Below, one piece after another: positions 1 through 64,000 of a stretch of 64,000 bases of DNA; the first letter of the stretch is position 1, and each line of letters opens with the position of its first letter. Location of the stretch: assembly GCA_015485495.1 (NCBI GenBank), contig WFTL01000062.1, forward strand, positions 1-64,000. Direction: 5' to 3'. Source of the stretch: Planctomycetaceae bacterium. Its GTDB lineage: Bacteria > Planctomycetota > Planctomycetia > Planctomycetales > Planctomycetaceae. The notes under the pieces were generated by a model. The model was given only the letters and a program-made list of their open reading frames with translations. It was not told where the DNA came from and did no database searches. A program made the position numbers and the translations under genes.

Positions 1-68
1 GAACTGGGGGAGACTCTGAAAAGTGTTCTCGAGTGTCCGGACGACATGCATGCATCAGGGGCATTTTC

Positions 69-953
69 GTGACCCGTAACACGGACGCTGTCGCTCCGCC
101 CATGCTGCCGCTGCCGCAGCAGCACGAAGCCGAAGTGGAATCCGTTCGCCGGATGGCGCGCAGCACATGGTGCGTGCGTCTGTCCCAGCCGGATCTGGCT
201 CGTCGAATTCTGCCTGGCCAGTTTTTCATGATTCGGCTGACGGACGGAACCGATCCGCTGCTGGGACGGCCGTTTGCACTGTACGACACGTTCCTGGACA
301 CGGCAGGGAATCCGGCGGGCGTGGAATTCGGATTCGTTGTCGTCGGAAAACTGACGGCACTGATGGCGGACTGGCGGGCCGGCACACGCGTGCGTGTGTG
401 GGGTCCCCTGGGAAACGGATTTCCGGTTCCGACAGCCGAACGTCTGCTGTGTGTGGCCGGGGGCATCGGACAGACGCCCTTTCTGGCGGTTGCTCAGGAG
501 GCTCTTGGGCGACGATCGTACGGGGAACCCGGTCAGCGCCGGTGCCGGCAGCGTCCGGACAGCGTGTCCCTTCTGTATGGCGTCCGGTCCCGGGACTATG
601 CTGCCGGCCTGGACGATTTCGATCTGCCGGGACTGACCGTCCGCCTGGCCACTGATGACGGATCCGCCGGACACCACGGGCTGGTCACCGATCTGCTGAT
701 CGAGGAGCTCAACCGATCGACGGACAGCACCCAGGTGTACTGCTGCGGTCCGGAACCCATGATGAAGGCTGTCAGCGACCGGTGCCAGGATGCCGGTGTT
801 CCCTGCTGGGTGTCTCTGGAAACCCCGATGGCCTGCGGATTCGGCGCGTGTTTCAGTTGTGTGGCAAAGGTTCGCACCGGCGGCGATACCTGGGATTACC
901 GCCGCACCTGTGTGGAAGGCCCTGTGTTTCCCGCGGACCGGATCATCCTGTGA
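69..953 (+). CDS. pyrK: Dihydroorotate dehydrogenase electron transfer subunit (PyrK-type)
   Basis: This is an FAD/2Fe-2S ferredoxin-reductase-fold protein of about 294 residues. In the PyrK family such a subunit passes electrons from PyrD to NAD+ during pyrimidine synthesis. The N-terminal beta-barrel carries GQFFMIR and the RPFALYD flavin-binding stretch. The middle has the nucleotide-binding GGIGQTPF. The C-terminus holds four cysteines in a C-x4-C-x2-C...C pattern (CGFGACFSC ... TC) that would bind a 2Fe-2S cluster. The ORF is open from GTG 33, but GTG 69 is preceded by CAGGGGC at good spacing, so I prefer it; ATG 102 is a further option. PyrD is not in the window. The family also includes related oxidoreductase subunits, so the pyrimidine role rests on similarity. 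Confidence 0.85.
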   Translation: MTRNTDAVAPPMLPLPQQHEAEVESVRRMARSTWCVRLSQPDLARRILPGQFFMIRLTDGTDPLLGRPFALYDTFLDTAGNPAGVEFGFVVVGKLTALMADWRAGTRVRVWGPLGNGFPVPTAERLLCVAGGIGQTPFLAVAQEALGRRSYGEPGQRRCRQRPDSVSLLYGVRSRDYAAGLDDFDLPGLTVRLATDDGSAGHHGLVTDLLIEELNRSTDSTQVYCCGPEPMMKAVSDRCQDAGVPCWVSLETPMACGFGACFSCVAKVRTGGDTWDYRRTCVEGPVFPADRIIL

Positions 954-983
954 AGCACGGGATTCCGTCTGCACGGCCTTCTG

Positions 984-3900
984 ATGAAGGGAAGTCGAAA
1001 GCCAGCCATGAAAGCGATTGCCTGCTTTCTGACCACTGTTGTGAGTCTGGCATCGTGTCGGGCGGCCGATTATCCACGTGAACCCGATGCCGCCTGGATG
1101 CGAACTGTGGCCCGCCAGGCGCTGGCCCAGGGCGATGCCGAACGCGGGCTGATGGTATTCGCATCATCGGGCACGGCCTGTGTGTCGTGCCATCGCATCG
1201 GACGCCACGGCGGCACCGTGGGGCCGGATCTGTCCCGGATCGGAACTCTCAGAAAGCCGGAAGAACTGGTCGAATCGATCGTCTGGCCCGCCCTCCGGGT
1301 TGCGCCGGAATACCAGACACTCATGCTGGTGACTGCCGACGGCCTGACCATGAAGGGATATCCGACAGAATCCGAGCCCGGGCACGTGGGCCTGCGCGAC
1401 CCGTCCACGGGCCGCATCACGCAGGTGCCGGAAGCAGAAATCGAAGAACGAATCAGCAGTGGAACGCTCATGCCGGCCGCTCTGTCAACGACCCTGTCTC
1501 GGCAGAATCTGCTCGACGTCGTTCGTCTGCTCAGCAGTCTGGGACAGAAAGACGCCCCCGATGCAGAACTGATCGATGTGGTTCTCAGCCATGCCGTCGG
1601 CCATGCGCCCGCGACATTCGACTGGACGAAGCAGCCGCTGCACCCGGAATGGCATCCGCATCACCGGCACGTGGTCAATCGGGATCGCATCTACGATTTT
1701 TACTCGAAACAGGCCCGCCATTTCGCTGCCCGGAAGTACTGTTCTCCCCTGCTGGCTCCTTTCCCGGGACTGGATGGCGGCGCTTTGGGCCACTGGGGCA
1801 ATCAGAACGAAGACACCTGGGCCAACCACGACTGGAATCAAAGCGACCACGGCCGTCTGCTCAGCGGAGTCACCCGGGGGCCGGACCTGTGTGTTCCCCG
1901 AGGCATCTGTGTGCGGCTGGGCGATCATCGGGAAGTGTCGGCGTGTTTCGACCCGGATACGCTCACCTGGGTGGCCGCCTGGACCGGCGGATTCGTGGGG
2001 CTGTCGGCCGTGCGGCACGGATTCATGGATGGACTGACCATCCAGGGGGAACTGCTGCCTCTGCCGGAACAGCAATCGCCCCCCAAACCGTTTCGCTATC
2101 TGGGATACTACCGGCACGGCCCGCGTGTCGCCTTCGCCTGGCGCGTCGGCGAAACCGACTATCTGGATGTCCCCTGGGCGGAAAACGGCCGGTTCACGCA
2201 CATCGTGGCTCCCGCGGCATCTCACCCGCTGCGCCATCTGACGGAACCAGGGCCTTTGCAGTGGCCTCAGACGTTCACAACGGAAGTCACGTCGACTTCG
2301 GCCGGGCCCTTTGTGATCGATACGATCCGGCTGCCCGTGGACAATCCCTGGAAAGTGCCGGTGTACCCCGGCGACCACGATTTTCTGCCCGACGGCAGCC
2401 TGATGATCTGTACGATGCAGGGAGACGTCTGGCACGCTACCGGACTGCCGGAAAACGGATCCGGAACGGTTCGCTGGAAACGGTTTGCATCGGGGCTGCA
2501 TCAGGCGCTGGGACTGATCATCGATGAAGACGGCATTTTCGTGCTCTGCCGCGATCAGATCGTCTGCCTGCACGACCTGAATCAGGACGGCGAAGCCGAT
2601 TTCTATGAATGCTTCAGCAACGCCTTCGAATCGTCGCCGGCCGGACACGATTTCATCTGCGGTCTGCAGCGGGACCCGCAGAAACGTTTCTATACGGCTT
2701 CGGGAGCTCAGGGGCTGGTGCGCATTTCCGCGGACGGGCAGACGGCCGAAGTGCTGGCCGTCGGGTTTCGCAATCCCGACGGACTGGGGCTGTGTGCAGA
2801 CGGCACGGTGACGGTCCCCTGTTCCGAAGGCAACTGGACCCCGGCCTCACAGATCTGCGCCGTCCGCCCCGACCGTTCCGAGCAGACGACGGCCGGAGCC
2901 GGTCGGATCGGAGGATACCGGCCCCCGCATTTCGGCTATCAGGGAGTGCCCGGTCAGGCGGCCCCCGATCTGCCTCTGGTGTATCTGCCCCGCGGGCTGG
3001 ACAATTCATCCGGCGGTCAGTGCGAAATCCGCAGTCCGTTGTGGGAACCGTTCAATGGTCAGATGATTCACACATCCTTCGGTACAGGCACTTTTTTTCT
3101 GCTGCTGAAGGATGAAGTGCGGGGACAGCTTCAGGGAGCCGTGATTCCTCTGCCTGGAGAATTCCAGTCGGGAGCACACCGGGCCCGCTTCAGTCCTCAC
3201 GACGGACATCTGTACGTCAGCGGCATGGCCGGATGGGGAACCTACACACCGTATCCGGGCTGTCTGCATCGTGTCCGCCGCACGACGGATCCGCTGCGGG
3301 TACCGGTTTCGTTCCACGTCCATGAAAACGGCATTCTTCTGGAATTTCCGGTTCCGCTGCATCGCTCTGTCGCGGAAGATCCGAACAGGCATTTTGCTCA
3401 GTGCTGGAACTACCGTTTCAGCCCGGCGTACGGGTCTCAGGAATACTCCACACGCCACCAGGGCGTTGCGGGACATGACGTGCTGACCATTCGCCGGGCG
3501 TTTGTCGATGAGTCCGGGCGTCGTCTGTTTCTGGAGATTCCCGACCTGCAGCCGGTCAGTCAGCTCCACCTGCATGTGTCCGGATTCGAAAACGATCCGA
3601 CGGATCTGTTCCTGACGATCCATGAGCTGGACAGTCCGTACACCCGGTTTCCCGGGTATGAGGCTGTTCAGAAGGACATTCGACCGCATCCCATTCTGGC
3701 CGATATGGCGATTCTGCGGGACCGGGTCGACAATCCGTTTCGAAAGGAAATCGAATCGGCCCGTCCGGTCACACTGAACACGGCGAGCAATCTGTCGTTC
3801 GCCACACGGACACTGCGCGTGCGGGCCGGAGAAGCGATCCGTCTGACACTGAACAATCCGGACGTCGTTCCGCACAACTGGGCGCTGCTGCGTCCCGGGA

Positions 3901-4130
3901 CCCTGTCATCTGTCGGCCGGCTGGCCAATCAGCTCGTGAGCGATCCGGCAGGATGGGCACGGCACTATATTCCGCAGACCGATGACGTCCTCGCCTGGAC
4001 GGACATCGTCCCACCGAAAAAGTCCTTCACAATCTGGTTCCGCGTGCCGACAGAACCGGGCACCTATCCGTTTTTGTGCACGTTTCCCGGTCACTGGATG
4101 GTGATGAACGGCGAAATGATCGTCGAATGA
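984..4130 (+). CDS. Secreted c-type cytochrome / beta-propeller / cupredoxin fusion protein
   Basis: This protein of about 1048 residues appears to be exported: a hydrophobic N-terminal segment follows MKAIACFL and ends near SCRA. Near residue 70 is the heme c motif CVSCH inside a domain like the planctomycete/verrucomicrobial heme-binding family (AERGLMVF...GPDLSRIG). The middle resembles DUF6797 and glucose/sorbosone-dehydrogenase propellers (PVYPGDHDFLPDGSL, GFRNPDGLGL). The last 110 residues read as a plastocyanin/azurin-like domain with candidate copper ligands in VVPHNW and FLCTFPGHWMVM. It could therefore pass electrons between heme and copper in the periplasm; the substrate is unknown. 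The internal ATG at 1008 is an alternative start. It lies 30 bp after pyrK on the same strand, but no functional link is evident. Confidence 0.8.
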   Translation: MKGSRKPAMKAIACFLTTVVSLASCRAADYPREPDAAWMRTVARQALAQGDAERGLMVFASSGTACVSCHRIGRHGGTVGPDLSRIGTLRKPEELVESIVWPALRVAPEYQTLMLVTADGLTMKGYPTESEPGHVGLRDPSTGRITQVPEAEIEERISSGTLMPAALSTTLSRQNLLDVVRLLSSLGQKDAPDAELIDVVLSHAVGHAPATFDWTKQPLHPEWHPHHRHVVNRDRIYDFYSKQARHFAARKYCSPLLAPFPGLDGGALGHWGNQNEDTWANHDWNQSDHGRLLSGVTRGPDLCVPRGICVRLGDHREVSACFDPDTLTWVAAWTGGFVGLSAVRHGFMDGLTIQGELLPLPEQQSPPKPFRYLGYYRHGPRVAFAWRVGETDYLDVPWAENGRFTHIVAPAASHPLRHLTEPGPLQWPQTFTTEVTSTSAGPFVIDTIRLPVDNPWKVPVYPGDHDFLPDGSLMICTMQGDVWHATGLPENGSGTVRWKRFASGLHQALGLIIDEDGIFVLCRDQIVCLHDLNQDGEADFYECFSNAFESSPAGHDFICGLQRDPQKRFYTASGAQGLVRISADGQTAEVLAVGFRNPDGLGLCADGTVTVPCSEGNWTPASQICAVRPDRSEQTTAGAGRIGGYRPPHFGYQGVPGQAAPDLPLVYLPRGLDNSSGGQCEIRSPLWEPFNGQMIHTSFGTGTFFLLLKDEVRGQLQGAVIPLPGEFQSGAHRARFSPHDGHLYVSGMAGWGTYTPYPGCLHRVRRTTDPLRVPVSFHVHENGILLEFPVPLHRSVAEDPNRHFAQCWNYRFSPAYGSQEYSTRHQGVAGHDVLTIRRAFVDESGRRLFLEIPDLQPVSQLHLHVSGFENDPTDLFLTIHELDSPYTRFPGYEAVQKDIRPHPILADMAILRDRVDNPFRKEIESARPVTLNTASNLSFATRTLRVRAGEAIRLTLNNPDVVPHNWALLRPGTLSSVGRLANQLVSDPAGWARHYIPQTDDVLAWTDIVPPKKSFTIWFRVPTEPGTYPFLCTFPGHWMVMNGEMIVE

Positions 4131-4385
4131 ATCCGGTCTGATTCATGGACTCCCGGCTGCCCCGTGCTGTCTCCACCCGCTCTCGATGCCTGCGGGTGTT
4201 CGGACGGCACTGGAGTCCGAACAGCACCGGGGGCCGGCATTCAGCCGCCGTCTGTCATCCGGGCGGCAGAACAGTCCGGTCTTCAGAACGGTCCGCCTCG
4301 TGGCGTTCGCGGGGCCGGATGCGACCCTGCGGATACGGTCGTGCGGAAACGGAAAGCGTTCCGCGCGAAGTCGGATCGACGCTGA

Positions 4386-6380
4386 TCAGGCGGCTTCGCG
4401 GGTCTGACCGCCAGGTTCTGCCAGTCGCAGATAGTCCGGACAGGTGCGGCACAGTTCTTCGTGAGTCCCGACGGCCACGATCCGGCCGCGATTCATCACC
4501 ACGATGCGGTCAATCATGTCTACGAAGGACTGACTGATCACGTGGGTGATGACGAAACTCGTGCGTCCGCGGGATGATTCCTTGAGAGCCTGATAGATGA
4601 GGACTTCGCTTTCGGCGTCGACGGCTGAGGTGGCTTCATCGAGAATCAGGATGGACGGCGACCGGACGAAAGCGCGGGCCAGTGCCAGCCGCTGCCGCTG
4701 ACCGCCTGACAGTTTCTGGCCGCCGGGGCCGACGACCGTGTTGAGTCCGTCCGGCAGCAGCGATACGAAATCTGCCGCATGAGCCCGGCGGATGGCTTCT
4801 TCGATTTCCGCATCGGATGCGTCGGGCTTTCCGTAGCGCACATTGTCATAAATGCTTTCATCGAACAGAATCGTGTCCTGGGCCACCAGGCCGATCTGAC
4901 GCCGCAGTGCCGTGAGCGACAGTTCACGGATATCCACACCGTCGATGCACACGCGTCCTTCGACCGGATCGATGAGCCGGGGCAGCAGGCTCAGCAGCGT
5001 GGATTTCCCGGACCCGTTGCTGCCGACCACCGCGATGACTTCGCCGAAATCGACATGCAGGCTCACATCGCGCAGTGACAGGCCGTCTTCGGCATGATGC
5101 GGCGCTGCCCCCCGATACCGGAACGACACATTTTCGAAACAGATGTTTCTGCAGTGAGCAGGAGCGACGACCGGGGAAGCGGTTTCCGGAATCGCGGTCT
5201 TCTGATCGGCAATTTCGAAGACGCGGTCAGCGGCTCCCAGAGACCGTTTCATCTGAGGGAAAATGGCGGACAGCTTGCGGACCGGGTCGAGAATACCGGC
5301 CAGAAGAGCATACAGCGTCATCAGCTGAGCGGCGTCCAGAGGACCTGGGGCCAGTTTGACGCCGAAGATCTGATCGGTGTCGTTCAGCACCATGTAGGCA
5401 CCGGGAAGCAGCACCCCCGTGAATGCAACGACTCCCAGAAGTTCCGTGACCGGACGAATCAGAGCGCTGACGCGGACGATTTTCATCGATCCGGCAAAAT
5501 AGTTGTCGTTGGCTTCGCGCAGCTGAGCTTCGTGGTGCGGTTTGCCGCTGAAAGCCACCACAACGCGGGCCGAATCGAAGGTTTCCGTGATCCGCTGATA
5601 GATCCGGGACATCGTTTCCATGGTGTCTCTGGCAGCACTGCGCAGAATGCGTCCGGATCGGTAAAACAGGATGCCGATCAGCGGCATGGCGATCATGGAC
5701 ACCATGGTCAGCCGCCAGTTCAGAATCATGGCGGCCGTGATGCAGGCGGCGATTTTGAAGGGTTCCCGAATCAGGTGGACGCCGAACAGACGCAGACCGT
5801 GACTGAGTTCCGTGATGTCATTGGTCAGCCGCGATGTGAGCGTGGACGTGCCCAGAGCCGACAGGGACTGGTAATCCAGGTCCAGGGCACGGCTGAAAGT
5901 GTGCGCCCGGATGTCATTGGCCGTCGAAAAGATGACCGATCCCACCAGCAGTTCCTGGACGTAGGAAGCGCATCCCTTCAGGGCGGTGGCCAGCGTCAGT
6001 CCGATCAGGATGTAGACCATCGTCTGGAATCGGTCGGCCGGCAGATACGGCAGAACCCGATCTTTCAGCCATTGACGAAACACGAGCTGCTGGGAAGCGT
6101 CGTTGAGTTTTCGCTGCATGCGGGCCCGGTCGGACAGACGCTGCGGATCGACTTCTTCCAGACGCGCCGTGTAATCATCGATCTGTCGGGTCAGTTCCGC
6201 GATCGATTCATCGACCAGTTCCTGCAGACTCTGTTCGCCGAACAGAATCTTCACAGCCGGCAGCGTGGCGGACAGATTCGTGGCCCACAGGGCCGACACG
6301 AAGCCGGCGCAGAGGATCGACAGGGCCAGCCGCCGCCGGTACGGCCACAGAAACTGCCCGAGCAGATGCAGTTGCCGCAT
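4386..6380 (-). CDS. ABC transporter, fused permease and ATPase (MsbA/lipid exporter type)
   Basis: This is a half-transporter of 664 residues with both domains in one chain, so it probably acts as a homodimeric exporter. The N-terminal half has several hydrophobic spans (start MRQLHLLGQFLWPY, then LALSILCAGFVSALWA). It also has an unusually long loop of about 80 residues after the first span. The C-terminal ATPase carries Walker A GSNGSGKST, the signature LSGGQRQRLALARA, Walker B ILILDEATSAVD and the switch histidine in FVITHV. The family includes MsbA and multidrug exporters; the substrate cannot be read from sequence. It is convergent with the upstream cytochrome fusion gene and is probably monocistronic. 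Confidence 0.9.
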   Translation of the reverse strand: MRQLHLLGQFLWPYRRRLALSILCAGFVSALWATNLSATLPAVKILFGEQSLQELVDESIAELTRQIDDYTARLEEVDPQRLSDRARMQRKLNDASQQLVFRQWLKDRVLPYLPADRFQTMVYILIGLTLATALKGCASYVQELLVGSVIFSTANDIRAHTFSRALDLDYQSLSALGTSTLTSRLTNDITELSHGLRLFGVHLIREPFKIAACITAAMILNWRLTMVSMIAMPLIGILFYRSGRILRSAARDTMETMSRIYQRITETFDSARVVVAFSGKPHHEAQLREANDNYFAGSMKIVRVSALIRPVTELLGVVAFTGVLLPGAYMVLNDTDQIFGVKLAPGPLDAAQLMTLYALLAGILDPVRKLSAIFPQMKRSLGAADRVFEIADQKTAIPETASPVVAPAHCRNICFENVSFRYRGAAPHHAEDGLSLRDVSLHVDFGEVIAVVGSNGSGKSTLLSLLPRLIDPVEGRVCIDGVDIRELSLTALRRQIGLVAQDTILFDESIYDNVRYGKPDASDAEIEEAIRRAHAADFVSLLPDGLNTVVGPGGQKLSGGQRQRLALARAFVRSPSILILDEATSAVDAESEVLIYQALKESSRGRTSFVITHVISQSFVDMIDRIVVMNRGRIVAVGTHEELCRTCPDYLRLAEPGGQTREAA

Positions 6381-6642
6381 AACATTACAGAAAAGAGGTG
6401 AACGGGACAGTCCTCATCGGCCTGACGGACCGGTCAACGAACACCGGACAGCCGAATCGCCGCGAAATGTGACACAAGCTGCAAACGGGCACAAGACCGA
6501 AACCCGACCGCTGACGTCGACGCCCGATGCCGGTGGCTGCCGGACAGACTGGTTTTTCAGGACCGCAGCCGGATCCGGCTGTTCGGGGCACGCTCCCGTT
6601 TTGGACTTCCGCTCCCCCGACTTCCGCCTCGGAACGATCCGG

Positions 6643-8187
6643 CTACAGAAGTTTCTGGATGTCGGTGAAATCGCTGCGCAGCGACTGGTAAAGCTGTCGG
6701 TAAACGGGATAGAGACGGTCGTACGTTCTGCGGGACGCGGTGACCGGACGTGTGCGGCTGACCGTGGAAATCGCCGTACGGCAGGCATCCGTCACGCTGC
6801 GGCAGACGCCTGCTCCCGAAACGGCCAGCAGCGCCGCTCCATAGGCCGGACCTTCTTCCGCATTGATCGTGACGACAGACTGTCCGTACACGTCCGCCTG
6901 CATCTGACGCCACACGGCACTGCGGGCCCCGCCTCCGGACACCCGGATTTCCTTTACCGGGACTTCCATTTCCCGGATGATTTCCAGCGTGTCCCGCATG
7001 GCATAGGTGGCTCCTTCCATGACCGATCGGGCCAGATGCCCCTTTCCGTGCCGCAGACTCAGGCCGATCCAGCACCCTCGGGCATTCGGATCCGCATGCG
7101 GCGTGCGTTCTCCTGTCAGATAGGGCAGAAAAAAGAGACCTTCCGATCCGGCCGGCACCTGTTCGGCAGACGCCACGATCAGTTCGTAGGGGTCGATTTT
7201 CCGGCGACGGGCAGCCCGGACTTCTTCCTGGCACAACTGATTCCGAAACCACTGCAGACTGCCACCGGCCGACAGGACGCAGCCCATGATGTGCCACCGG
7301 CCGCGCACCGCATGGCAGAACGTGTGCAGCCGCCCCTGGGGGTCGACCTGAACGTCATCGCTGTGTGCGAAAATGACTCCACTGGTCCCCATCGTGGCCG
7401 ACACGATGCCGCGCCGCACAATGCCGTTGCCGATCGCGCCGGCTGCCTGATCGCCGGCACCACCCACCACCGGAATTCCAGGAGGAAGGCCCAGAGCCCG
7501 GGCCGCAGTGCGGCTGAGTTCTCCCGTAACGTCCTCTGATTCGAACACCGGCGGCAGCAGGTCCGGATCAAGTTCCAGCCGGCTGAGCAGCGGTTTCGAC
7601 CAGCGGCGGCGGGCCACGTCCAGCAGCAGCGTTCCCGACGCATCGCTGACTTCCGTGGCGAATTCTCCGGTCAGTCGGAAACGGATGTAGTCCTTGGGCA
7701 GCAGGATCTGCCGTGTGCGATCGAAGTGCCGTGGTTCATGGTTCCGCAGCCACAGAATTTTGGGCGCCGTGAAACCCGTCAGCGCCGGATTGGCGACCAT
7801 GCGAATGAGTCGTCTGCGGCCGCCGGCCCGTCGTTCGATTTCCGCACATTCCTCTGCGGTTCTTTGGTCGTTCCACAGCAGAGCCGGGCGGATGACCTGT
7901 CCGGATTCATCCAGAAACACGCTGCCATGCATCTGTCCGCTCAGACCAATCCCCCGGATGCGGTCCGGCTTCACCCCATCCGGCCCGGCCGCCGCCTGCC
8001 GCAGCACACTGCGGACTGTGCGGGTTGTGGCCCGCCACCAGTGTTCCGGATCCTGTTCCGACCATCCCGGTCGCGGTGTGGACAGCGGATAATCCGCAGT
8101 GGCAGACGCCAGAATCCTGCCGTCCGCCTGAATGAGAAGCGTTTTCGTACCGCTGGTGCCGATGTCGATTCCAACAAAGCAGTCCAT
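6643..8187 (-). CDS. xylB: Xylulokinase (FGGY family carbohydrate kinase)
   Basis: This FGGY kinase of about 514 residues phosphorylates D-xylulose to xylulose 5-phosphate for entry into the pentose phosphate pathway. The N-terminal phosphate-binding loop is [13 protein letters not shown]. Family motifs include [16 protein letters not shown] and the C-terminal [26 protein letters not shown] is characteristic of xylulokinases rather than glycerol or ribulo-kinases. The start at 8187 (MDCFVGID) is supported by AGGAG about 7 nt upstream; the longer ORF start at 8214 is not. No xylose isomerase or sugar transporter is adjacent. A strong hairpin lies between this gene and the upstream rhomboid-like gene. 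Confidence 0.9.
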
Positions 8188-8257
8188 GAAAAACTCCTGT
8201 TCAGTTCCGGACATCCCGGCAGGTCACACGTCTGGCAGACCGACGCGGCAGCGTCCA

Positions 8258-8298
8258 GCGCTCCCGGGGCCGGCCGGACCGGCCGACCCCGGGAGCGC
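8258..8298 (-). terminator. Strong stem-loop between the rhomboid-like gene and xylB
   Basis: Two 18-nt arms (GCGCTCCCGGGGCCGGCC and its near-complement) face each other across a 5-nt loop. The single non-Watson-Crick position is a G-U wobble in the minus-strand transcript, so the stem is stable in the direction of both flanking genes. No U-run follows, so it could be a terminator, an attenuator or an RNA-processing signal. Confidence 0.5.
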
Positions 8299-8344
8299 CG
8301 CATGCTTCTTTCCGGCCGGTTTTCGCAGCAGCCGGCCGGCTGAT

Positions 8345-9145
8345 TCAGTCGTCCTGGTCGTCACGAACGTGTTCATGATTGCGCAGATGTTCGGTGCAGT
8401 AGGCACGATTTCCGCTGCAGCGACTGCAGTATCGAAAATCCATGTCGGGATGCGTTTTGTCCGTGATTCCGCACACAGCACAGATGTGAAAATAGTCCGG
8501 TTCCGCCCGAGCCGCGGCGAAACGCTTCGCCTGTCGGGCCATCACCCGGCGGCCGTCGCGCATGCGGACCAGAATGTCGCGTCCGAAAAACACAAAGAAG
8601 TTCAGCAGTGATGCGGCCACCTGGAGACGGACCGGCCAGGAACCGAACACAAACATCGCCCCGTAGCCGATCCATGCCAGCAGCGCCAGCCAGCGGATCT
8701 GGACAGGCAGGATGAAAAACAGCCGCAGCTCGAACGTTGGATTCAGAAAAGCGAAAGCCAGAAAAACCGTTCCTTCCACGAAGTGATTGGTGACGACCGA
8801 TCCGGGAAGAATGAAACCGGTGGCCACCGTGGCCACGTAACCGATCAGCAGAAACAGATTGTAGCGAAACGCGCCCCAGTACATCTCCAGAGCGGTTCCC
8901 ATCAGATAGAACAGGTACCAGTAGAAGAACGCGAACAGCAGGTTGGTCCCCGGAGGCAGAAAGAGGAAGCTGACGAGCCGGTAGACTTCTCCGTTGAGAA
9001 CTCTGCCGGGAATGAGAACGATGTTGACGACGGCTCCCGGATTGATCTGTTCGGCAATCCAGGCCATGACCTGCCCGACGATCAGAACGGCCGTCACATT
9101 GGGGACGGCAAATCGACCGAAACGCCGTTCCAGCCAGTGAATCAC
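8345..9145 (-). CDS. Rhomboid-like membrane protein with C-terminal zinc-finger-like tail
   Basis: This is a membrane protein of about 266 residues. The first 200 residues show five or six hydrophobic segments and a rhomboid-like layout (EVYRLVSFLFLPPG, GTALEMYWGAFRYNLFLLIGY). The catalytic GxSG is not present: the corresponding place reads FVEGTVFLAFAF. A rhomboid HxxxN is also not evident, so it is probably a non-proteolytic relative. The cytosolic tail has CAVCG ... CSRCSGNRAYC ... HLRNHEH, which looks like a zinc-binding cluster. GTG 9145 (VIHWLERR) has AAGGA upstream; the ORF-track start at 9250 would run into tandem repeats and is unlikely. The function is unknown. Confidence 0.7.
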   Translation of the reverse strand: MIHWLERRFGRFAVPNVTAVLIVGQVMAWIAEQINPGAVVNIVLIPGRVLNGEVYRLVSFLFLPPGTNLLFAFFYWYLFYLMGTALEMYWGAFRYNLFLLIGYVATVATGFILPGSVVTNHFVEGTVFLAFAFLNPTFELRLFFILPVQIRWLALLAWIGYGAMFVFGSWPVRLQVAASLLNFFVFFGRDILVRMRDGRRVMARQAKRFAAARAEPDYFHICAVCGITDKTHPDMDFRYCSRCSGNRAYCTEHLRNHEHVRDDQDD

Positions 9146-9538
9146 TCCACAATCCTTCTGTTTGGTGCGTGTTTCCGGGCGGCGGACCCGCTGTGTTCCC
9201 GGCAGGCTCAGGCAGTCTCTCGGACACCTCTTCCGCAGCTCCGCCCGCACTGTAGCGAATTCCGCAGCTCCGCCCGCACTGTAGCGAATTCCGCAGCTCC
9301 GCCCGCACTGTAGCGAAAAAGAACCGGACGAAAAACGACTGCAGAATTCTGCTGACTGTTCCGAACGGTCGCCGAATCACGGATGCTGTGTTCGCCTGTC
9401 GACATGCCGGGCACAGTCCGTTCTGCTGTCCGGGCAGACAACAGACGCAGCCTGCTGCATTGGAATGTGCGATCCGTCTGCCGTACTGTCGCACGGACAG
9501 GTGGACCTCACCCGTCCGAGTTTCTGAAGGAATGTTTC
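9146..9538. other. Divergent intergenic region
   Basis: This 393-bp gap separates the minus-strand rhomboid-like gene from the plus-strand ceramidase-like gene. It holds a perfect triplicate 29-bp tandem repeat, listed separately. I see no convincing promoter or coding region in the rest. Confidence 0.6.
9231..9317. repeat. Three perfect tandem copies of a 29-bp unit
   Basis: The unit begins TTCCGCAGCTCCGCCCGCAC and ends TGTAGCGAA. It is repeated three times without mismatch at 9231-9259, 9260-9288 and 9289-9317. There are no spacers between copies. It lies upstream of both divergent genes. Confidence 0.95.
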
Positions 9539-10900
9539 ATGAACCGACCGCTGCAAATCGCCCTGCTGCTTCTGATGTGCCTGCTGGGGGGAAGCACACC
9601 GGTCCGCGGAGACCTGCGGATCGGGGTGTTTGAAACCGACGCGTCGCCTCCCATCGGAAGCCCGCTGGCGTACAACCCGACCGTCGGCGTTCAGATGCCG
9701 CTGAGCTGCCGGGGAATCGTGATTCTGGGCAGCGGCGATCCGATCGTGCTGGCTGCGGTGGACTGGATCGGAATCAGCAACGGCGGTCAGACCGTCTTTC
9801 GGGAACAACTGGCGTCCGCCGCCGGTACGCATCCGGACCGCGTGTGTGTTCATGTCCTGCATCAGCACGATGCCCCCCGCTGCGACTTCACGGCCGCCGC
9901 TCTGCTGGAAGATGCCGGTCTTCCCGGCGCGGGCTTCGATGACCGGTTTGCACGAGACGTCATTCAGCGTGCGGCAGCGGCCGTTGTCCGGGCTCAGCAG
10001 ACCGCGCAGCCGGTCACTCACGCAGGTCTGGGAGACGGTCGAGTGGACAAAGTGGCCTCCAACCGCCGGATCCTGGGCCCCGACGGCAAAGTGCAGTACA
10101 CGCGGTTCACCGCCACGGCGGATCCGAAAATCCGGGCCTTTCCGGCCGGCACCATCGACCCGCATCTGAAAATGGTCAGCTTCTGGAACGGATCGCAGCC
10201 CCTGGTGGCACTGACGTACTACGCCACACACCCTCAGAGTTATTACCGAACGGGACTGGCCAATCCCGACTTTCCGGGCATGGCCCGCAACGCCCGGCAG
10301 GAGGAAGCCGGCGTGCCCCACATCCATTTCAATGGAGCCGGAGGCAACATTGGCGCCGGAAAGTGGAACGACGGGGCACCGGAAAACCGACAGGTTCTTG
10401 CCGATCGCGTTGCCGAGGGCATGCGGCGCGCCTGGGAGGCCACTGTCCGGTTTCCCATCGATGCTCCGGACGTCGTCTGGAAATCCGTTCCGGTTCTGCT
10501 GCCGCCGGCGGAACATCTGAATGAACAGGAACTGACGGCCCGCATCCGCGATGCGTCATTGAAACCGAACGAACGATTCCACGCGGCTGTCTCGCTGGCA
10601 TGGCTGCAGCGCTGCCGTGATCAGATTCCGATTTCCGTGGGCTGCCTGAGTGTCGGACGGGCCCGGATCCTGCACCTGCCCGGTGAACTGTTCGTCGAAT
10701 ACCAGCTCAATGCCCGGAGACTCCGTCCGGATCTGTTCGTCGCCATGGCGGCCTACGGCGAATACGCTCCCGGTTATATCGGAACCGAAATCGCCTACAG
10801 CCAGGGCGGCTACGAAACCAGCCCCCGCAGTTCCCGGGTCGCGCCCACCGTGGAAGGCGTTCTCATGCAGGCCATCGCCACACTGCTGGACGCCCGTTGA
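9539..10900 (+). CDS. Neutral/alkaline non-lysosomal ceramidase-like secreted protein
   Basis: This protein of about 453 residues has a signal peptide (MNRPLQIALLLLMCLLGG ... VRG). It matches the N-terminal domain of neutral ceramidases that many planctomycetes carry in several copies. The motif RVCVHVLHQHDAPRCD supplies candidate zinc-binding histidines, and YATHPQSYY and FNGAGGNIGAGKWND are also conserved in such proteins. It is much shorter than a full neutral ceramidase (about 650-750 residues) and lacks the C-terminal Ig-like domain, so ceramide cleavage is uncertain. AAGGA lies 8 nt before ATG 9539; the ORF-track start at 9383 has no such support. Confidence 0.75.
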   Translation: MNRPLQIALLLLMCLLGGSTPVRGDLRIGVFETDASPPIGSPLAYNPTVGVQMPLSCRGIVILGSGDPIVLAAVDWIGISNGGQTVFREQLASAAGTHPDRVCVHVLHQHDAPRCDFTAAALLEDAGLPGAGFDDRFARDVIQRAAAAVVRAQQTAQPVTHAGLGDGRVDKVASNRRILGPDGKVQYTRFTATADPKIRAFPAGTIDPHLKMVSFWNGSQPLVALTYYATHPQSYYRTGLANPDFPGMARNARQEEAGVPHIHFNGAGGNIGAGKWNDGAPENRQVLADRVAEGMRRAWEATVRFPIDAPDVVWKSVPVLLPPAEHLNEQELTARIRDASLKPNERFHAAVSLAWLQRCRDQIPISVGCLSVGRARILHLPGELFVEYQLNARRLRPDLFVAMAAYGEYAPGYIGTEIAYSQGGYETSPRSSRVAPTVEGVLMQAIATLLDAR

Positions 10901-11009
10901 TCATCTGCATGGACCGACCGGACGCCACGCAGCCGCCCCGGCCGACAGGATCAGACGATTGTGAGTACCGTTCAGCCGGAACATGCACGCCGAGGTGGAC
11001 TGTCGGGGC

Positions 11010-11597
11010 TCATCCGGTTCCCGCCCCGGTTCCCGCATCTGGCACCGCACCCGGATCTGACGGCCGTTCCTGCATCTGGAGGACGCGGAGGCACCAGGCG
11101 GCGATTTTTCGATCCGGGACAGGACGCACCATGACACTGCCGGCTCCCGATTCGAAAAGAACGGGCAGCAGACTGCGGGCTGCGGGCGGAATGAGAACCA
11201 GGACCGGTGGAGCGGGACGGCACAGTCGGGAAAGTCGTCCCAGCAGAAGAAGAATATCACGCCCCTGATCTTCCATCACCAGAACGATACCGCGGCAGCC
11301 GTCTGTCTGCAGCGTTCGGTGCAGAGCACGGCCCGACTCGTACGAATCACACCGGACAGACAAAGACCGTGCCGATTCCTTCAGCCGGATGTCGGAACGG
11401 CTGCGAAGCTGCCGCGTCAGTTCCGTCTGGACGGCCGGAGCCCACCTGGAGGACGGTTCCAGAAAGGCAAAACGAACTGTTGTCCAGTCGGGAATCGCGG
11501 CATCCATGATCCGGCGGATCCGATCGTCCAGCCTGTCAGCAGGACCCGCCGGCGGCGAGACAGGATCGGTGCGGAAAGAGGAAGCAGAAGGTTTCAT
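11010..11597 (-). CDS. Protein of unknown function, translationally coupled to the MEKHLA gene
   Basis: I do not recognise this 195-residue protein. Its ATG overlaps the stop codon of the upstream MEKHLA gene as ATGA, which supports both reading frames and suggests coupled expression. The middle has an alternating hydrophobic pattern (GIVLVMEDQGRDILLLL, VLVLIPPAARSLLPVLFESG) that resembles a receiver-like or Rossmann-like fold. I see no phospho-acceptor Asp in the usual context. The tail is rich in Gly, Ala and Asp. Confidence 0.6.
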   Translation of the reverse strand: MKPSASSFRTDPVSPPAGPADRLDDRIRRIMDAAIPDWTTVRFAFLEPSSRWAPAVQTELTRQLRSRSDIRLKESARSLSVRCDSYESGRALHRTLQTDGCRGIVLVMEDQGRDILLLLGRLSRLCRPAPPVLVLIPPAARSLLPVLFESGAGSVMVRPVPDRKIAAWCLRVLQMQERPSDPGAVPDAGTGAGTG

Positions 11598-12094
11598 GCC
11601 GGCTGCTCCTTATCTTTCTTCTGATCTGCCTGTTCATCCAGCCAGGTCCATTCGGAAAATGTGGCGGCCTGACCGGCCGGCCGGCCGGCGGCATCCAGGA
11701 CGTTCCACACAACCGCCCGATGAATGCGGAACCGTCGGCCTGCGGCCGTGATGCGGATTCCGGAATAGTCGTCGATGAAACCGTCGCGTCGGGTGCGTTC
11801 CAGAAGCCGGGCACGTTCCGCCCGATGCACCGGCTCGGCCGTCAGCCGCGACGGCGTACCGAGAAACCGATCGGCCGGCATCTCCCACAGCCGCAGTGCC
11901 GCCTGATTGCCGTAATCCAGCAGCGGGTCGTCCTGGGTTCCGTGCGCCACGACAACAAAAGGTGCAGCATCCAGACAGCGGGCATCTGCTTCCGGCGTGG
12001 TGCGGGAAATGAGAGGCCGTTTCAGCCAGAGTTCGTAGGAATCGAGCAGTTGCGCCACGCGCTGCACGTGAGGGATTTTTTCAGCAGGCGACAT
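11594..12094 (-). CDS. MEKHLA-domain (PAS-like) protein
   Basis: This protein of about 166 residues matches the MEKHLA domain, a PAS-related module first named from plant HD-ZIP III proteins and also found alone in bacteria. Recognisable parts are VVVAHGTQDDPLLDYGNQAALRLWE and the following ADRFLGTPSRLTAEP. It has no attached kinase or regulator domain, so a small-ligand sensing role is inference. The start at 12094 (MSPAEKIPH) is chosen because the domain begins soon after it; it lacks a clear ribosome site. It overlaps the next gene by four bases. Confidence 0.75.
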   Translation of the reverse strand: MSPAEKIPHVQRVAQLLDSYELWLKRPLISRTTPEADARCLDAAPFVVVAHGTQDDPLLDYGNQAALRLWEMPADRFLGTPSRLTAEPVHRAERARLLERTRRDGFIDDYSGIRITAAGRRFRIHRAVVWNVLDAAGRPAGQAATFSEWTWLDEQADQKKDKEQPA

Positions 12095-12417
12095 ATGCGA
12101 CCGTCGAACCGAGTGGCGAAAAAAGACCGGAAGACAACACGGGACCTGGTGACTGAACGAAAACAGCGCGGCTGACCAGAGCGGCCGGCCGAGGGCGACC
12201 TGACCGGCCGGGGGGCGATCCATTTTCGAATTCTACAGGAAGCAGCCGCCGGACACATGCATTCGGTTTTTCCGTTCGCTAAAAGCTCGGCCCGATTCCG
12301 GCGGCTGTCGAGACCAACCGGCCCGCCTGGAAGGGCCTCCGGGTTTCCGGAATCACCTGCCGTTCCGAACCGGAGATGCGTGAACGTCTGACGGAAAGAA
12401 CTGAGGAGTCCTGCTGC
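12095..12417. other. Divergent intergenic region between MEKHLA and SET genes
   Basis: This 323-bp gap lies between divergent genes. A TAGAAT-like minus-strand -10 element lies at about 12228-12233, with only a weak -35 17 nt before it. No coding capacity is convincing. Confidence 0.4.
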
Positions 12418-12843
12418 GTGCCGTTTCAGCCATCACCATGGATCGAAGTCAAACGCGTGCCGCGTAAAGGACGCGGTGTGTTCGCTCGTCAGGACATTCC
12501 CGCGGGGACGGTTTTCGAGCGTGTTCCTGTGATCGTGATTCCCGCAGAAGAAGTCCTTGAATCTGCCGACAACCCGGTTCTGGCCCATTATGTGTTCGAC
12601 TGGGGACGCGGCACGGTCGCTCTGGCGCTGGGCTACGGATCGATTTATAACCATTCGTATCGTCCCAACGCCCGCTACGACGACGAAGGTCGGCAGACGA
12701 AGATCTTCACCGCTTTGCGAGACATTGCGGCGGGAGAAGAAATCACGATCAACTACAATGGTCATGAGGACGACCTGACCCCCGTGGGATTCGAGGTTGT
12801 GGAGAACGAGTCCCGATCGGCCGTTCTGTCATCGGCTTCCTGA
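12418..12843 (+). CDS. SET-domain protein (putative lysine methyltransferase)
   Basis: This protein of about 141 residues is almost entirely a SET domain, which transfers a methyl group from S-adenosylmethionine to protein lysines. The motifs are KGRGVFARQDIPAGTVF near the start, YNHSYRPNARY (the NHS-type SAM/active-site motif) and GEEITINYNG near the end. Small stand-alone bacterial SET proteins exist, but their substrates are mostly unknown. GTG 12418 is preceded by GAGGAG at about 9 nt and is preferred over the upstream start at 12376. Confidence 0.8.
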   Translation: MPFQPSPWIEVKRVPRKGRGVFARQDIPAGTVFERVPVIVIPAEEVLESADNPVLAHYVFDWGRGTVALALGYGSIYNHSYRPNARYDDEGRQTKIFTALRDIAAGEEITINYNGHEDDLTPVGFEVVENESRSAVLSSAS

Positions 12844-12966
12844 AACCGGGGGCCGGAAGCGCCGCGGGAAACACGACCGGATCAGGAAACAAACCGGACA
12901 TTCAGGTCCTTCATCTGCGGTCTCATCCCGACCTGGCGAATCGGATCAGTTCGTGCGCGTCCGATG

Positions 12967-12994
12967 TTGAACTGCGGGCACGGCGGCCTAGGAT
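12967..12994 (+). promoter_or_regulatory. Putative sigma70-type promoter for mrp
   Basis: TTGAAC and TAGGAT are separated by 16 nt, about 80 nt before the mrp start. The -35 hexamer is the same as the one before rplY. Confidence 0.45.
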
Positions 12995-13072
12995 TTCGGA
13001 TGAATCCGCGCAGACAGGCGTCTGCCGGTTACGTCTGTTCTGCTGCTGTTTTCGCCAGGAAGTCCCGTTTAC

Positions 13073-14140
13073 ATGGCCACTGTGGATGAAATTCGTCACC
13101 GCGTCAGCCAGGTCGTCGATCCGGAACTGAAGCGTTCGCTGGGCGACCTGCGTCAGATTCGCGACGTCTGCTGTTCCGACGACGGCATTGCCATTGACGT
13201 GGAACTGCTCACACCGGCCTACCCGGACCCCGACCGACTGAAGGTTCTCATTCAGGAAGAACTGCAGGATGAAGCAGCCGCCGGGCGATCAGTCACCGTC
13301 CGCATCCATCCGACCGTGCGGGGCCGCGATGCGGGCGGCCGCATCGGTCTGAACGTGCACAACATCATCGCGGTGGGCAGCGGCAAAGGCGGCGTGGGGA
13401 AAAGCACGGTCGCCGCCGCTCTGGCGTCCGGACTGAAATCCTTCGGATGCCGTGTGGGGCTGATGGATGCCGACGTGTACGGCCCCAGCATTCCGCACAT
13501 GATGGGAGCGGACGGGCAGCCGGCGGCCAAAGAACTGCAGGGGCCGGACGGGCGGAAAATCGTGCGGATCGAACCGATCGATGTGGGCGGAATCCGGCTC
13601 ATGTCGATGGGATTTTTCATGGAAGACGGGCAGTCGGTCGTGTGGCGCGGTCCCATGCTGCACAAGGCCCTGACTCAGTTTCTGAAGGACACCGACTGGG
13701 GAGAACTGGACTATCTGATCATCGACCTGCCGCCAGGCACCGGCGATGTGTCTCTGACGCTGTCGCAGCTGGTGGGACTGGCCGGGGCGGTCATTGTGTG
13801 CACTCCTCAGCAGGTGGCTCTGCTGGATGCCGTGAAGGCCGTCGACATGTACCGAAAAGTCAACGTTCCGGTACTTGGATTCGTGGAAAACATGACGGGC
13901 GAAATCTTCGGTCGCGGCGGCGCGGCCCGGGTGGCAGAAGAACTCCAGGTGCCTTTCCTGGGAGAAATTCCCATTCAGGCCTGCATCCGGGAACTCAGCG
14001 ATCAGGGCCGGATTCCGGCTCTGCTGGATCAGGACAGTCCGGCGCGGGAATCGCTTCAGCACGTCTGCCGCAGCGTGGCCATGGAAGTGGCCCGCCATCT
14101 GCTGGAAACTCCGTCCGCCCCCACGCTGGAAATTCTCTGA
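13073..14140 (+). CDS. mrp: Mrp/NBP35-family ATP-binding Fe-S cluster carrier
   Basis: This is a 355-residue P-loop ATPase of the ApbC/Mrp/NBP35 family, thought to carry or deliver Fe-S clusters. The N-terminal 80 residues form a MIP18/DUF59 domain. The deviant Walker A is GSGKGGVGKST near residue 105, with DADVYGPSIPHMMG and YLIIDLPPGTGD following. The place where many members carry a cluster-binding CxxC reads ENMTGEIFGRGGAA here, so that cysteine pair is missing. It lies immediately before sufE and sufS on the same strand, which supports a role in Fe-S assembly. Confidence 0.88.
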   Translation: MATVDEIRHRVSQVVDPELKRSLGDLRQIRDVCCSDDGIAIDVELLTPAYPDPDRLKVLIQEELQDEAAAGRSVTVRIHPTVRGRDAGGRIGLNVHNIIAVGSGKGGVGKSTVAAALASGLKSFGCRVGLMDADVYGPSIPHMMGADGQPAAKELQGPDGRKIVRIEPIDVGGIRLMSMGFFMEDGQSVVWRGPMLHKALTQFLKDTDWGELDYLIIDLPPGTGDVSLTLSQLVGLAGAVIVCTPQQVALLDAVKAVDMYRKVNVPVLGFVENMTGEIFGRGGAARVAEELQVPFLGEIPIQACIRELSDQGRIPALLDQDSPARESLQHVCRSVAMEVARHLLETPSAPTLEIL

Positions 14141-14168
14141 ACCCGATTTTTCAGGTGTCCGCCCGATC

Positions 14169-14603
14169 ATGGCGCAGGCGATTCCGATGACTCTCGATGA
14201 ACTTCTGGAAGAGTTCGATGAACTGCAGGACTGGGAAGAACGCTGCGACCTGCTGATTGATCTGGGATTCGAACTGCCGCCTTTCCCGGAAGAATTCCGG
14301 ACGGATGAACATCTGGTACGCGGATGCCAGAGTCTCGTGTGGCTGGTGACGAACCTGGTGCATCAGGACGGTGTCGATCGGGTCGAAATCCTCGCCGACA
14401 GCGATGCGATGATCGTGCGGGGACTGATTGCCGTGCTGCTGGCGGTGTTTTCCGGCCGCACGCCCCAGGAGATTCTCAGCACGGATGTCGAAAAACTGTT
14501 CGACCGAATGGGCCTGAATCAGCATCTCAGTTCGACCCGGCGCAACGGACTGCACGGAATGGTGCGGCGTATTCGTGAATTCGCATCGGCCCACGCGGCA
14601 TGA
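14169..14603 (+). CDS. sufE: SufE-family cysteine desulfuration protein
   Basis: This 144-residue SufE-like protein accepts persulfide sulfur from a SufS-type cysteine desulfurase and passes it to Fe-S assembly. The sulfur-accepting cysteine is in VRGCQSLVW at about residue 53. WEERCDLLIDLG and the final RRNGLHGMVRRI are also family features. It begins 28 bp after mrp and is followed directly by sufS, so the three probably form one operon. Confidence 0.88.
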   Translation: MAQAIPMTLDELLEEFDELQDWEERCDLLIDLGFELPPFPEEFRTDEHLVRGCQSLVWLVTNLVHQDGVDRVEILADSDAMIVRGLIAVLLAVFSGRTPQEILSTDVEKLFDRMGLNQHLSSTRRNGLHGMVRRIREFASAHAA

Positions 14604-14742
14604 TGAATCCGTCCATTGTCCGGCGCAGGCGAACGAATATCCCGACGGCATCTGTCCGCTGCAGCGGGCCGCCGGATGCATCCTGCAGGACGAACCGAAC
14701 AACCCGACCGTCTCACTCAGCCCTTCGCAACCGGGCGGCCCC

Positions 14743-15990
14743 ATGAATCTGTCTTCCTCCGATCCAGTCAATCCGCACGCCATCCGGCAGCAGTTTCCGG
14801 TCCTGTGTCAGCAGCTTCCGCGCGGCCGTCCCGTCTTTCTGGACAGCGCCGCGTCTGCCCAAAAACCCGAAGTCGTCATCCGCCGGGAACGAGAAGTCCA
14901 GGAACAGTACTACGCCAATGCCTACCGCGGACGGTATCAGTTCGGGGCCCGCATCGATGAAGAACTGGAACGATCGCGGCAGGTCATCGCCCGATTTCTG
15001 GGAGCCGATTCCCCGGAATGCATCGCCTTCACCGCCGGCACCACGCTGGGACTGAATCAGGTGGCCTTCGGATGGGGACGGTCTCACGTTTCCGAAGGCG
15101 ACGAAGTCGTGGTGACTCCCATGGAACACCATGCCAACTTCGTTCCCTGGCAGCAGCTCGCTCATGAGCGCCGGGCGCGGCTGAAACTGTGGCCCATGAC
15201 CGATGATGGTCAGCTCGACATGACTCCGGAGGCCAGTCCGATCACCGAACGGACCCGCATCGTGGCCGTGTGTGCCATGTCCAATGTTCTGGGAACTGTC
15301 AACCCGGTCCGTGAAATCGCTCAGCGGGCCCATGATGTCGGTGCCGTCATTGTCGTGGATGCTGCACAGAGCGTGCCGCACGGACCAACCGATGTGCGGT
15401 CGGACGGCATCGATTTCCTGGTGTTTTCCGGACACAAACTGTACGGTCCGACGGGCGTGGGCGTGATCTGCTGTCGGCCGGACCGGGCGGAAGAACTGCA
15501 GCCGATTGTCTTCGGCGGACACATGATCAGCCGCGTCACAGTGGAATCATCCGAATGGGCCGATTATCCGGCCCGCATGGAGGCCGGCACTCTGCCGATC
15601 GTTCAGGCCATCGCTCTGGGAACGGCCGTCGACTGGGTAACGGAAATCGGCGTGCAGCGTCTGGCAGAGCATGAACACCACCTGCTGGCCGATGCGATGG
15701 AACGACTGCAGCAGATTCCGGGCATGACGATCTTCGGCCCCTCTGCCGACAGCCGGGGAGCCATCCTGTCGTTTCGCATCGATGGCCTGCACCCGGAAGA
15801 TCTGGCGGCGATGCTGGACCGGCGGAATGTGTTCACACGGCATGGGCATCACTGCGCGATGGTTCTGCACGACCGGCTGGGCGTTTCGGCGACCACACGA
15901 GTCAGTTTTGCGGCCTACAACACGAGCGACGATGTGGGCGCTCTGGTGGAAGCCATCGATTTCGCCCGGCAGAAGCTGCGACTCATCTGA
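14743..15990 (+). CDS. sufS: Cysteine desulfurase SufS
   Basis: This PLP enzyme of about 415 residues releases sulfur from L-cysteine for Fe-S clusters. The PLP lysine is in FSGHKLYGPTGVG. The catalytic cysteine is in RHGHHCAMVLHDRLG at about residue 371, in the short RxGHHC loop typical of the SufS (group II) type. The N-terminal FLDSAASAQKPEVVI is also typical. The ORF track opens at 14575, overlapping sufE, but ATG 14743 begins at the normal N-terminus of the family. The scaffold genes sufBCD are not in the window. Confidence 0.92.
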   Translation: MNLSSSDPVNPHAIRQQFPVLCQQLPRGRPVFLDSAASAQKPEVVIRREREVQEQYYANAYRGRYQFGARIDEELERSRQVIARFLGADSPECIAFTAGTTLGLNQVAFGWGRSHVSEGDEVVVTPMEHHANFVPWQQLAHERRARLKLWPMTDDGQLDMTPEASPITERTRIVAVCAMSNVLGTVNPVREIAQRAHDVGAVIVVDAAQSVPHGPTDVRSDGIDFLVFSGHKLYGPTGVGVICCRPDRAEELQPIVFGGHMISRVTVESSEWADYPARMEAGTLPIVQAIALGTAVDWVTEIGVQRLAEHEHHLLADAMERLQQIPGMTIFGPSADSRGAILSFRIDGLHPEDLAAMLDRRNVFTRHGHHCAMVLHDRLGVSATTRVSFAAYNTSDDVGALVEAIDFARQKLRLI

Positions 15991-16369
15991 AGTCGCGACG
16001 GCGATTCGAAAGATGACCGGGTCCGGTTTTCGCCTTCAACCGGCTGCCCGGTGCCCCCGCTTTCGTGATTTCGGCTTCCGTGATTCCGCGTATGGAATCC
16101 TTCCGGACCCCAAGAATAGTGAACATTTGATCCCTATCAGGGTTTCGGGGGTTTTTGGCCGACTTTTTCCGGTTGCTCCGGATTGGGTTCGCATTTCTAC
16201 CGGACAGTCGGTAAAATTGAAAAGTGATTCGCCATCGGTGTCCGATGGGTGACCTGACCGGGTGTCCGTTCGTATCGTGGGATTCGCGTCGTCGATACGG
16301 ATGCGTCGGTGTGTTGTCGTTGATCGCCGGGTACACCGCACACAACCTTTTGAGTCGGAGGATGAGCTG
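15991..16369. other. Intergenic region upstream of the acyl-CoA dehydrogenase
   Basis: This 379-bp gap is locally AT-richer than the genes around it. It contains CCCTATCAGGG followed by a G-rich and T-rich stretch near 16132-16160, and a TACCG/CGGTA palindrome at 16198-16213. No coding sequence is convincing. Confidence 0.55.
16198..16213. promoter_or_regulatory. Possible operator palindrome upstream of acyl-CoA dehydrogenase
   Basis: TACCGGACAGTCGGTA has complementary 5-bp outer arms (TACCG/CGGTA) and is followed by TAAAAT. The shape resembles operators of TetR-family regulators that control fatty-acid genes; that identity is inference. Confidence 0.35.
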
Positions 16370-18247
16370 ATGAGCACCACAACGGAACGCCCGCAGAGCG
16401 CACAGTCAGATGGCATTCAGGTGAGTGCAGAAGAGGCCCGGGCTCTTGCCGAAGAATCGCGGGAAGCGGACTGGGTGAACCCCAGTTTCATGAAAGAACT
16501 GTTCCTGGGGAACTTCCGCTTCGACCTGATTCATCCGTATCCGGAACGCACGGAGTGGCGTCCGGAGTTCACGGAGTTTTTCGACCGGTTCTCCGCGTTC
16601 CTGCGTGACACGTGGGATCCTGTCGAAGTCGACGCCACCGGCGAATACAACATGGACCATGTCGCCGAGCTGGCCGAAATGGGCGCGTTCGGCATCAAGA
16701 TTCCGAAGGAATACGGCGGTCTGGGATTCGATCAGCTCGAATACGCTCAGGTGATGGAACTGATCGGCTGTTACGACGGCAACCTGGGCGCTCTGCTGTC
16801 CGCTCACCAGTCCATCGGAGTTCCGCAGCCGCTCAAGCTGTTCGGTTCGGAAGAACTCAAGAAAGCCTATCTGCCGCGCTGTGCGAAAGGAGAAATTTCC
16901 GCATTCGCTCTGACAGAACCGGAAGTCGGATCGGATCCGGCACGTCTGACGACCAGCGTGCGGCTGAGCGAAGACGGTCAGCACTACATTCTCAACGGCA
17001 CCAAACTGTGGTGCACCAACGGAACGCTGGCCAGTCTGCTGGTCGTCATGGCCAAGCACGAAGAGTCCGGAAAGATTTCGGCGTTCGTCGTGGAAACGGC
17101 CTGGGAAGGGGTGGAAGTTCGACACCGCTGCCGCTTCATGGGACTCAAGGCCCTGGCGAATGCCGTCATCCGGTTCGAAAACGTGAAGATTCCGGTGGGG
17201 AATCTGATCGGCAAAGAAGGCCGCGGTCTGAAGATCGCCCTGACGACACTGAACGACGGCCGCCTGTCGATTCCCAACTCCTGCGTGGGCATGGCCAAGG
17301 CGTGTCTGAAAACCGTTCGTCAGTGGTCGACCGAACGCGTCCAGTGGGGCGTCCCGATCGGCAAACACGAAAGTCTGGCCCACAAGATCAGCGACATCGC
17401 TTCCATCACATTTGCCATGGAATCGATCGTCAAGCTGACCAGCTATCTGGCCAACGACAAGAAGCTGGACCTGCGTCTGGAAAGTGCCGCCTGCAAGGAA
17501 TGGAACAGCTGCCACGGCTGGAACATCATCGACGAAACGATGCAGATTCGCGGCGGCCGAGGTTACGAAACGGAAATCAGTCTGCGGGAACGCGGTGAAA
17601 AACCGGTGCCCGTGGAACGCTGCATGCGGGACATGAGGATCAACAAGATCTTCGAAGGGTCTTCAGAAATCATGCACCTGCTGATGGCCCGCGAAGCCGT
17701 GGACAAACATCTGTCCGTGGCCGGTGCTCTGGTCGATCCGAAATCGACCCTGATGGACAAGATCAAAGCGCTGCCGGGCATCGCTCTGTTCTACGCCACG
17801 TGGTATCCTGGCCGGTGGCTGAAGTCGCTGTTCACCCCGCGTTATTCGGCCTACGGCCGCTGGGCACCGCATCTGCGGTTCATCCATCGTGCGGCCGCCC
17901 GTCTGGCCCGGGAAAGTTTCCACGGCATGGCCCTGTACCGGGAAAAACTGGAACGCAAACAGGCGTTTCTGTTCCGCCTGGTCGACGTCGTCAATGAACT
18001 GTTCGCCATGTCCGCCACCATCGCCCGGGCCATCGCTCTGGAAAAACGCGGCGCTCCTGAAGCCCGCCAGGCAGCCGAACTGGCCGATGCGTTCTGCCGC
18101 AGAAGCCGTCGTGTGGTGAAGCAGCGGTTCCGGGAAGTCTGGCGCAACGACGACGACACGAAAGTGAAGATCACCCGGAGCGTCATGGACGGGGCCTTCG
18201 AGTTTCTCGAAGCCATGCCGCGGCGGCTGGAAGCCGAGGAATCCTGA
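16370..18247 (+). CDS. Acyl-CoA dehydrogenase family protein with C-terminal helical extension
   Basis: This FAD-dependent enzyme of about 625 residues catalyses alpha-beta dehydrogenation of acyl-CoA in fatty-acid oxidation. The first 420 residues form the catalytic core, with FALTEPEVGSDPARL, QIRGGRGYETE and INKIFEGSSEIMHLL (the usual position of the base-containing EG motif). A further 180 residues continue as mostly helical sequence, longer than short-chain enzymes (about 380) and closer to VLCAD or ACAD9-type proteins. ATG 16370 is supported by GGAGG upstream; the ORF-track start at 16262 is not. Acyl-chain preference is not deducible. Confidence 0.9.
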   Translation: MSTTTERPQSAQSDGIQVSAEEARALAEESREADWVNPSFMKELFLGNFRFDLIHPYPERTEWRPEFTEFFDRFSAFLRDTWDPVEVDATGEYNMDHVAELAEMGAFGIKIPKEYGGLGFDQLEYAQVMELIGCYDGNLGALLSAHQSIGVPQPLKLFGSEELKKAYLPRCAKGEISAFALTEPEVGSDPARLTTSVRLSEDGQHYILNGTKLWCTNGTLASLLVVMAKHEESGKISAFVVETAWEGVEVRHRCRFMGLKALANAVIRFENVKIPVGNLIGKEGRGLKIALTTLNDGRLSIPNSCVGMAKACLKTVRQWSTERVQWGVPIGKHESLAHKISDIASITFAMESIVKLTSYLANDKKLDLRLESAACKEWNSCHGWNIIDETMQIRGGRGYETEISLRERGEKPVPVERCMRDMRINKIFEGSSEIMHLLMAREAVDKHLSVAGALVDPKSTLMDKIKALPGIALFYATWYPGRWLKSLFTPRYSAYGRWAPHLRFIHRAAARLARESFHGMALYREKLERKQAFLFRLVDVVNELFAMSATIARAIALEKRGAPEARQAAELADAFCRRSRRVVKQRFREVWRNDDDTKVKITRSVMDGAFEFLEAMPRRLEAEES

Positions 18248-18248
18248 T

Positions 18249-18269
18249 GGAATTCCGTCCGGGAATTCC
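18249..18269. terminator. Inverted repeat just after the acyl-CoA dehydrogenase gene
   Basis: GGAATTCC is repeated across a 5-nt loop two bases after the stop codon, giving an 8-bp stem. There is no clear T-run, so termination is only suggested. Confidence 0.4.
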
Positions 18270-18498
18270 TGATCCGCACAGACACACGGAAGCGGTCATT
18301 GTCCTTCACCGATGATGACCGTTTTCCGTGCGCCGCCTTCATTCCGGATCGGATCGACCGCCGGCAGTCCGTCGGCCGGGACGATCCGGTCGGGTGAGGT
18401 TTCATGGAATCTGTGAATCGTCGGGCCGCCCGCAGCCGATGAAACACAGCGGGCGGCCGCGGCCGGTTCATGCTGCACCACCGCGGAAACAGACCGTC

Positions 18499-19509
18499 AT
18501 GACCAAACGCCGGCGGAAAGTGAGTGAACTCGTGAAGGCCGTCAATCGACGTCTGAGACAGTCGCTGATGCGGGTTCCTCATCTTTCGGCACGGGGCACG
18601 CGGGCGACGGTGGCTCTGGGTGGCGGCGGAGCCCGGGGCATCGCTCACCTGGGAGCCATGGAGGTTCTGCGCGGCCTGGGAATCCGCATCGAACACATCA
18701 CCGGGGTCAGCATCGGCAGTCTGGCCGGCGCCCTGTGCGCACTGAACGAAGACATTTCCGACGTCCAGGAACGCGTGATCCGGCTGGTCACTTCCGAAGA
18801 ATTCCAGAGGCGGCAGTCGCGGATGTTCGCGACCGCCCCGGCAGCCGATGAACCGGCCACGTCGGGACTGTTCGCCTGGTGGGAACAGTTTTCCCGTTAC
18901 CTGGGCACGCGCCGACGCATGCTCGACCTCATCAGCCGACCGTCGCTGCTTCCAGGAGAACTGATTCACAGCATCATCGAGACGCTGCTTCCGGACATCG
19001 ATATTCGCGACGTCCGTGTGCCTCTGACCATTGTCGCTCTGGATCTGCAGAGTGGCCGGCAGGTCGTCATGACACGCGGATCCCTGCGCAGTGCCGTTCT
19101 GGCTTCCACCGCGATTCCCGGCGTGTTTCCTCCCGTCGAAATCGACGGCCGGCAGCTTGTGGACATCGGAGTCATCGACGCACTGCCGGTGGCCGTCGCC
19201 AGTGAGTACGGTTCTGACATCACGATCGCGGTGGATGTGGGAGCGGACATCGAACCGTCTCCTCCTCTGCATACCGCCAAAGACATTTTTCTGCGGATCA
19301 GCGACGTGACAGAACGTCATGTGCGGCAGTACACACGGGGCATGGCCGACCTGGTCATTCGGCCTCCGGTTTCCGACATTCCCTGGTACGACTTCTCCCG
19401 CCCCCAGGAACTCATCGAATGCGGCCGTGTGGCGGCTCGGCAGACGATCTTTCGGGAGTTCGCCCGTTCGAGCATGTCCAACGGTCAGTCCGATGCGCAC
19501 CCGCGCTGA
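18499..19509 (+). CDS. Patatin-like phospholipase family protein
   Basis: This protein of about 336 residues has a patatin/RssA-type Ser-Asp dyad hydrolase fold. The oxyanion loop is GGGGARGIAHLGAME, the nucleophile elbow is GVSIGS, and the candidate catalytic Asp is in QLVDIGVIDALPV, where the usual DGG/DGA is DIG. It has no signal peptide, so it probably acts on membrane lipids from the cytoplasmic side. ATG 18499 begins a basic N-terminus (MTKRRRKVSE); the upstream extension to 18328 has no support. Confidence 0.85.
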   Translation: MTKRRRKVSELVKAVNRRLRQSLMRVPHLSARGTRATVALGGGGARGIAHLGAMEVLRGLGIRIEHITGVSIGSLAGALCALNEDISDVQERVIRLVTSEEFQRRQSRMFATAPAADEPATSGLFAWWEQFSRYLGTRRRMLDLISRPSLLPGELIHSIIETLLPDIDIRDVRVPLTIVALDLQSGRQVVMTRGSLRSAVLASTAIPGVFPPVEIDGRQLVDIGVIDALPVAVASEYGSDITIAVDVGADIEPSPPLHTAKDIFLRISDVTERHVRQYTRGMADLVIRPPVSDIPWYDFSRPQELIECGRVAARQTIFREFARSSMSNGQSDAHPR

Positions 19510-19522
19510 TACGGCGCCCGGG

Positions 19523-22500
19523 TCAGTGATCCGGTGAAGAGGAATCCGGCCGGGCAACGGCCGGCGCATCGGGCCGTTCGAACCGAACGTGCGTGCCATG
19601 GATGGCCACCGACACCGTTCCATCCGTTTCCACCACGATGCCGGTTTCCGCATAACTGTATCGTGACGGCAGACGGGCATCGATGATCGGATCGCCCGTG
19701 CGCTGATGAAAACAGCGGAACCAGACGGAATCGTGAAACCGCCCGCTTTCCGGATCGCGAACCCGTTCGGTCACGGCCAGAAACGGCAGGTCCGGCTGAT
19801 CGGTGAAAGCCAGCGCCGCATGGTTCCGGGCCGTGCCGGTTTCCCACAGATGCCGCCCCGTCCGACGATCAACAGCCCGCACTGCCTGAAAGGGGGTCAG
19901 CAGCCGACCGGTCGCCGGCGGATGAACAGACCTCTGTTCCGGTTCCAGAAACACATACACGATGCCGGAACATTCGAACGGGTGCAGACGCGATGCCGAC
20001 CAGACAGCATCATCCGGCGGTTCCACCCCGGAACGACGCTCCGCCGGTTTCCACGAAAGCGGCTGGACGGTTCCGTCATTCAGTGCAATCCGGTGAATCG
20101 TTCGGTCGGCGGCTACCGCCGCCAGAACGGTTTCACCCATCCGCTCCAGACGCACGATATGCGACAGACGAATGCGTCGAGACACATCGCCGGTCGACGG
20201 ATGTTTCCACAGAATCTGAAGTTCCCCGTCCTCGTTCGTCCCCTGCACAATCACCACCTGATCCGCCTGCGCCCGGACGATCGACCGCACTTCTCCAGCC
20301 GACAGGCCGCACGGCTGCCGGCATCCGGTCGCCCGGTCCAGGACGAACGGAATATCATCGATCAGAGCCACGACGGACTCCTCCGTGCTCGTCACGACCG
20401 ACACGCCGTCGGTCGGATACTTCCAGATTGTCCGTCCTGTCAGGACATCGACCAGGCGGATTCCCAGGGCATCCGTGAGACAGGCGGTCCGTCCGACGAT
20501 TCCGGCCGGTCGGCAGACCTGCCGTTCCAGACGCGGATGAACGTGATTGTCCTGAAGAAAACCGGCTGACGGGACGGATGTTCTTTCGGCGAGCGTTTCC
20601 GGAGACAACAGATGTTTCGCGTGCCACAGGGAGCGCTGTCCGGCCAGGGAAACGGCCGTCAGAGAACCTGGACCGGGAATGAGCACGATGCTGCCGATTC
20701 GGTCCACGATCCCGACAGTGGCCGCCGGTCCCGCAGAAGCTGCTGTCGGAATCGACCACAGCCGCACATTTCCGGTTCCCAGAACAGACAGACGGGCAGG
20801 AGACGGATCGAAAACGTATTTCCAGGGATCGCCGGCGGCATCCGTCCAGGCCCGGGGCACATACAACTGACGACGCACCCGAAAAGACGGCGATGACGGA
20901 TGCGAGAAGGGAACCAGAACCCGCCGCACAGCGTCCGGGGCATCGTCCGTCCATTCTTCGCCGCCGGCATCCTGAGGAGGGACGGATCCTGCGGCCGCGA
21001 CGGTTTCCCGGACATCCGGAAGCAGAACGTCGGCCCGTCCGAACACCTGTCGGCTCACATCTGCCGCCATTCGACGCAGAGCTGTCACGCGGGATTCCGG
21101 GGACGAAGCTGTTCGGGACTGGTCCATCAGTCGTTTCCAGGACGGCCAGTCGGCCAGCCGGAACGTTTTCGTGAACCAGTCCGTGTCTCTGCCACCGCTG
21201 CTGTGCAGCAGCTCAGCCGCCTGCGTCAGCCCATCGACAGCCACGTCGAAATCTTCTGCGGGCAGAAACCGGCTGAGGACACAGCCGGCGAATTTCGGAT
21301 GGCTCACCCGGCGCAGAATGGAATCCGGGAGACGGCACAACGGTTCCGGAAGATCATCCGCCGCCGCTGATCCGTCTGCAGAACCAGGCGGGACGGCCCG
21401 ATCCGCGATACCGGCGGCCCAGGTCGCGACGCAGACCTGCACCGGACTGTCCCGATCCTGTTCCGAAGATTCCTGAAGCAAAGTGACGGGGAGGAACAGA
21501 TCGCTGTCTGAGTGATTCATGGCCAGCCGAACGGCTTCTGTGACGGCGGCCACAGGGTCCTCAGAAACCTTCTGCCGAATCTGCAGGGCCCTGATCATCA
21601 GCTTCTGATCCTCCGTTGCCGCGAGGTTCTGCGGATCGATGTCGGGAGGCAGCCGGCCGGCCTGAAGCAGTCGAAATGCCGCTTCGAACCGCAGTGTTTT
21701 CAGACGAGGTGACCGACGGAATTCTTCAGAGGGAACAGCGGACAGACGTTCCCAGGCTTCCATGACGGCACCGCAGTGCAGCATCCGGGCGATCTGTTCG
21801 GGGGGCGGAGATGCCGCATGGGACACAGGTTCCTGTGTCAGGCAGACGGTGCGGTGCGGTGTGATCAGGATGAGGTCCTCGCCGGCCGGCATCAGCGACG
21901 CGGCCGTCACGGGTGGAACCAGCGATTCGACGGCACGCATTGTCTGGCCGGTGTCGGTATCCAGGACCAGCAGAGTTCCGGTTGAGGTCGCAAGGAACAG
22001 GCGACTGCCACGGACGGTCCCCGGTCCGGCCGGCCAGCCGGAGTCATCAGACAGAACGCGTTGCCATCGGATCTGTCCTGTCGCGGCGACCACCCGCAGC
22101 AGTTCGCGTCGTTCCGGATCGTACAGCAGCAGGCCGTCCCGCACGGTTCCCACAACAGCTCGCTGCACGGTCGGCTGCCAGCGTTCCCGCAGTTCTCCGG
22201 TGACCGCATCCATGAAACAGACACCGCGGGACAGGCACGATACGGCGACCACCAGAGAATCGAACACATGCAGTTCCGTCTGCCGGGGAAGAAGTCGGCC
22301 GGAGCGCTGCAGCAGGGGCATGCTGACAAACGGTTCGTTCGATCGACGCGAAGCAGCAGGAAGGCCCGTCTGAGTGGCCCACAGGACAGACCGCGTCAGG
22401 GAATCCACCGCCAGCACCCAGCCGGTGCCCGTGGGACAAAGCAGAATTCCTTCGTGAATGGTCGGAGTGGCCGCAACACGGCGCCGGCTCACATCGCGAG

Positions 22501-23818
22501 TGATCGGATGGTCCGGAAAACACAGCAGACTGTCGTGGAGAACTTCCCCCGTGCGGGTTCGAAGCGACACCAGATGAATCTCATTCTGACGTTCCGCAAT
22601 GCAATGCAGAATACGGCCGTCGGCAGCGGGAACACCGGTGATCCAGCAGGCTGACAGAGGCGTGTCGAGTGCCGGTTCCAGTGAGGGACCTCCCACCGTC
22701 CACAGTCTCCGGCCGTCCTGGCGGGAAACGGCCACGAGACGGCTTTCCGGTGCTGGCGGCGCGTTCTGGCGGATGGCCGCACCGCCGGCCTGCATCGAGG
22801 AAGGAACCGTCACAGCGATGACCGCGTCTTCCGCAACAGCGATCTGAGAAAGAACTCCGCTGCTGATCAGCGAATCCTGAAAACGGCCGTCGAACCCGGC
22901 AGGCCCCTGCCGGTCCGGCCCTTCGGCAGCTGCCTGTTCCGCGAGAAAATCCACATGAGCCGGACGCAGCCGGAAAGCCCACTGAATCTTTCCCGTGCGG
23001 CAGTCCAGAGCGGTCAGTCCGTGCAGAGTCCGCCGGTTCAGTCGCCCGTTGCGCAGAACGGCGTTCCAGGATCCCATGGGCACCGGGCCCCCCTTCCCGC
23101 CCGATGTCCGCCGGCCCGCCTCGTCCCGCGGAAAGCGGCCGACCGCATCGCGGTGCTGCCATCGGACGCGCCAGGTCGAAGACGGTTCCGGCGCATCACC
23201 GGCTGCAGTCGAATGCGGTGGAGAAGAAGCGGAACTGGATGAAGGTGCCTTCCGGAACCGCTTTGTCCGTTGTATCAAAGACCGTGTCACGGCATCCCGG
23301 GGAAGGTCCGCGAGCCAGCAGCGGGCCGCCAGAGTCCGGCCGCGGGCCAGGTGAATCTGAGCGAGCAGCAGGCGGGCGCGCCTGGCCGCTCCCGTGCCCG
23401 AAAACTTCAGCAGAAACTCCGGCAGGTCGGTCCAGCGGCCGCTTCGGACGATCTGCAGCAGCCGCCGGTTCGCATCGCGGCCACTGACACGACGAACGAC
23501 ATCCTGCTGCGATGGGGACAGTCTGCGGAACAGATCAGCCAGAACCCGGTGCAGCGGCAGGTATCGGCCGGGCTGGCTGTCGCGAACGAGCAGTCCGGCT
23601 TCCGCGGAGCGAAGCTGCCGGAACGTGTCCACGGCTTCCTGGTCGCCGCGTCGCAACTGGTCCCGCAGCCGGTCCACAGCCTGCTGCACTCGTGGACTGG
23701 CGGGTACGGACGGCTGTGCGGGCGTCTCGGCCGCAGCCGCCGTCCGGACGACAAGCCCTGCCGGAAGCAGGCCGGCGATGAACACGGTTCGCAGACCTGG
23801 GCGCACCCACGATCTCAT
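19523..23818 (-). CDS. Very large secreted PQQ-like beta-propeller repeat protein
   Basis: This protein of about 1431 residues has an N-terminal export signal (MRSWVRPGLRTVFIAGLLPAGLVV). It contains many WD/PQQ-type propeller blades such as LTALDCRTGKIQWAF, LVAVSRQDGRRLWTVGG, VLAVDSLTRSVLWATQ and LLVLDTDTGQTMRA, followed later by VDVLTGRTIWKYPTDG and VDRRTGRHLWETG. At least two separate propellers seem likely, with a mostly helical section between. Such BamB-like or quinoprotein-like folds are common in planctomycetes; I see no obvious catalytic site. The frame also opens at 23905. Confidence 0.8.
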   Translation of the reverse strand: MRSWVRPGLRTVFIAGLLPAGLVVRTAAAAETPAQPSVPASPRVQQAVDRLRDQLRRGDQEAVDTFRQLRSAEAGLLVRDSQPGRYLPLHRVLADLFRRLSPSQQDVVRRVSGRDANRRLLQIVRSGRWTDLPEFLLKFSGTGAARRARLLLAQIHLARGRTLAARCWLADLPRDAVTRSLIQRTKRFRKAPSSSSASSPPHSTAAGDAPEPSSTWRVRWQHRDAVGRFPRDEAGRRTSGGKGGPVPMGSWNAVLRNGRLNRRTLHGLTALDCRTGKIQWAFRLRPAHVDFLAEQAAAEGPDRQGPAGFDGRFQDSLISSGVLSQIAVAEDAVIAVTVPSSMQAGGAAIRQNAPPAPESRLVAVSRQDGRRLWTVGGPSLEPALDTPLSACWITGVPAADGRILHCIAERQNEIHLVSLRTRTGEVLHDSLLCFPDHPITRDVSRRRVAATPTIHEGILLCPTGTGWVLAVDSLTRSVLWATQTGLPAASRRSNEPFVSMPLLQRSGRLLPRQTELHVFDSLVVAVSCLSRGVCFMDAVTGELRERWQPTVQRAVVGTVRDGLLLYDPERRELLRVVAATGQIRWQRVLSDDSGWPAGPGTVRGSRLFLATSTGTLLVLDTDTGQTMRAVESLVPPVTAASLMPAGEDLILITPHRTVCLTQEPVSHAASPPPEQIARMLHCGAVMEAWERLSAVPSEEFRRSPRLKTLRFEAAFRLLQAGRLPPDIDPQNLAATEDQKLMIRALQIRQKVSEDPVAAVTEAVRLAMNHSDSDLFLPVTLLQESSEQDRDSPVQVCVATWAAGIADRAVPPGSADGSAAADDLPEPLCRLPDSILRRVSHPKFAGCVLSRFLPAEDFDVAVDGLTQAAELLHSSGGRDTDWFTKTFRLADWPSWKRLMDQSRTASSPESRVTALRRMAADVSRQVFGRADVLLPDVRETVAAAGSVPPQDAGGEEWTDDAPDAVRRVLVPFSHPSSPSFRVRRQLYVPRAWTDAAGDPWKYVFDPSPARLSVLGTGNVRLWSIPTAASAGPAATVGIVDRIGSIVLIPGPGSLTAVSLAGQRSLWHAKHLLSPETLAERTSVPSAGFLQDNHVHPRLERQVCRPAGIVGRTACLTDALGIRLVDVLTGRTIWKYPTDGVSVVTSTEESVVALIDDIPFVLDRATGCRQPCGLSAGEVRSIVRAQADQVVIVQGTNEDGELQILWKHPSTGDVSRRIRLSHIVRLERMGETVLAAVAADRTIHRIALNDGTVQPLSWKPAERRSGVEPPDDAVWSASRLHPFECSGIVYVFLEPEQRSVHPPATGRLLTPFQAVRAVDRRTGRHLWETGTARNHAALAFTDQPDLPFLAVTERVRDPESGRFHDSVWFRCFHQRTGDPIIDARLPSRYSYAETGIVVETDGTVSVAIHGTHVRFERPDAPAVARPDSSSPDH

Positions 23819-24016
23819 CTGCCGCACCACAGCCGACAGTGTCAGAAAAACGGAGCCGCAATCTGTCACACGCTGGTCCCCGAAAACCCCTGGAAACCGC
23901 TTCATCCCGGTTCTGAGAAACCGGTCGGCAGAACCGAAAACAGCGGCCGCCGGACGGGTCTGTTTGTACCGTCAACCGGAGGCCGTGCCAATTCCCTTCG
24001 GAAAGTCCTGTTGGTG

Positions 24017-24045
24017 TTGAACCATCCTGCCAGGGCCGGTATGCT
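24017..24045 (+). promoter_or_regulatory. Putative sigma70-type promoter for rplY
   Basis: TTGAAC and TATGCT are separated by exactly 17 nt, about 45 nt before the rplY start. This is the best promoter match I found in the window. Confidence 0.55.
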
Positions 24046-24089
24046 CCCGCGTTTCGAATTTCCTGACAAAATACGGCAGGACGGCTGAG

Positions 24090-24644
24090 ATGGAAGACTA
24101 TCGACTGGTTGCCGAACGTCGCACATCAACGGGCAAACGCGACACCCGAAAGCTTCGCTCTGCGGGCCGTGTCCCGGCAAATCTGTATGGTTTTCACAAA
24201 GACAATGTGGCTCTGTCTGTGTCGGCCGACGACGTCGAAAAAGTGGTCGCACGGGGTTCCCGCGTGGTCGATGTGGAAGTGGACGGTTCCGTCGACAAGG
24301 CCGTCATTCAGGAACTGCAGTGGGACACGTTCAGCACCCACGTCCGGCATGTGGATATGATGCGGGTCGATCCCGACGGGACGGCCACGGTCCAGGTTCC
24401 GCTGGAATTCGTTGGAGAACCGCCGGCCCTGAAAACCGGCGGGCAGCTGCGCTATCACCAAAAGCACGTCACGATCACCTGTGCGGACTATCGCGTGCCG
24501 CGACACATCGACGTGCTCCTGGGATCTCTGGAAATGGGCGAGTCCGTCACGGTGGCCGATCTGCCGATTCCGGAAGGAATGAAGGCGGAAGACCCGGCGG
24601 ATACCGTGATTGTGGAACTGTATGACACCCGCCATGCCGAATGA
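24090..24644 (+). CDS. rplY: 50S ribosomal protein L25 (CTC form)
   Basis: This 184-residue protein is the long CTC-type L25, which binds 5S rRNA in the large subunit. The N-terminal L25 domain shows RTSTGKRDTRKLRSAGRVPANLYG; a second TL5-like beta domain follows (VPLEFVGEPPALKTGG ... IDVLLGSLEMGESVTVADLPIPEG). GGACGGCTGAG precedes the ATG. It is followed 18 bp later by pth, a common bacterial pairing, and both share the upstream promoter. Confidence 0.95.
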   Translation: MEDYRLVAERRTSTGKRDTRKLRSAGRVPANLYGFHKDNVALSVSADDVEKVVARGSRVVDVEVDGSVDKAVIQELQWDTFSTHVRHVDMMRVDPDGTATVQVPLEFVGEPPALKTGGQLRYHQKHVTITCADYRVPRHIDVLLGSLEMGESVTVADLPIPEGMKAEDPADTVIVELYDTRHAE

Positions 24645-24662
24645 TGACCGGCAGACCCGTCC

Positions 24663-25238
24663 ATGAAACTGGTCTTTGGCCTGGGGAATCCCGGCAGACG
24701 CTATGCCGGAACGCGCCACAACGTGGGCTTTCAGGTTCTTGAAGAACTGGCCCGGCGGCATGCCGGCGGACCTCCCCGGACCAGGGACCACGCGGAAGTG
24801 GTTGACGTGCAGATCGGCAGCGAAAAAACGCTGCTGATCGCCCCGGTGACCTGGATGAATCACAGCGGGCAGGCCGTGGCTGCGTTCGTGAATTTCTATC
24901 GTCCGGATCCGGACGATTTCGTGGTGATCTGCGACGATATGAACCTTCCGGACGGACGGATTCGCTGGCGGGCCGGCGGTTCGGCAGGCGGGCAGAACGG
25001 ACTGAAGGACATCATTCGGCGGCTGGGGCATTCGGACTTTCCCCGGCTGAGAATCGGCATCGGGCGGCCACCCGGCCGCATGACGGCGACCGACTGGGTT
25101 CTGGGCCGATTTCCGGACGCGCAGCGGCCCCAGGTCGAACAGACGATCGCCCGGGCAGCCGATTCCGTGGAGCACTGGATCCACCATGACCTTTCGTCCG
25201 TGATGAATCAGTACAACCGCGATCCGGACGGCGGCTGA
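24663..25238 (+). CDS. pth: Peptidyl-tRNA hydrolase
   Basis: This 191-residue enzyme recycles tRNA by cleaving peptidyl-tRNA dropped from ribosomes. The characteristic N-terminus is LVFGLGNPGRRYAGTRHNVGF, which contains the catalytic His. PVTWMNHSGQAV, DDMNLPDGRIRWRAGGSAGGQNGLKDI and FPRLRIGIGRP complete the family motifs. The length is normal. It is the second gene of the rplY-pth pair. Confidence 0.95.
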   Translation: MKLVFGLGNPGRRYAGTRHNVGFQVLEELARRHAGGPPRTRDHAEVVDVQIGSEKTLLIAPVTWMNHSGQAVAAFVNFYRPDPDDFVVICDDMNLPDGRIRWRAGGSAGGQNGLKDIIRRLGHSDFPRLRIGIGRPPGRMTATDWVLGRFPDAQRPQVEQTIARAADSVEHWIHHDLSSVMNQYNRDPDGG

Positions 25239-25419
25239 CCGATTTCGGTACGGCTGGCGGAAAACAGTCGTCTTCTGCGGCAGCCGCGTCCGCCGGCGGG
25301 ATCCGGAAGGTCTTCCTGGTCGCCGGGAATTCGGCACTGGGTATTGAAAAACCGATTCAAACTCGTCACAGTGTGCCGCTTCGACCGCAGCCGCCAGGTG
25401 GTCGGTCGGCCGCGTCCAC

Positions 25420-25466
25420 CGGCCTGTTTCTGTTTCGGCCCGGCCTGTTTCCGCCCGGCCTGTTTC
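25420..25466. repeat. Three short copies of CGGCCTGTTTC before rpsF
   Basis: CGGCCTGTTTC occurs three times at slightly irregular spacing (about 15-20 nt) immediately before the rpsF ribosome site. It lies within the 5' leader, so it may affect leader folding or be a simple repeat expansion. Confidence 0.6.
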
Positions 25467-25484
25467 TACCAGGGAAAAACGTTC

Positions 25485-25928
25485 GTGTCCGCTGCCGCAG
25501 CATCTCAGGAATCCACCACGGAAAACGTGAAGATCAACCGCTATGAAGGCATGTTCCTGGTGGACAGCAATGCCTTCGCCAGCGATCCGGACGGCATCAC
25601 CGGGGAAATCCTGAAGGTGCTGGAAAAGGCGGGAGCCACCGTGGTCGCTCATCGTCCCTGGCAGGACGGCCGGCTGGCCTACGAAATCGAAGGGCGCCGC
25701 AAGGGCCTGCACTACATTGTGTGCTTTACGATGCCCACTTCAGGCATGGCAGTGCTGACACGGCAATGCCGTCTGAGTGATGTGATTCTTCGTCACCTGG
25801 TGATCGCTCATTCTGAAGAACTGTTCAATGCGGTCGTCGATGCCATCACCGGTGTGGCGGCCGAAGAACCGGCAGCCGAAGAATCCGCATCGGAAAAACC
25901 GGCCGCCGCGCAGGCTGCGGAAACGTAA
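25485..25928 (+). CDS. rpsF: 30S ribosomal protein S6
   Basis: This protein of about 147 residues is ribosomal protein S6 with the family core NRYEGMFLVDSNAFASDP, WQDGRLAYEIEGRRKGLHYIVCF and LSDVILRHLVI. A C-terminal tail rich in Ala and Glu follows. GTG 25485 (MSAAAASQEST) is supported by AGGGA about 9 nt upstream. The ORF-track start at 25344 would translate the repetitive leader. It is followed by ssb, as in many bacteria. Confidence 0.93.
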   Translation: MSAAAASQESTTENVKINRYEGMFLVDSNAFASDPDGITGEILKVLEKAGATVVAHRPWQDGRLAYEIEGRRKGLHYIVCFTMPTSGMAVLTRQCRLSDVILRHLVIAHSEELFNAVVDAITGVAAEEPAAEESASEKPAAAQAAET

Positions 25929-25988
25929 CAGGTGCACTGCGAACATTCGCGGCAGACCAGAAACTTGTGAATTCAGGGAGCCGGACTG

Positions 25989-26456
25989 ATGGCGTCGTTC
26001 AATCGTGTGATTCTGATGGGCAACCTGACACGTGACCCGGAAGTCCGCTACACCACCGGCGGCACGGCTGTCACCGACGTGTCGCTGGCCATCAACCGGT
26101 ACCGCACCGACCGGAACACGAAGGAACGGATCGAAGAAACCACGTTCGTCGACGTCACTCTGTGGGGACGCACGGCGGAAATCGCGGGAGAATATCTGAG
26201 CAAAGGGCGTCCTGTTCTGATCGAAGGCCGTCTGCAGCAGGACCAGTGGGAAGACCGGGAAACCGGTCAGAAACGCAGCAAACTCAAGGTGGTCGGAGAA
26301 AGCATGCAGCTGCTTGGCAGCAGGGACGGCGGCGGCAGTCGCCCGGCCCGGCCTCCGGCAGCGGCTCCTTCCGGCGAGGAGACAGGTCCGTCGGACCGAC
26401 CGCCGGAAGAGTCGTTCTATGACGATCCCGGGGGAGACGCGGACGTTCCCTTCTGA
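25989..26456 (+). CDS. ssb: Single-stranded DNA-binding protein
   Basis: This 155-residue SSB has an N-terminal OB fold (MASFNRVILMGNLTRDPEVR, FVDVTLWGRTAEIAGEYLSKG). A disordered Pro/Gly linker follows, with the acidic tail DADVPF that recruits partner proteins. It binds single-stranded DNA during replication, repair and recombination. GGGAG lies upstream of the ATG. It sits between rpsF and rplI. Confidence 0.96.
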   Translation: MASFNRVILMGNLTRDPEVRYTTGGTAVTDVSLAINRYRTDRNTKERIEETTFVDVTLWGRTAEIAGEYLSKGRPVLIEGRLQQDQWEDRETGQKRSKLKVVGESMQLLGSRDGGGSRPARPPAAAPSGEETGPSDRPPEESFYDDPGGDADVPF

Positions 26457-26670
26457 CGATCTCCATCCGGCAGCGACCTGTCTGATCCGTTTGGGGGTGT
26501 TGGACTGGCCGGATGCCGGTCAACACGAAGGACTCCGGCACAGGGGACTCCGGCCGAGGAATCCGGACAGAAGAAAAGACAGTCAGCGAAAATGCGGTTT
26601 CCAGGCCGCCGGCAGCGGGTTTCAGCCCGACAGGACACCTCGACTGATTCAGGAAAAAAGACACACAAAC

Positions 26671-27180
26671 ATGGGACACAGAATCAAAAACCCGCGGGCC
26701 GTTGGCGGGTCGACTCGTTCCACGGCAGAAGTGCTTCTGGTTCATGACGTCGCCAGTCTCGGCCGACGCGGTGACATCGTGAAGGTCCGCCCCGGTTATG
26801 CCCGCAACTATCTGCTGCCGCACGGCCTGGCCACCATCGCCACGGAACAGAACCGGCGGATGGCCGCGCGGCATCGTGAAAAGCTGGAACAGATCGAGGC
26901 GGCCCGCATTCGTGATCTGCGCAAACTGGCGGACGCCGTCAGCCGCTACAGCGCCACGATCGAAGCGAACGCCATGGAAGACAATACTCTGTATGGATCC
27001 GTGACAGCCCGCGATATCAGCGACGCACTGAAAGCCGGCGGACACAACGTGGAACCCGAACAGGTTCAGATGGACGGCGCGATCAAAGAACTGGGCATGT
27101 ACACCGTGAAACTGTCCTTTCACGAAAAGGTCAGTGCGGAAGTCAAGGTGTGGGTCGTTCCGTCGGCAGCCAGTGCCTGA
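26671..27180 (+). CDS. rplI: 50S ribosomal protein L9
   Basis: This protein of about 169 residues is ribosomal L9. The family signature is VLLVHDVASLGRRGDIVKVRPGYARNYLLPHGLA, followed by the long connecting helix and a C-terminal domain ending with EVKVWVV. About 18 residues (MGHRIKNPRAVGGSTRST) precede the usual start. The ORF-track start at 26314 overlaps ssb and is rejected. The 214-bp gap after ssb contains no rpsR, which often sits there. Confidence 0.94.
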   Translation: MGHRIKNPRAVGGSTRSTAEVLLVHDVASLGRRGDIVKVRPGYARNYLLPHGLATIATEQNRRMAARHREKLEQIEAARIRDLRKLADAVSRYSATIEANAMEDNTLYGSVTARDISDALKAGGHNVEPEQVQMDGAIKELGMYTVKLSFHEKVSAEVKVWVVPSAASA

Positions 27181-27390
27181 TCCGGGCGGGAAGGCCTCCG
27201 GGTTTCGGAAACCGCAGCACGGATTCACCGGGACGAACGGACGGCCTGCCGGAGACGGGACGAGCTGCGGCGCATTCGTCAGGTGTCCTGCACATCGGTC
27301 CGTCTGATGCGCGGCGACAGCCGGGGAAAGGCGGATGGCAGACCGGTGGTCGGGTGGCGGCTGTCGGTCCCGCATTTCAGGAGGACTTCG

Positions 27391-28740
27391 ATGGTCAGGG
27401 ACACCGTTCGTCTGCCCCCGCAGAATCTCGACGCGGAACGAGGCGTCCTGGGCAGCATTCTGCTGGTCAACGAAGCGATCGATGAAGTGGCCGACTGGCT
27501 GAAGGCCGAGCACTTCTACCACGACGCACACCACCGCATTTATGCGGCGATTCACGATCTGTACGAAGCCAGTGTGCGCGGAATCGATCCGGTCACTCTG
27601 GCAGAAGAGCTGGAAAAACGCGGGGAGATCGAGGACGTCGGCGGCCCGGCCTACATCTATGAAATCCTCGAATCGGTCCCGCACGCGGCCCATGTTCGCT
27701 ACTACGCCCGCATCGTGCGAGAAAAATGGGTCCAGCGTGCTCTGATCAGCGCCTGCACAGAGATTCTTTCAGACTGCTATGACAGTCCGGAAAGTGTCGA
27801 CGATCTTCTGCAGACAGCCGAACGAAAGGTGTTCGGCATTGTGGAACAGCAGGAAGACACGGCCAGTGTTGCCATCGGCGACATTCTGATGGATGCGTTC
27901 GACCGCATTGACGAACGCATGAATTCCGAAGGCGGTCTGTCGGGGCTGAGCACCGGATTCACCGACCTGGACCATCAGACCACGGGGCTGCAGCCCACGG
28001 AACTGATCATTCTGGCCGCCCGTCCCAGCATGGGAAAAACGGCTTTCGTCTGCAACATCGCCGAATCCGTCGCCCGCACGTCCGGACAGGGCGTGATGCT
28101 GTTCAGTCTGGAACAGTCGAGCCTGGAGCTGGCGGAACGTTTTCTGTGCATCCGGGCCCGGGTGAACGGCCATGCCATTCGTTCGGGGCAGCTGAGCGAT
28201 GAACAGAGAGATGCCCTGGCGGCCGCGTCGGATGAACTCCACAGTCTGCCGCTGTTCATCGACGACAAACCGGCCCGCACCATGTCTCAGATTTCCGCCA
28301 TTTCCCGCCGACAGCATCGCCGCAGCCCGCTGGGACTGATCGTCATCGACTACCTGCAGCTCATCGAACCGGAAGAAAAATCGATTCCCCGGGAGCAGCA
28401 GATCGCCACGATTTCCCGCCGTCTGAAGTTTCTGGCCAAGGAACTGCACGTCCCGGTTATCGCCCTGTCACAGCTCAACCGCAGCGTGGAAATGCGGGAG
28501 GACAAACGGCCGCGTCTGGCCGACCTGCGGGAGAGCGGTTCCATCGAACAGGACGCGGACAAGGTGATGTTTCTGCACCGCCCGGAAGTCTACAACCCGG
28601 ACGACCGCCCCGGAGAAGCCGAAGTCCTGATCGCCAAGCACCGCAGCGGCCCCACCGGCATCGTGAAACTCACCTGGCGGGGAGAATTCATGCGATTCGA
28701 AAATTACGCGTCGTCCCCCGACATTCCGACGAACGTGTGA
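27391..28740 (+). CDS. dnaB: Replicative DNA helicase DnaB
   Basis: This protein of about 449 residues is the hexameric helicase that unwinds DNA at the fork. The N-terminal domain begins PPQNLDAERGVLGSILL. The RecA-like core has LIILAARPSMGKTAF (Walker A), LGLIVIDYLQLIEP (Walker B), VIALSQLNRSVEMRE and DLRESGSIEQDADKVMFLHR. AAPPQ/PPQN-type N-terminus and length are normal, with no intein. CAGGAGGA immediately precedes ATG 27391, making that start firm. Confidence 0.96.
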   Translation: MVRDTVRLPPQNLDAERGVLGSILLVNEAIDEVADWLKAEHFYHDAHHRIYAAIHDLYEASVRGIDPVTLAEELEKRGEIEDVGGPAYIYEILESVPHAAHVRYYARIVREKWVQRALISACTEILSDCYDSPESVDDLLQTAERKVFGIVEQQEDTASVAIGDILMDAFDRIDERMNSEGGLSGLSTGFTDLDHQTTGLQPTELIILAARPSMGKTAFVCNIAESVARTSGQGVMLFSLEQSSLELAERFLCIRARVNGHAIRSGQLSDEQRDALAAASDELHSLPLFIDDKPARTMSQISAISRRQHRRSPLGLIVIDYLQLIEPEEKSIPREQQIATISRRLKFLAKELHVPVIALSQLNRSVEMREDKRPRLADLRESGSIEQDADKVMFLHRPEVYNPDDRPGEAEVLIAKHRSGPTGIVKLTWRGEFMRFENYASSPDIPTNV

Positions 28741-28760
28741 GTTCGCCTCGGCATCATCTG

Positions 28761-28774
28761 CCTGTCAGGACAGG
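28761..28774. terminator. Small inverted repeat between convergent dnaB and pyk
   Basis: CCTGTC and GACAGG face each other with a 2-nt loop, 21 bp after dnaB. A second palindrome, TGACGAA/TTCGTCA, spans the 3' end of pyk at 28842-28856. Both sit in the convergent gap, but neither has a T-run. Confidence 0.3.
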
Positions 28775-28853
28775 TCGTCGTCCGGACGGCCGTGCTTTCT
28801 GAAGACTGCTGGTCGTGCTCGCCCCGGCCGCTGCAGATCCCTGACGAAGTTCG

Positions 28854-30320
28854 TCACGGGACTTCGTAAACCATCATCAGATCCTGACCGCGTCCCAGCC
28901 AGTTGGTGCGTCCGACGACCACAACGCGGTTGCCTTTCTGCAGCGTGTGGTTTTCCAGTCCCCACTGCACGACATACTGCAGCAGCGCATCGGCCGACTG
29001 CCGGACAAGCGTGCTTTCCAGAGAATGAACCCCCCAGTACAGGCACATCCGACGTGCCGTATCAGTGCGGTGCGTGACGGCCAGAATCGGAACATTGCTC
29101 CGCTGCCGCGACAGGGCCAGAGCCGTCCGCCCCGATTCGGACGCCACCACGATCAGGTCGGCGTTCAGTTCGCGGGCCACGGTGACAGCTCCGGTGGCCA
29201 CGGCCTCCGTCACCGGAGTGGCACGCCGCGATGCGCGGCTTCGCTGAACCGGCCGTTCTGTGCGGGCGGCCAGAGGTTCTGCTTCCAGCGAAATCTTTTC
29301 CATCATCTCCACGCAGGCGACCGGATGCTCGCCAATGGCTGTCTCTCCGGACAGCATGACCGCATCGGTTCCGTCGATCACGGCATTGGCCACATCGCTG
29401 ACCTCCGCCCGTGTGGGAAGTTCATTCGTCTGCATGCTGTCCAGCATCTGCGTGGCCGTGATCACGGGAATCCGCTGTTCGTTGCAGCGGCGAATGATGT
29501 CCTTCTGCAGAATGGGAACACGGCTGATTTCCGCTTCGACTCCCAGATCACCGCGGGCCACCATGACCGCATCGGTCGCTTCCAGAATCGCATCCAGATC
29601 GGCCACCGCTTCCGTGCGTTCGATCTTGGCCACGATCATGGGAGTCACCGTCGGGGAACGGGAATCGATGAGCTGTCGCAGATGCCGGATGTCCGCCGCG
29701 CTGTTCACGAAGCTCAGCCCGATGAAATCCAGTTCATGTTCCAGAGCCCAGCCCAGATCGGCTTCGTCCTTTTCGGTCACACTGGGCGTACTCAGACGCA
29801 CTCCCGGCAGATTGATTCCCTGCCGGCTGCGAATGAGTCCCGGCTCGATCACCCGGCACGTCACGGAAGATCCATCGGCGGCCCGGTCGGTCACAGTCAT
29901 GGCCACGGTCCCGTCCGCCAGCAGAATCCGGTCGCCCGGTTTCAGGTCATCGATGAGTCGATCATAGGTGCACGTCAGATGGGTCTGATCCGCCTGGGCC
30001 GGATCCCGAACGAAGAAAAAGATATCGCCTTCTCCGCACCAGATTCCGTCCTCCGGAAGCGAGCCCAGCCGGATCTTGGGACCGGACAGGTCGCCCAGCA
30101 CTCCCACGGGAATGTGGAGTTCTCCGGAAATCGCACGGATCTGCGTCAGAACCGTCTGCAGCCGTTCGTGACTGCCGTGCGCAAAATTGAAACGAAACAC
30201 GTCGACTCCGGCCTGAATGAGCCGGCGCAGAATGTCCGGATCTTCACTGGCCGGCCCGACCGTGGCCACGATTCGGGTCTTGGCCAGTTTTCGAATCAGA
30301 GGCACGGTGGTTTCAGTCAT
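28854..30320 (-). CDS. pyk: Pyruvate kinase
   Basis: This 488-residue enzyme converts phosphoenolpyruvate and ADP to pyruvate and ATP in glycolysis. The motifs are KTRIVATVGPAS, VFRFNFAHGSHERL, LGDLSGPKIRLGSL, VTPMIVAKIERTEAV (active-site Lys) and MVARGDLGVEAE, followed by ATQMLDSM. The C-terminal regulatory domain is present and of normal length. In most homologues FNFAHG reads N-F-S-H-G, so Ser is replaced by Ala here. It is convergent with dnaB. Confidence 0.95.
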   Translation of the reverse strand: MTETTVPLIRKLAKTRIVATVGPASEDPDILRRLIQAGVDVFRFNFAHGSHERLQTVLTQIRAISGELHIPVGVLGDLSGPKIRLGSLPEDGIWCGEGDIFFFVRDPAQADQTHLTCTYDRLIDDLKPGDRILLADGTVAMTVTDRAADGSSVTCRVIEPGLIRSRQGINLPGVRLSTPSVTEKDEADLGWALEHELDFIGLSFVNSAADIRHLRQLIDSRSPTVTPMIVAKIERTEAVADLDAILEATDAVMVARGDLGVEAEISRVPILQKDIIRRCNEQRIPVITATQMLDSMQTNELPTRAEVSDVANAVIDGTDAVMLSGETAIGEHPVACVEMMEKISLEAEPLAARTERPVQRSRASRRATPVTEAVATGAVTVARELNADLIVVASESGRTALALSRQRSNVPILAVTHRTDTARRMCLYWGVHSLESTLVRQSADALLQYVVQWGLENHTLQKGNRVVVVGRTNWLGRGQDLMMVYEVP

Positions 30321-30617
30321 GGAAAACGGCAGAACACATCAGAGAACGGAAGCGGGAAATCCAGAAGCACGAAGCGTAGACCGTCACGTCCGTTCCGAAA
30401 AGTCACCGACCGGTTTCCCGGTTCCCCGGTCTCAACCGGAAAAAACTGGGCTGGACACGTTTTCCCGTCTCACAGTAATCTGGCAAAGTTCGCCGAATGT
30501 CGACGGAAACGGCGGACTCTGCAGATGTTCGTGGCGGCGGAGCCGCCTTCACATGGCCGGCGGCTGAAAACACGCATCACACAGCGTTTTCAGTGCCGGT
30601 TCCAGGGATCGGGTACC

Positions 30618-30965
30618 ATGGCATACCACTGCATTCGGATACTGCCGCTGCTTGTTGTGTTCGTGATCTGCGGCTGTTATCACCCGCCTCCTTACGGCGG
30701 GTATTACGGCCAGCCGCAGTACATTCCGCCCCAGCCCGGCTACACGCCCCAGCCCGGTACCATCGTCGTTCCGCCATCTAACGATCCGCTTCAGGCCCCC
30801 GGAACTCCGGCGGACAGCTACGACGATGACTACGAAGAACCCGACGGGTTCCGGCCGGACAGCAGCAGCGATGAGGGATCGTTTTTCGGCGGGGACGACG
30901 ATGTGCCGCTGCCGGATGACGGCAGCGGAACGCGTGATTTCAACAGCGATTTCCGAGGGAACTGA
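30618..30965 (+). CDS. Small Pro/Tyr-rich, acidic lipoprotein
   Basis: This 115-residue protein has a hydrophobic signal ending in VICGC, consistent with a lipobox and lipidated Cys. After it comes a stretch rich in Pro, Gly and Tyr (YHPPPYGGYYGQPQY), then an acidic, disordered tail (DDDYEEPDG, GGDDDVPLPDDG). I do not recognise a family. The ORF track hides it as the 3' end of a long frame antisense to pyk; ATG 30618 is the natural start, preceded by AGGGA. Confidence 0.65.
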   Translation: MAYHCIRILPLLVVFVICGCYHPPPYGGYYGQPQYIPPQPGYTPQPGTIVVPPSNDPLQAPGTPADSYDDDYEEPDGFRPDSSSDEGSFFGGDDDVPLPDDGSGTRDFNSDFRGN

Positions 30966-30979
30966 CCGGCCGTCCGCTG

Positions 30980-31135
30980 TCAGATCTGGTAGTCCTGCCA
31001 GTTGTCGGGGGTGCGGCGGCGGTGACGCTGCTGCCAGGTTCGCAGCCGCTGGAACACCCAGTGGACGAACACGCCCCAGACGACGGGGAGAATCACACAG
31101 GCCGCTGCCTGAACAAAGCGTGTCACCGGTATCAC
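30980..31135 (-). CDS. 51-residue membrane protein overlapping the upstream lipoprotein gene
   Basis: GTG 31135 overlaps the stop codon of the gene at 31132 as GTGA, which suggests translational coupling. The protein has one hydrophobic span (AAACVILPVVWGVFVHWVF) followed by a basic cytoplasmic-like tail (RLRTWQQRHRRRTPDNWQDYQI). No family is recognised. It is shorter than the ORF-track line (70 aa), whose start lies inside the upstream gene. Confidence 0.5.
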   Translation of the reverse strand: MIPVTRFVQAAACVILPVVWGVFVHWVFQRLRTWQQRHRRRTPDNWQDYQI

Positions 31136-31425
31136 TCGAAGCCGAGATTGCGTTCGATGTTGCGGGCCTGAGGCGACATGACCTTGTTCCACCAGAAACG
31201 GTCCGGCTCACGTTCCCGTTCGTGCAGGTCGCGGCCTTCGCGGATCATGTCCGCCCAGGCGTCTTCCGATTCCGCCTCGAATTCATCCGAATCGTCGAAC
31301 GGACGCGGACGAAACATCCGCGCGGTCTTTTTCATGTTCGCACCGACGTCTGACAGAGATGTGCAGCCGGTTGACGCCGTCAGGGAAATCGCGAGGATGG
31401 CGGCACAGATGACAGGGCGCGTCAT
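31132..31425 (-). CDS. Small conserved lipoprotein
   Basis: This 97-residue protein has a signal peptide (MTRPVICAAILAISLT) ending in ASTGCTS, a good lipobox. The mature part, with RMFRPRPFDDSDEFE and VMSPQARNIERNLGF, looks like a short conserved planctomycete lipoprotein of unknown role. GGAG lies 6 nt before ATG 31425, so the ORF-track start at 31533 is too long. It overlaps the small membrane protein downstream. Confidence 0.7.
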   Translation of the reverse strand: MTRPVICAAILAISLTASTGCTSLSDVGANMKKTARMFRPRPFDDSDEFEAESEDAWADMIREGRDLHEREREPDRFWWNKVMSPQARNIERNLGFE

Positions 31426-31523
31426 AGTGGGCTCCATGTTCGTTCCGGGACCGGTGACCGTCCACCGGTGTGGACGCAGTGTAGGACGGACCGGCTGGGC
31501 GCCCAGAGGAGTCTGCGGGAACC

Positions 31524-32222
31524 ATGGAACCACTTGATCTGCTCGTTGTGGCCCCTCACCCGGACGACGCGGAAATCAGCACGGGCGGGATCATCGCGGT
31601 GTCACGGCGGCAGAATCTGCGCGTTGGCGTTGTGGATCTGACCAGCGGTGAACCCACACCGCACGGAACGGAGCAGCGGCGGAAACAGGAAACGGAGGCC
31701 GCATCACGGATTCTGGACCTGTCCTGGCGGCACAATCTGGGACTGCCCAACCGCAGCCTGCAGGCCACTCTGGAGGCCCGCCGGCAGCTTGCCGAAGTGT
31801 TTCGCCGCACCCGTCCGGCCGTGATTCTGGCTCCCTGGTGGCAGGATGCGCATCCTGATCATGTGGCCGCCAGCACTCTGGTCGATGATGCCCGCTTCTG
31901 GTCCCGGCTGAGTCGATCGGATCTGGACGGCGATCCGTTCTGGCCGCCGCTGCTGCTGCACTATTTCAGCATCCATCTGAAAGTGCATCCGGCTGCCTCG
32001 GTCGTCATCGACATCAGCGATGTCATTGAACAGAAAATGGACAGTGTGACCGCCTGGAAAAGTCAGCTCATCGACGGCCGGCCCCAGGAATTCCCCACGA
32101 TCATCGATGACATTCGCGATCGGGCCCGTTACTGGGGCTGGACCATCGGCCGTGCCTACGGAGAACCGCTTTTCAACCGGGAACAGATCGGCCTGGGATC
32201 ACTGAGTCATATTCTGCGCTGA
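31524..32222 (+). CDS. bshB1: PIG-L deacetylase, bacillithiol biosynthesis BshB1 type
   Basis: This zinc-dependent deacetylase of 232 residues resembles BshB1, which removes the acetyl group from GlcNAc-malate during bacillithiol synthesis. The zinc motif is VVAPHPDDAEISTGG, with WWQDAHPDHVAA supplying a further His. SGEPTPHGTEQRRKQETEAAS and the late LFNREQIGLGSL are close to the BshB1 pattern. bshA and bshC are not in the window, so the pathway is inferred. Confidence 0.82.
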   Translation: MEPLDLLVVAPHPDDAEISTGGIIAVSRRQNLRVGVVDLTSGEPTPHGTEQRRKQETEAASRILDLSWRHNLGLPNRSLQATLEARRQLAEVFRRTRPAVILAPWWQDAHPDHVAASTLVDDARFWSRLSRSDLDGDPFWPPLLLHYFSIHLKVHPAASVVIDISDVIEQKMDSVTAWKSQLIDGRPQEFPTIIDDIRDRARYWGWTIGRAYGEPLFNREQIGLGSLSHILR

Positions 32223-32260
32223 ATGCGGCTGCAGGGAACCGCGGCCGCCCGGCCGCGGCA

Positions 32261-32863
32261 TCACGGGTCATCGAACGTGATGATGTCTTCGATATCGTCG
32301 TCCGAAAAAGAATCGTCCAGGTTGATGACCGGTTCGGACTCGATGAGTTCCTCGGAAACATCCGGTCCCTCAACGGGTGTGCGGATCCGGTGGGCATCGT
32401 CTTCGGTGATGATGTCGATTTCTTCATCACTGATGATGTCATCGTCGTTGCGATCGTCTTCCTGGAAAGCGGGTGACCGGGCCGCGGCCGCCGTGTCCGG
32501 ACGAGCCCCGTCGGCGACGGGCAGGTCCGGCTGCGACAGTTCTCTGGCACCGGATTCCGGCAGATCGCGGACGGCACCGTCCGGAAGAAATCGGAATTCC
32601 ACATCGCCGATCGCCACGAGATCTCCGGCGGAGATCCGGGCCACGGAATCGACCCGCCGTCCGTTGACCCACACCCCGTTCGTGCTGCCCAGATCGCGAA
32701 TGTAGAACCGGTCATCGGACTGGACCAGGCAGCAGTGACGCCGCGAAATCCGGCGGCTGCCGGTGATCACCACATCGCAGTTTCCGGACCGACCGACCAG
32801 AATCACGGCCCGGTCGATGGGAATCGGACGCGCACTTTTCAGCGGCTGCAGAATGGCGACCAC
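32261..32863 (-). CDS. FHA-domain protein with acidic tail
   Basis: This 200-residue protein begins with a forkhead-associated domain, which binds phosphothreonine peptides. The motifs are VILVGRSGNCDVVI, SRRISRRHCCLV and DLGSTNGVWVNGRRV. The last 110 residues are acidic and low-complexity (DDDIISDEEIDIITEDD). The GTG start at 32863 has GGAGA upstream. It could be a target or adaptor of Ser/Thr kinase signalling; no kinase is adjacent. Confidence 0.85.
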   Translation of the reverse strand: MVAILQPLKSARPIPIDRAVILVGRSGNCDVVITGSRRISRRHCCLVQSDDRFYIRDLGSTNGVWVNGRRVDSVARISAGDLVAIGDVEFRFLPDGAVRDLPESGARELSQPDLPVADGARPDTAAAARSPAFQEDDRNDDDIISDEEIDIITEDDAHRIRTPVEGPDVSEELIESEPVINLDDSFSDDDIEDIITFDDP

Positions 32864-33040
32864 ACGAAGATCTCCGATACACGGCTGCTCTCAGACACTT
32901 CTGCTTTCAGGCGGCGGCTGACTGATTCTGCACTTTCCTGCCCGGCAGGTCCACAAAAATGGGACCGGGGCGATAGAATCAAGCCGACAGGACGGCCGCA
33001 GGTCCCCGATGACCGGCTGGCTGTTCCGATCCGGAGGAAT

Positions 33041-34408
33041 ATGTCGATCTGCCGGTTCCCGTCGCCGATTTCCATGAATCTGTTCGCTGCCCAGGAAGAA
33101 GCGCACCGCCAGGCTGCCCGTCCGCTGGCCGCCCGTATGCGCCCCCGCACCCTGGACGAATTCGTCGGCCAGTCTCACCTTCTGGGTGAAGGACGGCTGC
33201 TGCGACGGATGCTGGATGCCGACCGGATCGGTTCCGTCATCTTCTACGGTCCTCCCGGAACCGGCAAAACGTCTCTGGCCGAAATCATCGCCCGCCACAC
33301 GAAACGCCGTTTCCGTCGTCTCAATGCGGCCATGGCCGGTGTGAAGGATGTGCGGGCCGTTCTGGATGACGCGCGAAATCATCTGGACGCAGACGGGCAG
33401 CAGACGATCTGTTTCATCGATGAAATCCATCGGTTCAGCCGCAGCCAGCAGGATATTCTGCTGCCCGATGTGGAAGAAGGAACCATTTCACTGATCGGAG
33501 CCACCACGGCCAGCCCGTTTTATTCTCTGGTGGCGCCTCTGATCAGCCGCAGCCGCCTTTTTGAGTTCCGCGAACTGACCGCTGACGACGTGCGGCAGCT
33601 TCTGCATCGGGCCCTTGAAGACGAAGAACGCGGACTGGGTCGACTGAAGGTGGAAGCCGACAGGCAGGCTCTGGACCTGCTGGTGGAACTGTCCGACGGG
33701 GATGCCCGGCGGGCTCTGACGGCTCTGGAAATCGCCGCACTCTCAGCAGCTTCCTCGGGAGGCCGTGTCGACACCGACGCGGCCCGCGCCGCCGTGCAGC
33801 AGCGCGTCCTGCGGTACGATCGGGCCGGAGACGACCACTACGATGTGGCCAGCGCGTTCATCAAAAGCATTCGCGGCAGCGATCCGGATGCCGCCCTCTA
33901 CTGGCTGGCCAGAATGCTGGAATCCGGAGAGGACCCTCGGTTCGTCGCCCGGCGGCTGGTGATTTCCGCATCCGAAGACATCGGCAATGCCGATCCCCAG
34001 GCACTGCTCGTCGCCACGGCCGCTTTTCAGGCAACGGAAACGATCGGCATGCCGGAATGCCGCATCTGTCTCGCTCAGGCAGTCACCTATCTGGCGTGCT
34101 GCCCGAAATCCAATGCGTGCTACACCGCCGTCGATGCGGCTCTGAACGACGTGCGAAACCGGTCGGTCCTTCCCGTTCCCGTCCATCTGCGCAACCGGCC
34201 GGCGGGAGAATCCGGCGACACGGCTTCCCCGGAATCCGGCACCGCCTACCGGTATCCCCACGACATGCCCGACGGATGGTGCGACCAGGATTATCTGGGC
34301 GTGGACCGCATCTACTACCAGCCGACCGACCGAGGGCGCGAGGCGGAATTTCACCGCCGCCTGAAGGACATTCGCAGCATGCGTGAGCAGAAGCGGAATG
34401 ATGACTGA
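33041..34408 (+). CDS. rarA: Replication-associated recombination protein RarA (MgsA)
   Basis: This clamp-loader-like AAA+ ATPase of about 455 residues acts at stalled replication forks. It has RMRPRTLDEFVGQSHLLG, Walker A FYGPPGTGKTSLAE, Walker B TICFIDEIHRFSRSQQD, sensor-1 SLIGATTASPF and SDGDARRALTALE. The C-terminal tetramerisation part ends with DYLGVDRIYYQPTDRGREAEF. ATG 33041 follows GGAGGA very closely; ATG 33074 (MNLFAAQEE) is the more usual N-terminus. The large upstream ORF is rejected. Confidence 0.93.
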   Translation: MSICRFPSPISMNLFAAQEEAHRQAARPLAARMRPRTLDEFVGQSHLLGEGRLLRRMLDADRIGSVIFYGPPGTGKTSLAEIIARHTKRRFRRLNAAMAGVKDVRAVLDDARNHLDADGQQTICFIDEIHRFSRSQQDILLPDVEEGTISLIGATTASPFYSLVAPLISRSRLFEFRELTADDVRQLLHRALEDEERGLGRLKVEADRQALDLLVELSDGDARRALTALEIAALSAASSGGRVDTDAARAAVQQRVLRYDRAGDDHYDVASAFIKSIRGSDPDAALYWLARMLESGEDPRFVARRLVISASEDIGNADPQALLVATAAFQATETIGMPECRICLAQAVTYLACCPKSNACYTAVDAALNDVRNRSVLPVPVHLRNRPAGESGDTASPESGTAYRYPHDMPDGWCDQDYLGVDRIYYQPTDRGREAEFHRRLKDIRSMREQKRNDD

Positions 34409-35102
34409 TTCGGACGATGTGGCGGATTTCTCCCTGCGGCCCCTGTGGACCGCTCTGCTGCTGACGGTCGTGCTGTGGGTGGCCATCGCTCTGACTGCCC
34501 GCATGCATCCTGACGGCCCGGATTCCTGGGAACGGACCTGGATCGAAGCCCTCCGCGATTCCAAAGATCCGGCCCGCATGATCGGGCCTCCGATCGTGGA
34601 AGAAACGTTCCGCGACCTGTCCGCTCTGGGCGGCTATGCCGTGGTTTCCCTTCTGACAGTCGGGTTTTCGATTTATCTGAACGTCCGTGCCCGTCGGACG
34701 GCCGTCCGATTCTTCCTCATCACCGTTCTGGGAGGATACGGGTGCGGAATGCTCCTGAAACTGGCCTTCGGACGCCTGCGGCCGGCCGTGGTTCCCCATC
34801 TTTCCTTCGTGGCCACGACAAGTTTCCCAAGTGTCCATTCGATGGTGTCGGCCGTCCTCTACCTGACCATGGGCCTGATGCTCAGCCGGCAGACGTTCCA
34901 CCCGCCGTTGCGCCGTCTGTTCGTCTGGTTTCCTTTCCTGCTGACCGGACTGGTGGGTATCAGCCGGGTGGCGATGGGAGTGCACTACCCCACCGACGTC
35001 CTGGCCGGCTGGTCGGCCGGACTGCTGTGGACTCTGACAGCCTTCCACCTGTGTGCACCGACTGTCGCCCCGTCTGCCTGTCGAGATTCCGGAACGGCCT
35101 GA
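34398..35102 (+). CDS. PAP2-family membrane phosphatase
   Basis: This integral membrane protein of about 234 residues has the three PAP2 phosphatase motifs: KLAFGRLRP, TSFPSVHSM and SRVAMGVHYPTDVLAGW. Five to six hydrophobic spans surround them. The family dephosphorylates phosphatidic acid, undecaprenyl pyrophosphate or similar lipid phosphates at the membrane. The ATG lies inside the end of rarA, so the two genes overlap by about 11 bp and are probably co-expressed. Confidence 0.88.
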   Translation: MMTDSDDVADFSLRPLWTALLLTVVLWVAIALTARMHPDGPDSWERTWIEALRDSKDPARMIGPPIVEETFRDLSALGGYAVVSLLTVGFSIYLNVRARRTAVRFFLITVLGGYGCGMLLKLAFGRLRPAVVPHLSFVATTSFPSVHSMVSAVLYLTMGLMLSRQTFHPPLRRLFVWFPFLLTGLVGISRVAMGVHYPTDVLAGWSAGLLWTLTAFHLCAPTVAPSACRDSGTA

Positions 35103-35341
35103 CGGCAGAGTTCCCGCACTCACGTTTTTTTCAGATTGCCGACTTTTCCTGGGCATCCGGCTGTCGGTCCGGACGGCGCCCCGATGCGTGCTGAGCTGCA
35201 CAGCGTTCTTCGAAGATTTGGTCTGCACTTTTCACTGCGGCACAGGTACACTGTCAGAGCACTCAGACGCTGTCTGCTCCGGCGGGCCGACCACTGTGGC
35301 AGACAGCCGAGCGACTTCGGATGCCATCATGGAGGAACCCG

Positions 35342-35590
35342 ATGCAGCAGATCACCGGGCCGATCGACGCGACCGAACTTGTCGATGCCACTGACCAGTG
35401 CATTCAGATGATTCGCGACCGATGCAGCGTGTGCATTCATGAACTGCAGCTTTCCGTCGACGGGCAGACCGTCACAATGACCGGTCAGATCGGTTCCTGG
35501 CACGGAAAACAACTGGCCAGCGAAGCGGCGAAAAAACTGTTTCCCGGGCGCCGCGTCGAAAATCGTCTGCAGGTTGTCCGTCCGCGCTGA
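35342..35590 (+). CDS. Small BON-like domain protein
   Basis: This 82-residue protein starts at ATG 35342 behind GGAGG at 6 nt. The second half (LSVDGQTVTMTGQIGSWHGKQLASEA ... VENRLQVVRP) resembles a single BON domain, a fold often found in periplasmic or membrane-associated proteins. I see no signal peptide, so it may stay in the cytoplasm. The assignment is by pattern only. Confidence 0.6.
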   Translation: MQQITGPIDATELVDATDQCIQMIRDRCSVCIHELQLSVDGQTVTMTGQIGSWHGKQLASEAAKKLFPGRRVENRLQVVRPR

Positions 35591-35618
35591 AAACGAACTG
35601 TTGCGGCTTCGTCTGATG

Positions 35619-35640
35619 CGTCTGATATCGGTTTCAGACG
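35619..35640. terminator. Inverted repeat between convergent genes
   Basis: CGTCTGA and TCAGACG form a perfect 7-bp stem around an 8-nt loop. It lies between the BON-like gene and the convergent NrtS-like gene, which suits a bidirectional terminator, although no T-run follows. Confidence 0.4.
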
Positions 35641-35667
35641 GCCCGTCACGTCATCGGCACCATTCGG

Positions 35668-35919
35668 TCAGCGACTGCCGCTGTTCCGAATCGCCTGAAC
35701 ACTGGACAGAGTCGATACCGCATAAGGGATGCAGGCTGTCAGAACGGTTTTGATCCCGCAGTCGCTCCAGGAAAAATGACCGCTGATCACGCAGTTGCCG
35801 TGATTGATCGCTGTCAGAATGAGACCGACGATCACGGCATATCCCAGGGCCCGTCGCACCACCGGCCAGGAAAACGCCAAAGACAGCACGGACTCAGCGG
35901 ATTCCTGTGGCGGGGGCAT
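35668..35919 (-). CDS. NrtS-like small membrane protein (nitrate/nitrite transporter family)
   Basis: This protein of about 83 residues has two hydrophobic helices. The pattern RALGYAVIVGLILTAINHGNCVI ... GIKTVLTACIPYAVSTLSSVQAIR matches the small NrtS family, which is annotated as nitrate/nitrite transporters in cyanobacteria and other bacteria. The start is uncertain: MPPPQESAES at 35919 seems more natural than 35961. No nitrate-assimilation gene is adjacent, so transport of nitrate is family knowledge only. Confidence 0.65.
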   Translation of the reverse strand: MPPPQESAESVLSLAFSWPVVRRALGYAVIVGLILTAINHGNCVISGHFSWSDCGIKTVLTACIPYAVSTLSSVQAIRNSGSR

Positions 35920-36087
35920 ATCGGAAACACCGGACCAGAAATGCGGAACAGAACGCAGCACGTCTGGCCCGACGACGCAGGTCTTTCCGGCAACCTTACA
36001 CGTGTTTTCTGTTTCTCCGACGCCCCTTCAGCACTGTGCCATCCGAATTGACAGGTCGACACCACGCGATCCGTCATAGTGCCGAAT

Positions 36088-36708
36088 TCAGGACGCCGAC
36101 CGCCCGTTGCAGCCGGATTCCTGCGATCGGATTCCTCCGGGGCGGCGAATCACGCCCAGCAGCATGCCCAGGATTTCACCGCCCGGCAGTGAAGGGGACT
36201 GATCGGCCAAAGCCGGATACAGCACGAGCTGATCGTCCTGGTCAACAGCCACGACGAACCCGGTGGAACGGTCGATCGGCCCGCGTCGAACAATGAGGAA
36301 ATCGCCGTCCAGGATTCCCTGATCGACCAGGGTTGTTCCCCGCACCTGGACAACGGCCTGGCCGCTGCCATCAAACAGATCGCGAAAATCGATGCCCCCG
36401 TCCGTTTCGTCCGTTCGCCGAAACACGCCTCCCTCCGACATCACTCCCAGACACGGAAGACTGTGTCGACAGATGGATGGATCGGTCAGCGTGATGGCCC
36501 GCGACATGTGAGATTTTCTGGCAATGAGCCCCTTTTTTTCCAGCGCCTTCAGGTGACACATGACCCCGTTGGGGGATCGAATTCCGAACTGCTGACCGAT
36601 TTCCCTGACCGTGGGCCCGTAGCCGCGGTTGAGAATCCTGTCGCGCACAAATTCGAAAATCTCACGCTGACGGGGCGTCAGAGCCTGCTGCTTCGATGGG
36701 ATCGCCAT
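36088..36708 (-). CDS. LexA-like repressor with degenerate self-cleavage domain
   Basis: This protein of about 206 residues has a normal LexA winged-helix DNA-binding domain (LTPRQREIFEFVRDRI, PTVREIGQQFGIRSPNG, HLKALEKKGLI). An S24-like C-terminal domain follows, but its autoproteolysis residues look lost. The usual Ala-Gly cleavage site reads MSEGGVF. The serine position in VRG-x-S-M reads VRGTTL. The region that should carry the catalytic Lys reads QDDQLVLYPAL. It may therefore be a non-cleavable repressor of another regulon, or one controlled by a ligand or partner. ATG 36708 is preferred over 36720. Confidence 0.8.
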   Translation of the reverse strand: MAIPSKQQALTPRQREIFEFVRDRILNRGYGPTVREIGQQFGIRSPNGVMCHLKALEKKGLIARKSHMSRAITLTDPSICRHSLPCLGVMSEGGVFRRTDETDGGIDFRDLFDGSGQAVVQVRGTTLVDQGILDGDFLIVRRGPIDRSTGFVVAVDQDDQLVLYPALADQSPSLPGGEILGMLLGVIRRPGGIRSQESGCNGRSAS

Positions 36709-37085
36709 GAACACTCTCATTGCCAGAAAACCGGATCACCCGGAACAGGCCTCTGTGAACGAACACCGGACCACCTGTGCTTCCGCGGAATCTCTCATTC
36801 AGAAATCCGCACACACAGAACGTTCTTTTTCGTTTGTCTGGTCAGAGTTTCTGTGGAATTTCCGCCGGATCGGCGCGCGAACGAGCGGCGACGGACAGGC
36901 CGCAACAGGGAAAAATCCCGGTCGAGGGCCTGGGTGGGATGCGGAGTTTCAGGTGGGTCGGACATTCGGTGACCGGCACCGGGATGACCGAAACAGGAAG
37001 GTTCTGCATGATGCGTTCGAAAGCCGCCGACTGCAAGCGATTTTTTGTCGCGGCCCCGTCGCAGCGGGGTACGGTTTTTCCGTGA

Positions 37086-37142
37086 GGCCCTGTGGGAACA
37101 TGTGTGTATCGCGGTTGCCGTTCCAGTCACAGGGCCGTTTTT
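37086..37142 (+). terminator. Rho-independent terminator-like hairpin in a gene-free stretch
   Basis: GGCCCTGTG followed by GGAAC pairs with GTTCC, a 3-nt AGT bulge, then CACAGGGCC. The 20-nt loop is followed by G and five Ts on the plus strand. No annotated plus-strand gene ends upstream, which hints at a non-coding transcript. Confidence 0.5.
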
Positions 37143-37201
37143 CACGGCGGCGCATGAAGACACGAAGAACTGTCGCGAAGCCAGGAATGGATTCGCAGAC
37201 A

Positions 37202-37230
37202 GTCGAACGATTCCTGGCACTCCGCTATAG
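37202..37230 (+). promoter_or_regulatory. Putative promoter for sucCD
   Basis: A good -10 TATAGT is preceded at 17 nt by a modest -35 TCGAAC. It lies 60 nt before the sucC start. Confidence 0.4.
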
Positions 37231-37289
37231 TCGCCCCGGCGACAATCTGTCGCATCCTGTCCGTCCGGTCCGTGTTTCAAGAGCGTCGA

Positions 37290-38477
37290 ATGAAGATTCA
37301 CGAATATCAGGCCAAGAACCTGTTCCGGGAAGCCGGAATCGCCGTGCCGCAGGGCATTGTCGTCCGCACAGCCGACCAGGCTGCGGACGCATTCACGGAA
37401 CTGGGCGGCGACGTGGCCGTCGTCAAATCGCAGATCCACGCCGGAGGACGCGGCAAAGGCCGTTTCAAAGAACACCCGGACCAGCCCGGTGTGGTCCTGG
37501 TCCGGTCGGCCGAAGAAGCCCGCGAAAATGCGGAACGCATGCTGGGCAGTACGCTGGTCACCGTTCAGACGGGCCAGCAGGGAAAGCAGGTGGGAACTCT
37601 GTTCGTCGAACAGGGGCTGAAAATCGCCCGCGAGCTGTACCTGGGAATCGTGGTCGATCGCAGCATCGGAGGACCGGTGCTGATCATGTCGTCGGAAGGC
37701 GGCATGGAAATCGAAAAAGTGGCGCAGGAAACTCCCGAAAAGATTCTTTCCGAACCGTTCGACGTCGCACTGGGGCTGTTTCCTTATCAGGCTCGAAAAC
37801 TCGCCTGGGCGCTGGGACTGAATCCTCGTGCCGTACGCAGCGCCGAAAAACTGCTGCCGCAGCTGTGCCGTTTTTTCGTGGACCACGACTGCAGCATGAC
37901 GGAAATCAATCCACTCGTCCTGACCGAAGACGACCAGCTGCTGGCTCTGGACGCCAAGGTGTCCTTCGACGACAACGCGGTTTACCGGCACCCGGAACTC
38001 GCAGAACTGCGTGATCTGAGCGAGGAGGATCCGGCGGAACTGCGGGCGGCGGAAGCCGGACTCAGTTATGTCAGCCTGGACGGGAACATCGGCTGTCTGG
38101 TCAACGGAGCCGGACTGGCCATGAGCACGATGGACCTGATCAAACTGCACGGTGGTGAGCCTGCCAACTTTCTCGACGTGGGAGGCGGCGCCAGCGTGGA
38201 TCAGGTCACGGAAGCATTCCGCATCATTCTCGGAGACGACGCGGTTCGGGCCGTGCTGGTGAATATTTTCGGCGGCATCATGCGGTGTGATGTCATTGTG
38301 GAAGCGCTGCTGGAAGCATTCGACAAGGTCGGTTTTCATGTTCCTCTTGTCGTGCGTCTGGAAGGCACGAATGTGGATCAGGCCCGCCAGATGCTGCAGG
38401 AAAGCGGCCGCGATATCGTTGCCGCGGACGATCTGACGGATGCTGCCCGGAAAGTCGTCGCCGCGTTGAGTGCCTGA
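37290..38477 (+). CDS. sucC: Succinyl-CoA synthetase (ADP-forming) subunit beta
   Basis: This protein of about 395 residues is the nucleotide-binding beta subunit, which interconverts succinyl-CoA and succinate in the TCA cycle. It starts [20 protein letters not shown], has the ATP-grasp stretch [12 protein letters not shown], and ends with the ligase domain containing [18 protein letters not shown] and [10 protein letters not shown]. The start at 37290 matches the universal [10 protein letters not shown]-terminus. It is followed by sucD 132 bp downstream. Confidence 0.96.
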
Positions 38478-38609
38478 CCGGCAGGACAGGCGGGTTGCGG
38501 CGGCCGTCAGGAGCCGTTGCCCGGCATGTCCTGATCCTTTCTCCGGCCGGACGGCGTGACTGTCCCCGACGACCCCGCCCGCAGGGCGGACATTCAGGAA
38601 CCGATTCCA

Positions 38610-39500
38610 ATGAGTATTCTGGTTACCCCCCATACCAAAGTGATCTGCCAGGGCATTACGGGGCGTTCCGGGCTGTTCCACAGTCAGAAATGCCGTGAAT
38701 ACGCTCAGGAATGCCAGCCGGATGCCGATGTGTTCGTCGGCGGTGTGACTCCTGGCAAGGGCGGAACGGAAATCGACGGATTTCCTGTATTCAATTCGGT
38801 CGGCGAAGCCCGGGAAAAGACGGGAGCCAACACGTCGATGGTTTTCGTCCCGCCACCGTTCTGTGCCGACGCCATTCTGGAAGCAGCGGATGCCGGCATG
38901 GAACTGATCGTGGCCATTACGGAAGGCATTCCCGTGATGGACATGATTCGCGTCCGCGCGGCCATGGCCCGATCTTCCGCACGGCTCATCGGTCCCAACT
39001 GTCCGGGAATCATCACACCCGGAGTGGCCAAGATCGGCATCATGCCAGGATACATTCACACTCCGGGCCGTATCGGAATCATCAGCAAAAGCGGCACGCT
39101 GACGTACGAAGCCGCCTGGCAGCTCGGACGAGTGGGGCTGGGACAAAGCACGGCCGTGGGAATCGGCGGCGACCCGATTGCCGGGACAAGTTTCATCGAC
39201 CTGCTGGAACTGTTCGAAAAGGACCCGGACACCGACGGGATTCTGCTGATCGGGGAAATCGGAGGCACCGCTGAACAGGAAGCAGCAGAGTACATCCGGT
39301 CCCATGTCACGAAACCGGTGGCCGGATTCATTGCCGGACGGACTGCGCCGCCAGGAAAACGGATGGGACATGCCGGAGCCATCATTTCCGGCGGCGGCGG
39401 AACGGCCGCGGAAAAAATCGAAGCACTCCGGGCCGTCGGAGCCGTCATTTCCGACAGCCCGGCCGGCATGGGGGAAGCCATGAAAGAGGCGCTGGGCTGA
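38610..39500 (+). CDS. sucD: Succinyl-CoA synthetase subunit alpha
   Basis: This CoA-binding alpha subunit of about 296 residues carries the phosphohistidine intermediate. It shows [17 protein letters not shown] at the N-terminus, [17 protein letters not shown] in the middle and [21 protein letters not shown], where the His is the phosphorylated residue. The length is normal. It forms the sucCD operon with the preceding gene. Confidence 0.96.
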
Positions 39501-39545
39501 CCTGCCGGAGCCGTTCACGGAGTCCGCATCGAAACGGACCGTCTC

Positions 39546-41585
39546 TCAGATTCCCGTCGTGAATACCGGAAACGAACCCGTGTCTCGGAGGCGGTCCGGA
39601 TCTGTTGGTCTTCTGGACAGCCGGGGTTCTGAAAACGACTCAGTGCCTCCCGGTGCCAGGGCGTCAGGATCCCGCTGATCAGTCCGCACCGGAATAACGC
39701 GGAGTCTGTCCGCTGTGGTTCGCAGATGTTCATGCAGGATGGCCCGGACTTCCTCGATGGCATCCGGATGCCGGTGGACATGGCTGTGGCCGGCACGCAC
39801 GATCTTTTCCGAATCGGCATCAGCCCGATGGGCACTGCGATAGGTCACGATTCCATCGGTCCACCATTTCGGCGACCAGCCGCGGCAAACCCCCACGATG
39901 TTGTGATGTGCGATGTCGTCCGGGACGGATGTTTCCGAAATCAGCCGCACCACGGCTGACCTTCGAGCCAGCGAATCCAGACTGGTCTGCGGCGCCAGAA
40001 TCTGTTTCCAGTCGGCTCCCCGTTGTTCCTGAAGTCCGGTCAGCAGACGGGTCACTTCGAGTGTGCGGCCTGGCAGCGAAATGAGCGTGCGGCCCAGCCA
40101 GCGCGTGACACGATTGGCATAGCTGCTGCCGCGAAACGGACTGGCGATCGTCACGATACGATCCACGTCCGGATCAGACCGAAAGAAAAACACCCGACGG
40201 ATTTCATTCGTCGTCCGGCGATCCGACGACAGTTCCGCGACGGGCACGCCACTCACGCTTTTCCACAGCCGGTCGCCGCTGTCCACAGTCATCAGATACG
40301 ACAGCAGTCCCCCCATGCTGTGTCCCACAAGGACCATCCGGCGGAGATTTTCATTCTCCTGCTGCGGATCGCACCGCTGCCGGAGTTCGTTCAGTTCGTC
40401 CCGGAGATCGGCAAGCGAAAACGGAACCGGCTCACCGGTCGGATACAGATAGAACCAGAACTGATAGTGTTTCCGCAGCACCGGATCGCTCTGAAGATCA
40501 TTGAACATTTCCATCCATGTCATGGGCGACGACCACAACCCGTGCACCATGAGAACCGGAATGCGGTCCGGATCGTACGGCTGCACCATGTACAGGCCCC
40601 TCAGATCTGTGGCCCGGTCGGGCCACAGCAAAGCGAAGGTGCTCACGTCTTCCAGATTCGGGTTGCTGAGAAAACGGGCCAGCGGAGTGCTCAGATCCGT
40701 TTCCAGGGGCAATGGCTCCGTCCCGACCATGATGCTCTCAGAATCCCGGGGATCCCAGGCCTGCAGCCGAACGGGCGCTCCGTTGCGCTGATCGGCCGGC
40801 GATGGGAAACGCAGGACAACCGTGGCCGGGAAACGCAGACCATCCAGATAGTACTTTTCCGCAGGCGTCGGCCTGATCGGCCGACGCCTCTGAATAATCA
40901 GCGGCACACCCACACCATCCGTCCTGTGACGGTTGCGCAGGCGGCGGATTTCGTAATCGGAAACGAATTCGATGTCGCCCACCTGATCCGGCTGCAGCCA
41001 GGGAGAAGGCTGCGGCACTTCGAAGACGATGCGTCGCTTTGTGAGGGGCAGTTGAAATTCCGTCAGACGCTCGTCGCGCTGCAGAGCCATCAGTTCCCTC
41101 AAAAATGCCTCCACACCGGAATTGTAGATTTCCGCAACGGGCCGATGCCGTTCGGCTGTCGGGTCGCGGACCGTTCCATCGTGCGTTCCGGCCAGGTACT
41201 GCCAGGCGTACTGGGCCGCATCGACATACAGTTCCATGGCCAGATTCCGGTCCTGAGAACCGGTGTCTCTGGCCAGCAGGTAGCTGATTTCGGCCGCTGC
41301 GTGCAGGCGATCCGGTGTCGGGGCCTGTTTCAGCATCCGCCGCACGTGTTCCAGAGCGATCTGGCGGGCACTGTTCGCCGGGACTCCGGCGACCGTGAGA
41401 ACGGACTGCGTTCCGGAGGAATAACCGGAATGTCCGTTTTGCAGGCGTTCCAGAAGAGGATTGCGGGGCTTTTCCCGCAGCGTCACATATCCGGTGGTGG
41501 TGCAGCCCGCACTGAGCGCCACCAGAGCGCCCAGCAGAACGGCGCTGACGCTGCGGCGAAAAACGATGGAAACGACCGGGTTCAT
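39546..41585 (-). CDS. Alpha/beta-hydrolase lipoprotein (lipase/esterase-like)
   Basis: This 679-residue protein starts with a lipoprotein signal (SAVLLGALVALSAGCTT). The C-terminal half has a classical alpha/beta-hydrolase core: PVLMVHGLWSSPMTW before the elbow VLVGHSMGGLLSYL, and later DRIVTIASPFRGSSYANR, with a candidate His further on. The N-terminal 300 residues appear family-specific. It may be a surface-anchored lipase, esterase or acyltransferase; the substrate is unknown. Confidence 0.75.
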   Translation of the reverse strand: MNPVVSIVFRRSVSAVLLGALVALSAGCTTTGYVTLREKPRNPLLERLQNGHSGYSSGTQSVLTVAGVPANSARQIALEHVRRMLKQAPTPDRLHAAAEISYLLARDTGSQDRNLAMELYVDAAQYAWQYLAGTHDGTVRDPTAERHRPVAEIYNSGVEAFLRELMALQRDERLTEFQLPLTKRRIVFEVPQPSPWLQPDQVGDIEFVSDYEIRRLRNRHRTDGVGVPLIIQRRRPIRPTPAEKYYLDGLRFPATVVLRFPSPADQRNGAPVRLQAWDPRDSESIMVGTEPLPLETDLSTPLARFLSNPNLEDVSTFALLWPDRATDLRGLYMVQPYDPDRIPVLMVHGLWSSPMTWMEMFNDLQSDPVLRKHYQFWFYLYPTGEPVPFSLADLRDELNELRQRCDPQQENENLRRMVLVGHSMGGLLSYLMTVDSGDRLWKSVSGVPVAELSSDRRTTNEIRRVFFFRSDPDVDRIVTIASPFRGSSYANRVTRWLGRTLISLPGRTLEVTRLLTGLQEQRGADWKQILAPQTSLDSLARRSAVVRLISETSVPDDIAHHNIVGVCRGWSPKWWTDGIVTYRSAHRADADSEKIVRAGHSHVHRHPDAIEEVRAILHEHLRTTADRLRVIPVRTDQRDPDALAPGGTESFSEPRLSRRPTDPDRLRDTGSFPVFTTGI

Positions 41586-41789
41586 CCGTGAACACCGTGA
41601 CGGGAGATCGTCGGCGAGAAGAAGACAACGACGGCGGAAAAACGGCGGGAAGAGACAGGTGAGAACGCCGGAATGATTCGACAGGACCGTCTGTTCTGCG
41701 TAGGCTCTGACAGGTCCGGATCCGGGTCAACCCGTGTTTCCCAAAGGGACGCAACTCCGGATCTCAACGCCATTTACGAATCAGAAGCA

Positions 41790-43895
41790 ATGTCCGGACC
41801 GCACAATCAACCGCATCGTTCGCTTCAACCAGACCGTTCCCCCGGCCTGAGTTCCGCGGACCTGATGATCGGATGTGCGGGATATCTGGCGGCCGCGTTT
41901 TGTACGGCGGACTGGCTGAGCCAGCCGGTGACGGCCGGTCAGCTGTGGCCGGCCGACATTCATGCTCAGGTGGTCCGCTGGCTCGGCGGACGCGTGGTTC
42001 CGACTGCTGCGGGGCTGCCGGAGATCCGACTTTCCGTTCTGCCGGTGCTGGGGCGTCTGCTGGTGTTTTCCGCCGTCTGTTTCGGAACAGGCCGGCTGGT
42101 GTTCTCCGCTCATTCGGCATCGTCCGCTGCATCCGTTCTGTTGCGGCGAATTGGCGGCACGGGACTGGCAGCCGGCATTCTGTGGGTGGCGGAACTGTTT
42201 TTCCCCGACGTGTTTCTTCAGGGCCTGCTGCCTCCGCTGATCATGATGCTGGCCGGATGGGGACTGTACGGCGGCCTGTCCGCGTGTCTGCCGGACTCCC
42301 CGATTCAGGACGGCAGCCGCCGGCGTCAAAAGACGATCGCTCTGATTTCACTGAGTGTGATCGCCGGCCTGTGGACCGCTGTCTCGTTTCTCCTGAACGA
42401 ACGTCTGTACGCTCTGCTGCTGATTCCGCACGGTGATTCCGCGATGTATGAGGAGCACCTGTGGAATGTGTGGCATGGCAAAGGGTTTCGCAGTTACCTG
42501 GATCAGGGCCTGTTTCTCGGAGAACACATTCAGGTCATCCATCTGCTCCTTCTGCCCCTGCACATGCTGTGGCCATCTCACCTGGCACTGGAACTGTCAG
42601 AATCCGCTGCTCTGGCCGGCTGCACCATCCCCCTGTTTCTGATGACGTGGCGGCGCACCGGAGACGGGGCGGCATCGGTTCTCGTGGCGGCGGCATGGCT
42701 GCTGTATTTCCCGATGCACTTTCTGGACATCGCCATCGACCAGAAAACGTTCCGCCCGATCTGCCTGGGGCTGCCGTTTCTGCTGTGGATGATTCATGCG
42801 GCGGAAACCGGACGGTACCGTGTCGCCTGGTTCTGCCTTCTGATAGCACTGTCTGCCAAGGAAGACATGGCTCTCACGGCCGCTCCTCTGACAGCCGTCA
42901 TGGCCGTTTCGCAGGGAAGAAACAGTCCGGAAACCAGGGGCCTGCGTGTGTGGGGGCTGACTGCGGCGGCCGTCTGCGTGCTGTGGCTGATTCTTGCCGT
43001 GTTTGTGGTGATTCCCGCCTTCCGATCGGGACAGGCCGTTCACTACAGCCGCTATTTCGGAGACCTGGGCAGCAGTCCGGGAGAACTGCTGCAGACGGCT
43101 CTGACCAGCCCGGGCCGTGTTCTGGATCAGCTTTTTCGCGTACGAACCCTGCTGTATGCCGTTCTGTTTCTGGCTCCGCTCAGCTTCGTGCCGCTGAAAA
43201 GACCGCTGCCGCTGATGGCCGGTCTTCCGACATTTCTGATGCTGTCTTTGATTCAGCTCGGAGACGGGCCGGAATCCGGCGGGCTGCCGCCGGTTCCCTT
43301 CCATCATTTCCATGCTCCGCTGCTGCCCGTTCTTTTTTGGGCGGCGATCTGCGGTGTGGCGGCTTTTCGAAGGAAAGCGGACCGCTTCACCGTCAGGTTC
43401 CTGCCGGGATCAGTGCGGCAGGCGGCTCTGCTGATCGCCTGCTGCAGTTTCACCACCGGTCTGACCGGTTCCCTGCATGCGGCCGGAGCGACATTCTGGT
43501 CGGAGGAGTCTCCGTTTGGCCGTCATCGGCTGTACTTTCCGCGACCCGGTGTGGACGGAGAACAGGAGCTGATCGATCGGGCTGCCATGGCCGAGAAAGT
43601 CACAGAACAGATCCCGCTGACGGCCCGCGTCGCATCGACCGACTTCATTCACACCCGCCTGACACACTGCGAACGGTCGTATGACTACAGCGATTATCCC
43701 CGCGCCGTCAACGAACCGGGAAAACGCGTGCCGGCCGACTGCCGGTTCATCGTGATCGACACCGGGCATCGCTACAGCACCATCCATTCTCCCGACGATG
43801 TTCCCGAACTGACCGAATCGACGGACTGGATTCTGCTGCCGGACACCACGGACGGATGGTTCCTGATTCTGCAGCGTGTCCACAGCACTCCATGA
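41790..43895 (+). CDS. DUF2079-type polytopic membrane protein
   Basis: This protein of about 701 residues has roughly eleven hydrophobic spans. It resembles the DUF2079 family, which has a GT-C glycosyltransferase-like topology. The characteristic part is MYEEHLWNVWHGKGFRSYLDQGLFLGEH and the following transmembrane block. The non-membrane tail (RVASTDFIHTRLTHCERSYDYSDYP) matches the soluble C-terminal domain of such proteins. Its substrate is unknown. ATG 41790 is chosen because the preceding residues from 41673 are not membrane-like. Confidence 0.75.
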   Translation: MSGPHNQPHRSLQPDRSPGLSSADLMIGCAGYLAAAFCTADWLSQPVTAGQLWPADIHAQVVRWLGGRVVPTAAGLPEIRLSVLPVLGRLLVFSAVCFGTGRLVFSAHSASSAASVLLRRIGGTGLAAGILWVAELFFPDVFLQGLLPPLIMMLAGWGLYGGLSACLPDSPIQDGSRRRQKTIALISLSVIAGLWTAVSFLLNERLYALLLIPHGDSAMYEEHLWNVWHGKGFRSYLDQGLFLGEHIQVIHLLLLPLHMLWPSHLALELSESAALAGCTIPLFLMTWRRTGDGAASVLVAAAWLLYFPMHFLDIAIDQKTFRPICLGLPFLLWMIHAAETGRYRVAWFCLLIALSAKEDMALTAAPLTAVMAVSQGRNSPETRGLRVWGLTAAAVCVLWLILAVFVVIPAFRSGQAVHYSRYFGDLGSSPGELLQTALTSPGRVLDQLFRVRTLLYAVLFLAPLSFVPLKRPLPLMAGLPTFLMLSLIQLGDGPESGGLPPVPFHHFHAPLLPVLFWAAICGVAAFRRKADRFTVRFLPGSVRQAALLIACCSFTTGLTGSLHAAGATFWSEESPFGRHRLYFPRPGVDGEQELIDRAAMAEKVTEQIPLTARVASTDFIHTRLTHCERSYDYSDYPRAVNEPGKRVPADCRFIVIDTGHRYSTIHSPDDVPELTESTDWILLPDTTDGWFLILQRVHSTP

Positions 43896-44044
43896 ATCAC
43901 CCCACTGTGGTTCCTCGCTGGGCCGTACGGGAGAAAACAATGCTCCCTCCGAAGCGATTCATTCAGTTCTGGGACGGCCACCTGCCGGACTGTTCGACCG
44001 GCGCACGGTTCACCGGTCAGGCAGCGGAAACGAATTTCTGACAG

Positions 44045-45256
44045 TCACGGTGTCCGGGATGGCGGACGTGAACGGGACTTCCCGTCCGGCCGCATGTGGC
44101 TGGCCAGGCATTCGATCACGGCCCGCACCTCATCCACCTGATGATCACTTGTCAGCGACATGCGAAACCGTTCCGTGCCGGGGGGAACCGTGGGAGGCAC
44201 GATGCCGGGAAGATACCATCCGGCATCCATCAGACAGTCGACCGTTTCCCGGATGCGGCAGCCAGCCGGAGCCTGCAAAGGAATGATGGGCGCCGGACCG
44301 TCCGCCAGGACGGTCAGGCCGGCATCACGGACGATTTCACGGGCCTGCTGTGTCAGTTTCTGCAGCCGCCGACGCCGCTCCGGTTCGGCACGGACGATCT
44401 TCAGACTCGCCCGTACGGCGGCACAGACGGCCGGAGGCAGCGCTGTGGAAAAAAACTGAGGGCGCGCCCGGTTCCACAGCCACGCAATGGTCGGCGCATC
44501 GCCCACCACGGCTCCGCCCAGGCCGCCAAGTGCCTTGCTGAGTGTCACGATGCGCAGGAACACCCGTCCGCACACGTTCTCCAGTTCGCAGGCACCGCGG
44601 CCCTCGGCTCCCACAACTCCCGTCCCGTGGGCTTCATCCACGATCAGGGCCGCATCGAATTCTTCCGCCAGAGAACACAGCCGGGCCAGCGGGGCCACCG
44701 TGCCATCCATGCTGAACACGCCGTCGGTGATGAGAAATGCCTGACGTCCCTGGTTCCGATGAGTGGACAGAATCTGACGAAGCTGCGGCAGGTCATGACG
44801 CGTGAACAGATGGACCGCTGCCCGCGTGAGACGACATCCGTCGATCAGGCTGGCGTGATTGTCCCGTTCGCTGAAGATGACGTCCTCCGGACCGATCAGA
44901 GCCTGCAGCGTCCCGGCGTTCGCCGCATATCCGCTGGGAAACAGCAGAGCCGCTTCACTGTGTTCGAATTCCGCCAGCTCGGCTTCCAGAGCCGCGTGTT
45001 CGTCTGACCGGCCTGTGATCAGGGCACTGGAACCGGATCCGACCTGTCGGCCGGCCGCATCGGCGAAGGCCGCCCGCACATCGGGGTGATGGGTCAGCCC
45101 CAGATAATCGTTCGATCCGAAACTGATCAGTGTGCGGCCGTCGCAGCGGCAGCGGCCCTGTGGCAGAGACTGCACCGTTCGCCGGGGCCGATCCTGACCG
45201 GCCGACTGCAGTTGTGCCAGTCGTTTCTGAAGGACGGCCCGCAGGGAATCGTTCAT
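44045..45256 (-). CDS. bioF: 8-amino-7-oxononanoate synthase-like PLP enzyme (BioF)
   Basis: This alpha-oxoamine synthase of about 403 residues belongs to the family that condenses pimeloyl-CoA and alanine in biotin synthesis. Motifs are LISFGSNDYLGLTHHP, GSGSSALITG, DEAHGTGVVG and the PLP lysine in VTLSKALGGLGGAVVG. The family also contains KBL and serine palmitoyltransferase, so the exact amino acid is not certain. Its ATG overlaps the upstream phosphoesterase stop codon by one base (TGATG). No other bio gene is nearby. Confidence 0.82.
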   Translation of the reverse strand: MNDSLRAVLQKRLAQLQSAGQDRPRRTVQSLPQGRCRCDGRTLISFGSNDYLGLTHHPDVRAAFADAAGRQVGSGSSALITGRSDEHAALEAELAEFEHSEAALLFPSGYAANAGTLQALIGPEDVIFSERDNHASLIDGCRLTRAAVHLFTRHDLPQLRQILSTHRNQGRQAFLITDGVFSMDGTVAPLARLCSLAEEFDAALIVDEAHGTGVVGAEGRGACELENVCGRVFLRIVTLSKALGGLGGAVVGDAPTIAWLWNRARPQFFSTALPPAVCAAVRASLKIVRAEPERRRRLQKLTQQAREIVRDAGLTVLADGPAPIIPLQAPAGCRIRETVDCLMDAGWYLPGIVPPTVPPGTERFRMSLTSDHQVDEVRAVIECLASHMRPDGKSRSRPPSRTP

Positions 45257-45630
45257 CAGTCGAACACCCAGTACAGACAGTTTTCCGAAATCTGTTCCAG
45301 ACGACATCCTGCCGCGACAGTGGAATTCTGCATGCGAAACCGCAGGCCGGGCCACTGTGAGACGTGCGGCCAGGCCCGGTCCAGACACAGATACCCGGCA
45401 TCCCGGCGAGTCACCATTCCGCGGTTTCCGGAAACGGGACCTTCATAGTCCAGGTAAAGCCGTCTGTGAACAGGCAGCGCAGTCGCGGGGACCCGATTCT
45501 CCGGTGCGGGGAATTCGCTGAGTCGCCAGGATGCCAGACCGCTGCCGTCTTCGATCAGAAAGTCCCAGTGGCGCACGGGGTGATCGTGTTCCAGCAGTAC
45601 GAAGCGGCGGCATTCCCACACGTCCGGCAT
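45256..45630 (-). CDS. LigD-type 3'-phosphoesterase-domain protein
   Basis: This 124-residue protein resembles the stand-alone form of the DNA ligase D 3'-phosphoesterase domain, which trims 3' ends during end joining. The pattern is FVLLEHDHPVRHWDFLIE, containing the His/Asp metal residues, then SWRLSEFPAPENR, ALPVHRRLYLDYEGPVSGNRG and RRDAGYLCL. It overlaps bioF by one base. The coupling with bioF is odd because the roles are unrelated. No Ku or LigD is in the window. Confidence 0.7.
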   Translation of the reverse strand: MPDVWECRRFVLLEHDHPVRHWDFLIEDGSGLASWRLSEFPAPENRVPATALPVHRRLYLDYEGPVSGNRGMVTRRDAGYLCLDRAWPHVSQWPGLRFRMQNSTVAAGCRLEQISENCLYWVFD

Positions 45631-45700
45631 GACGACAACCGATGACCCTGACAGCCGTTTCGAAGACCGCTCGGAAACAAAAGTCAGGGGAGAATGAGAA

Positions 45701-46495
45701 TCAGTCCTGCGCCCACTTCGGGCGCCGTTTGTTCAGAAACGCATCGATGCCTTCACGGATATCGTCTGTCTCCCAGGCATCGGCCAGAGCCTGCACGGTG
45801 TAGTCGGTGTTCGCCTCCGTATCGTGCGTGCTGACGAACTGCAACAGTCGTTTCGTCCGCCGCACGGCACCCGGCGCACAGCGCAGAACGTGAGCGATTT
45901 CCCGATTCACGGCGGCGTCGAGTTCTTCTTCGGTGTCCACGACCTCGTCCAGCAGTCCCTGACTGGCGGCCTGATGTCCGTCCAGAGGCACCGCGTGCAG
46001 CATGATCCGCCGGGCCCGGGCTGCACCGGTCTTTCGCACAACCCACGGAGAAATCGTGGCGGCGATCAGCCCGAGTGTGACTTCTGTGAGCTGATATCGG
46101 GCATCTGACAGGCCGATGGCCACATCGCAAAGGGACATGAGCCCCACACCACCTCCAAACGCCGATCCCCCGATCCGGCCGATCAGCAGTCCGGGGAATT
46201 CGCCGATTTCCCGCAGTGTGGCTGCAAACGCTGCCGCATCCCGCAGCCGTCCTTCACGCGTGGCGGACGCCTGACGCTTCATGCCTTTCAGGTCACCGCC
46301 TGCGCAGAACACGCTGCCGTTCCCGCTGAGGACAACGGCGCGGATTTCCGGGTTTTCTGCCAGACTCCGAAACGCACGGCACAACTGTTCCATCAGTTCA
46401 TCAGACAGGGCATTCCGCGCCTCCGGACGGTTCAGTGTAACCCGGGCGATTCCCCGCTCGTCTGTTTCCACTATGACCGGTTCTTTTTCAGACAT
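45701..46495 (-). CDS. Enoyl-CoA hydratase/isomerase family protein
   Basis: This crotonase-fold protein of about 264 residues is likely an enoyl-CoA or methylglutaconyl-CoA hydratase. It has ARVTLNRPEARNALSDELM, the CoA/oxyanion motif SVFCAGGDLKGMKR, and SAFGGGVGLMSLCDVAIG, then ARYQLTEVTLGLI with one conserved acidic residue. The other usual catalytic Glu position is Gly (GGGVG). ATG 46495 or 46507 could start it; the longer ORF to 46897 runs through the inverted-repeat copy and is not real. Confidence 0.85.
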   Translation of the reverse strand: MSEKEPVIVETDERGIARVTLNRPEARNALSDELMEQLCRAFRSLAENPEIRAVVLSGNGSVFCAGGDLKGMKRQASATREGRLRDAAAFAATLREIGEFPGLLIGRIGGSAFGGGVGLMSLCDVAIGLSDARYQLTEVTLGLIAATISPWVVRKTGAARARRIMLHAVPLDGHQAASQGLLDEVVDTEEELDAAVNREIAHVLRCAPGAVRRTKRLLQFVSTHDTEANTDYTVQALADAWETDDIREGIDAFLNKRRPKWAQD

Positions 46496-46633
46496 GATCC
46501 GGACCATCTCCCTGCGGACCCCGCATCGAACATGCCGACCACCGCTTCCCCCGCTGCCCTCGAACCATCGTAGCAGGAACCTCGCCAATGCCCAGGCAAC
46601 GGCACGGCGCCAGGCCGGCGACTCAAAAAACAG

Positions 46634-46681
46634 GGTGAGGTGCCCCCATTTTCTGTACCAGGCGTTATGAGAGTACGGGTT
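46634..46681 (+). repeat. Left inverted-repeat copy
   Basis: This copy reads GGTGAGGTGCCCCC and continues with the shared core. It sits in the promoter-side flank of the minus-strand enoyl-CoA hydratase gene. Confidence 0.85.
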
Positions 46682-47091
46682 GGGTAAGGGATTCCGCAGT
46701 GTGCTGCCGTATGCGGACGGAGAAGTGCATGCTGCGTGGGTATCCAGGCTGATGGTTTTTCGATTGGAGCAGAAGCTGTGAGTCGCACGGATTCGGCCCG
46801 GCAGTGGGCGGAGCGGATCGAACAGCAGGAGATGTCCGGACTGTCGACTGCCGCGGGTCTGCGCCGTTGCCGCATTCGCGCCGCTCCACTCCTTCATCTG
46901 GCCTGCCGGCTTCCCGCTCGCAACCAGGAATCACAGCTGAAGGGCGCAAGCCATACCACGACCGCGGGCCGAGAAGATCGTGCGGCGAAGGAGTGCCGAT
47001 TCTGCGAACGGCGAATCACAACCACTGAAACAACAATGGGTTGCCGCAAATAACTGTCCACCCCACACCTATTTCGTATATTTCGCTTATT

Positions 47092-47153
47092 GCGTTTGTT
47101 GCGATTGTTGCGATTGTTGCGATTGTTGCGATTGTTGCGATTGTTGCGATTGT
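47092..47153. repeat. 9-bp tandem array (about seven units)
   Basis: GCGATTGTT is repeated five times exactly, preceded by one unit with a single mismatch (GCGTTTGTT) and followed by a nearly complete unit. The whole array sits just upstream of a TATACT -10 element. Confidence 0.95.
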
Positions 47154-47163
47154 GCGATATACT
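47135..47163 (+). promoter_or_regulatory. Putative promoter for the antitoxin gene, -35 inside the repeat array
   Basis: TTGCGA (within the 9-bp array) and TATACT are separated by 17 nt. Because the same hexamer recurs every 9 bp, adding or losing units upstream would keep the -35/-10 spacing. The leader to ATG 47388 would be about 220 nt. Confidence 0.5.
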
Positions 47164-47186
47164 TTACCGTCCAACGAGCAAACTCC

Positions 47187-47226
47187 GTGAACGAACTTCC
47201 GCAGTGACGAACTTCCGCAGTGACGA
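47187..47226. repeat. Direct repeat of GTGACGAACTTCCGCA
   Basis: One copy with an extra A (47187-47203), one exact copy (47204-47219) and the start of a third follow directly in the antitoxin leader. Confidence 0.85.
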
Positions 47227-47287
47227 ACTGCGATCCCATTGGAGGTCGACAGGTTGCTGCGCTGCGCGCGAATAACACGTGCCCCTT

Positions 47288-47307
47288 CCGCCGCTAACCA
47301 GCGGCGG
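47288..47307. promoter_or_regulatory. Perfect 8-bp stem hairpin in the antitoxin leader
   Basis: CCGCCGCT and AGCGGCGG face each other across a 4-nt AACC loop. It could be an operator bound by the antitoxin or an RNA attenuator. No T-run follows. Confidence 0.45.
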
Positions 47308-47387
47308 CCCCATTGAAGCTGCTCCGCTCCATTCGGAATCTCTTCGAAAGAGCGGGCCTTCCACTCTCAATCAAGGGTGGACCAGAA

Positions 47388-47834
47388 ATGACGACACTGA
47401 CATCACATGAACCGGTTTCACCATCGGTGGAAGATGTGCGGCTGGCGAAAGCGTCCAGCCGACGACTGGCCCTGTTTCTCAATCAAAATCTGAAAGTCTG
47501 CATCGCCGAGACCCAGGAACAGGTCGAGTTACCGGCGGTGGCTGTACGGCTGCTCATCGATCTGTTGTCTGCGATGGCGGAAGGCAATGCGGTGACGCTG
47601 ATTCCGATCCACGCCGAGCTGACGACACAGCAAGCTGCGGACCTGCTCAATGTTTCGCGTCCGTTCCTGGTCCGACAACTCGAAGATGGCGTCATTCCCT
47701 ACCGGAAGGTCGGAACGCATCGGCGGGTTCTGTTCAGTGACCTGATGGAATACAGGCACAAGACCGACAGCAAGCGGCATGATGCATTGGATGAACTTGC
47801 AGCCCAGGCTCAGGAACTCGAGATGGGCTACTGA
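47388..47834 (+). CDS. Excisionase-fold (helix-turn-helix) antitoxin
   Basis: This protein of about 148 residues is a DNA-binding antitoxin of the type usually paired with PIN toxins. The MerR/excisionase-like motif is ELTTQQAADLLNVSRPFLVRQLEDGVIPYRKVGTHRRVLFSDL in the middle, followed by a C-terminal segment that normally wraps the toxin. ATG 47388 follows AAGGGTGGACC; the track start at 47313 is TTG. Its toxin gene downstream is truncated, so it is now an orphan antitoxin. It lies inside the inverted-repeat unit. Confidence 0.85.
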   Translation: MTTLTSHEPVSPSVEDVRLAKASSRRLALFLNQNLKVCIAETQEQVELPAVAVRLLIDLLSAMAEGNAVTLIPIHAELTTQQAADLLNVSRPFLVRQLEDGVIPYRKVGTHRRVLFSDLMEYRHKTDSKRHDALDELAAQAQELEMGY

Positions 47835-48049
47835 GCCACGATCCGTCACGGACATCGGCAACATTCACCGCACTTTACGACGCCTGTGTGCTTTACCCCG
47901 CCCCGCTGCGTGACCTGCTCATGCGGCTGGCGATGACCGATCTCTATCGCGCGCGATGGACGAACCAGATTCACGACGAGTCGATTCACAATGTGCTCGC
48001 GGATCGACCGGATCTGACTGCCGAGCAGTTGGAACGAACCCGCACTCTC
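47831..48049 (+). pseudogene. Truncated PIN-domain toxin remnant
   Basis: The frame reads FTALYDACVLYPAPLRDLL and continues RARWTNQIHDESIHNVLADRPDL then EQLERTRTL. This is the characteristic N-terminal third of PIN toxins and includes the first catalytic Asp (YDAC). It then runs into the right inverted-repeat copy (ITPGTENGGTSP), so the other acidic residues are lost. The frame has no ATG; CTG 47831 overlaps the antitoxin stop, where functional pairs often have ATGA. The ORF track starts it at GTG 47888, inside the conserved core. It cannot be an active nuclease. Confidence 0.8.
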
Positions 48050-48084
48050 ATAACGCCTGGTACAGAAAATGGGGGCACGTCACC
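48037..48084 (-). repeat. Right inverted-repeat copy
   Basis: This is the inverted partner of the copy at 46634-46681. It marks the point where the PIN toxin frame is broken. Confidence 0.85.
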
Positions 48085-48505
48085 GGCCGTGTCGAACACG
48101 CTGTGGGACAGCGTCAGGACGCCATCATCGCCACCCGTCATGGACGACAGGGTGGGATACGGGCGCGGGTCGCGGTAGACGAACGCTCCACTGGCATACT
48201 GGGTGGTTTCCAGATCCAGCACCGTGCGTGTCTGGTGCAGGCGTTCGGCGCCGTCGCAGGTGGATTCCGTGGCCGTCTGATGGGCCGGGTGCAAAGAGCG
48301 GCTTCTGAGCGGCCGATCCGGAAACAACCGGGTTTTCAGAGGTCCGGAACCCGGACAGAATTCCCGTTTCTTTTGTCGGAAAACCCCTTCGAAGTCCGGA
48401 CTGAAATCGACGGACGGCGGTCTGCAGACTATGCTGCAGACGTTCGATTCGCTTCCCCAGATTCCGTGCAGCGGACCATTTCCGACTGCCACATTTCAGA
48501 CTGCC
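48050..48505. other. Region between the toxin remnant and a small membrane protein gene
   Basis: After the right repeat copy a minus-strand frame reads LHQTRTVLDLETTQYASGA and YRDPRPYPTLSS before ending in the repeat. It could be the 3' remnant of a protein disrupted at this junction, but I recognise no family. Nothing else in the 456 bp is convincing. Confidence 0.35.
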
Positions 48506-48757
48506 ATGAGTGACACGAATTCCGGCGATGCACCGCCTGCAGAAGCTCCTGCTGAACCGCTGTTTTCCGTCGCAGACGTGGAACAGTTCACGAACGAAGA
48601 TGCGGAAGCCGGCCGAGCCATCGGTAAGCTGTTGTCCGCTTTGTTTCTGTACACGGTGGTGGCGATGCTGATTGTCATGTCGTGGACGCGCAGTGCCCTG
48701 GAAACGCGGCACAAAGCCGGCAGCAGCGGCGCCGTGGCCACCGAACCGGCTCACTGA
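48506..48757 (+). CDS. Small membrane protein of unknown function
   Basis: This 83-residue protein has an acidic N-terminal half (VADVEQFTNEDAEAGRAIG) and one hydrophobic span (LLSALFLYTVVAMLIVMSW), followed by a short tail. The start MSDTNSGDAPP is chosen because the ORF-track start at 48431 adds unrelated sequence. It converges with the PIG-L gene and overlaps its stop by 7 bp. I do not recognise the family. Confidence 0.55.
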   Translation: MSDTNSGDAPPAEAPAEPLFSVADVEQFTNEDAEAGRAIGKLLSALFLYTVVAMLIVMSWTRSALETRHKAGSSGAVATEPAH

Positions 48758-49518
48758 ATGCCCAGCAGGTTGCCCAGCAGGTTGTCTGTCGGGTGCGGGT
48801 GTCCTTTGTACTGGCGAAAACCTTCACCGGCAGCGAATCCGGCTTCCTGACCGCGCTGTTCCGCCCAGCGGCGTGAGGCCAGCAGGTATTCGTCGATTCC
48901 GTGCTGCCGCTGCAGCCATTCCCGCTGACTGGCGTGGCAGGCCAGCAGTTCCAGTCGCTGTTCCAGCACAGCACTGATATCAACCACGAAATCCACCGGG
49001 TGTCGCTGCCCGAAGTGATCGATTCCTTCCACGGCATCGACGTAATACAGATGCGGGATGGCGGAACAGGGGGGAGCCGGATCCCACTGGTGTGTTCGGT
49101 AGTTGGGAACGGCCGCATTGAAGCAGGCGTCCCGGACCAGCCGGCTGGTGATTTCGTGGTCGCACATGTAATCGACCGGTGGGGCGGTGAGAACAATGTC
49201 GGGCTGTTCACGGCGCAGATATTCGGCCACACGGCGGCGGCTGTCGTTGTCGAAGACGATGGCCAGATCGCGGAATTCCAGACACGTGTATGCGGCTCCC
49301 ATCTTCTCGGCCGCGGCCGCTGCTTCCTGGCGCCGCACGGCGGCGATTTCATCTGACGACAGTTCGTCACTCCCTTTATCACCGGGAGTCATCGTGGCCA
49401 CGGAAACCGAGCAGCCAAGCTGCTTCAGCAGCAGCAGGGTTCCGGCACACTGGATTTCGATGTCGTCCGGATGGGCATGAATGGCCACGATTTTCAGAGA
49501 AGCCGGGTCGGTCGTCAT
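48751..49518 (-). CDS. PIG-L/LmbE-family deacetylase
   Basis: This 255-residue zinc deacetylase has AIHAHPDDIEIQCAGTLLLL near the N-terminus and VDYMCDHEITSRLVRDACF. It is distinct from the BshB1-like gene at 31.5 kb, which has the GEPTPHGT and LFNREQIG motifs missing here. The family acts on N-acetylglucosaminyl compounds including GlcNAc-malate and GlcNAc-inositol, or on other small amides. A second bacillithiol enzyme or a general deacetylase is possible. Confidence 0.82.
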   Translation of the reverse strand: MTTDPASLKIVAIHAHPDDIEIQCAGTLLLLKQLGCSVSVATMTPGDKGSDELSSDEIAAVRRQEAAAAAEKMGAAYTCLEFRDLAIVFDNDSRRRVAEYLRREQPDIVLTAPPVDYMCDHEITSRLVRDACFNAAVPNYRTHQWDPAPPCSAIPHLYYVDAVEGIDHFGQRHPVDFVVDISAVLEQRLELLACHASQREWLQRQHGIDEYLLASRRWAEQRGQEAGFAAGEGFRQYKGHPHPTDNLLGNLLGIQ

Positions 49519-49791
49519 CAGAACAGCTCAAATGTCAGGATCAAACAGGATCAAAACAGACGCCACGTACCGATGACAGGAACCTAGCGAATCCCGCGGG
49601 AACGCTCCAGCCGGACCGCCCGCCGGATCCGTTGTCGTGAAATCGGTCGGGCGAACGGCTATCCAGCAGATGCGGTTCCCGGCGGCGGGCCGTCCGGATA
49701 AACTGGCTGCGGCATTCCGGATCCGGCACATCCGGCTGCCGGTTCCGTTCACGCTGTTCGTCACGCCTCTGTTGTCGAAGGAACGAAAACC

Positions 49792-51042
49792 ATGAGCGTG
49801 CGTCTGTTTGCAGCCGGTCTGCTGCTGACTGCCGTGGTGGGATGCGGGAACAGCAGTCCGGAAGTTCTCACCGGTTCCCCGTCCGCGGATTCGGTGTCCG
49901 CAGATTCTGCTTCTTCATCGGCGCCGCTTGTCGAAGCGTCGATCGCGGCAGCGGAGACAGACATTCCTTCCGATGGCGGTCAGGTCGGGGGGAATGCGTC
50001 CAGCGATCCCGTTCGCAGGCGGCTGAAGGCGATCGAACGGATGCTCATTGCTGACGACCACGGCCAGCCTCCCTGGCCGGACATCGTGCAGGCTGCGTAC
50101 GACGTGCTGAAGGAAATCAAGGATGATCCGGCACGCCAGGAGGAGTTTCTGGAGGCGATCCGGCATCTGCTGAATGCACGGATGCAGATGGCGCTGCAGG
50201 GCACCCGCACGGAAACGGATCAGCTGTTCCGCGATGTGGAAGCACTCAGTCGGCGCGATCCCGATTCTGAGGCGGCGGCAGAAGGCATTTACTATCTGGC
50301 CCGGTTCGCTCACACTCGCGCCCGGCAGAAGAAGGCGTACCGTACCGAATGGAATGTGAATTTTGCCCGCTGGGCCCGCGAGTTCGCGGAACGGTTTCCG
50401 GAACAGTCCGAACGGGCCGTCCGTCTGCTGTTCGGAGCCGGCCGCAGCTGCGAAATGGCGTCGCCTCTGGCCGATCATGAAGACGATTCCACTCTGCTGC
50501 GGGCGGAAGCACGTCTGTGCTACATGATGCTTCAGTCCCGCTGGCCTCACACGCCCCAGGGACAGGATGCTGTTGCCGTGCTGCGGCGCTATGGTCTGCC
50601 CGGAAAACGACTCACGCAGTTTTCCGGACCACTGAACGGCGGAGGTCACCTGTCGGCGGATGAACTGACCGGCCGAATCACGGTGATCTGCTTCTGGGAT
50701 TCCGCAAGCCGTGAGTTTGCTGCCGCGTGGCTGCCCCTGCTGAAGACCGTCGCTTCCGAATGGGATTCTCAGAACCTGCGAATTGTGGGTGTCAGTCTGG
50801 ACGATGATCCGGATGTCTGTCGGAGGTTCATCCGGGATCATGGTGTTCCTGGAGATCAGATCTGTTTTGACAGTCCGAAACAGCGGGGCTGGAACAGTCC
50901 GCTGGTGAGGTTCTGGGGGATTTCGCAGAGTCCGTGCGTGTGGCTGGTGGATTCCCAGGGAATCGTGGTGGCCGTCGACATGCGGCCGCAGGAGTTCATG
51001 GAACGCATTCGGCAGATGCACGATGCACGGCCTCAGACGTGA
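49792..51042 (+). CDS. Lipoprotein with thioredoxin-like domain lacking CxxC
   Basis: This 416-residue protein has a lipobox (LLTAVVGCGNSSP) and a Ser/Asp-rich linker. A helical middle of about 200 residues follows, then a TlpA/redoxin-like C-terminal domain: ITVICFWDSASREFAAAWLPLL, NLRIVGVSLDDDPDVC and SPCVWLVDSQGIVV. In active thioredoxins the first stretch carries WCxxC, here WDSAS, so disulfide chemistry is unlikely. It may be a scaffold or sensor. Its role in the envelope is unknown. Confidence 0.75.
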   Translation: MSVRLFAAGLLLTAVVGCGNSSPEVLTGSPSADSVSADSASSSAPLVEASIAAAETDIPSDGGQVGGNASSDPVRRRLKAIERMLIADDHGQPPWPDIVQAAYDVLKEIKDDPARQEEFLEAIRHLLNARMQMALQGTRTETDQLFRDVEALSRRDPDSEAAAEGIYYLARFAHTRARQKKAYRTEWNVNFARWAREFAERFPEQSERAVRLLFGAGRSCEMASPLADHEDDSTLLRAEARLCYMMLQSRWPHTPQGQDAVAVLRRYGLPGKRLTQFSGPLNGGGHLSADELTGRITVICFWDSASREFAAAWLPLLKTVASEWDSQNLRIVGVSLDDDPDVCRRFIRDHGVPGDQICFDSPKQRGWNSPLVRFWGISQSPCVWLVDSQGIVVAVDMRPQEFMERIRQMHDARPQT

Positions 51043-51110
51043 CGGCCGGAATCCGGAGGCACAAAGGGGGACGGGGCCCCCGTTGTCCCGTTGCGTGCCG
51101 GAAACTCGTC

Positions 51111-51139
51111 TTTTCGGCATCGGGGTGTTCGGCTAGGAT
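51111..51139 (+). promoter_or_regulatory. Weak promoter candidate for the pse locus
   Basis: TTTTCG and TAGGAT are 17 nt apart, about 40 nt before pseB. The -35 is poor; the -10 is the same as in the mrp promoter. Confidence 0.3.
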
Positions 51140-51179
51140 GGCTGCTGAAATCGGGATTTCGCGACAGGCAGGGAAGCTC

Positions 51180-52214
51180 ATGTCCATCCTTCAAGACAGC
51201 AGTGTTCTGATCACCGGTGGAACCGGTTCTTTCGGGCGAAAGTGTGCGGAGTATCTTCTGCGTCATGCTCCTCCCAGGCGACTTGTCATCTTCAGCCGCG
51301 ACGAGCAGAAGCATGTGACGATGGCCCGCCGGGACTTTCCGCAGGCCCGCTTCCCGCAGATCCGGTATTTCGTGGGCGACGTCCGTGATCCGGCACGGCT
51401 GCGCCGCGCGCTGCAGGGAATCGACTATGTCATTCATGCGGCCGCCATGAAGCATGTGGACGTGGCCGAATACAATCCGACCGAGTGCATTCGGACGAAT
51501 ATCGGCGGTGCGGAAAATCTGATCGAAGCCTGTCTGGATACCGGTGTTCGCCGTCTGGTCGCTCTGTCGACCGACAAGGCCGCCGCTCCCGTGAATCTGT
51601 ACGGGGCCACCAAACTGTGTTCCGACAAACTGTTCGTGGCGGCCAATTCTCTGGCGGGAATCGGCGGCACCCGGTTCGCCGTCGTGCGGTACGGCAATGT
51701 GCTCGGATCGAACGGATCGGTCGTCCCCTTCTTCCAGTCGGAAGCCCACAAAGGCGTCCTGCCGATCACGTCTCCTGAAATGACGCGGTTCATCATCACC
51801 CTGGAACAGGGCGTGCGGTTCGTGCTGGAGTCGTTCGAACGGATGCACGGCGGGGAAGTGTTTGTCCCCAAGATTCCCAGCACAACCGTTCTGGACATTG
51901 CCAAAGCGGTGGCTCCGTCGTGCAGCACGAAAATCATCGGAATCCGGCCCGGTGAAAAGCTGCACGAATGCATGATTCCGGCCGATGAAGCCCGGCAGAC
52001 CCTGGAATTCGATGACCACTATGTGATTCAGCCCACGCTGCGCTACTGGACGAAACAGCCGCCGAAATACGTGGAAACCGGAAGAGTCTGTGAGGAAGGC
52101 TTCACCTATTCCAGCGACAGCAACCGGGACTGGCTGAGTGTCGGACAGCTCCGGGAACTCATTGCCCGCCACTGTCCTGCTGTCGATTCCACATCCGTAT
52201 CCCGGGCAGCCTGA
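51180..52214 (+). CDS. pseB: UDP-N-acetylglucosamine 4,6-dehydratase (inverting), PseB
   Basis: This SDR enzyme of about 344 residues performs the first step of pseudaminic-acid synthesis: dehydration and C5 epimerisation of UDP-GlcNAc. It has the NAD motif VLITGGTGSFGRKCAEYLL, the MKHVDVAEYNPTECIRTN stretch with catalytic Asp/Lys-type residues, and YGATKLCSDKLF with the Tyr-x3-Lys pair. The C-terminal PTLRYWTK matches PseB rather than the UDP-galactose type. GGGAAG lies upstream of the ATG. It starts the locus continuing to 60.4 kb. Confidence 0.9.
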   Translation: MSILQDSSVLITGGTGSFGRKCAEYLLRHAPPRRLVIFSRDEQKHVTMARRDFPQARFPQIRYFVGDVRDPARLRRALQGIDYVIHAAAMKHVDVAEYNPTECIRTNIGGAENLIEACLDTGVRRLVALSTDKAAAPVNLYGATKLCSDKLFVAANSLAGIGGTRFAVVRYGNVLGSNGSVVPFFQSEAHKGVLPITSPEMTRFIITLEQGVRFVLESFERMHGGEVFVPKIPSTTVLDIAKAVAPSCSTKIIGIRPGEKLHECMIPADEARQTLEFDDHYVIQPTLRYWTKQPPKYVETGRVCEEGFTYSSDSNRDWLSVGQLRELIARHCPAVDSTSVSRAA

Positions 52215-52352
52215 CAGCACCGGAAGGGGAAAGCATTTTCGCAGCCTGCCGGCCGCCTTTCTGCCCGTCTCGGAAGGTCGTTTCGATGTCGGCCTGCCGG
52301 GCTGGTCTGGTGTCGGAAGTGTGTGGAGCCGGTCGACGGAGTGACACGCAGC

Positions 52353-53492
52353 ATGATTCCTTATGGGCGACAGTCGATCGATGAGGCGGATATCGCTGCA
52401 GTGGTGGACGTCCTGAAATCCGACTGGCTGACCACCGGGCCGATGGTGGAGCGATTCGAAGCTGCAGTGGCGGCCTATGTGGGCACTGCTCAGGCCGTTG
52501 CCGTCAGCAGCGGCACGGCGGCTCTGCACGCCATGATGGCGGCTCTGGAAATCGGCCCGGGAGACGAAGTGATCGTTCCGGCTCTGACTTTCGCCGCGAC
52601 GGCCAACTGCGTGGTCTATCAGGGGGGCGTTCCTGTTTTCGCCGACGTAGATCCTGACACGCTGCTGATCTCACCGGAATCTGTGGAACGGTGTCTTTCC
52701 CCCCGGACGCGGGCTGTCATCGCTGTGGACTACGCCGGCCAGCCCTGTGATTACGCCGCTCTGCAGAGCCTGGCCGACCGCCACAGCATCCGGCTGCTGG
52801 CCGACGGCTGTCATTCTCTGGGAGCACACTTCGGAACCCAGGCCTCCGGCAGCATCGCGCTGATGACGGCTTTCAGCTTCCATCCGGTGAAACCGATCAC
52901 CACGGGGGAAGGAGGCATGGTGACCACCGATGATGAACGGCTGGCGGCTTTCATGCGAACATTTCGGAACCACGGCATCACGACCGATGCCCGGCAGCGG
53001 GAGCAGGCCGGCACCTGGTACTACGAAATGCGGACTCCGGGTTTCAACTACCGCATTTCCGACATTCAGTGTGCTCTGGGCATCGAACAGCTGAAAAAAC
53101 TGGACGGCTGGATCGATCGCCGCAGCAGCATCGCAGCGATTTACGATCGGGCCTTTGCGGATCACGACCACGTGATTCCTGTGGGACGGCAGCCCGGATC
53201 ACGTCATGCCTGGCACCTGTATGTCGTTCGGCTGCCAGGAGGAATCCGGCGGCGTGTTTATGAGCAGATGCGGACCGATGGTATCGGAGTGAACGTGCAT
53301 TACATCCCCGTGCACCTGCATCCGTTTTATCGACAGCGTTTCGGCACCGGTCCAGGCCTGTGTCCGGCCGCGGAAGCCGCCTACGAAGACATTCTGTCTC
53401 TTCCCGTGCATCCGGGACTGACGGATGATCAGGTGCAGACGGTCATCGATCGACTGCTGGAAGCGGTGCAGCCGGCCAGGCGGGCTGCGTAG
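52353..53492 (+). CDS. pseC: UDP-4-amino-4,6-dideoxy-N-acetyl-beta-L-altrosamine transaminase, PseC
   Basis: This DegT/DnrJ/EryC1-family aminotransferase of about 379 residues adds the 4-amino group in the pathway. It begins MIPYGRQSIDEADIAAVVDVLKSDWLTTGP, typical for PseC. PLP-binding features are AVSSGTAALHAMMAAL, the aspartate-like DGCHSLGAHF and the lysine in AFSFHPVKPITTGEGGM. ATG 52353 is used; upstream in-frame codons are not supported. It follows pseB by 138 bp. Confidence 0.9.
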   Translation: MIPYGRQSIDEADIAAVVDVLKSDWLTTGPMVERFEAAVAAYVGTAQAVAVSSGTAALHAMMAALEIGPGDEVIVPALTFAATANCVVYQGGVPVFADVDPDTLLISPESVERCLSPRTRAVIAVDYAGQPCDYAALQSLADRHSIRLLADGCHSLGAHFGTQASGSIALMTAFSFHPVKPITTGEGGMVTTDDERLAAFMRTFRNHGITTDARQREQAGTWYYEMRTPGFNYRISDIQCALGIEQLKKLDGWIDRRSSIAAIYDRAFADHDHVIPVGRQPGSRHAWHLYVVRLPGGIRRRVYEQMRTDGIGVNVHYIPVHLHPFYRQRFGTGPGLCPAAEAAYEDILSLPVHPGLTDDQVQTVIDRLLEAVQPARRAA

Positions 53493-53501
53493 GGAACTGC
53501 C

Positions 53502-54245
53502 ATGAAAACCGTCATCATCATTCAGGCGAGGATTCAGAGTACCCGGCTGCCGCGCAAGGTCCTGCAGGACATCGCCGGACAGTCCATGCTGCAGCGGGTC
53601 GTCAGCCGGGCCCGTCAGGCATCCATCCCGGACGAAGTGGTCATTGCCACATCGACTGATGCGGCTGACGACGAACTGGCGGCCCTGTGCCGGGCTTCCG
53701 GATGGCCCTGTTTTCGGGGCAGCCACCTGGACGTGCTCGATCGCTTCTACCACGCGGCTGGCCACTTTGGCGCGGATGTCGTGGTTCGGATTTCCTGCGA
53801 CTGTCCGCTCATCGACCCGGACATCATGGATCAGGTGGCGGCCCCGGTTGTTCAGGAACAGTCGCCGTGGAACTACGCAGCCAACATGCTGGAACCTCGC
53901 ACGTTTCCCCGGGGCGTGGACTGCGAAGCGTTCACTTTCGACGTCCTCGAACGGACATGGCGCGAAGCGTCTGATTCGGTCTGTCGGGAACATGTCACGC
54001 CCTGGATCTATCGCAATCCCGACCGCTTTCGAATCCGGTCCGTGTCGCAGTCCGTCGATCAGTCGGCTTACCGATGGACGGTCGATACGGCAGAAGATCT
54101 GGAACTGGCACGCGTGGTGTATTCTCACTTCGGTCATGACCGTTTTCGCTGTGCCGATGTGGTTCGGGCCTTCGAACAGCATCCGGAATGGACGCAGATC
54201 AATGCGCATATCCGGCAGAATCTCGTTCGTCAGAAGGCGGCCTGA
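53502..54245 (+). CDS. pseF: Pseudaminic acid cytidylyltransferase, PseF
   Basis: This CMP-sugar-synthetase-like protein of 247 residues would activate pseudaminic acid with CTP. The N-terminal nucleotide site is VIIIQARIQSTRLPRKVLQDIAGQSML, and RISCDCPLIDPDIMD supplies the metal-binding Asp. It has the SpsF/PseF length and place in the locus. It starts nine bases after pseC and its stop overlaps the next start (TGATG). Confidence 0.87.
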   Translation: MKTVIIIQARIQSTRLPRKVLQDIAGQSMLQRVVSRARQASIPDEVVIATSTDAADDELAALCRASGWPCFRGSHLDVLDRFYHAAGHFGADVVVRISCDCPLIDPDIMDQVAAPVVQEQSPWNYAANMLEPRTFPRGVDCEAFTFDVLERTWREASDSVCREHVTPWIYRNPDRFRIRSVSQSVDQSAYRWTVDTAEDLELARVVYSHFGHDRFRCADVVRAFEQHPEWTQINAHIRQNLVRQKAA

Positions 54246-55798
54246 TGGAAAACGCACGACGGACACTGCTGCTGCGCGCGGATGCGGATTCCGCCACGGG
54301 CACCGGGCACGTCATGCGCTGTCTGGCGCTGGGGCAGGCCTGGCAGGACGGCGGCGGCCGCGCTGTTCTCGCTGCTCACCGTCTGCCGCCGTTTCTGAAA
54401 CAGCGGCTGCAGAACGAAGGCTTCGACGTGGCAGACGTGGTGTCCGATGCGGCCACCGCGGCGGACTCAGAGGAAATCGTCCGGCTGGCTGAACAGTGGG
54501 ATGCTGCCGCTGTGGTCATCGACGGATATCACTTCACAGCGGATTATGTGAACCGGATTCGGTCGGCCGGCTGCCGAGCAGCGGTCATCGATGATTTCGG
54601 TGGTTTCGTATCGGCAGACGTGATCATCAATCCAAATCTGTATGCCCGCGCCGCCGACTATCCGGCAGTCGACGCCTCGGCTGTTCTGCTTCCAGGCAGT
54701 CGTTTCGCTTTGCTGAGGCGGGAATTTCGCATCTGTCGGCAGCAGGGAGTGTCTCCGCGGTCTCAGGTCCGCAGGATACTTGTGAGCTGCGGAGGAAGCG
54801 ATCCGGGTAACGTCACGGAAGAACTGGTTCGTCTGCTGGGAACGGTCTGCACAGCCGATCAGGAAATCGCGGTGATTCTTGGCGGCGCCCATCGTGATGC
54901 CGCGGCCATTCGCCGGCGGGCAGCCGCCCTGCCGTGTTCGGTGCACGTCCGGCAGAACGTGGACGACATGGCCGAACTGATGCTGCAGGCGGACCTGGCC
55001 GTGGCTGCAGCGGGAAGCACGGTCTGGGAACTGGCCTGTCTGGGAGTCCCGATTGCTGCGGTGGTGACGGCCGACAATCAGCAGAAAGTGGCAGACTGTG
55101 TGGCAGCCTGCGGGCCTGGTCGGAATCTCGGTGCGGCCCGGCAGATGACCGAAACAGAGTTCTCACGCATCATGCGGCCGCTGCTGCAGGATGCACGTAC
55201 GATCCGCAGGATGAGTGCGGCCGGTCTGGCGGCCGTGGATGGCCAGGGGGCGCTGCGGGTGGCGCAGATTCTTGCCGATCCGGTTCTGACGCTGCGTCCG
55301 GCCGTGGAACGCGACAGCCGTCTGCTGTGGGAGTGGCGCAACGATCCGGTGGTGCGGGCCGCTTCCTTTTCCACCGATCCGATTCCCTGGGAAGATCACT
55401 GCCGCTGGCTGTCGGCACGACTGCAGCACCCGGACTGCCGCATTCTGATCGCGGAAGATGCCGCCGGAGATCCGGTCGGTCAGGTGCGTCTGGACCGGGA
55501 GGGGGATCGGGCGACGATCAGTGTGAGTGTGGCATCCGGGCGCCGAACATCCGGACTGGGAACCGCTCTCATTCGCGCTGCTGTCAACCGGGCATTCGTT
55601 CACGAAGAAGTCCGCCTTGTGGAAGCATGGATTCGTCCGGAAAATCGGGCGTCTCAGGCAGCGTTTCTCAAAGCCGGTTTTCGACCGATTCTGTCGGAGT
55701 CCGGTGATGCGGTGTGCGAGGACACCGTATCCGGTGACACTGTGGCCGGGCTGAAATTCGTGGAAGGAACCGTTCCGTCGGTTCTTCCTGCGGCGTGA
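54245..55798 (+). CDS. pseG: PseG-PseH fusion: UDP-sugar hydrolase and N-acetyltransferase
   Basis: The first 350 residues match PseG, the hydrolase that removes UDP from the diacetamido sugar: LLLRADADSATGTGHVMRCLALGQAW, ILVSCGGSDPGNVTEELVRLL and ADLAVAAAGSTVWELACLGVPI. The last 160 residues are a GNAT acetyltransferase like PseH, with LLWEWRNDPVVRAASFS and VASGRRTSGLGTALIRAAVNRA. PseH acetylates the 4-amino group before PseG acts, so the fusion joins consecutive steps in reverse domain order. The start overlaps the pseF stop by one base. Confidence 0.88.
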   Translation: MENARRTLLLRADADSATGTGHVMRCLALGQAWQDGGGRAVLAAHRLPPFLKQRLQNEGFDVADVVSDAATAADSEEIVRLAEQWDAAAVVIDGYHFTADYVNRIRSAGCRAAVIDDFGGFVSADVIINPNLYARAADYPAVDASAVLLPGSRFALLRREFRICRQQGVSPRSQVRRILVSCGGSDPGNVTEELVRLLGTVCTADQEIAVILGGAHRDAAAIRRRAAALPCSVHVRQNVDDMAELMLQADLAVAAAGSTVWELACLGVPIAAVVTADNQQKVADCVAACGPGRNLGAARQMTETEFSRIMRPLLQDARTIRRMSAAGLAAVDGQGALRVAQILADPVLTLRPAVERDSRLLWEWRNDPVVRAASFSTDPIPWEDHCRWLSARLQHPDCRILIAEDAAGDPVGQVRLDREGDRATISVSVASGRRTSGLGTALIRAAVNRAFVHEEVRLVEAWIRPENRASQAAFLKAGFRPILSESGDAVCEDTVSGDTVAGLKFVEGTVPSVLPAA

Positions 55799-55822
55799 CT
55801 GTTGTGTTTCAGGAGAGTTCAG

Positions 55823-56878
55823 ATGTCTGTTTCCGGCATGACCATCGGCAGCCGTGCGATCGGCCCCGGAGAACCGGTTTATGTCATTGCGGAGCTGTCT
55901 GCCAATCATCATCACGACTATGAACAGGCCGAACGTCTCGTGAGGGCGGCGGCCGATGCAGGAGCCGATGCCGTCAAGCTGCAGACCTACACGGCCGACA
56001 CGCTGACCATCGATTCCGATCAGAAGTGTTTTCGGATCGGAGACGGAACGCTGTGGGCCGGTCGGAAGCTGTACGACCTGTATCAGGAAGCGTTCATGCC
56101 GTGGGAATGGCAGCCGAAGCTTCGGGATCTGGCTGAATCGCTGGGCATGGCCTGTTTTTCCAGTCCCTTCGATGCCACGGCTGTCGATTTTCTGGAAGAC
56201 ATGGGCGTGCCGGCCTGGAAAGTGGCGTCGTTCGAAATCGTCGACACGCCTCTGCTGCAGAAAATCGGATCCACGGGACGTCCGGTCATCGTGTCCACCG
56301 GAATGGCCACTCTGGCTGAAATATCAGAAGCAGTGGACACGCTGCAGCAGGCCGGGGCGCCGTCGATCGCTTTGCTGAAGTGTGTCAGTGCGTATCCGGC
56401 GCCGCCGGAAGCCATGAACCTGAGAACCATTCCTCATCTGGCCGAGGCATTTTCTGTTCCGGCGGGACTGTCCGATCACACGCTGGGAATTGCTGTTCCG
56501 GTGGCGTCTGTGGCGCTGGGAGCGGCCATCATCGAAAAGCATCTGACTCTGTCACGAGACATCCCCGGTCCGGACAGTGCTTTTTCGCTGGAGCCCGACG
56601 AATTTCGGGACATGGTCCAGGCGGTGCGCGTGTCGGAACGGGCACTGGGAACGGTTTCGTACGGGGTCGGCGACAGCGAACGGGAAAGCCGTGCGTTTCG
56701 GCGTTCTCTGTTCGTGGTGAAAGATGTGCAGGCCGGTGAGGAACTGACGGCCGAGAATGTCCGGTCCATCCGGCCAGGCGACGGGCTGCCGCCACGCTGT
56801 CTTCCCGATGTGCTCGGCAGAACGGCTCGAACTGATCTGCCTCGGGGAACTCCGCTGAACTGGAGAGACGTGGCCTGA
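55823..56878 (+). CDS. pseI: Pseudaminic acid synthase, PseI (NeuB family)
   Basis: This enzyme of about 351 residues condenses the hexose with phosphoenolpyruvate to make the nine-carbon acid. The N-terminal aldolase-like domain reads YVIAELSANHHHDYEQAERLV and ADAVKLQTYTADTL, and GLSDHTLGIAVPVASVALGA follows. A C-terminal SAF domain (SLFVVKDVQAGEELTAENVRSIRPG) is present. ATG 55823 has AGGAG upstream. It completes the B-C-F-G/H-I set. Confidence 0.92.
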   Translation: MSVSGMTIGSRAIGPGEPVYVIAELSANHHHDYEQAERLVRAAADAGADAVKLQTYTADTLTIDSDQKCFRIGDGTLWAGRKLYDLYQEAFMPWEWQPKLRDLAESLGMACFSSPFDATAVDFLEDMGVPAWKVASFEIVDTPLLQKIGSTGRPVIVSTGMATLAEISEAVDTLQQAGAPSIALLKCVSAYPAPPEAMNLRTIPHLAEAFSVPAGLSDHTLGIAVPVASVALGAAIIEKHLTLSRDIPGPDSAFSLEPDEFRDMVQAVRVSERALGTVSYGVGDSERESRAFRRSLFVVKDVQAGEELTAENVRSIRPGDGLPPRCLPDVLGRTARTDLPRGTPLNWRDVA

Positions 56879-56955
56879 ACCGTTCAGCGGCGAAAACCGG
56901 TGTCTGACGCATTCGGCACAGCGGTGTAGCGTGCCGAATGCGGATTCGTTTGCTC

Positions 56956-56985
56956 TTGCTCCGCGTTTTCCCAATCTTCTACACT
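56956..56985 (+). promoter_or_regulatory. Putative promoter within the glycan locus
   Basis: TTGCTC and TACACT are separated by 18 nt, about 85 nt before the glycosyltransferase-like gene. It suggests an internal promoter after pseI. Confidence 0.4.
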
Positions 56986-57070
56986 CGGTGCCCGCGGTGA
57001 TTCGGAGCCGCCGTGGAGGGCTGCTGCACGATCGTTCCGACTGCAACCGACATGGAAGTCTGTTGTCCTC

Positions 57071-58603
57071 ATGAAAGATCCGGATGCCTCCCGGCCCGCC
57101 GGTGACAGGGTGCTTCTGCACGCCGGTTACCCGTTGTGGCGCAAACACACACTGGTGACGTTCGCCCGGGCGAAAGAGCTTCAGGATGAAGGCCACGACG
57201 TGGCAGTGACCTGCTGCAGCGCGACGGCCGGAACGTGTGCGGTGAACCTGTCGGGCAGCCCGGTTCTGTGTGCGGTCTGCCGATCGCGCGTGCGGCGGAC
57301 GGCTGCTGCCAACGGCATTCCGCTGATTCCTCTGCGCCCGGAAAGGGGGCCGGCAGAACTCGACTACAGCGATCGTCGGCAGATTGCCGAAGGCGTCCAC
57401 AGCACAACGATTTCCACGTTCCGTCAGCTTCCCGGTGACGGGGCCGAAAACCCGATTCTCCGCCGGATCAAACGGCGGTATTACCGCACGGCCTGCGGTC
57501 TGCTGCAGGCGGTGCGGGATGTGCTGGAGCAGCGCGCGGTCGATCGAGTGGAAGTCTTCAACGGCCGTCATGCCTGTACGAAGTTTCTACTGGTGGCAGC
57601 CCGCCGGATGGGGATCCCGTTCAGTACACTGGAAGTGACCGGTCAGGCACGTCCCATTCTGTTCCGTGGTCATACGGCGCACGATCGGACTGCGATTCAG
57701 AAACGGATTCGTGGTCTGCCCCTGGACATGGATGCGGCCGCGGATTACTTCGAACGCCGGCGGCGGCCTTCGGTCAATCGGTTCACAAAACGATATGCCG
57801 ACGATTTCGAACCGCCGGCAGCCGATGGTTTTCGAAAACGCGTGGCCGTGTTTCTCAGCAGCCAGGATGAATTCGAAGCGCTGGGGCGGGAATGGAAGTC
57901 GCCCTTTTCCGATTATGCCCGGGTGATCCACACGGCCTGCCAGGCCAGTCCGGATTATCTGTTCTGCGTCCGGTTCCATCCGAATCAGGCTGACATGATC
58001 AGCGACGTGATCGGTCCGTTCGATGCGGTGCGGCAGCTGCCCAATGCCATCGTGTACGAACCGACGGATTCAGCGAATTCCTACACGCTCATTCGCTGGA
58101 GCGACCTGGTGGTGACGTTCGGTTCCATGGTGACGGTGGAAGCGTGCTGGTCGGGGAAACCGGCCATCATGCTGGGCCCTTCCTTCTATGATCAGCTCGA
58201 CGTTTCGCACAACCCGTCCACGATGGAGGAGTTTCTGTCCCTGCTGCGTCAGGATCTGAAACCCCGGCCTCGCGAAAATGCGGCTCGCCTGGCCCGTTAC
58301 CTGGAAACCGAATGCGATGAGATGATCTACGTCGGACATAACGGCCGGCGGATGGTTGCTGATGGGATCGTTCTGAAAGGCGTCGTGCCTGCCTGGCTGT
58401 CCCGCGTCAGTGACATGGTGTTCTGTCACGCCGTCAAGGCCTATGCGAAGTGGTTCGTCCGCCGTCGACTGAAACGAAGGGTCGCGCATCCGTCAGGATC
58501 CGGGACGCCGCCTGCAGCCGTTCCGCTTCCCGTGATTCCTCTGCGGCAGGATGGCTCCTCAGAGACATCTGTTCGCCCGGGACGTTCCGAAGAGGTTGCC
58601 TGA
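57071..58603 (+). CDS. Capsule-polysaccharide-like glycosyltransferase candidate
   Basis: This protein of 510 residues looks like the capsule polysaccharide biosynthesis family (KpsC/KpsS type), where known members move Kdo or related ketose sugars. The N-terminal LLHAGYPLWRKHTLVTFARAKELQDEG and cysteine-rich CSATAGTCAVNLSG resemble a GT-B fold start. The C-terminal WSDLVVTFGSMVTVEACWSGKPAIMLGPSFYDQLDV is characteristic of the family. Because pseudaminic acid is a ketose-derived acid made directly upstream, a transferase for it is a reasonable inference but not shown. Confidence 0.65.
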   Translation: MKDPDASRPAGDRVLLHAGYPLWRKHTLVTFARAKELQDEGHDVAVTCCSATAGTCAVNLSGSPVLCAVCRSRVRRTAAANGIPLIPLRPERGPAELDYSDRRQIAEGVHSTTISTFRQLPGDGAENPILRRIKRRYYRTACGLLQAVRDVLEQRAVDRVEVFNGRHACTKFLLVAARRMGIPFSTLEVTGQARPILFRGHTAHDRTAIQKRIRGLPLDMDAAADYFERRRRPSVNRFTKRYADDFEPPAADGFRKRVAVFLSSQDEFEALGREWKSPFSDYARVIHTACQASPDYLFCVRFHPNQADMISDVIGPFDAVRQLPNAIVYEPTDSANSYTLIRWSDLVVTFGSMVTVEACWSGKPAIMLGPSFYDQLDVSHNPSTMEEFLSLLRQDLKPRPRENAARLARYLETECDEMIYVGHNGRRMVADGIVLKGVVPAWLSRVSDMVFCHAVKAYAKWFVRRRLKRRVAHPSGSGTPPAAVPLPVIPLRQDGSSETSVRPGRSEEVA

Positions 58604-58654
58604 GCGAGCACGGTGGTTCCCGTTCTGAGTGCCGGATTCCGAAGAAACAGCCCC

Positions 58655-59344
58655 ATGCTTCTGTCACGCGACAAACAGTTCCTGTTTATTCATATTCCCA
58701 AGACGGCCGGTACCAGCATCCGGTCCACTCTGACGGACTATGCGGACCATCCGGAGCAGCTCTGGGAAAACCGTCTGCTGGCGCTGCTGGGCATCCATGT
58801 GAACCTGGTCGGCCCGTGGCACCGTCGCCGGTTTCGTCCGCACTGCACGGCCCGGGATGTGTACCGCAGTCTTCCGCGCGACGTGTACGACAGGCTGTTC
58901 AAGTTCGCGTTCGTACGAAATCCATGGGACCTGCTCGTTTCTCTGTACAATTTCATCCCCGGCCGTCCGGCGCATCGGTATGCCCGTCGTGTGGCGCGGA
59001 TGACGTTTGCCGAGTTCGTGGAAGAATGGACGCGGCGTCCGGAGATCCACCAGACGCGCCGACTGTGCAGCCGCGACGGTCGACTGCTGCTGGACTATGT
59101 GGGTTACTTCGAACACCTGGATCATGACTTTGGAGTCATCTGCGACCGGATCGGTGTTCGGGCGCCGCTGCCCCGAAAGAATCAGTCCCGGCATGGCGAT
59201 TATCGGGACCTGTATACTCCGGCACTGAAGAATCTGGTGGCGGAACGTCTGGCGGAAGACATCGAATTTCTGGGATATTCCTTCGATGGTCCGCAGTCGA
59301 CTCGCTGCCGCGAACTGCAGAACATCGAGAGGCGTGCGGCATGA
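58655..59344 (+). CDS. Sulfotransferase family 2-like protein
   Basis: This protein of about 229 residues has the PAPS-binding 5'-phosphosulfate loop FLFIHIPKTAGTSIRSTL and the 3'-phosphate motif FKFAFVRNPWDLLVSLYNF, which mark carbohydrate sulfotransferases of family 2. It probably adds sulfate to a sugar of the surface glycan. The start at 58655 is the natural one; the ORF track begins earlier. Its stop overlaps the next gene as ATGA. Confidence 0.85.
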   Translation: MLLSRDKQFLFIHIPKTAGTSIRSTLTDYADHPEQLWENRLLALLGIHVNLVGPWHRRRFRPHCTARDVYRSLPRDVYDRLFKFAFVRNPWDLLVSLYNFIPGRPAHRYARRVARMTFAEFVEEWTRRPEIHQTRRLCSRDGRLLLDYVGYFEHLDHDFGVICDRIGVRAPLPRKNQSRHGDYRDLYTPALKNLVAERLAEDIEFLGYSFDGPQSTRCRELQNIERRAA

Positions 59345-60378
59345 CCGCGTGCGAAACAGCGTCCGAACGAAGCCGCATCGGGACCGGCAGGCCGCCGGAA
59401 CCGGTGGATCAGGAGCTGCGCCGGTTTCGCCGGCGGGTCCTTCAGTTCGCACTGATTCCTGTGCTGTGCTCCCTGCCGTGGCTGCCGATCGGGCTGATTT
59501 TTGGACAACAGTTTCTGGAACGTGCCAAAGGACCGTCCACACAGACGCAGATCGATCAGTCCTTTCGGAATGCGCTGGCGCGGCAGTACGACCTGCTGTT
59601 TCTGGGGAATTCGCGGATTTATCGAGGCATCAATCCGGATCGGTTCGATCTGCCGGCCTACAACTTCGGCTGCAATGACGACACGTTCAATCACGTGTAC
59701 TACAAGCTGAAATGGCTCCGGAAACACGGCGTGCAGTTTCGCTATCTGGCTCTGGGAGTCGATCTGTTTCAGTTCAGTTACATGTCGTTCTACCGAAACC
59801 GGGAGTACGCCCGTTATTTCGGAGAGGACTATCTGGCCGATTACGAACATCGTCCGTGGCGGGACCTGGGACTGCAGCTGCGTAAGCGCATCCGGGCCCT
59901 GAATCCCAAATATGTGTTCATGCCGAACAACGGCCGCATTTTTCAGAGAGAGAACGGTCAGTACATCAAACCGGGCCGTGCGCGGCCCACGGATACGGCT
60001 CGCCGCAGCACCCGCCGTCTTCCGGTCCAGGTGGCCTACTTCGAAAAAGTTCTGGAAGACTGCCGGCAGCACGGCGTCACCGTGTTTCTGTGCATGCTGC
60101 CGGTGCGTCCGGAGGAACGGAACTGTTATCAGCCGGGGGAAATCGAGGAGTTCATGGACTTCATTCGCGGCTACACGTCAGACGACGTGATCCTGCTGGA
60201 CTACACCTATGATGAACGCTACGGGATGTCGGATTACACGGACATCACGCATTTCAATGAAGCGGCGGCGGAACGGTTTTCCGTGCAGCTGAACGAAGCC
60301 ATCATGGCGCGGCTGTCTTCCGGACCGGACACGTCCCGCATCGCCGGCGGCAGCGCGGACGATGCCGTGGTTCGCTGA
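59341..60378 (+). CDS. Membrane-anchored SGNH-like protein of the glycan locus
   Basis: This 345-residue protein has one N-terminal hydrophobic helix (QFALIPVLCSLPWLPIGLIF) and a large external domain. SGNH-like features are LLFLGNSRIYRGI (block I with Ser) and SDYTDITHFNEAAAERF (Asp-x-x-His block V). Such proteins often add or remove acyl groups on polysaccharides. It overlaps the sulfotransferase by four bases and is the last gene of the locus. The catalytic role is inferred from two motifs only. Confidence 0.65.
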   Translation: MTACETASERSRIGTGRPPEPVDQELRRFRRRVLQFALIPVLCSLPWLPIGLIFGQQFLERAKGPSTQTQIDQSFRNALARQYDLLFLGNSRIYRGINPDRFDLPAYNFGCNDDTFNHVYYKLKWLRKHGVQFRYLALGVDLFQFSYMSFYRNREYARYFGEDYLADYEHRPWRDLGLQLRKRIRALNPKYVFMPNNGRIFQRENGQYIKPGRARPTDTARRSTRRLPVQVAYFEKVLEDCRQHGVTVFLCMLPVRPEERNCYQPGEIEEFMDFIRGYTSDDVILLDYTYDERYGMSDYTDITHFNEAAAERFSVQLNEAIMARLSSGPDTSRIAGGSADDAVVR

Positions 60379-60444
60379 CCGGCGGGACAGTTTTTCGGAA
60401 CTGAGTACAGCGGCGTTTCGGAAAATCGCGTCAGTCGGTGACGT

Positions 60445-61362
60445 TCACTGTGTCAGCAGCCAGGCCAGAAGTCCGCGGGCCAGATGCATGCGGTTTTCCG
60501 CCTGCTGAAACACAATGCTCTGCGGACCGTCCATGACCGCGTCGGTGACTTCCAGACCGCGTTTGGCCGGCAGGTCATGCATGAAGCGTGCTTCCGGCGG
60601 AGCGGCCCGCATGAGCGATTCGCTGACCTGATAACCGGAAAAAGCCCTGCGCCGCTGCTCCGCTTCGGATTCCTGTCCCATGCTGGCCCACACGTCCGTG
60701 TAGACGAAATCGGCCGTGGCGACAGCTTCTTTCGGGTCGGGGGTCTGTCTGAGACAGCAGTCGGGATAACGCTGTCTCAGAGAATCCAGAAACGCTTCAG
60801 GCAGTTCGAATCCGGGAGGGACGGCCAGAGTGAACTTCAGGCCCGTCATAGCGGCGGCCTGAGCCAGGGAGCGGGCCACGTTGTTGCCGTCACCGACGAA
60901 TACCAGATGAATGCCGCGCAGGGTTCCCGCGCACTCCTGGATGGTCATGAGGTCGGTCATTGCCTGGCAGGGATGGCGTTCGTCGGACAGGGCGTTGATC
61001 ACAGGGCAGCGGCTGTGCCCGGCGAACTGTTCGATCAGATCCTGCGAAAACGTGCGCATCGTGATCACGTCGCTGTAGGAACTGAGCACCCGGGCCACAT
61101 CGCTCAGGGATTCCCGTCCGTCCAGGCCGGCTTCCTTCATCGTCAGAAAGATGCCGGAACCTCCCAGATGCACCATGGCCGCTTCGAAACTGTTTCGTGT
61201 ACGCAGCGACGGTTTTTCGAACAGCTGCGTCAGGACGCGGCCGGGCAGCAGACCGGCGCGTTCCCCTGCCTGATGTTTCTGTTTCAGGTCAGCGGCGGTG
61301 CGGAGAACAGCGGACAGCTCGTCCGGGTTCAGGTCGTCCAGAGACGTCAGATGGCGCGGCAT
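60445..61362 (-). CDS. argF: Ornithine carbamoyltransferase
   Basis: This protein of about 305 residues catalyses citrulline formation from ornithine and carbamoyl phosphate in arginine synthesis. Carbamoyl-phosphate motifs are FEKPSLRTRNSFEAAM and HPCQAMTDLMTI. The usual HCLPAHRG loop, with the Cys that contacts ornithine, reads MHDLPAKRGLEV here, so the Cys is replaced by Asp. VGDGNNVARSLAQ is present. ATG 61362 gives the normal length. The Asp variant leaves some doubt over substrate. Confidence 0.85.
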   Translation of the reverse strand: MPRHLTSLDDLNPDELSAVLRTAADLKQKHQAGERAGLLPGRVLTQLFEKPSLRTRNSFEAAMVHLGGSGIFLTMKEAGLDGRESLSDVARVLSSYSDVITMRTFSQDLIEQFAGHSRCPVINALSDERHPCQAMTDLMTIQECAGTLRGIHLVFVGDGNNVARSLAQAAAMTGLKFTLAVPPGFELPEAFLDSLRQRYPDCCLRQTPDPKEAVATADFVYTDVWASMGQESEAEQRRRAFSGYQVSESLMRAAPPEARFMHDLPAKRGLEVTDAVMDGPQSIVFQQAENRMHLARGLLAWLLTQ

Positions 61363-61627
61363 AGATCGACAGAGCAGACAGGCAGACAGCAGGGACCGGA
61401 ATGGAAAACCGCGAATTATCGGGATTCCAGGGCGTCGAATTAAGGCTTCTGCTGCCGTTTCACGGATTTTTGCCGGGGGAATCCTGTTTCCCGGAGGGAT
61501 CGGAGACCGAAAACCACACGAATTCGACCGGTCAGGCGAACACCGGAAGGATCGGCCGGTGCGCAGCAGGTGGATGGCACACACGCGGCATGCCGATGGG
61601 GCAGGCTTTCGCAGAAGGGACGGTGGT

Positions 61628-63229
61628 TCAGGATCTGCGTTCGGGAATGTGCGACATCGCCCGTTCGGCCAGAGCCGTGATGGTCAGCGACGGATTGACT
61701 CCGGGGTTTGCGGACACAGCGGATCCATCGATGACATACAGCCCGTCGTAACCGAACACGCGGTGCCGGACATCGATGACACCGTCTTCGGCAGACTGTC
61801 CCATGCAGGCGCCTCCCAGAATATGGGCGGTGGAAGGAACGCCGAAAACGGTTTCCGTGATCAGACTGGCTGTCATGCCGCCGGTCTTTTCCGCAAACCG
61901 CTCGGCGATGTCCGTGGCTTCGGGAATCCAGGCCTGAGGAGCCTGGGCGGGATCATCCAGTTCGGTGACGATGTTCCTCCGGAATCCGGTGCGCCACTGT
62001 CGTCCCAGTTTCATTGTCATGGTGCCGTCCAGAGTTCTCATATACAGCAGCACCTGCTGGTGGCGCGCCATGTCCCGAACGGTGAGCACTCGAAACCAGC
62101 GAATCGGATGCCGCAGCAGAGACAGCAGCGCTTTGCAGATCCGTTTCCCCGCCGATGTCCCGGGGGAATGAGGTGAAAACAGCGTGCGAAAGAAACCGGA
62201 ACCGGGGCCGTAACGCACAGGTTCCACATGGCTGTATTCGTCCGTGTTGAGAATAGAGGTGATGGCCACACCGTGGGTGAAGTCTTCCGGACTGTCCGGA
62301 GCGATGACGCCGATGAGCGACTCGCTGTTGGTGCGGACACCTTCTCCCAGGCGGGGAGACAGTTTCGGCAGACCATCCGGGTCTTCACGCAGGGACAGCA
62401 GCAGAGGCATGGTGCCCATGACGCCGCCGGCGAAAATGACGTTGTCGGCATGGAACTGCCGGCGGTTCTTTCGTCCGAGGCTGGACACGGTTTCCACCGT
62501 GTAACGGCGATCGTTCTGATGGCGGCGGTCTTTCTGCGGCCGCACGGCCGTCACTTCGGTTTCCGGCAGAATCTTCACGCCGCGGCGTTCTGCCAGATAG
62601 AGATAGTTCTGGTCCAGCGTGTTTTTGGCCCCCACCCGGCATCCGGTCATGCAGGCTCCACAGAATGTACAGCCGACCCGATCGGGCCCTTCTCCGCCGA
62701 AGTAGGGGTCCGGTACGGTCTGGCCGGGATCGCCGAAATAGACGGCCACGTCAGTCGGGCGGAAACGGTCTTCGCGTCCCATTTCGCGGGCGATGTCCTG
62801 CAGCACATGATCGCCGTGCGTCATACGGGGATTCGGAGCGGCGCCCAGCATGCGTCGGGCGGTGGCGTAGTGCGGTTCCAGTTCCCGTTTCCAGTCCGCC
62901 AGGTGGCTCCACGTCGGCGAGGAGAAGAACGTGTCACCGGGAATCGGCAGCGTGTTGGCGTAAACCAGAGACCCGCCGCCGACACCCACACCGTGCAGCA
63001 CCGTGACGTGACGCAGAAAGGTCATCTGAAAAATGCCGTGCAGTCCCAGTTTCGGGTTCCACATCCAGCGTTTCAGATTCCAGTTGGTTTTGGGAAAATC
63101 GTCCCGACCGAATCTCCGGCCCTTTTCGATGACCAGAACCTGATACCCTTTCTCAGCCAGTCGCAGCGCCGAAACACTGCCGCCGAACCCGCTGCCGATG
63201 ATGATCCAGTCCCAGTGCTGATCGGTCAT
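61628..63229 (-). CDS. GMC-family FAD oxidoreductase (cholesterol-oxidase-like)
   Basis: This enzyme of about 533 residues has the FAD fold WIIIGSGFGGSVSALRLAEKGY and the second FAD motif VLHGVGVGGGSLVYANT. Late motifs include LYVIDGSAVSANPGVNPSLTITALAERAM, with His/Asn in GGACMGQSAEDGVIDV before it. A cysteine-rich stretch (GCTFCGACMTGCRVGAKNTL) is like that of ChoD-type proteins and could bind a metal or cluster. The electron acceptor and alcohol substrate are unknown. ATG 63229 is the natural start. Confidence 0.85.
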   Translation of the reverse strand: MTDQHWDWIIIGSGFGGSVSALRLAEKGYQVLVIEKGRRFGRDDFPKTNWNLKRWMWNPKLGLHGIFQMTFLRHVTVLHGVGVGGGSLVYANTLPIPGDTFFSSPTWSHLADWKRELEPHYATARRMLGAAPNPRMTHGDHVLQDIAREMGREDRFRPTDVAVYFGDPGQTVPDPYFGGEGPDRVGCTFCGACMTGCRVGAKNTLDQNYLYLAERRGVKILPETEVTAVRPQKDRRHQNDRRYTVETVSSLGRKNRRQFHADNVIFAGGVMGTMPLLLSLREDPDGLPKLSPRLGEGVRTNSESLIGVIAPDSPEDFTHGVAITSILNTDEYSHVEPVRYGPGSGFFRTLFSPHSPGTSAGKRICKALLSLLRHPIRWFRVLTVRDMARHQQVLLYMRTLDGTMTMKLGRQWRTGFRRNIVTELDDPAQAPQAWIPEATDIAERFAEKTGGMTASLITETVFGVPSTAHILGGACMGQSAEDGVIDVRHRVFGYDGLYVIDGSAVSANPGVNPSLTITALAERAMSHIPERRS

Positions 63230-63350
63230 AGTCTCATTTCCGGGTTTTGCGGCCGAAGGATCGGCAGCACGGGCGAACCGCGTGCCGGAACAGGTCAGTC
63301 TATCGGAAGGCCGGCGGATTTGCCTGGAATCGGACGGAGTCCGCTCACAA

Positions 63351-64000
<650 letters not shown>

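Follow-up and report, generated by a model that had tools for sequence, protein, structure and literature searches.

The window analysed here is the whole 64,000-nucleotide stretch at positions 1-64,000 of the forward strand of contig WFTL01000062.1, from Planctomycetaceae bacterium GCA_015485495.1, a draft genome of 4.67 Mb in 180 contigs that is 98% complete. Within it, positions 46634-48084 hold what remains of a toxin–antitoxin operon: an apparently intact promoter and operator, an intact antitoxin gene and a truncated toxin gene. Two inverted arms, which we assign to the right end of one IS3-family element, bound this region, an IS66 fragment abuts the left arm, and a short CRISPR piece separates the promoter from the antitoxin. 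An earlier note on this DNA had described two 48-bp inverted copies enclosing 1.45 kb, with an antitoxin gene, a broken PIN toxin and tandem repeats in the interior and no transposase. An inverted-repeat search placed the copies at exactly the coordinates it gave, and the interior contents, without any complete transposase, are as it described; the IS66 tnpA fragment and the CRISPR repeat, which the interior also holds, had both been missed. The tandem repeats are of two kinds, a 9-bp unit, TTGCGATTG, in 7.8 copies and a 16-bp unit, ACGAACTTCCGCAGTG, in 2.4 copies.

Antitoxin and toxin genes

The antitoxin gene (47388..47834, plus strand) is intact and encodes a 148-aa protein of the HTH_17/excisionase type (PF12728, 4e-11; TIGR01764, 4e-13), whose best match among 40 relatives has 64% identity. 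A fragment of a PIN toxin of the RSP_2648 family (47843..48043, plus strand; NF046100, 3e-8) follows it, so that a DNA-binding HTH antitoxin lies directly upstream of the toxin, as in type II systems. The fragment scores 34 bits where the NF046100 cut-off is 170 and is not a complete toxin. It is damaged at both ends. No ATG, GTG or TTG stands in frame ahead of the DACVLYP motif, leaving the gene without a canonical start, and at its other end the fragment ceases to match relatives after ...AEQLERTR and ends at 48043, whereas the protein of intact relatives goes on as LERTR-(Q/E/D)LM(N/D)A... and has some 120 further residues. A PIN match is present at 73 of the 80 homologous loci compared, in most cases over the full length and immediately after the antitoxin gene. 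The profile matches and the truncation relative to homologues bear out the description of this locus as a toxin–antitoxin remnant with an intact HTH_17 antitoxin and a broken PIN toxin.

In gene order, spacing, the two protein families and a promoter built of 9-bp repeats, the locus resembles other excisionase/RSP_2648 (NF046100) pairs. It differs from them in a toxin truncated at both ends, an operator grown to seven or eight units, a CRISPR piece in the leader and insertion-sequence scraps on the flanks. As a separate observation, the PIN gene at the locus of the closest antitoxin (L076, G003:C1:5310435-5313878) seems to lose its reading frame as well, a short way past the DACVLYPAPLRDLL motif.

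A predicted 9-bp repeat operator shared across the family

Upstream of the antitoxin gene, tandem 9-bp units of the form (R)TTKCGNNT occupy 47072..47158 on the plus strand (47090-47158, period 9, as delimited by TRF) and make up the predicted operator of the toxin–antitoxin promoter. A putative -10 box, TATACT (47158..47163, plus strand), begins 6 bp past the final exact unit, an offset also seen in homologues. When the leader was compared by BLAST with the 80 homologous loci, the same 9-bp unit appeared in the same place in about 25, and tandem runs of the RTTKCGNNT type (at least two units) lie upstream of 48 of the 80, in homologues from several phyla. The corresponding counts in controls were one in 80 mononucleotide shuffles, none in 73 regions taken 600-900 bp upstream and none in 80 antisense sequences.

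A motif-free measure gave the same period. Self-similarity across 69 non-redundant 160-bp upstream regions, computed at lags from 3 to 24, had just two peaks, at lag 9 (0.327, with 0.264 in shuffled sequence) and at lag 18 (0.302, with 0.263). The most enriched upstream 6-mers include TATTTC, ATTTCG, GTTTCG and TTGCGT, and the starts of -10-like TANNNT sequences in homologues cluster at 6, 15 and 24 bp past the last matched unit, a spacing in phase with the 9-bp repeats.

From these sequence comparisons, the TTGCGATTG repeats are the predicted promoter/operator of the family, and the copy in this locus appears to be intact and longer than usual. The antitoxin would bind the 9-bp repeats and repress its own promoter, as its HTH domain and the common practice of type II systems suggest. 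The papers that we searched contained no description of this 9-bp operator or of RSP_2648. A phase-locked, direct-repeat operator conserved from planctomycetes to cyanobacteria, proteobacteria and Nitrospira offers both a testable model of autoregulation and a sequence signature with which the excisionase/PIN family could be annotated.

Inverted arms derived from IS3-family ends

The two arms (46634-46681 and 48037-48084) are each 48 nt long, complementary at 46 of 48 positions (96%) and 1355 nt apart. The match is far above chance: its significance against the whole genome is 1.3e-14, the second-ranked inverted repeat of the surrounding 4 kb has 16 nt at 81%, and background chance repeats run to 12-16 nt. 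The earlier note had called the arms IS3-like, and this held up. In two copies at contig ends (L042 and L043), the terminal repeat found in each arm is contiguous with the frame of an IS3-type DDE transposase (...NGFAESFFSRLPDELLNVEEF...HSSPGYRTPSEFALQCAG...) that matches PF13683 rve_3 (4e-19) and the IS3 model NF033516 (3e-23).

The portions derived from the insertion sequence run from 46636 to 46712 and from about 48044 to 48082; the outer 2 bp of the arms (GG/CC) are a chance match and not part of the element. The left arm (46636..46712, minus strand) is an IS3-family right end comprising the terminal inverted repeat TGAGGTGCCCCCATTTTCTGTACCAGGCGTTATGAGAGT and C-terminal codons of the transposase (...RQHTAESLTQPVLS*), with the stop codon inside the arm, where CTCTCATAACGCC on the minus strand reads ...LTQPVLS*. 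The right arm (48044..48082, minus strand) is a second, inverted right end of about 40 bp, which matches the IS end over 44 bp at 98% and joins the PIN gene over a 7-bp overlap, AACCCGC. These inner bases are PIN coding sequence (ERTR) as well as IS sequence. The inner bases of the right copy had been read as continuing the PIN protein naturally as ERTRTL; ERTR is indeed natural PIN sequence, but TL already belongs to the insertion sequence.

The arms share a terminal repeat and a transposase C terminus with the IS3 family, whose members have long terminal repeats and the genes orfA and orfB; the unit, by comparison, has right-end scraps alone, with no orfA/orfB core and no left end. A relative (G027) has two elements of the group that are almost complete, at about 1.28 kb with both orfA and orfB, and they put the natural length of the terminal repeats at about 40-48 bp. 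Contig C89, from the same genome as the window, has a left end upstream of orfA that reads TGGCATGCTCCCCAAAAACTGGTCCAGGTGGTATGAGAGTCTCTAG and is clearly unlike the right arm, which argues that each of the arms is a right end, the two being inverted relative to each other. This sequence-based assignment is strong but not absolute, because in one of the G027 elements (L192, G027:C1:996900-998900) the left and right terminal repeats hardly differ over 48 bp. The sister copy in that genome (L193) retains a distinct left end, and L192 looks like the product of end-to-end conversion.

The same end recurs at about 17 further places in the genome, one per contig; the window's contig is the only one with two. 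These solo copies have one sharp outer edge (TGAGGTGCCCC; TGAGGTGCCCCC) and variable inner ends, at 40, 62, 74, about 95-104, 141 and 196 bp. Beside the left arm lies the 5' part of a tnpA accessory gene of the IS66 family (46706..46951, plus strand), which is likewise repeated elsewhere, with 84-91% identity to stretches in contigs C91, C126, C146, C54 and others. A longer copy (L058) matches NF047593, IS66 TnpA, at 2e-15; the fragment in the window is itself a weak match (0.009).

These observations bear on the earlier proposal that the unit is a non-autonomous element, in which two inverted IS3 ends carry the antitoxin as cargo and are moved in trans by an IS3-family transposase. The length of 1.45 kb matches the size of IS3 elements, the arms are about as long as the natural terminal repeats of this group, and fragments of IS3-type transposases are present in the genome. 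However, the unit is single-copy in the genome and has no target duplication (AGGG precedes it and CCGG follows it), and its arms are two right ends rather than a left and a right end facing each other. The inner breakpoints differ between the arms, the left retaining transposase codons, and the right arm cuts the toxin gene. The solo copies found when the genome was searched with the repeat lie scattered, without the antitoxin and unrelated to the genes enclosed here, a pattern that the earlier note had itself named as speaking against a mobile cassette. Relatives, for their part, carry the antitoxin with an intact PIN gene and no IS end, with a single exception among the 80 loci (L128), where a 39-bp match, the only one of its kind, lies 1.9 kb upstream of the antitoxin. 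No record covering the unit was present among 72,556 plasmids. Given the scattered solo copies, the missing target duplication and the two right ends, we consider mobilization of an antitoxin cargo in trans very unlikely, and the supposed mobile cassette is thereby removed.

In the second proposal, an inverted duplication of a junction, recombination or template switching would have placed an inverted copy of one IS end on the far side of the locus. Such an event would account for arms that are inverted and so nearly alike, but the similarity stops at the limit of the IS end, with no adjoining non-IS sequence in common, and solo copies elsewhere resemble the left arm about as closely (96-99%), so the arms need no special tie to each other. 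As each arm is its own scrap of an IS end with its own inner breakpoint, such a duplication is not needed, and we regard it as highly improbable.

A CRISPR piece in the antitoxin leader

Between the promoter and the antitoxin lies a CRISPR repeat, R2 (47284..47319, plus strand; CCTTCCGCCGCTAACCAGCGGCGGCCCCATTGAAGC), that is identical at 36 of 36 positions to the repeats of two arrays elsewhere in the genome. It is preceded by a 37-nt spacer, S1 (47247..47283, plus strand), comparable with the 36-38 nt of the spacers in those arrays, and by a diverged repeat, R1 (47211..47246, plus strand), with the hairpin CGCAGT-GACGA-ACTGCG. R1 lies exactly one period (73 nt) upstream of R2. After R2 it is the best match to a planctomycete repeat template on both strands of the 64-kb window, with 3 mismatches of 22, and its gapped score of 30 exceeds the highest value, 29, among 1500 segments of the window. 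The perfect R2 and the 73-nt spacing would fit R1-S1-R2 as a piece of an array, but R1 has diverged and a single repeat is perfect. A candidate second spacer, S2 (47320-47356, plus strand), follows in register, and then a candidate decayed third repeat, R3 (47357-47392, plus strand), consisting of CCTTCC and an 8-bp hairpin and containing the antitoxin ATG; R3 keeps the 73-nt register and is the third best ungapped match, but its gapped score is at chance level (p 0.37). By established CRISPR knowledge, the ATTGAAGC end sets the sense strand of the repeat, which is the strand of the antitoxin. Separately, the 2.4 tandem copies of the 16-bp unit (47191-47229) overlap the first half of R1, and an arm of the hairpin looks duplicated.

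Operator and start codon are 236 nt apart in this locus, whereas 71 homologues have a median distance of 43 nt, a difference consistent with an insertion. R1-S1-R2 spans 109 nt (182 nt with the candidate third repeat), much of the excess. Repeats of this type (YTTCCGC-hairpin-GCGGCYCCATTGAAGC) occur in 12 of 59 genomes searched, including the window's own, often in long arrays. No CRISPR-like piece lies upstream of any of the 80 homologues, where the best match has 6 mismatches, and we therefore rejected a conserved association between CRISPR repeats and these toxin–antitoxin pairs. A phage-borne solitary repeat was likewise set aside as the source of R2, which has no exact match in IMG/VR.

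The two arrays with the same 36-nt repeat (L066, C44:18955-19231, and L067, C73:5596-5952) have a period of 72-74 and both run off contig ends. A type III-B operon (L178, C2:1-6109), cut by the start of its contig and adjoined by a WYL regulator, encodes a Csx1-like CARF-HEPN-CARF protein, Cmr1, Cas10/Cmr2 and a probable Cmr3, which is truncated and was assigned by eye from its position. The genome has no match to Cas1 and none to Cas3 (cas3_core) above the cut-off.

An ectopic pair of CRISPR repeats, the first of them diverged, beside a toxin–antitoxin locus recalls CreTA (type VIII), a CRISPR-regulated toxin–antitoxin system in which the effector is a type I Cascade, the toxin is an RNA and the first repeat is the more diverged (PMC9458426). 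Unlike CreTA, the present locus has a protein toxin and a genome with type III-B rather than type I genes, no spacer matches its promoter, and the repeat sits in the antitoxin leader. The least probable reading is that R1-S1-R2 yields a guide RNA from the toxin–antitoxin promoter that ties the operon to the type III-B system as in CreTA: a perfect R2 after a more diverged R1 has the reported CreTA polarity (PMC9458426), the piece is in the correct register and strand between an intact promoter and the antitoxin, and a Cmr operon is resident, but S1 has no match above shuffled controls, S2 has nothing better than a match one count above shuffles, the toxin here is a dead protein gene in place of the RNA toxin that accompanies a type I Cascade in CreTA, and the arrangement is found in none of 80 homologues.

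The spacer searches behind this judgement were negative. In the examined parts of the genome, S1 found no target better than shuffles did; the best match of S2, at 26 of 37 positions where 12 shuffles reached no more than 25, is not a convincing target, and no long seed for it lies in the locus. Neither spacer has an exact 24-nt match in viral contigs, and the longest word shared with 46900-48100 is 8 nt, with none in the promoter. We rejected a CreTA-like guide on these tests, and because the spacers lack a convincing target, a promoter seed or a viral match, the guide is at best a bare possibility. Equally doubtful is a broader version in which the leader repeat pair, placed under the 9-bp-repeat promoter of the operon itself, let the type III-B machinery control the antitoxin, through hairpin cleavage or an S1 guide, and the toxin was lost later; if true, the locus would be a protein-toxin, type III counterpart of CreTA. 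As it stands, the locus is one isolated, possibly meaningful instance of a toxin–antitoxin leader that has captured a CRISPR repeat. CRISPR fragments in a regulatory position are rare, and ectopic-repeat systems of the CreTA kind could have such fragments as their starting material.

A probable history: a decaying operon struck by other DNA

Our preferred reading, to which we give a probability of about 80%, is that independent insertion-sequence scraps and a CRISPR fragment lie inside a decaying, chromosomal type II toxin–antitoxin locus. The region would then be the relic of an operon, with an excisionase-like HTH_17 antitoxin and an RSP_2648-type PIN toxin, that was struck repeatedly by other DNA. 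An IS3-family copy probably once lay to the right of the toxin gene or within it, and a deletion between two AACCCGC sequences would have eliminated the remainder of the toxin gene together with the element's body and spared the element's last 40 bp. Such a deletion, joined at the 7-bp overlap, would explain the truncated toxin and the absent IS body together. The left arm would be an unrelated insertion of the same element, decayed from the inside like the approximately 16 solo ends at other sites. Recombination with one of the resident arrays is the probable source of the CRISPR piece, which would now be read within the antitoxin leader. With the toxin dead, nothing would maintain the locus, and decay would follow.

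Neither an empty site nor an intact version of the locus was found in close relatives; the antitoxin and the IS end are both absent from the two genomes of the same genus, and relatives yielded no match to the enoyl-CoA hydratase of the flank at 1e-60, an overly strict threshold. A search of the window against Rfam gave no match. The chief reservation concerns assembly: in a draft of 180 contigs, short repeats may have been misjoined, at an IS end or at the CRISPR repeat.

Three smaller observations concern the surroundings of the IS3 ends. First, an open frame on the minus strand immediately to the right of the right arm (48085-48300; ...TRTVLDLETTQYASGAFVYRDPRPYPTLSSMTGGDDGVLTLSHSVFDTAG) has no Pfam match and may be another gene cut by an IS end. 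Second, fragments that by eye resemble DUF559-type endonucleases adjoin solo ends at three loci (L042, 4550-4711; L046, 3650-3800; L053, 4150-4600). Finally, the inner breakpoints of the solo ends (the left arm and about 16 copies, L041-L055 and L060) are not evenly spread but cluster at about 61-62, 74 and 95-104 bp, which perhaps reflects a small sub-element or a preferred break site.
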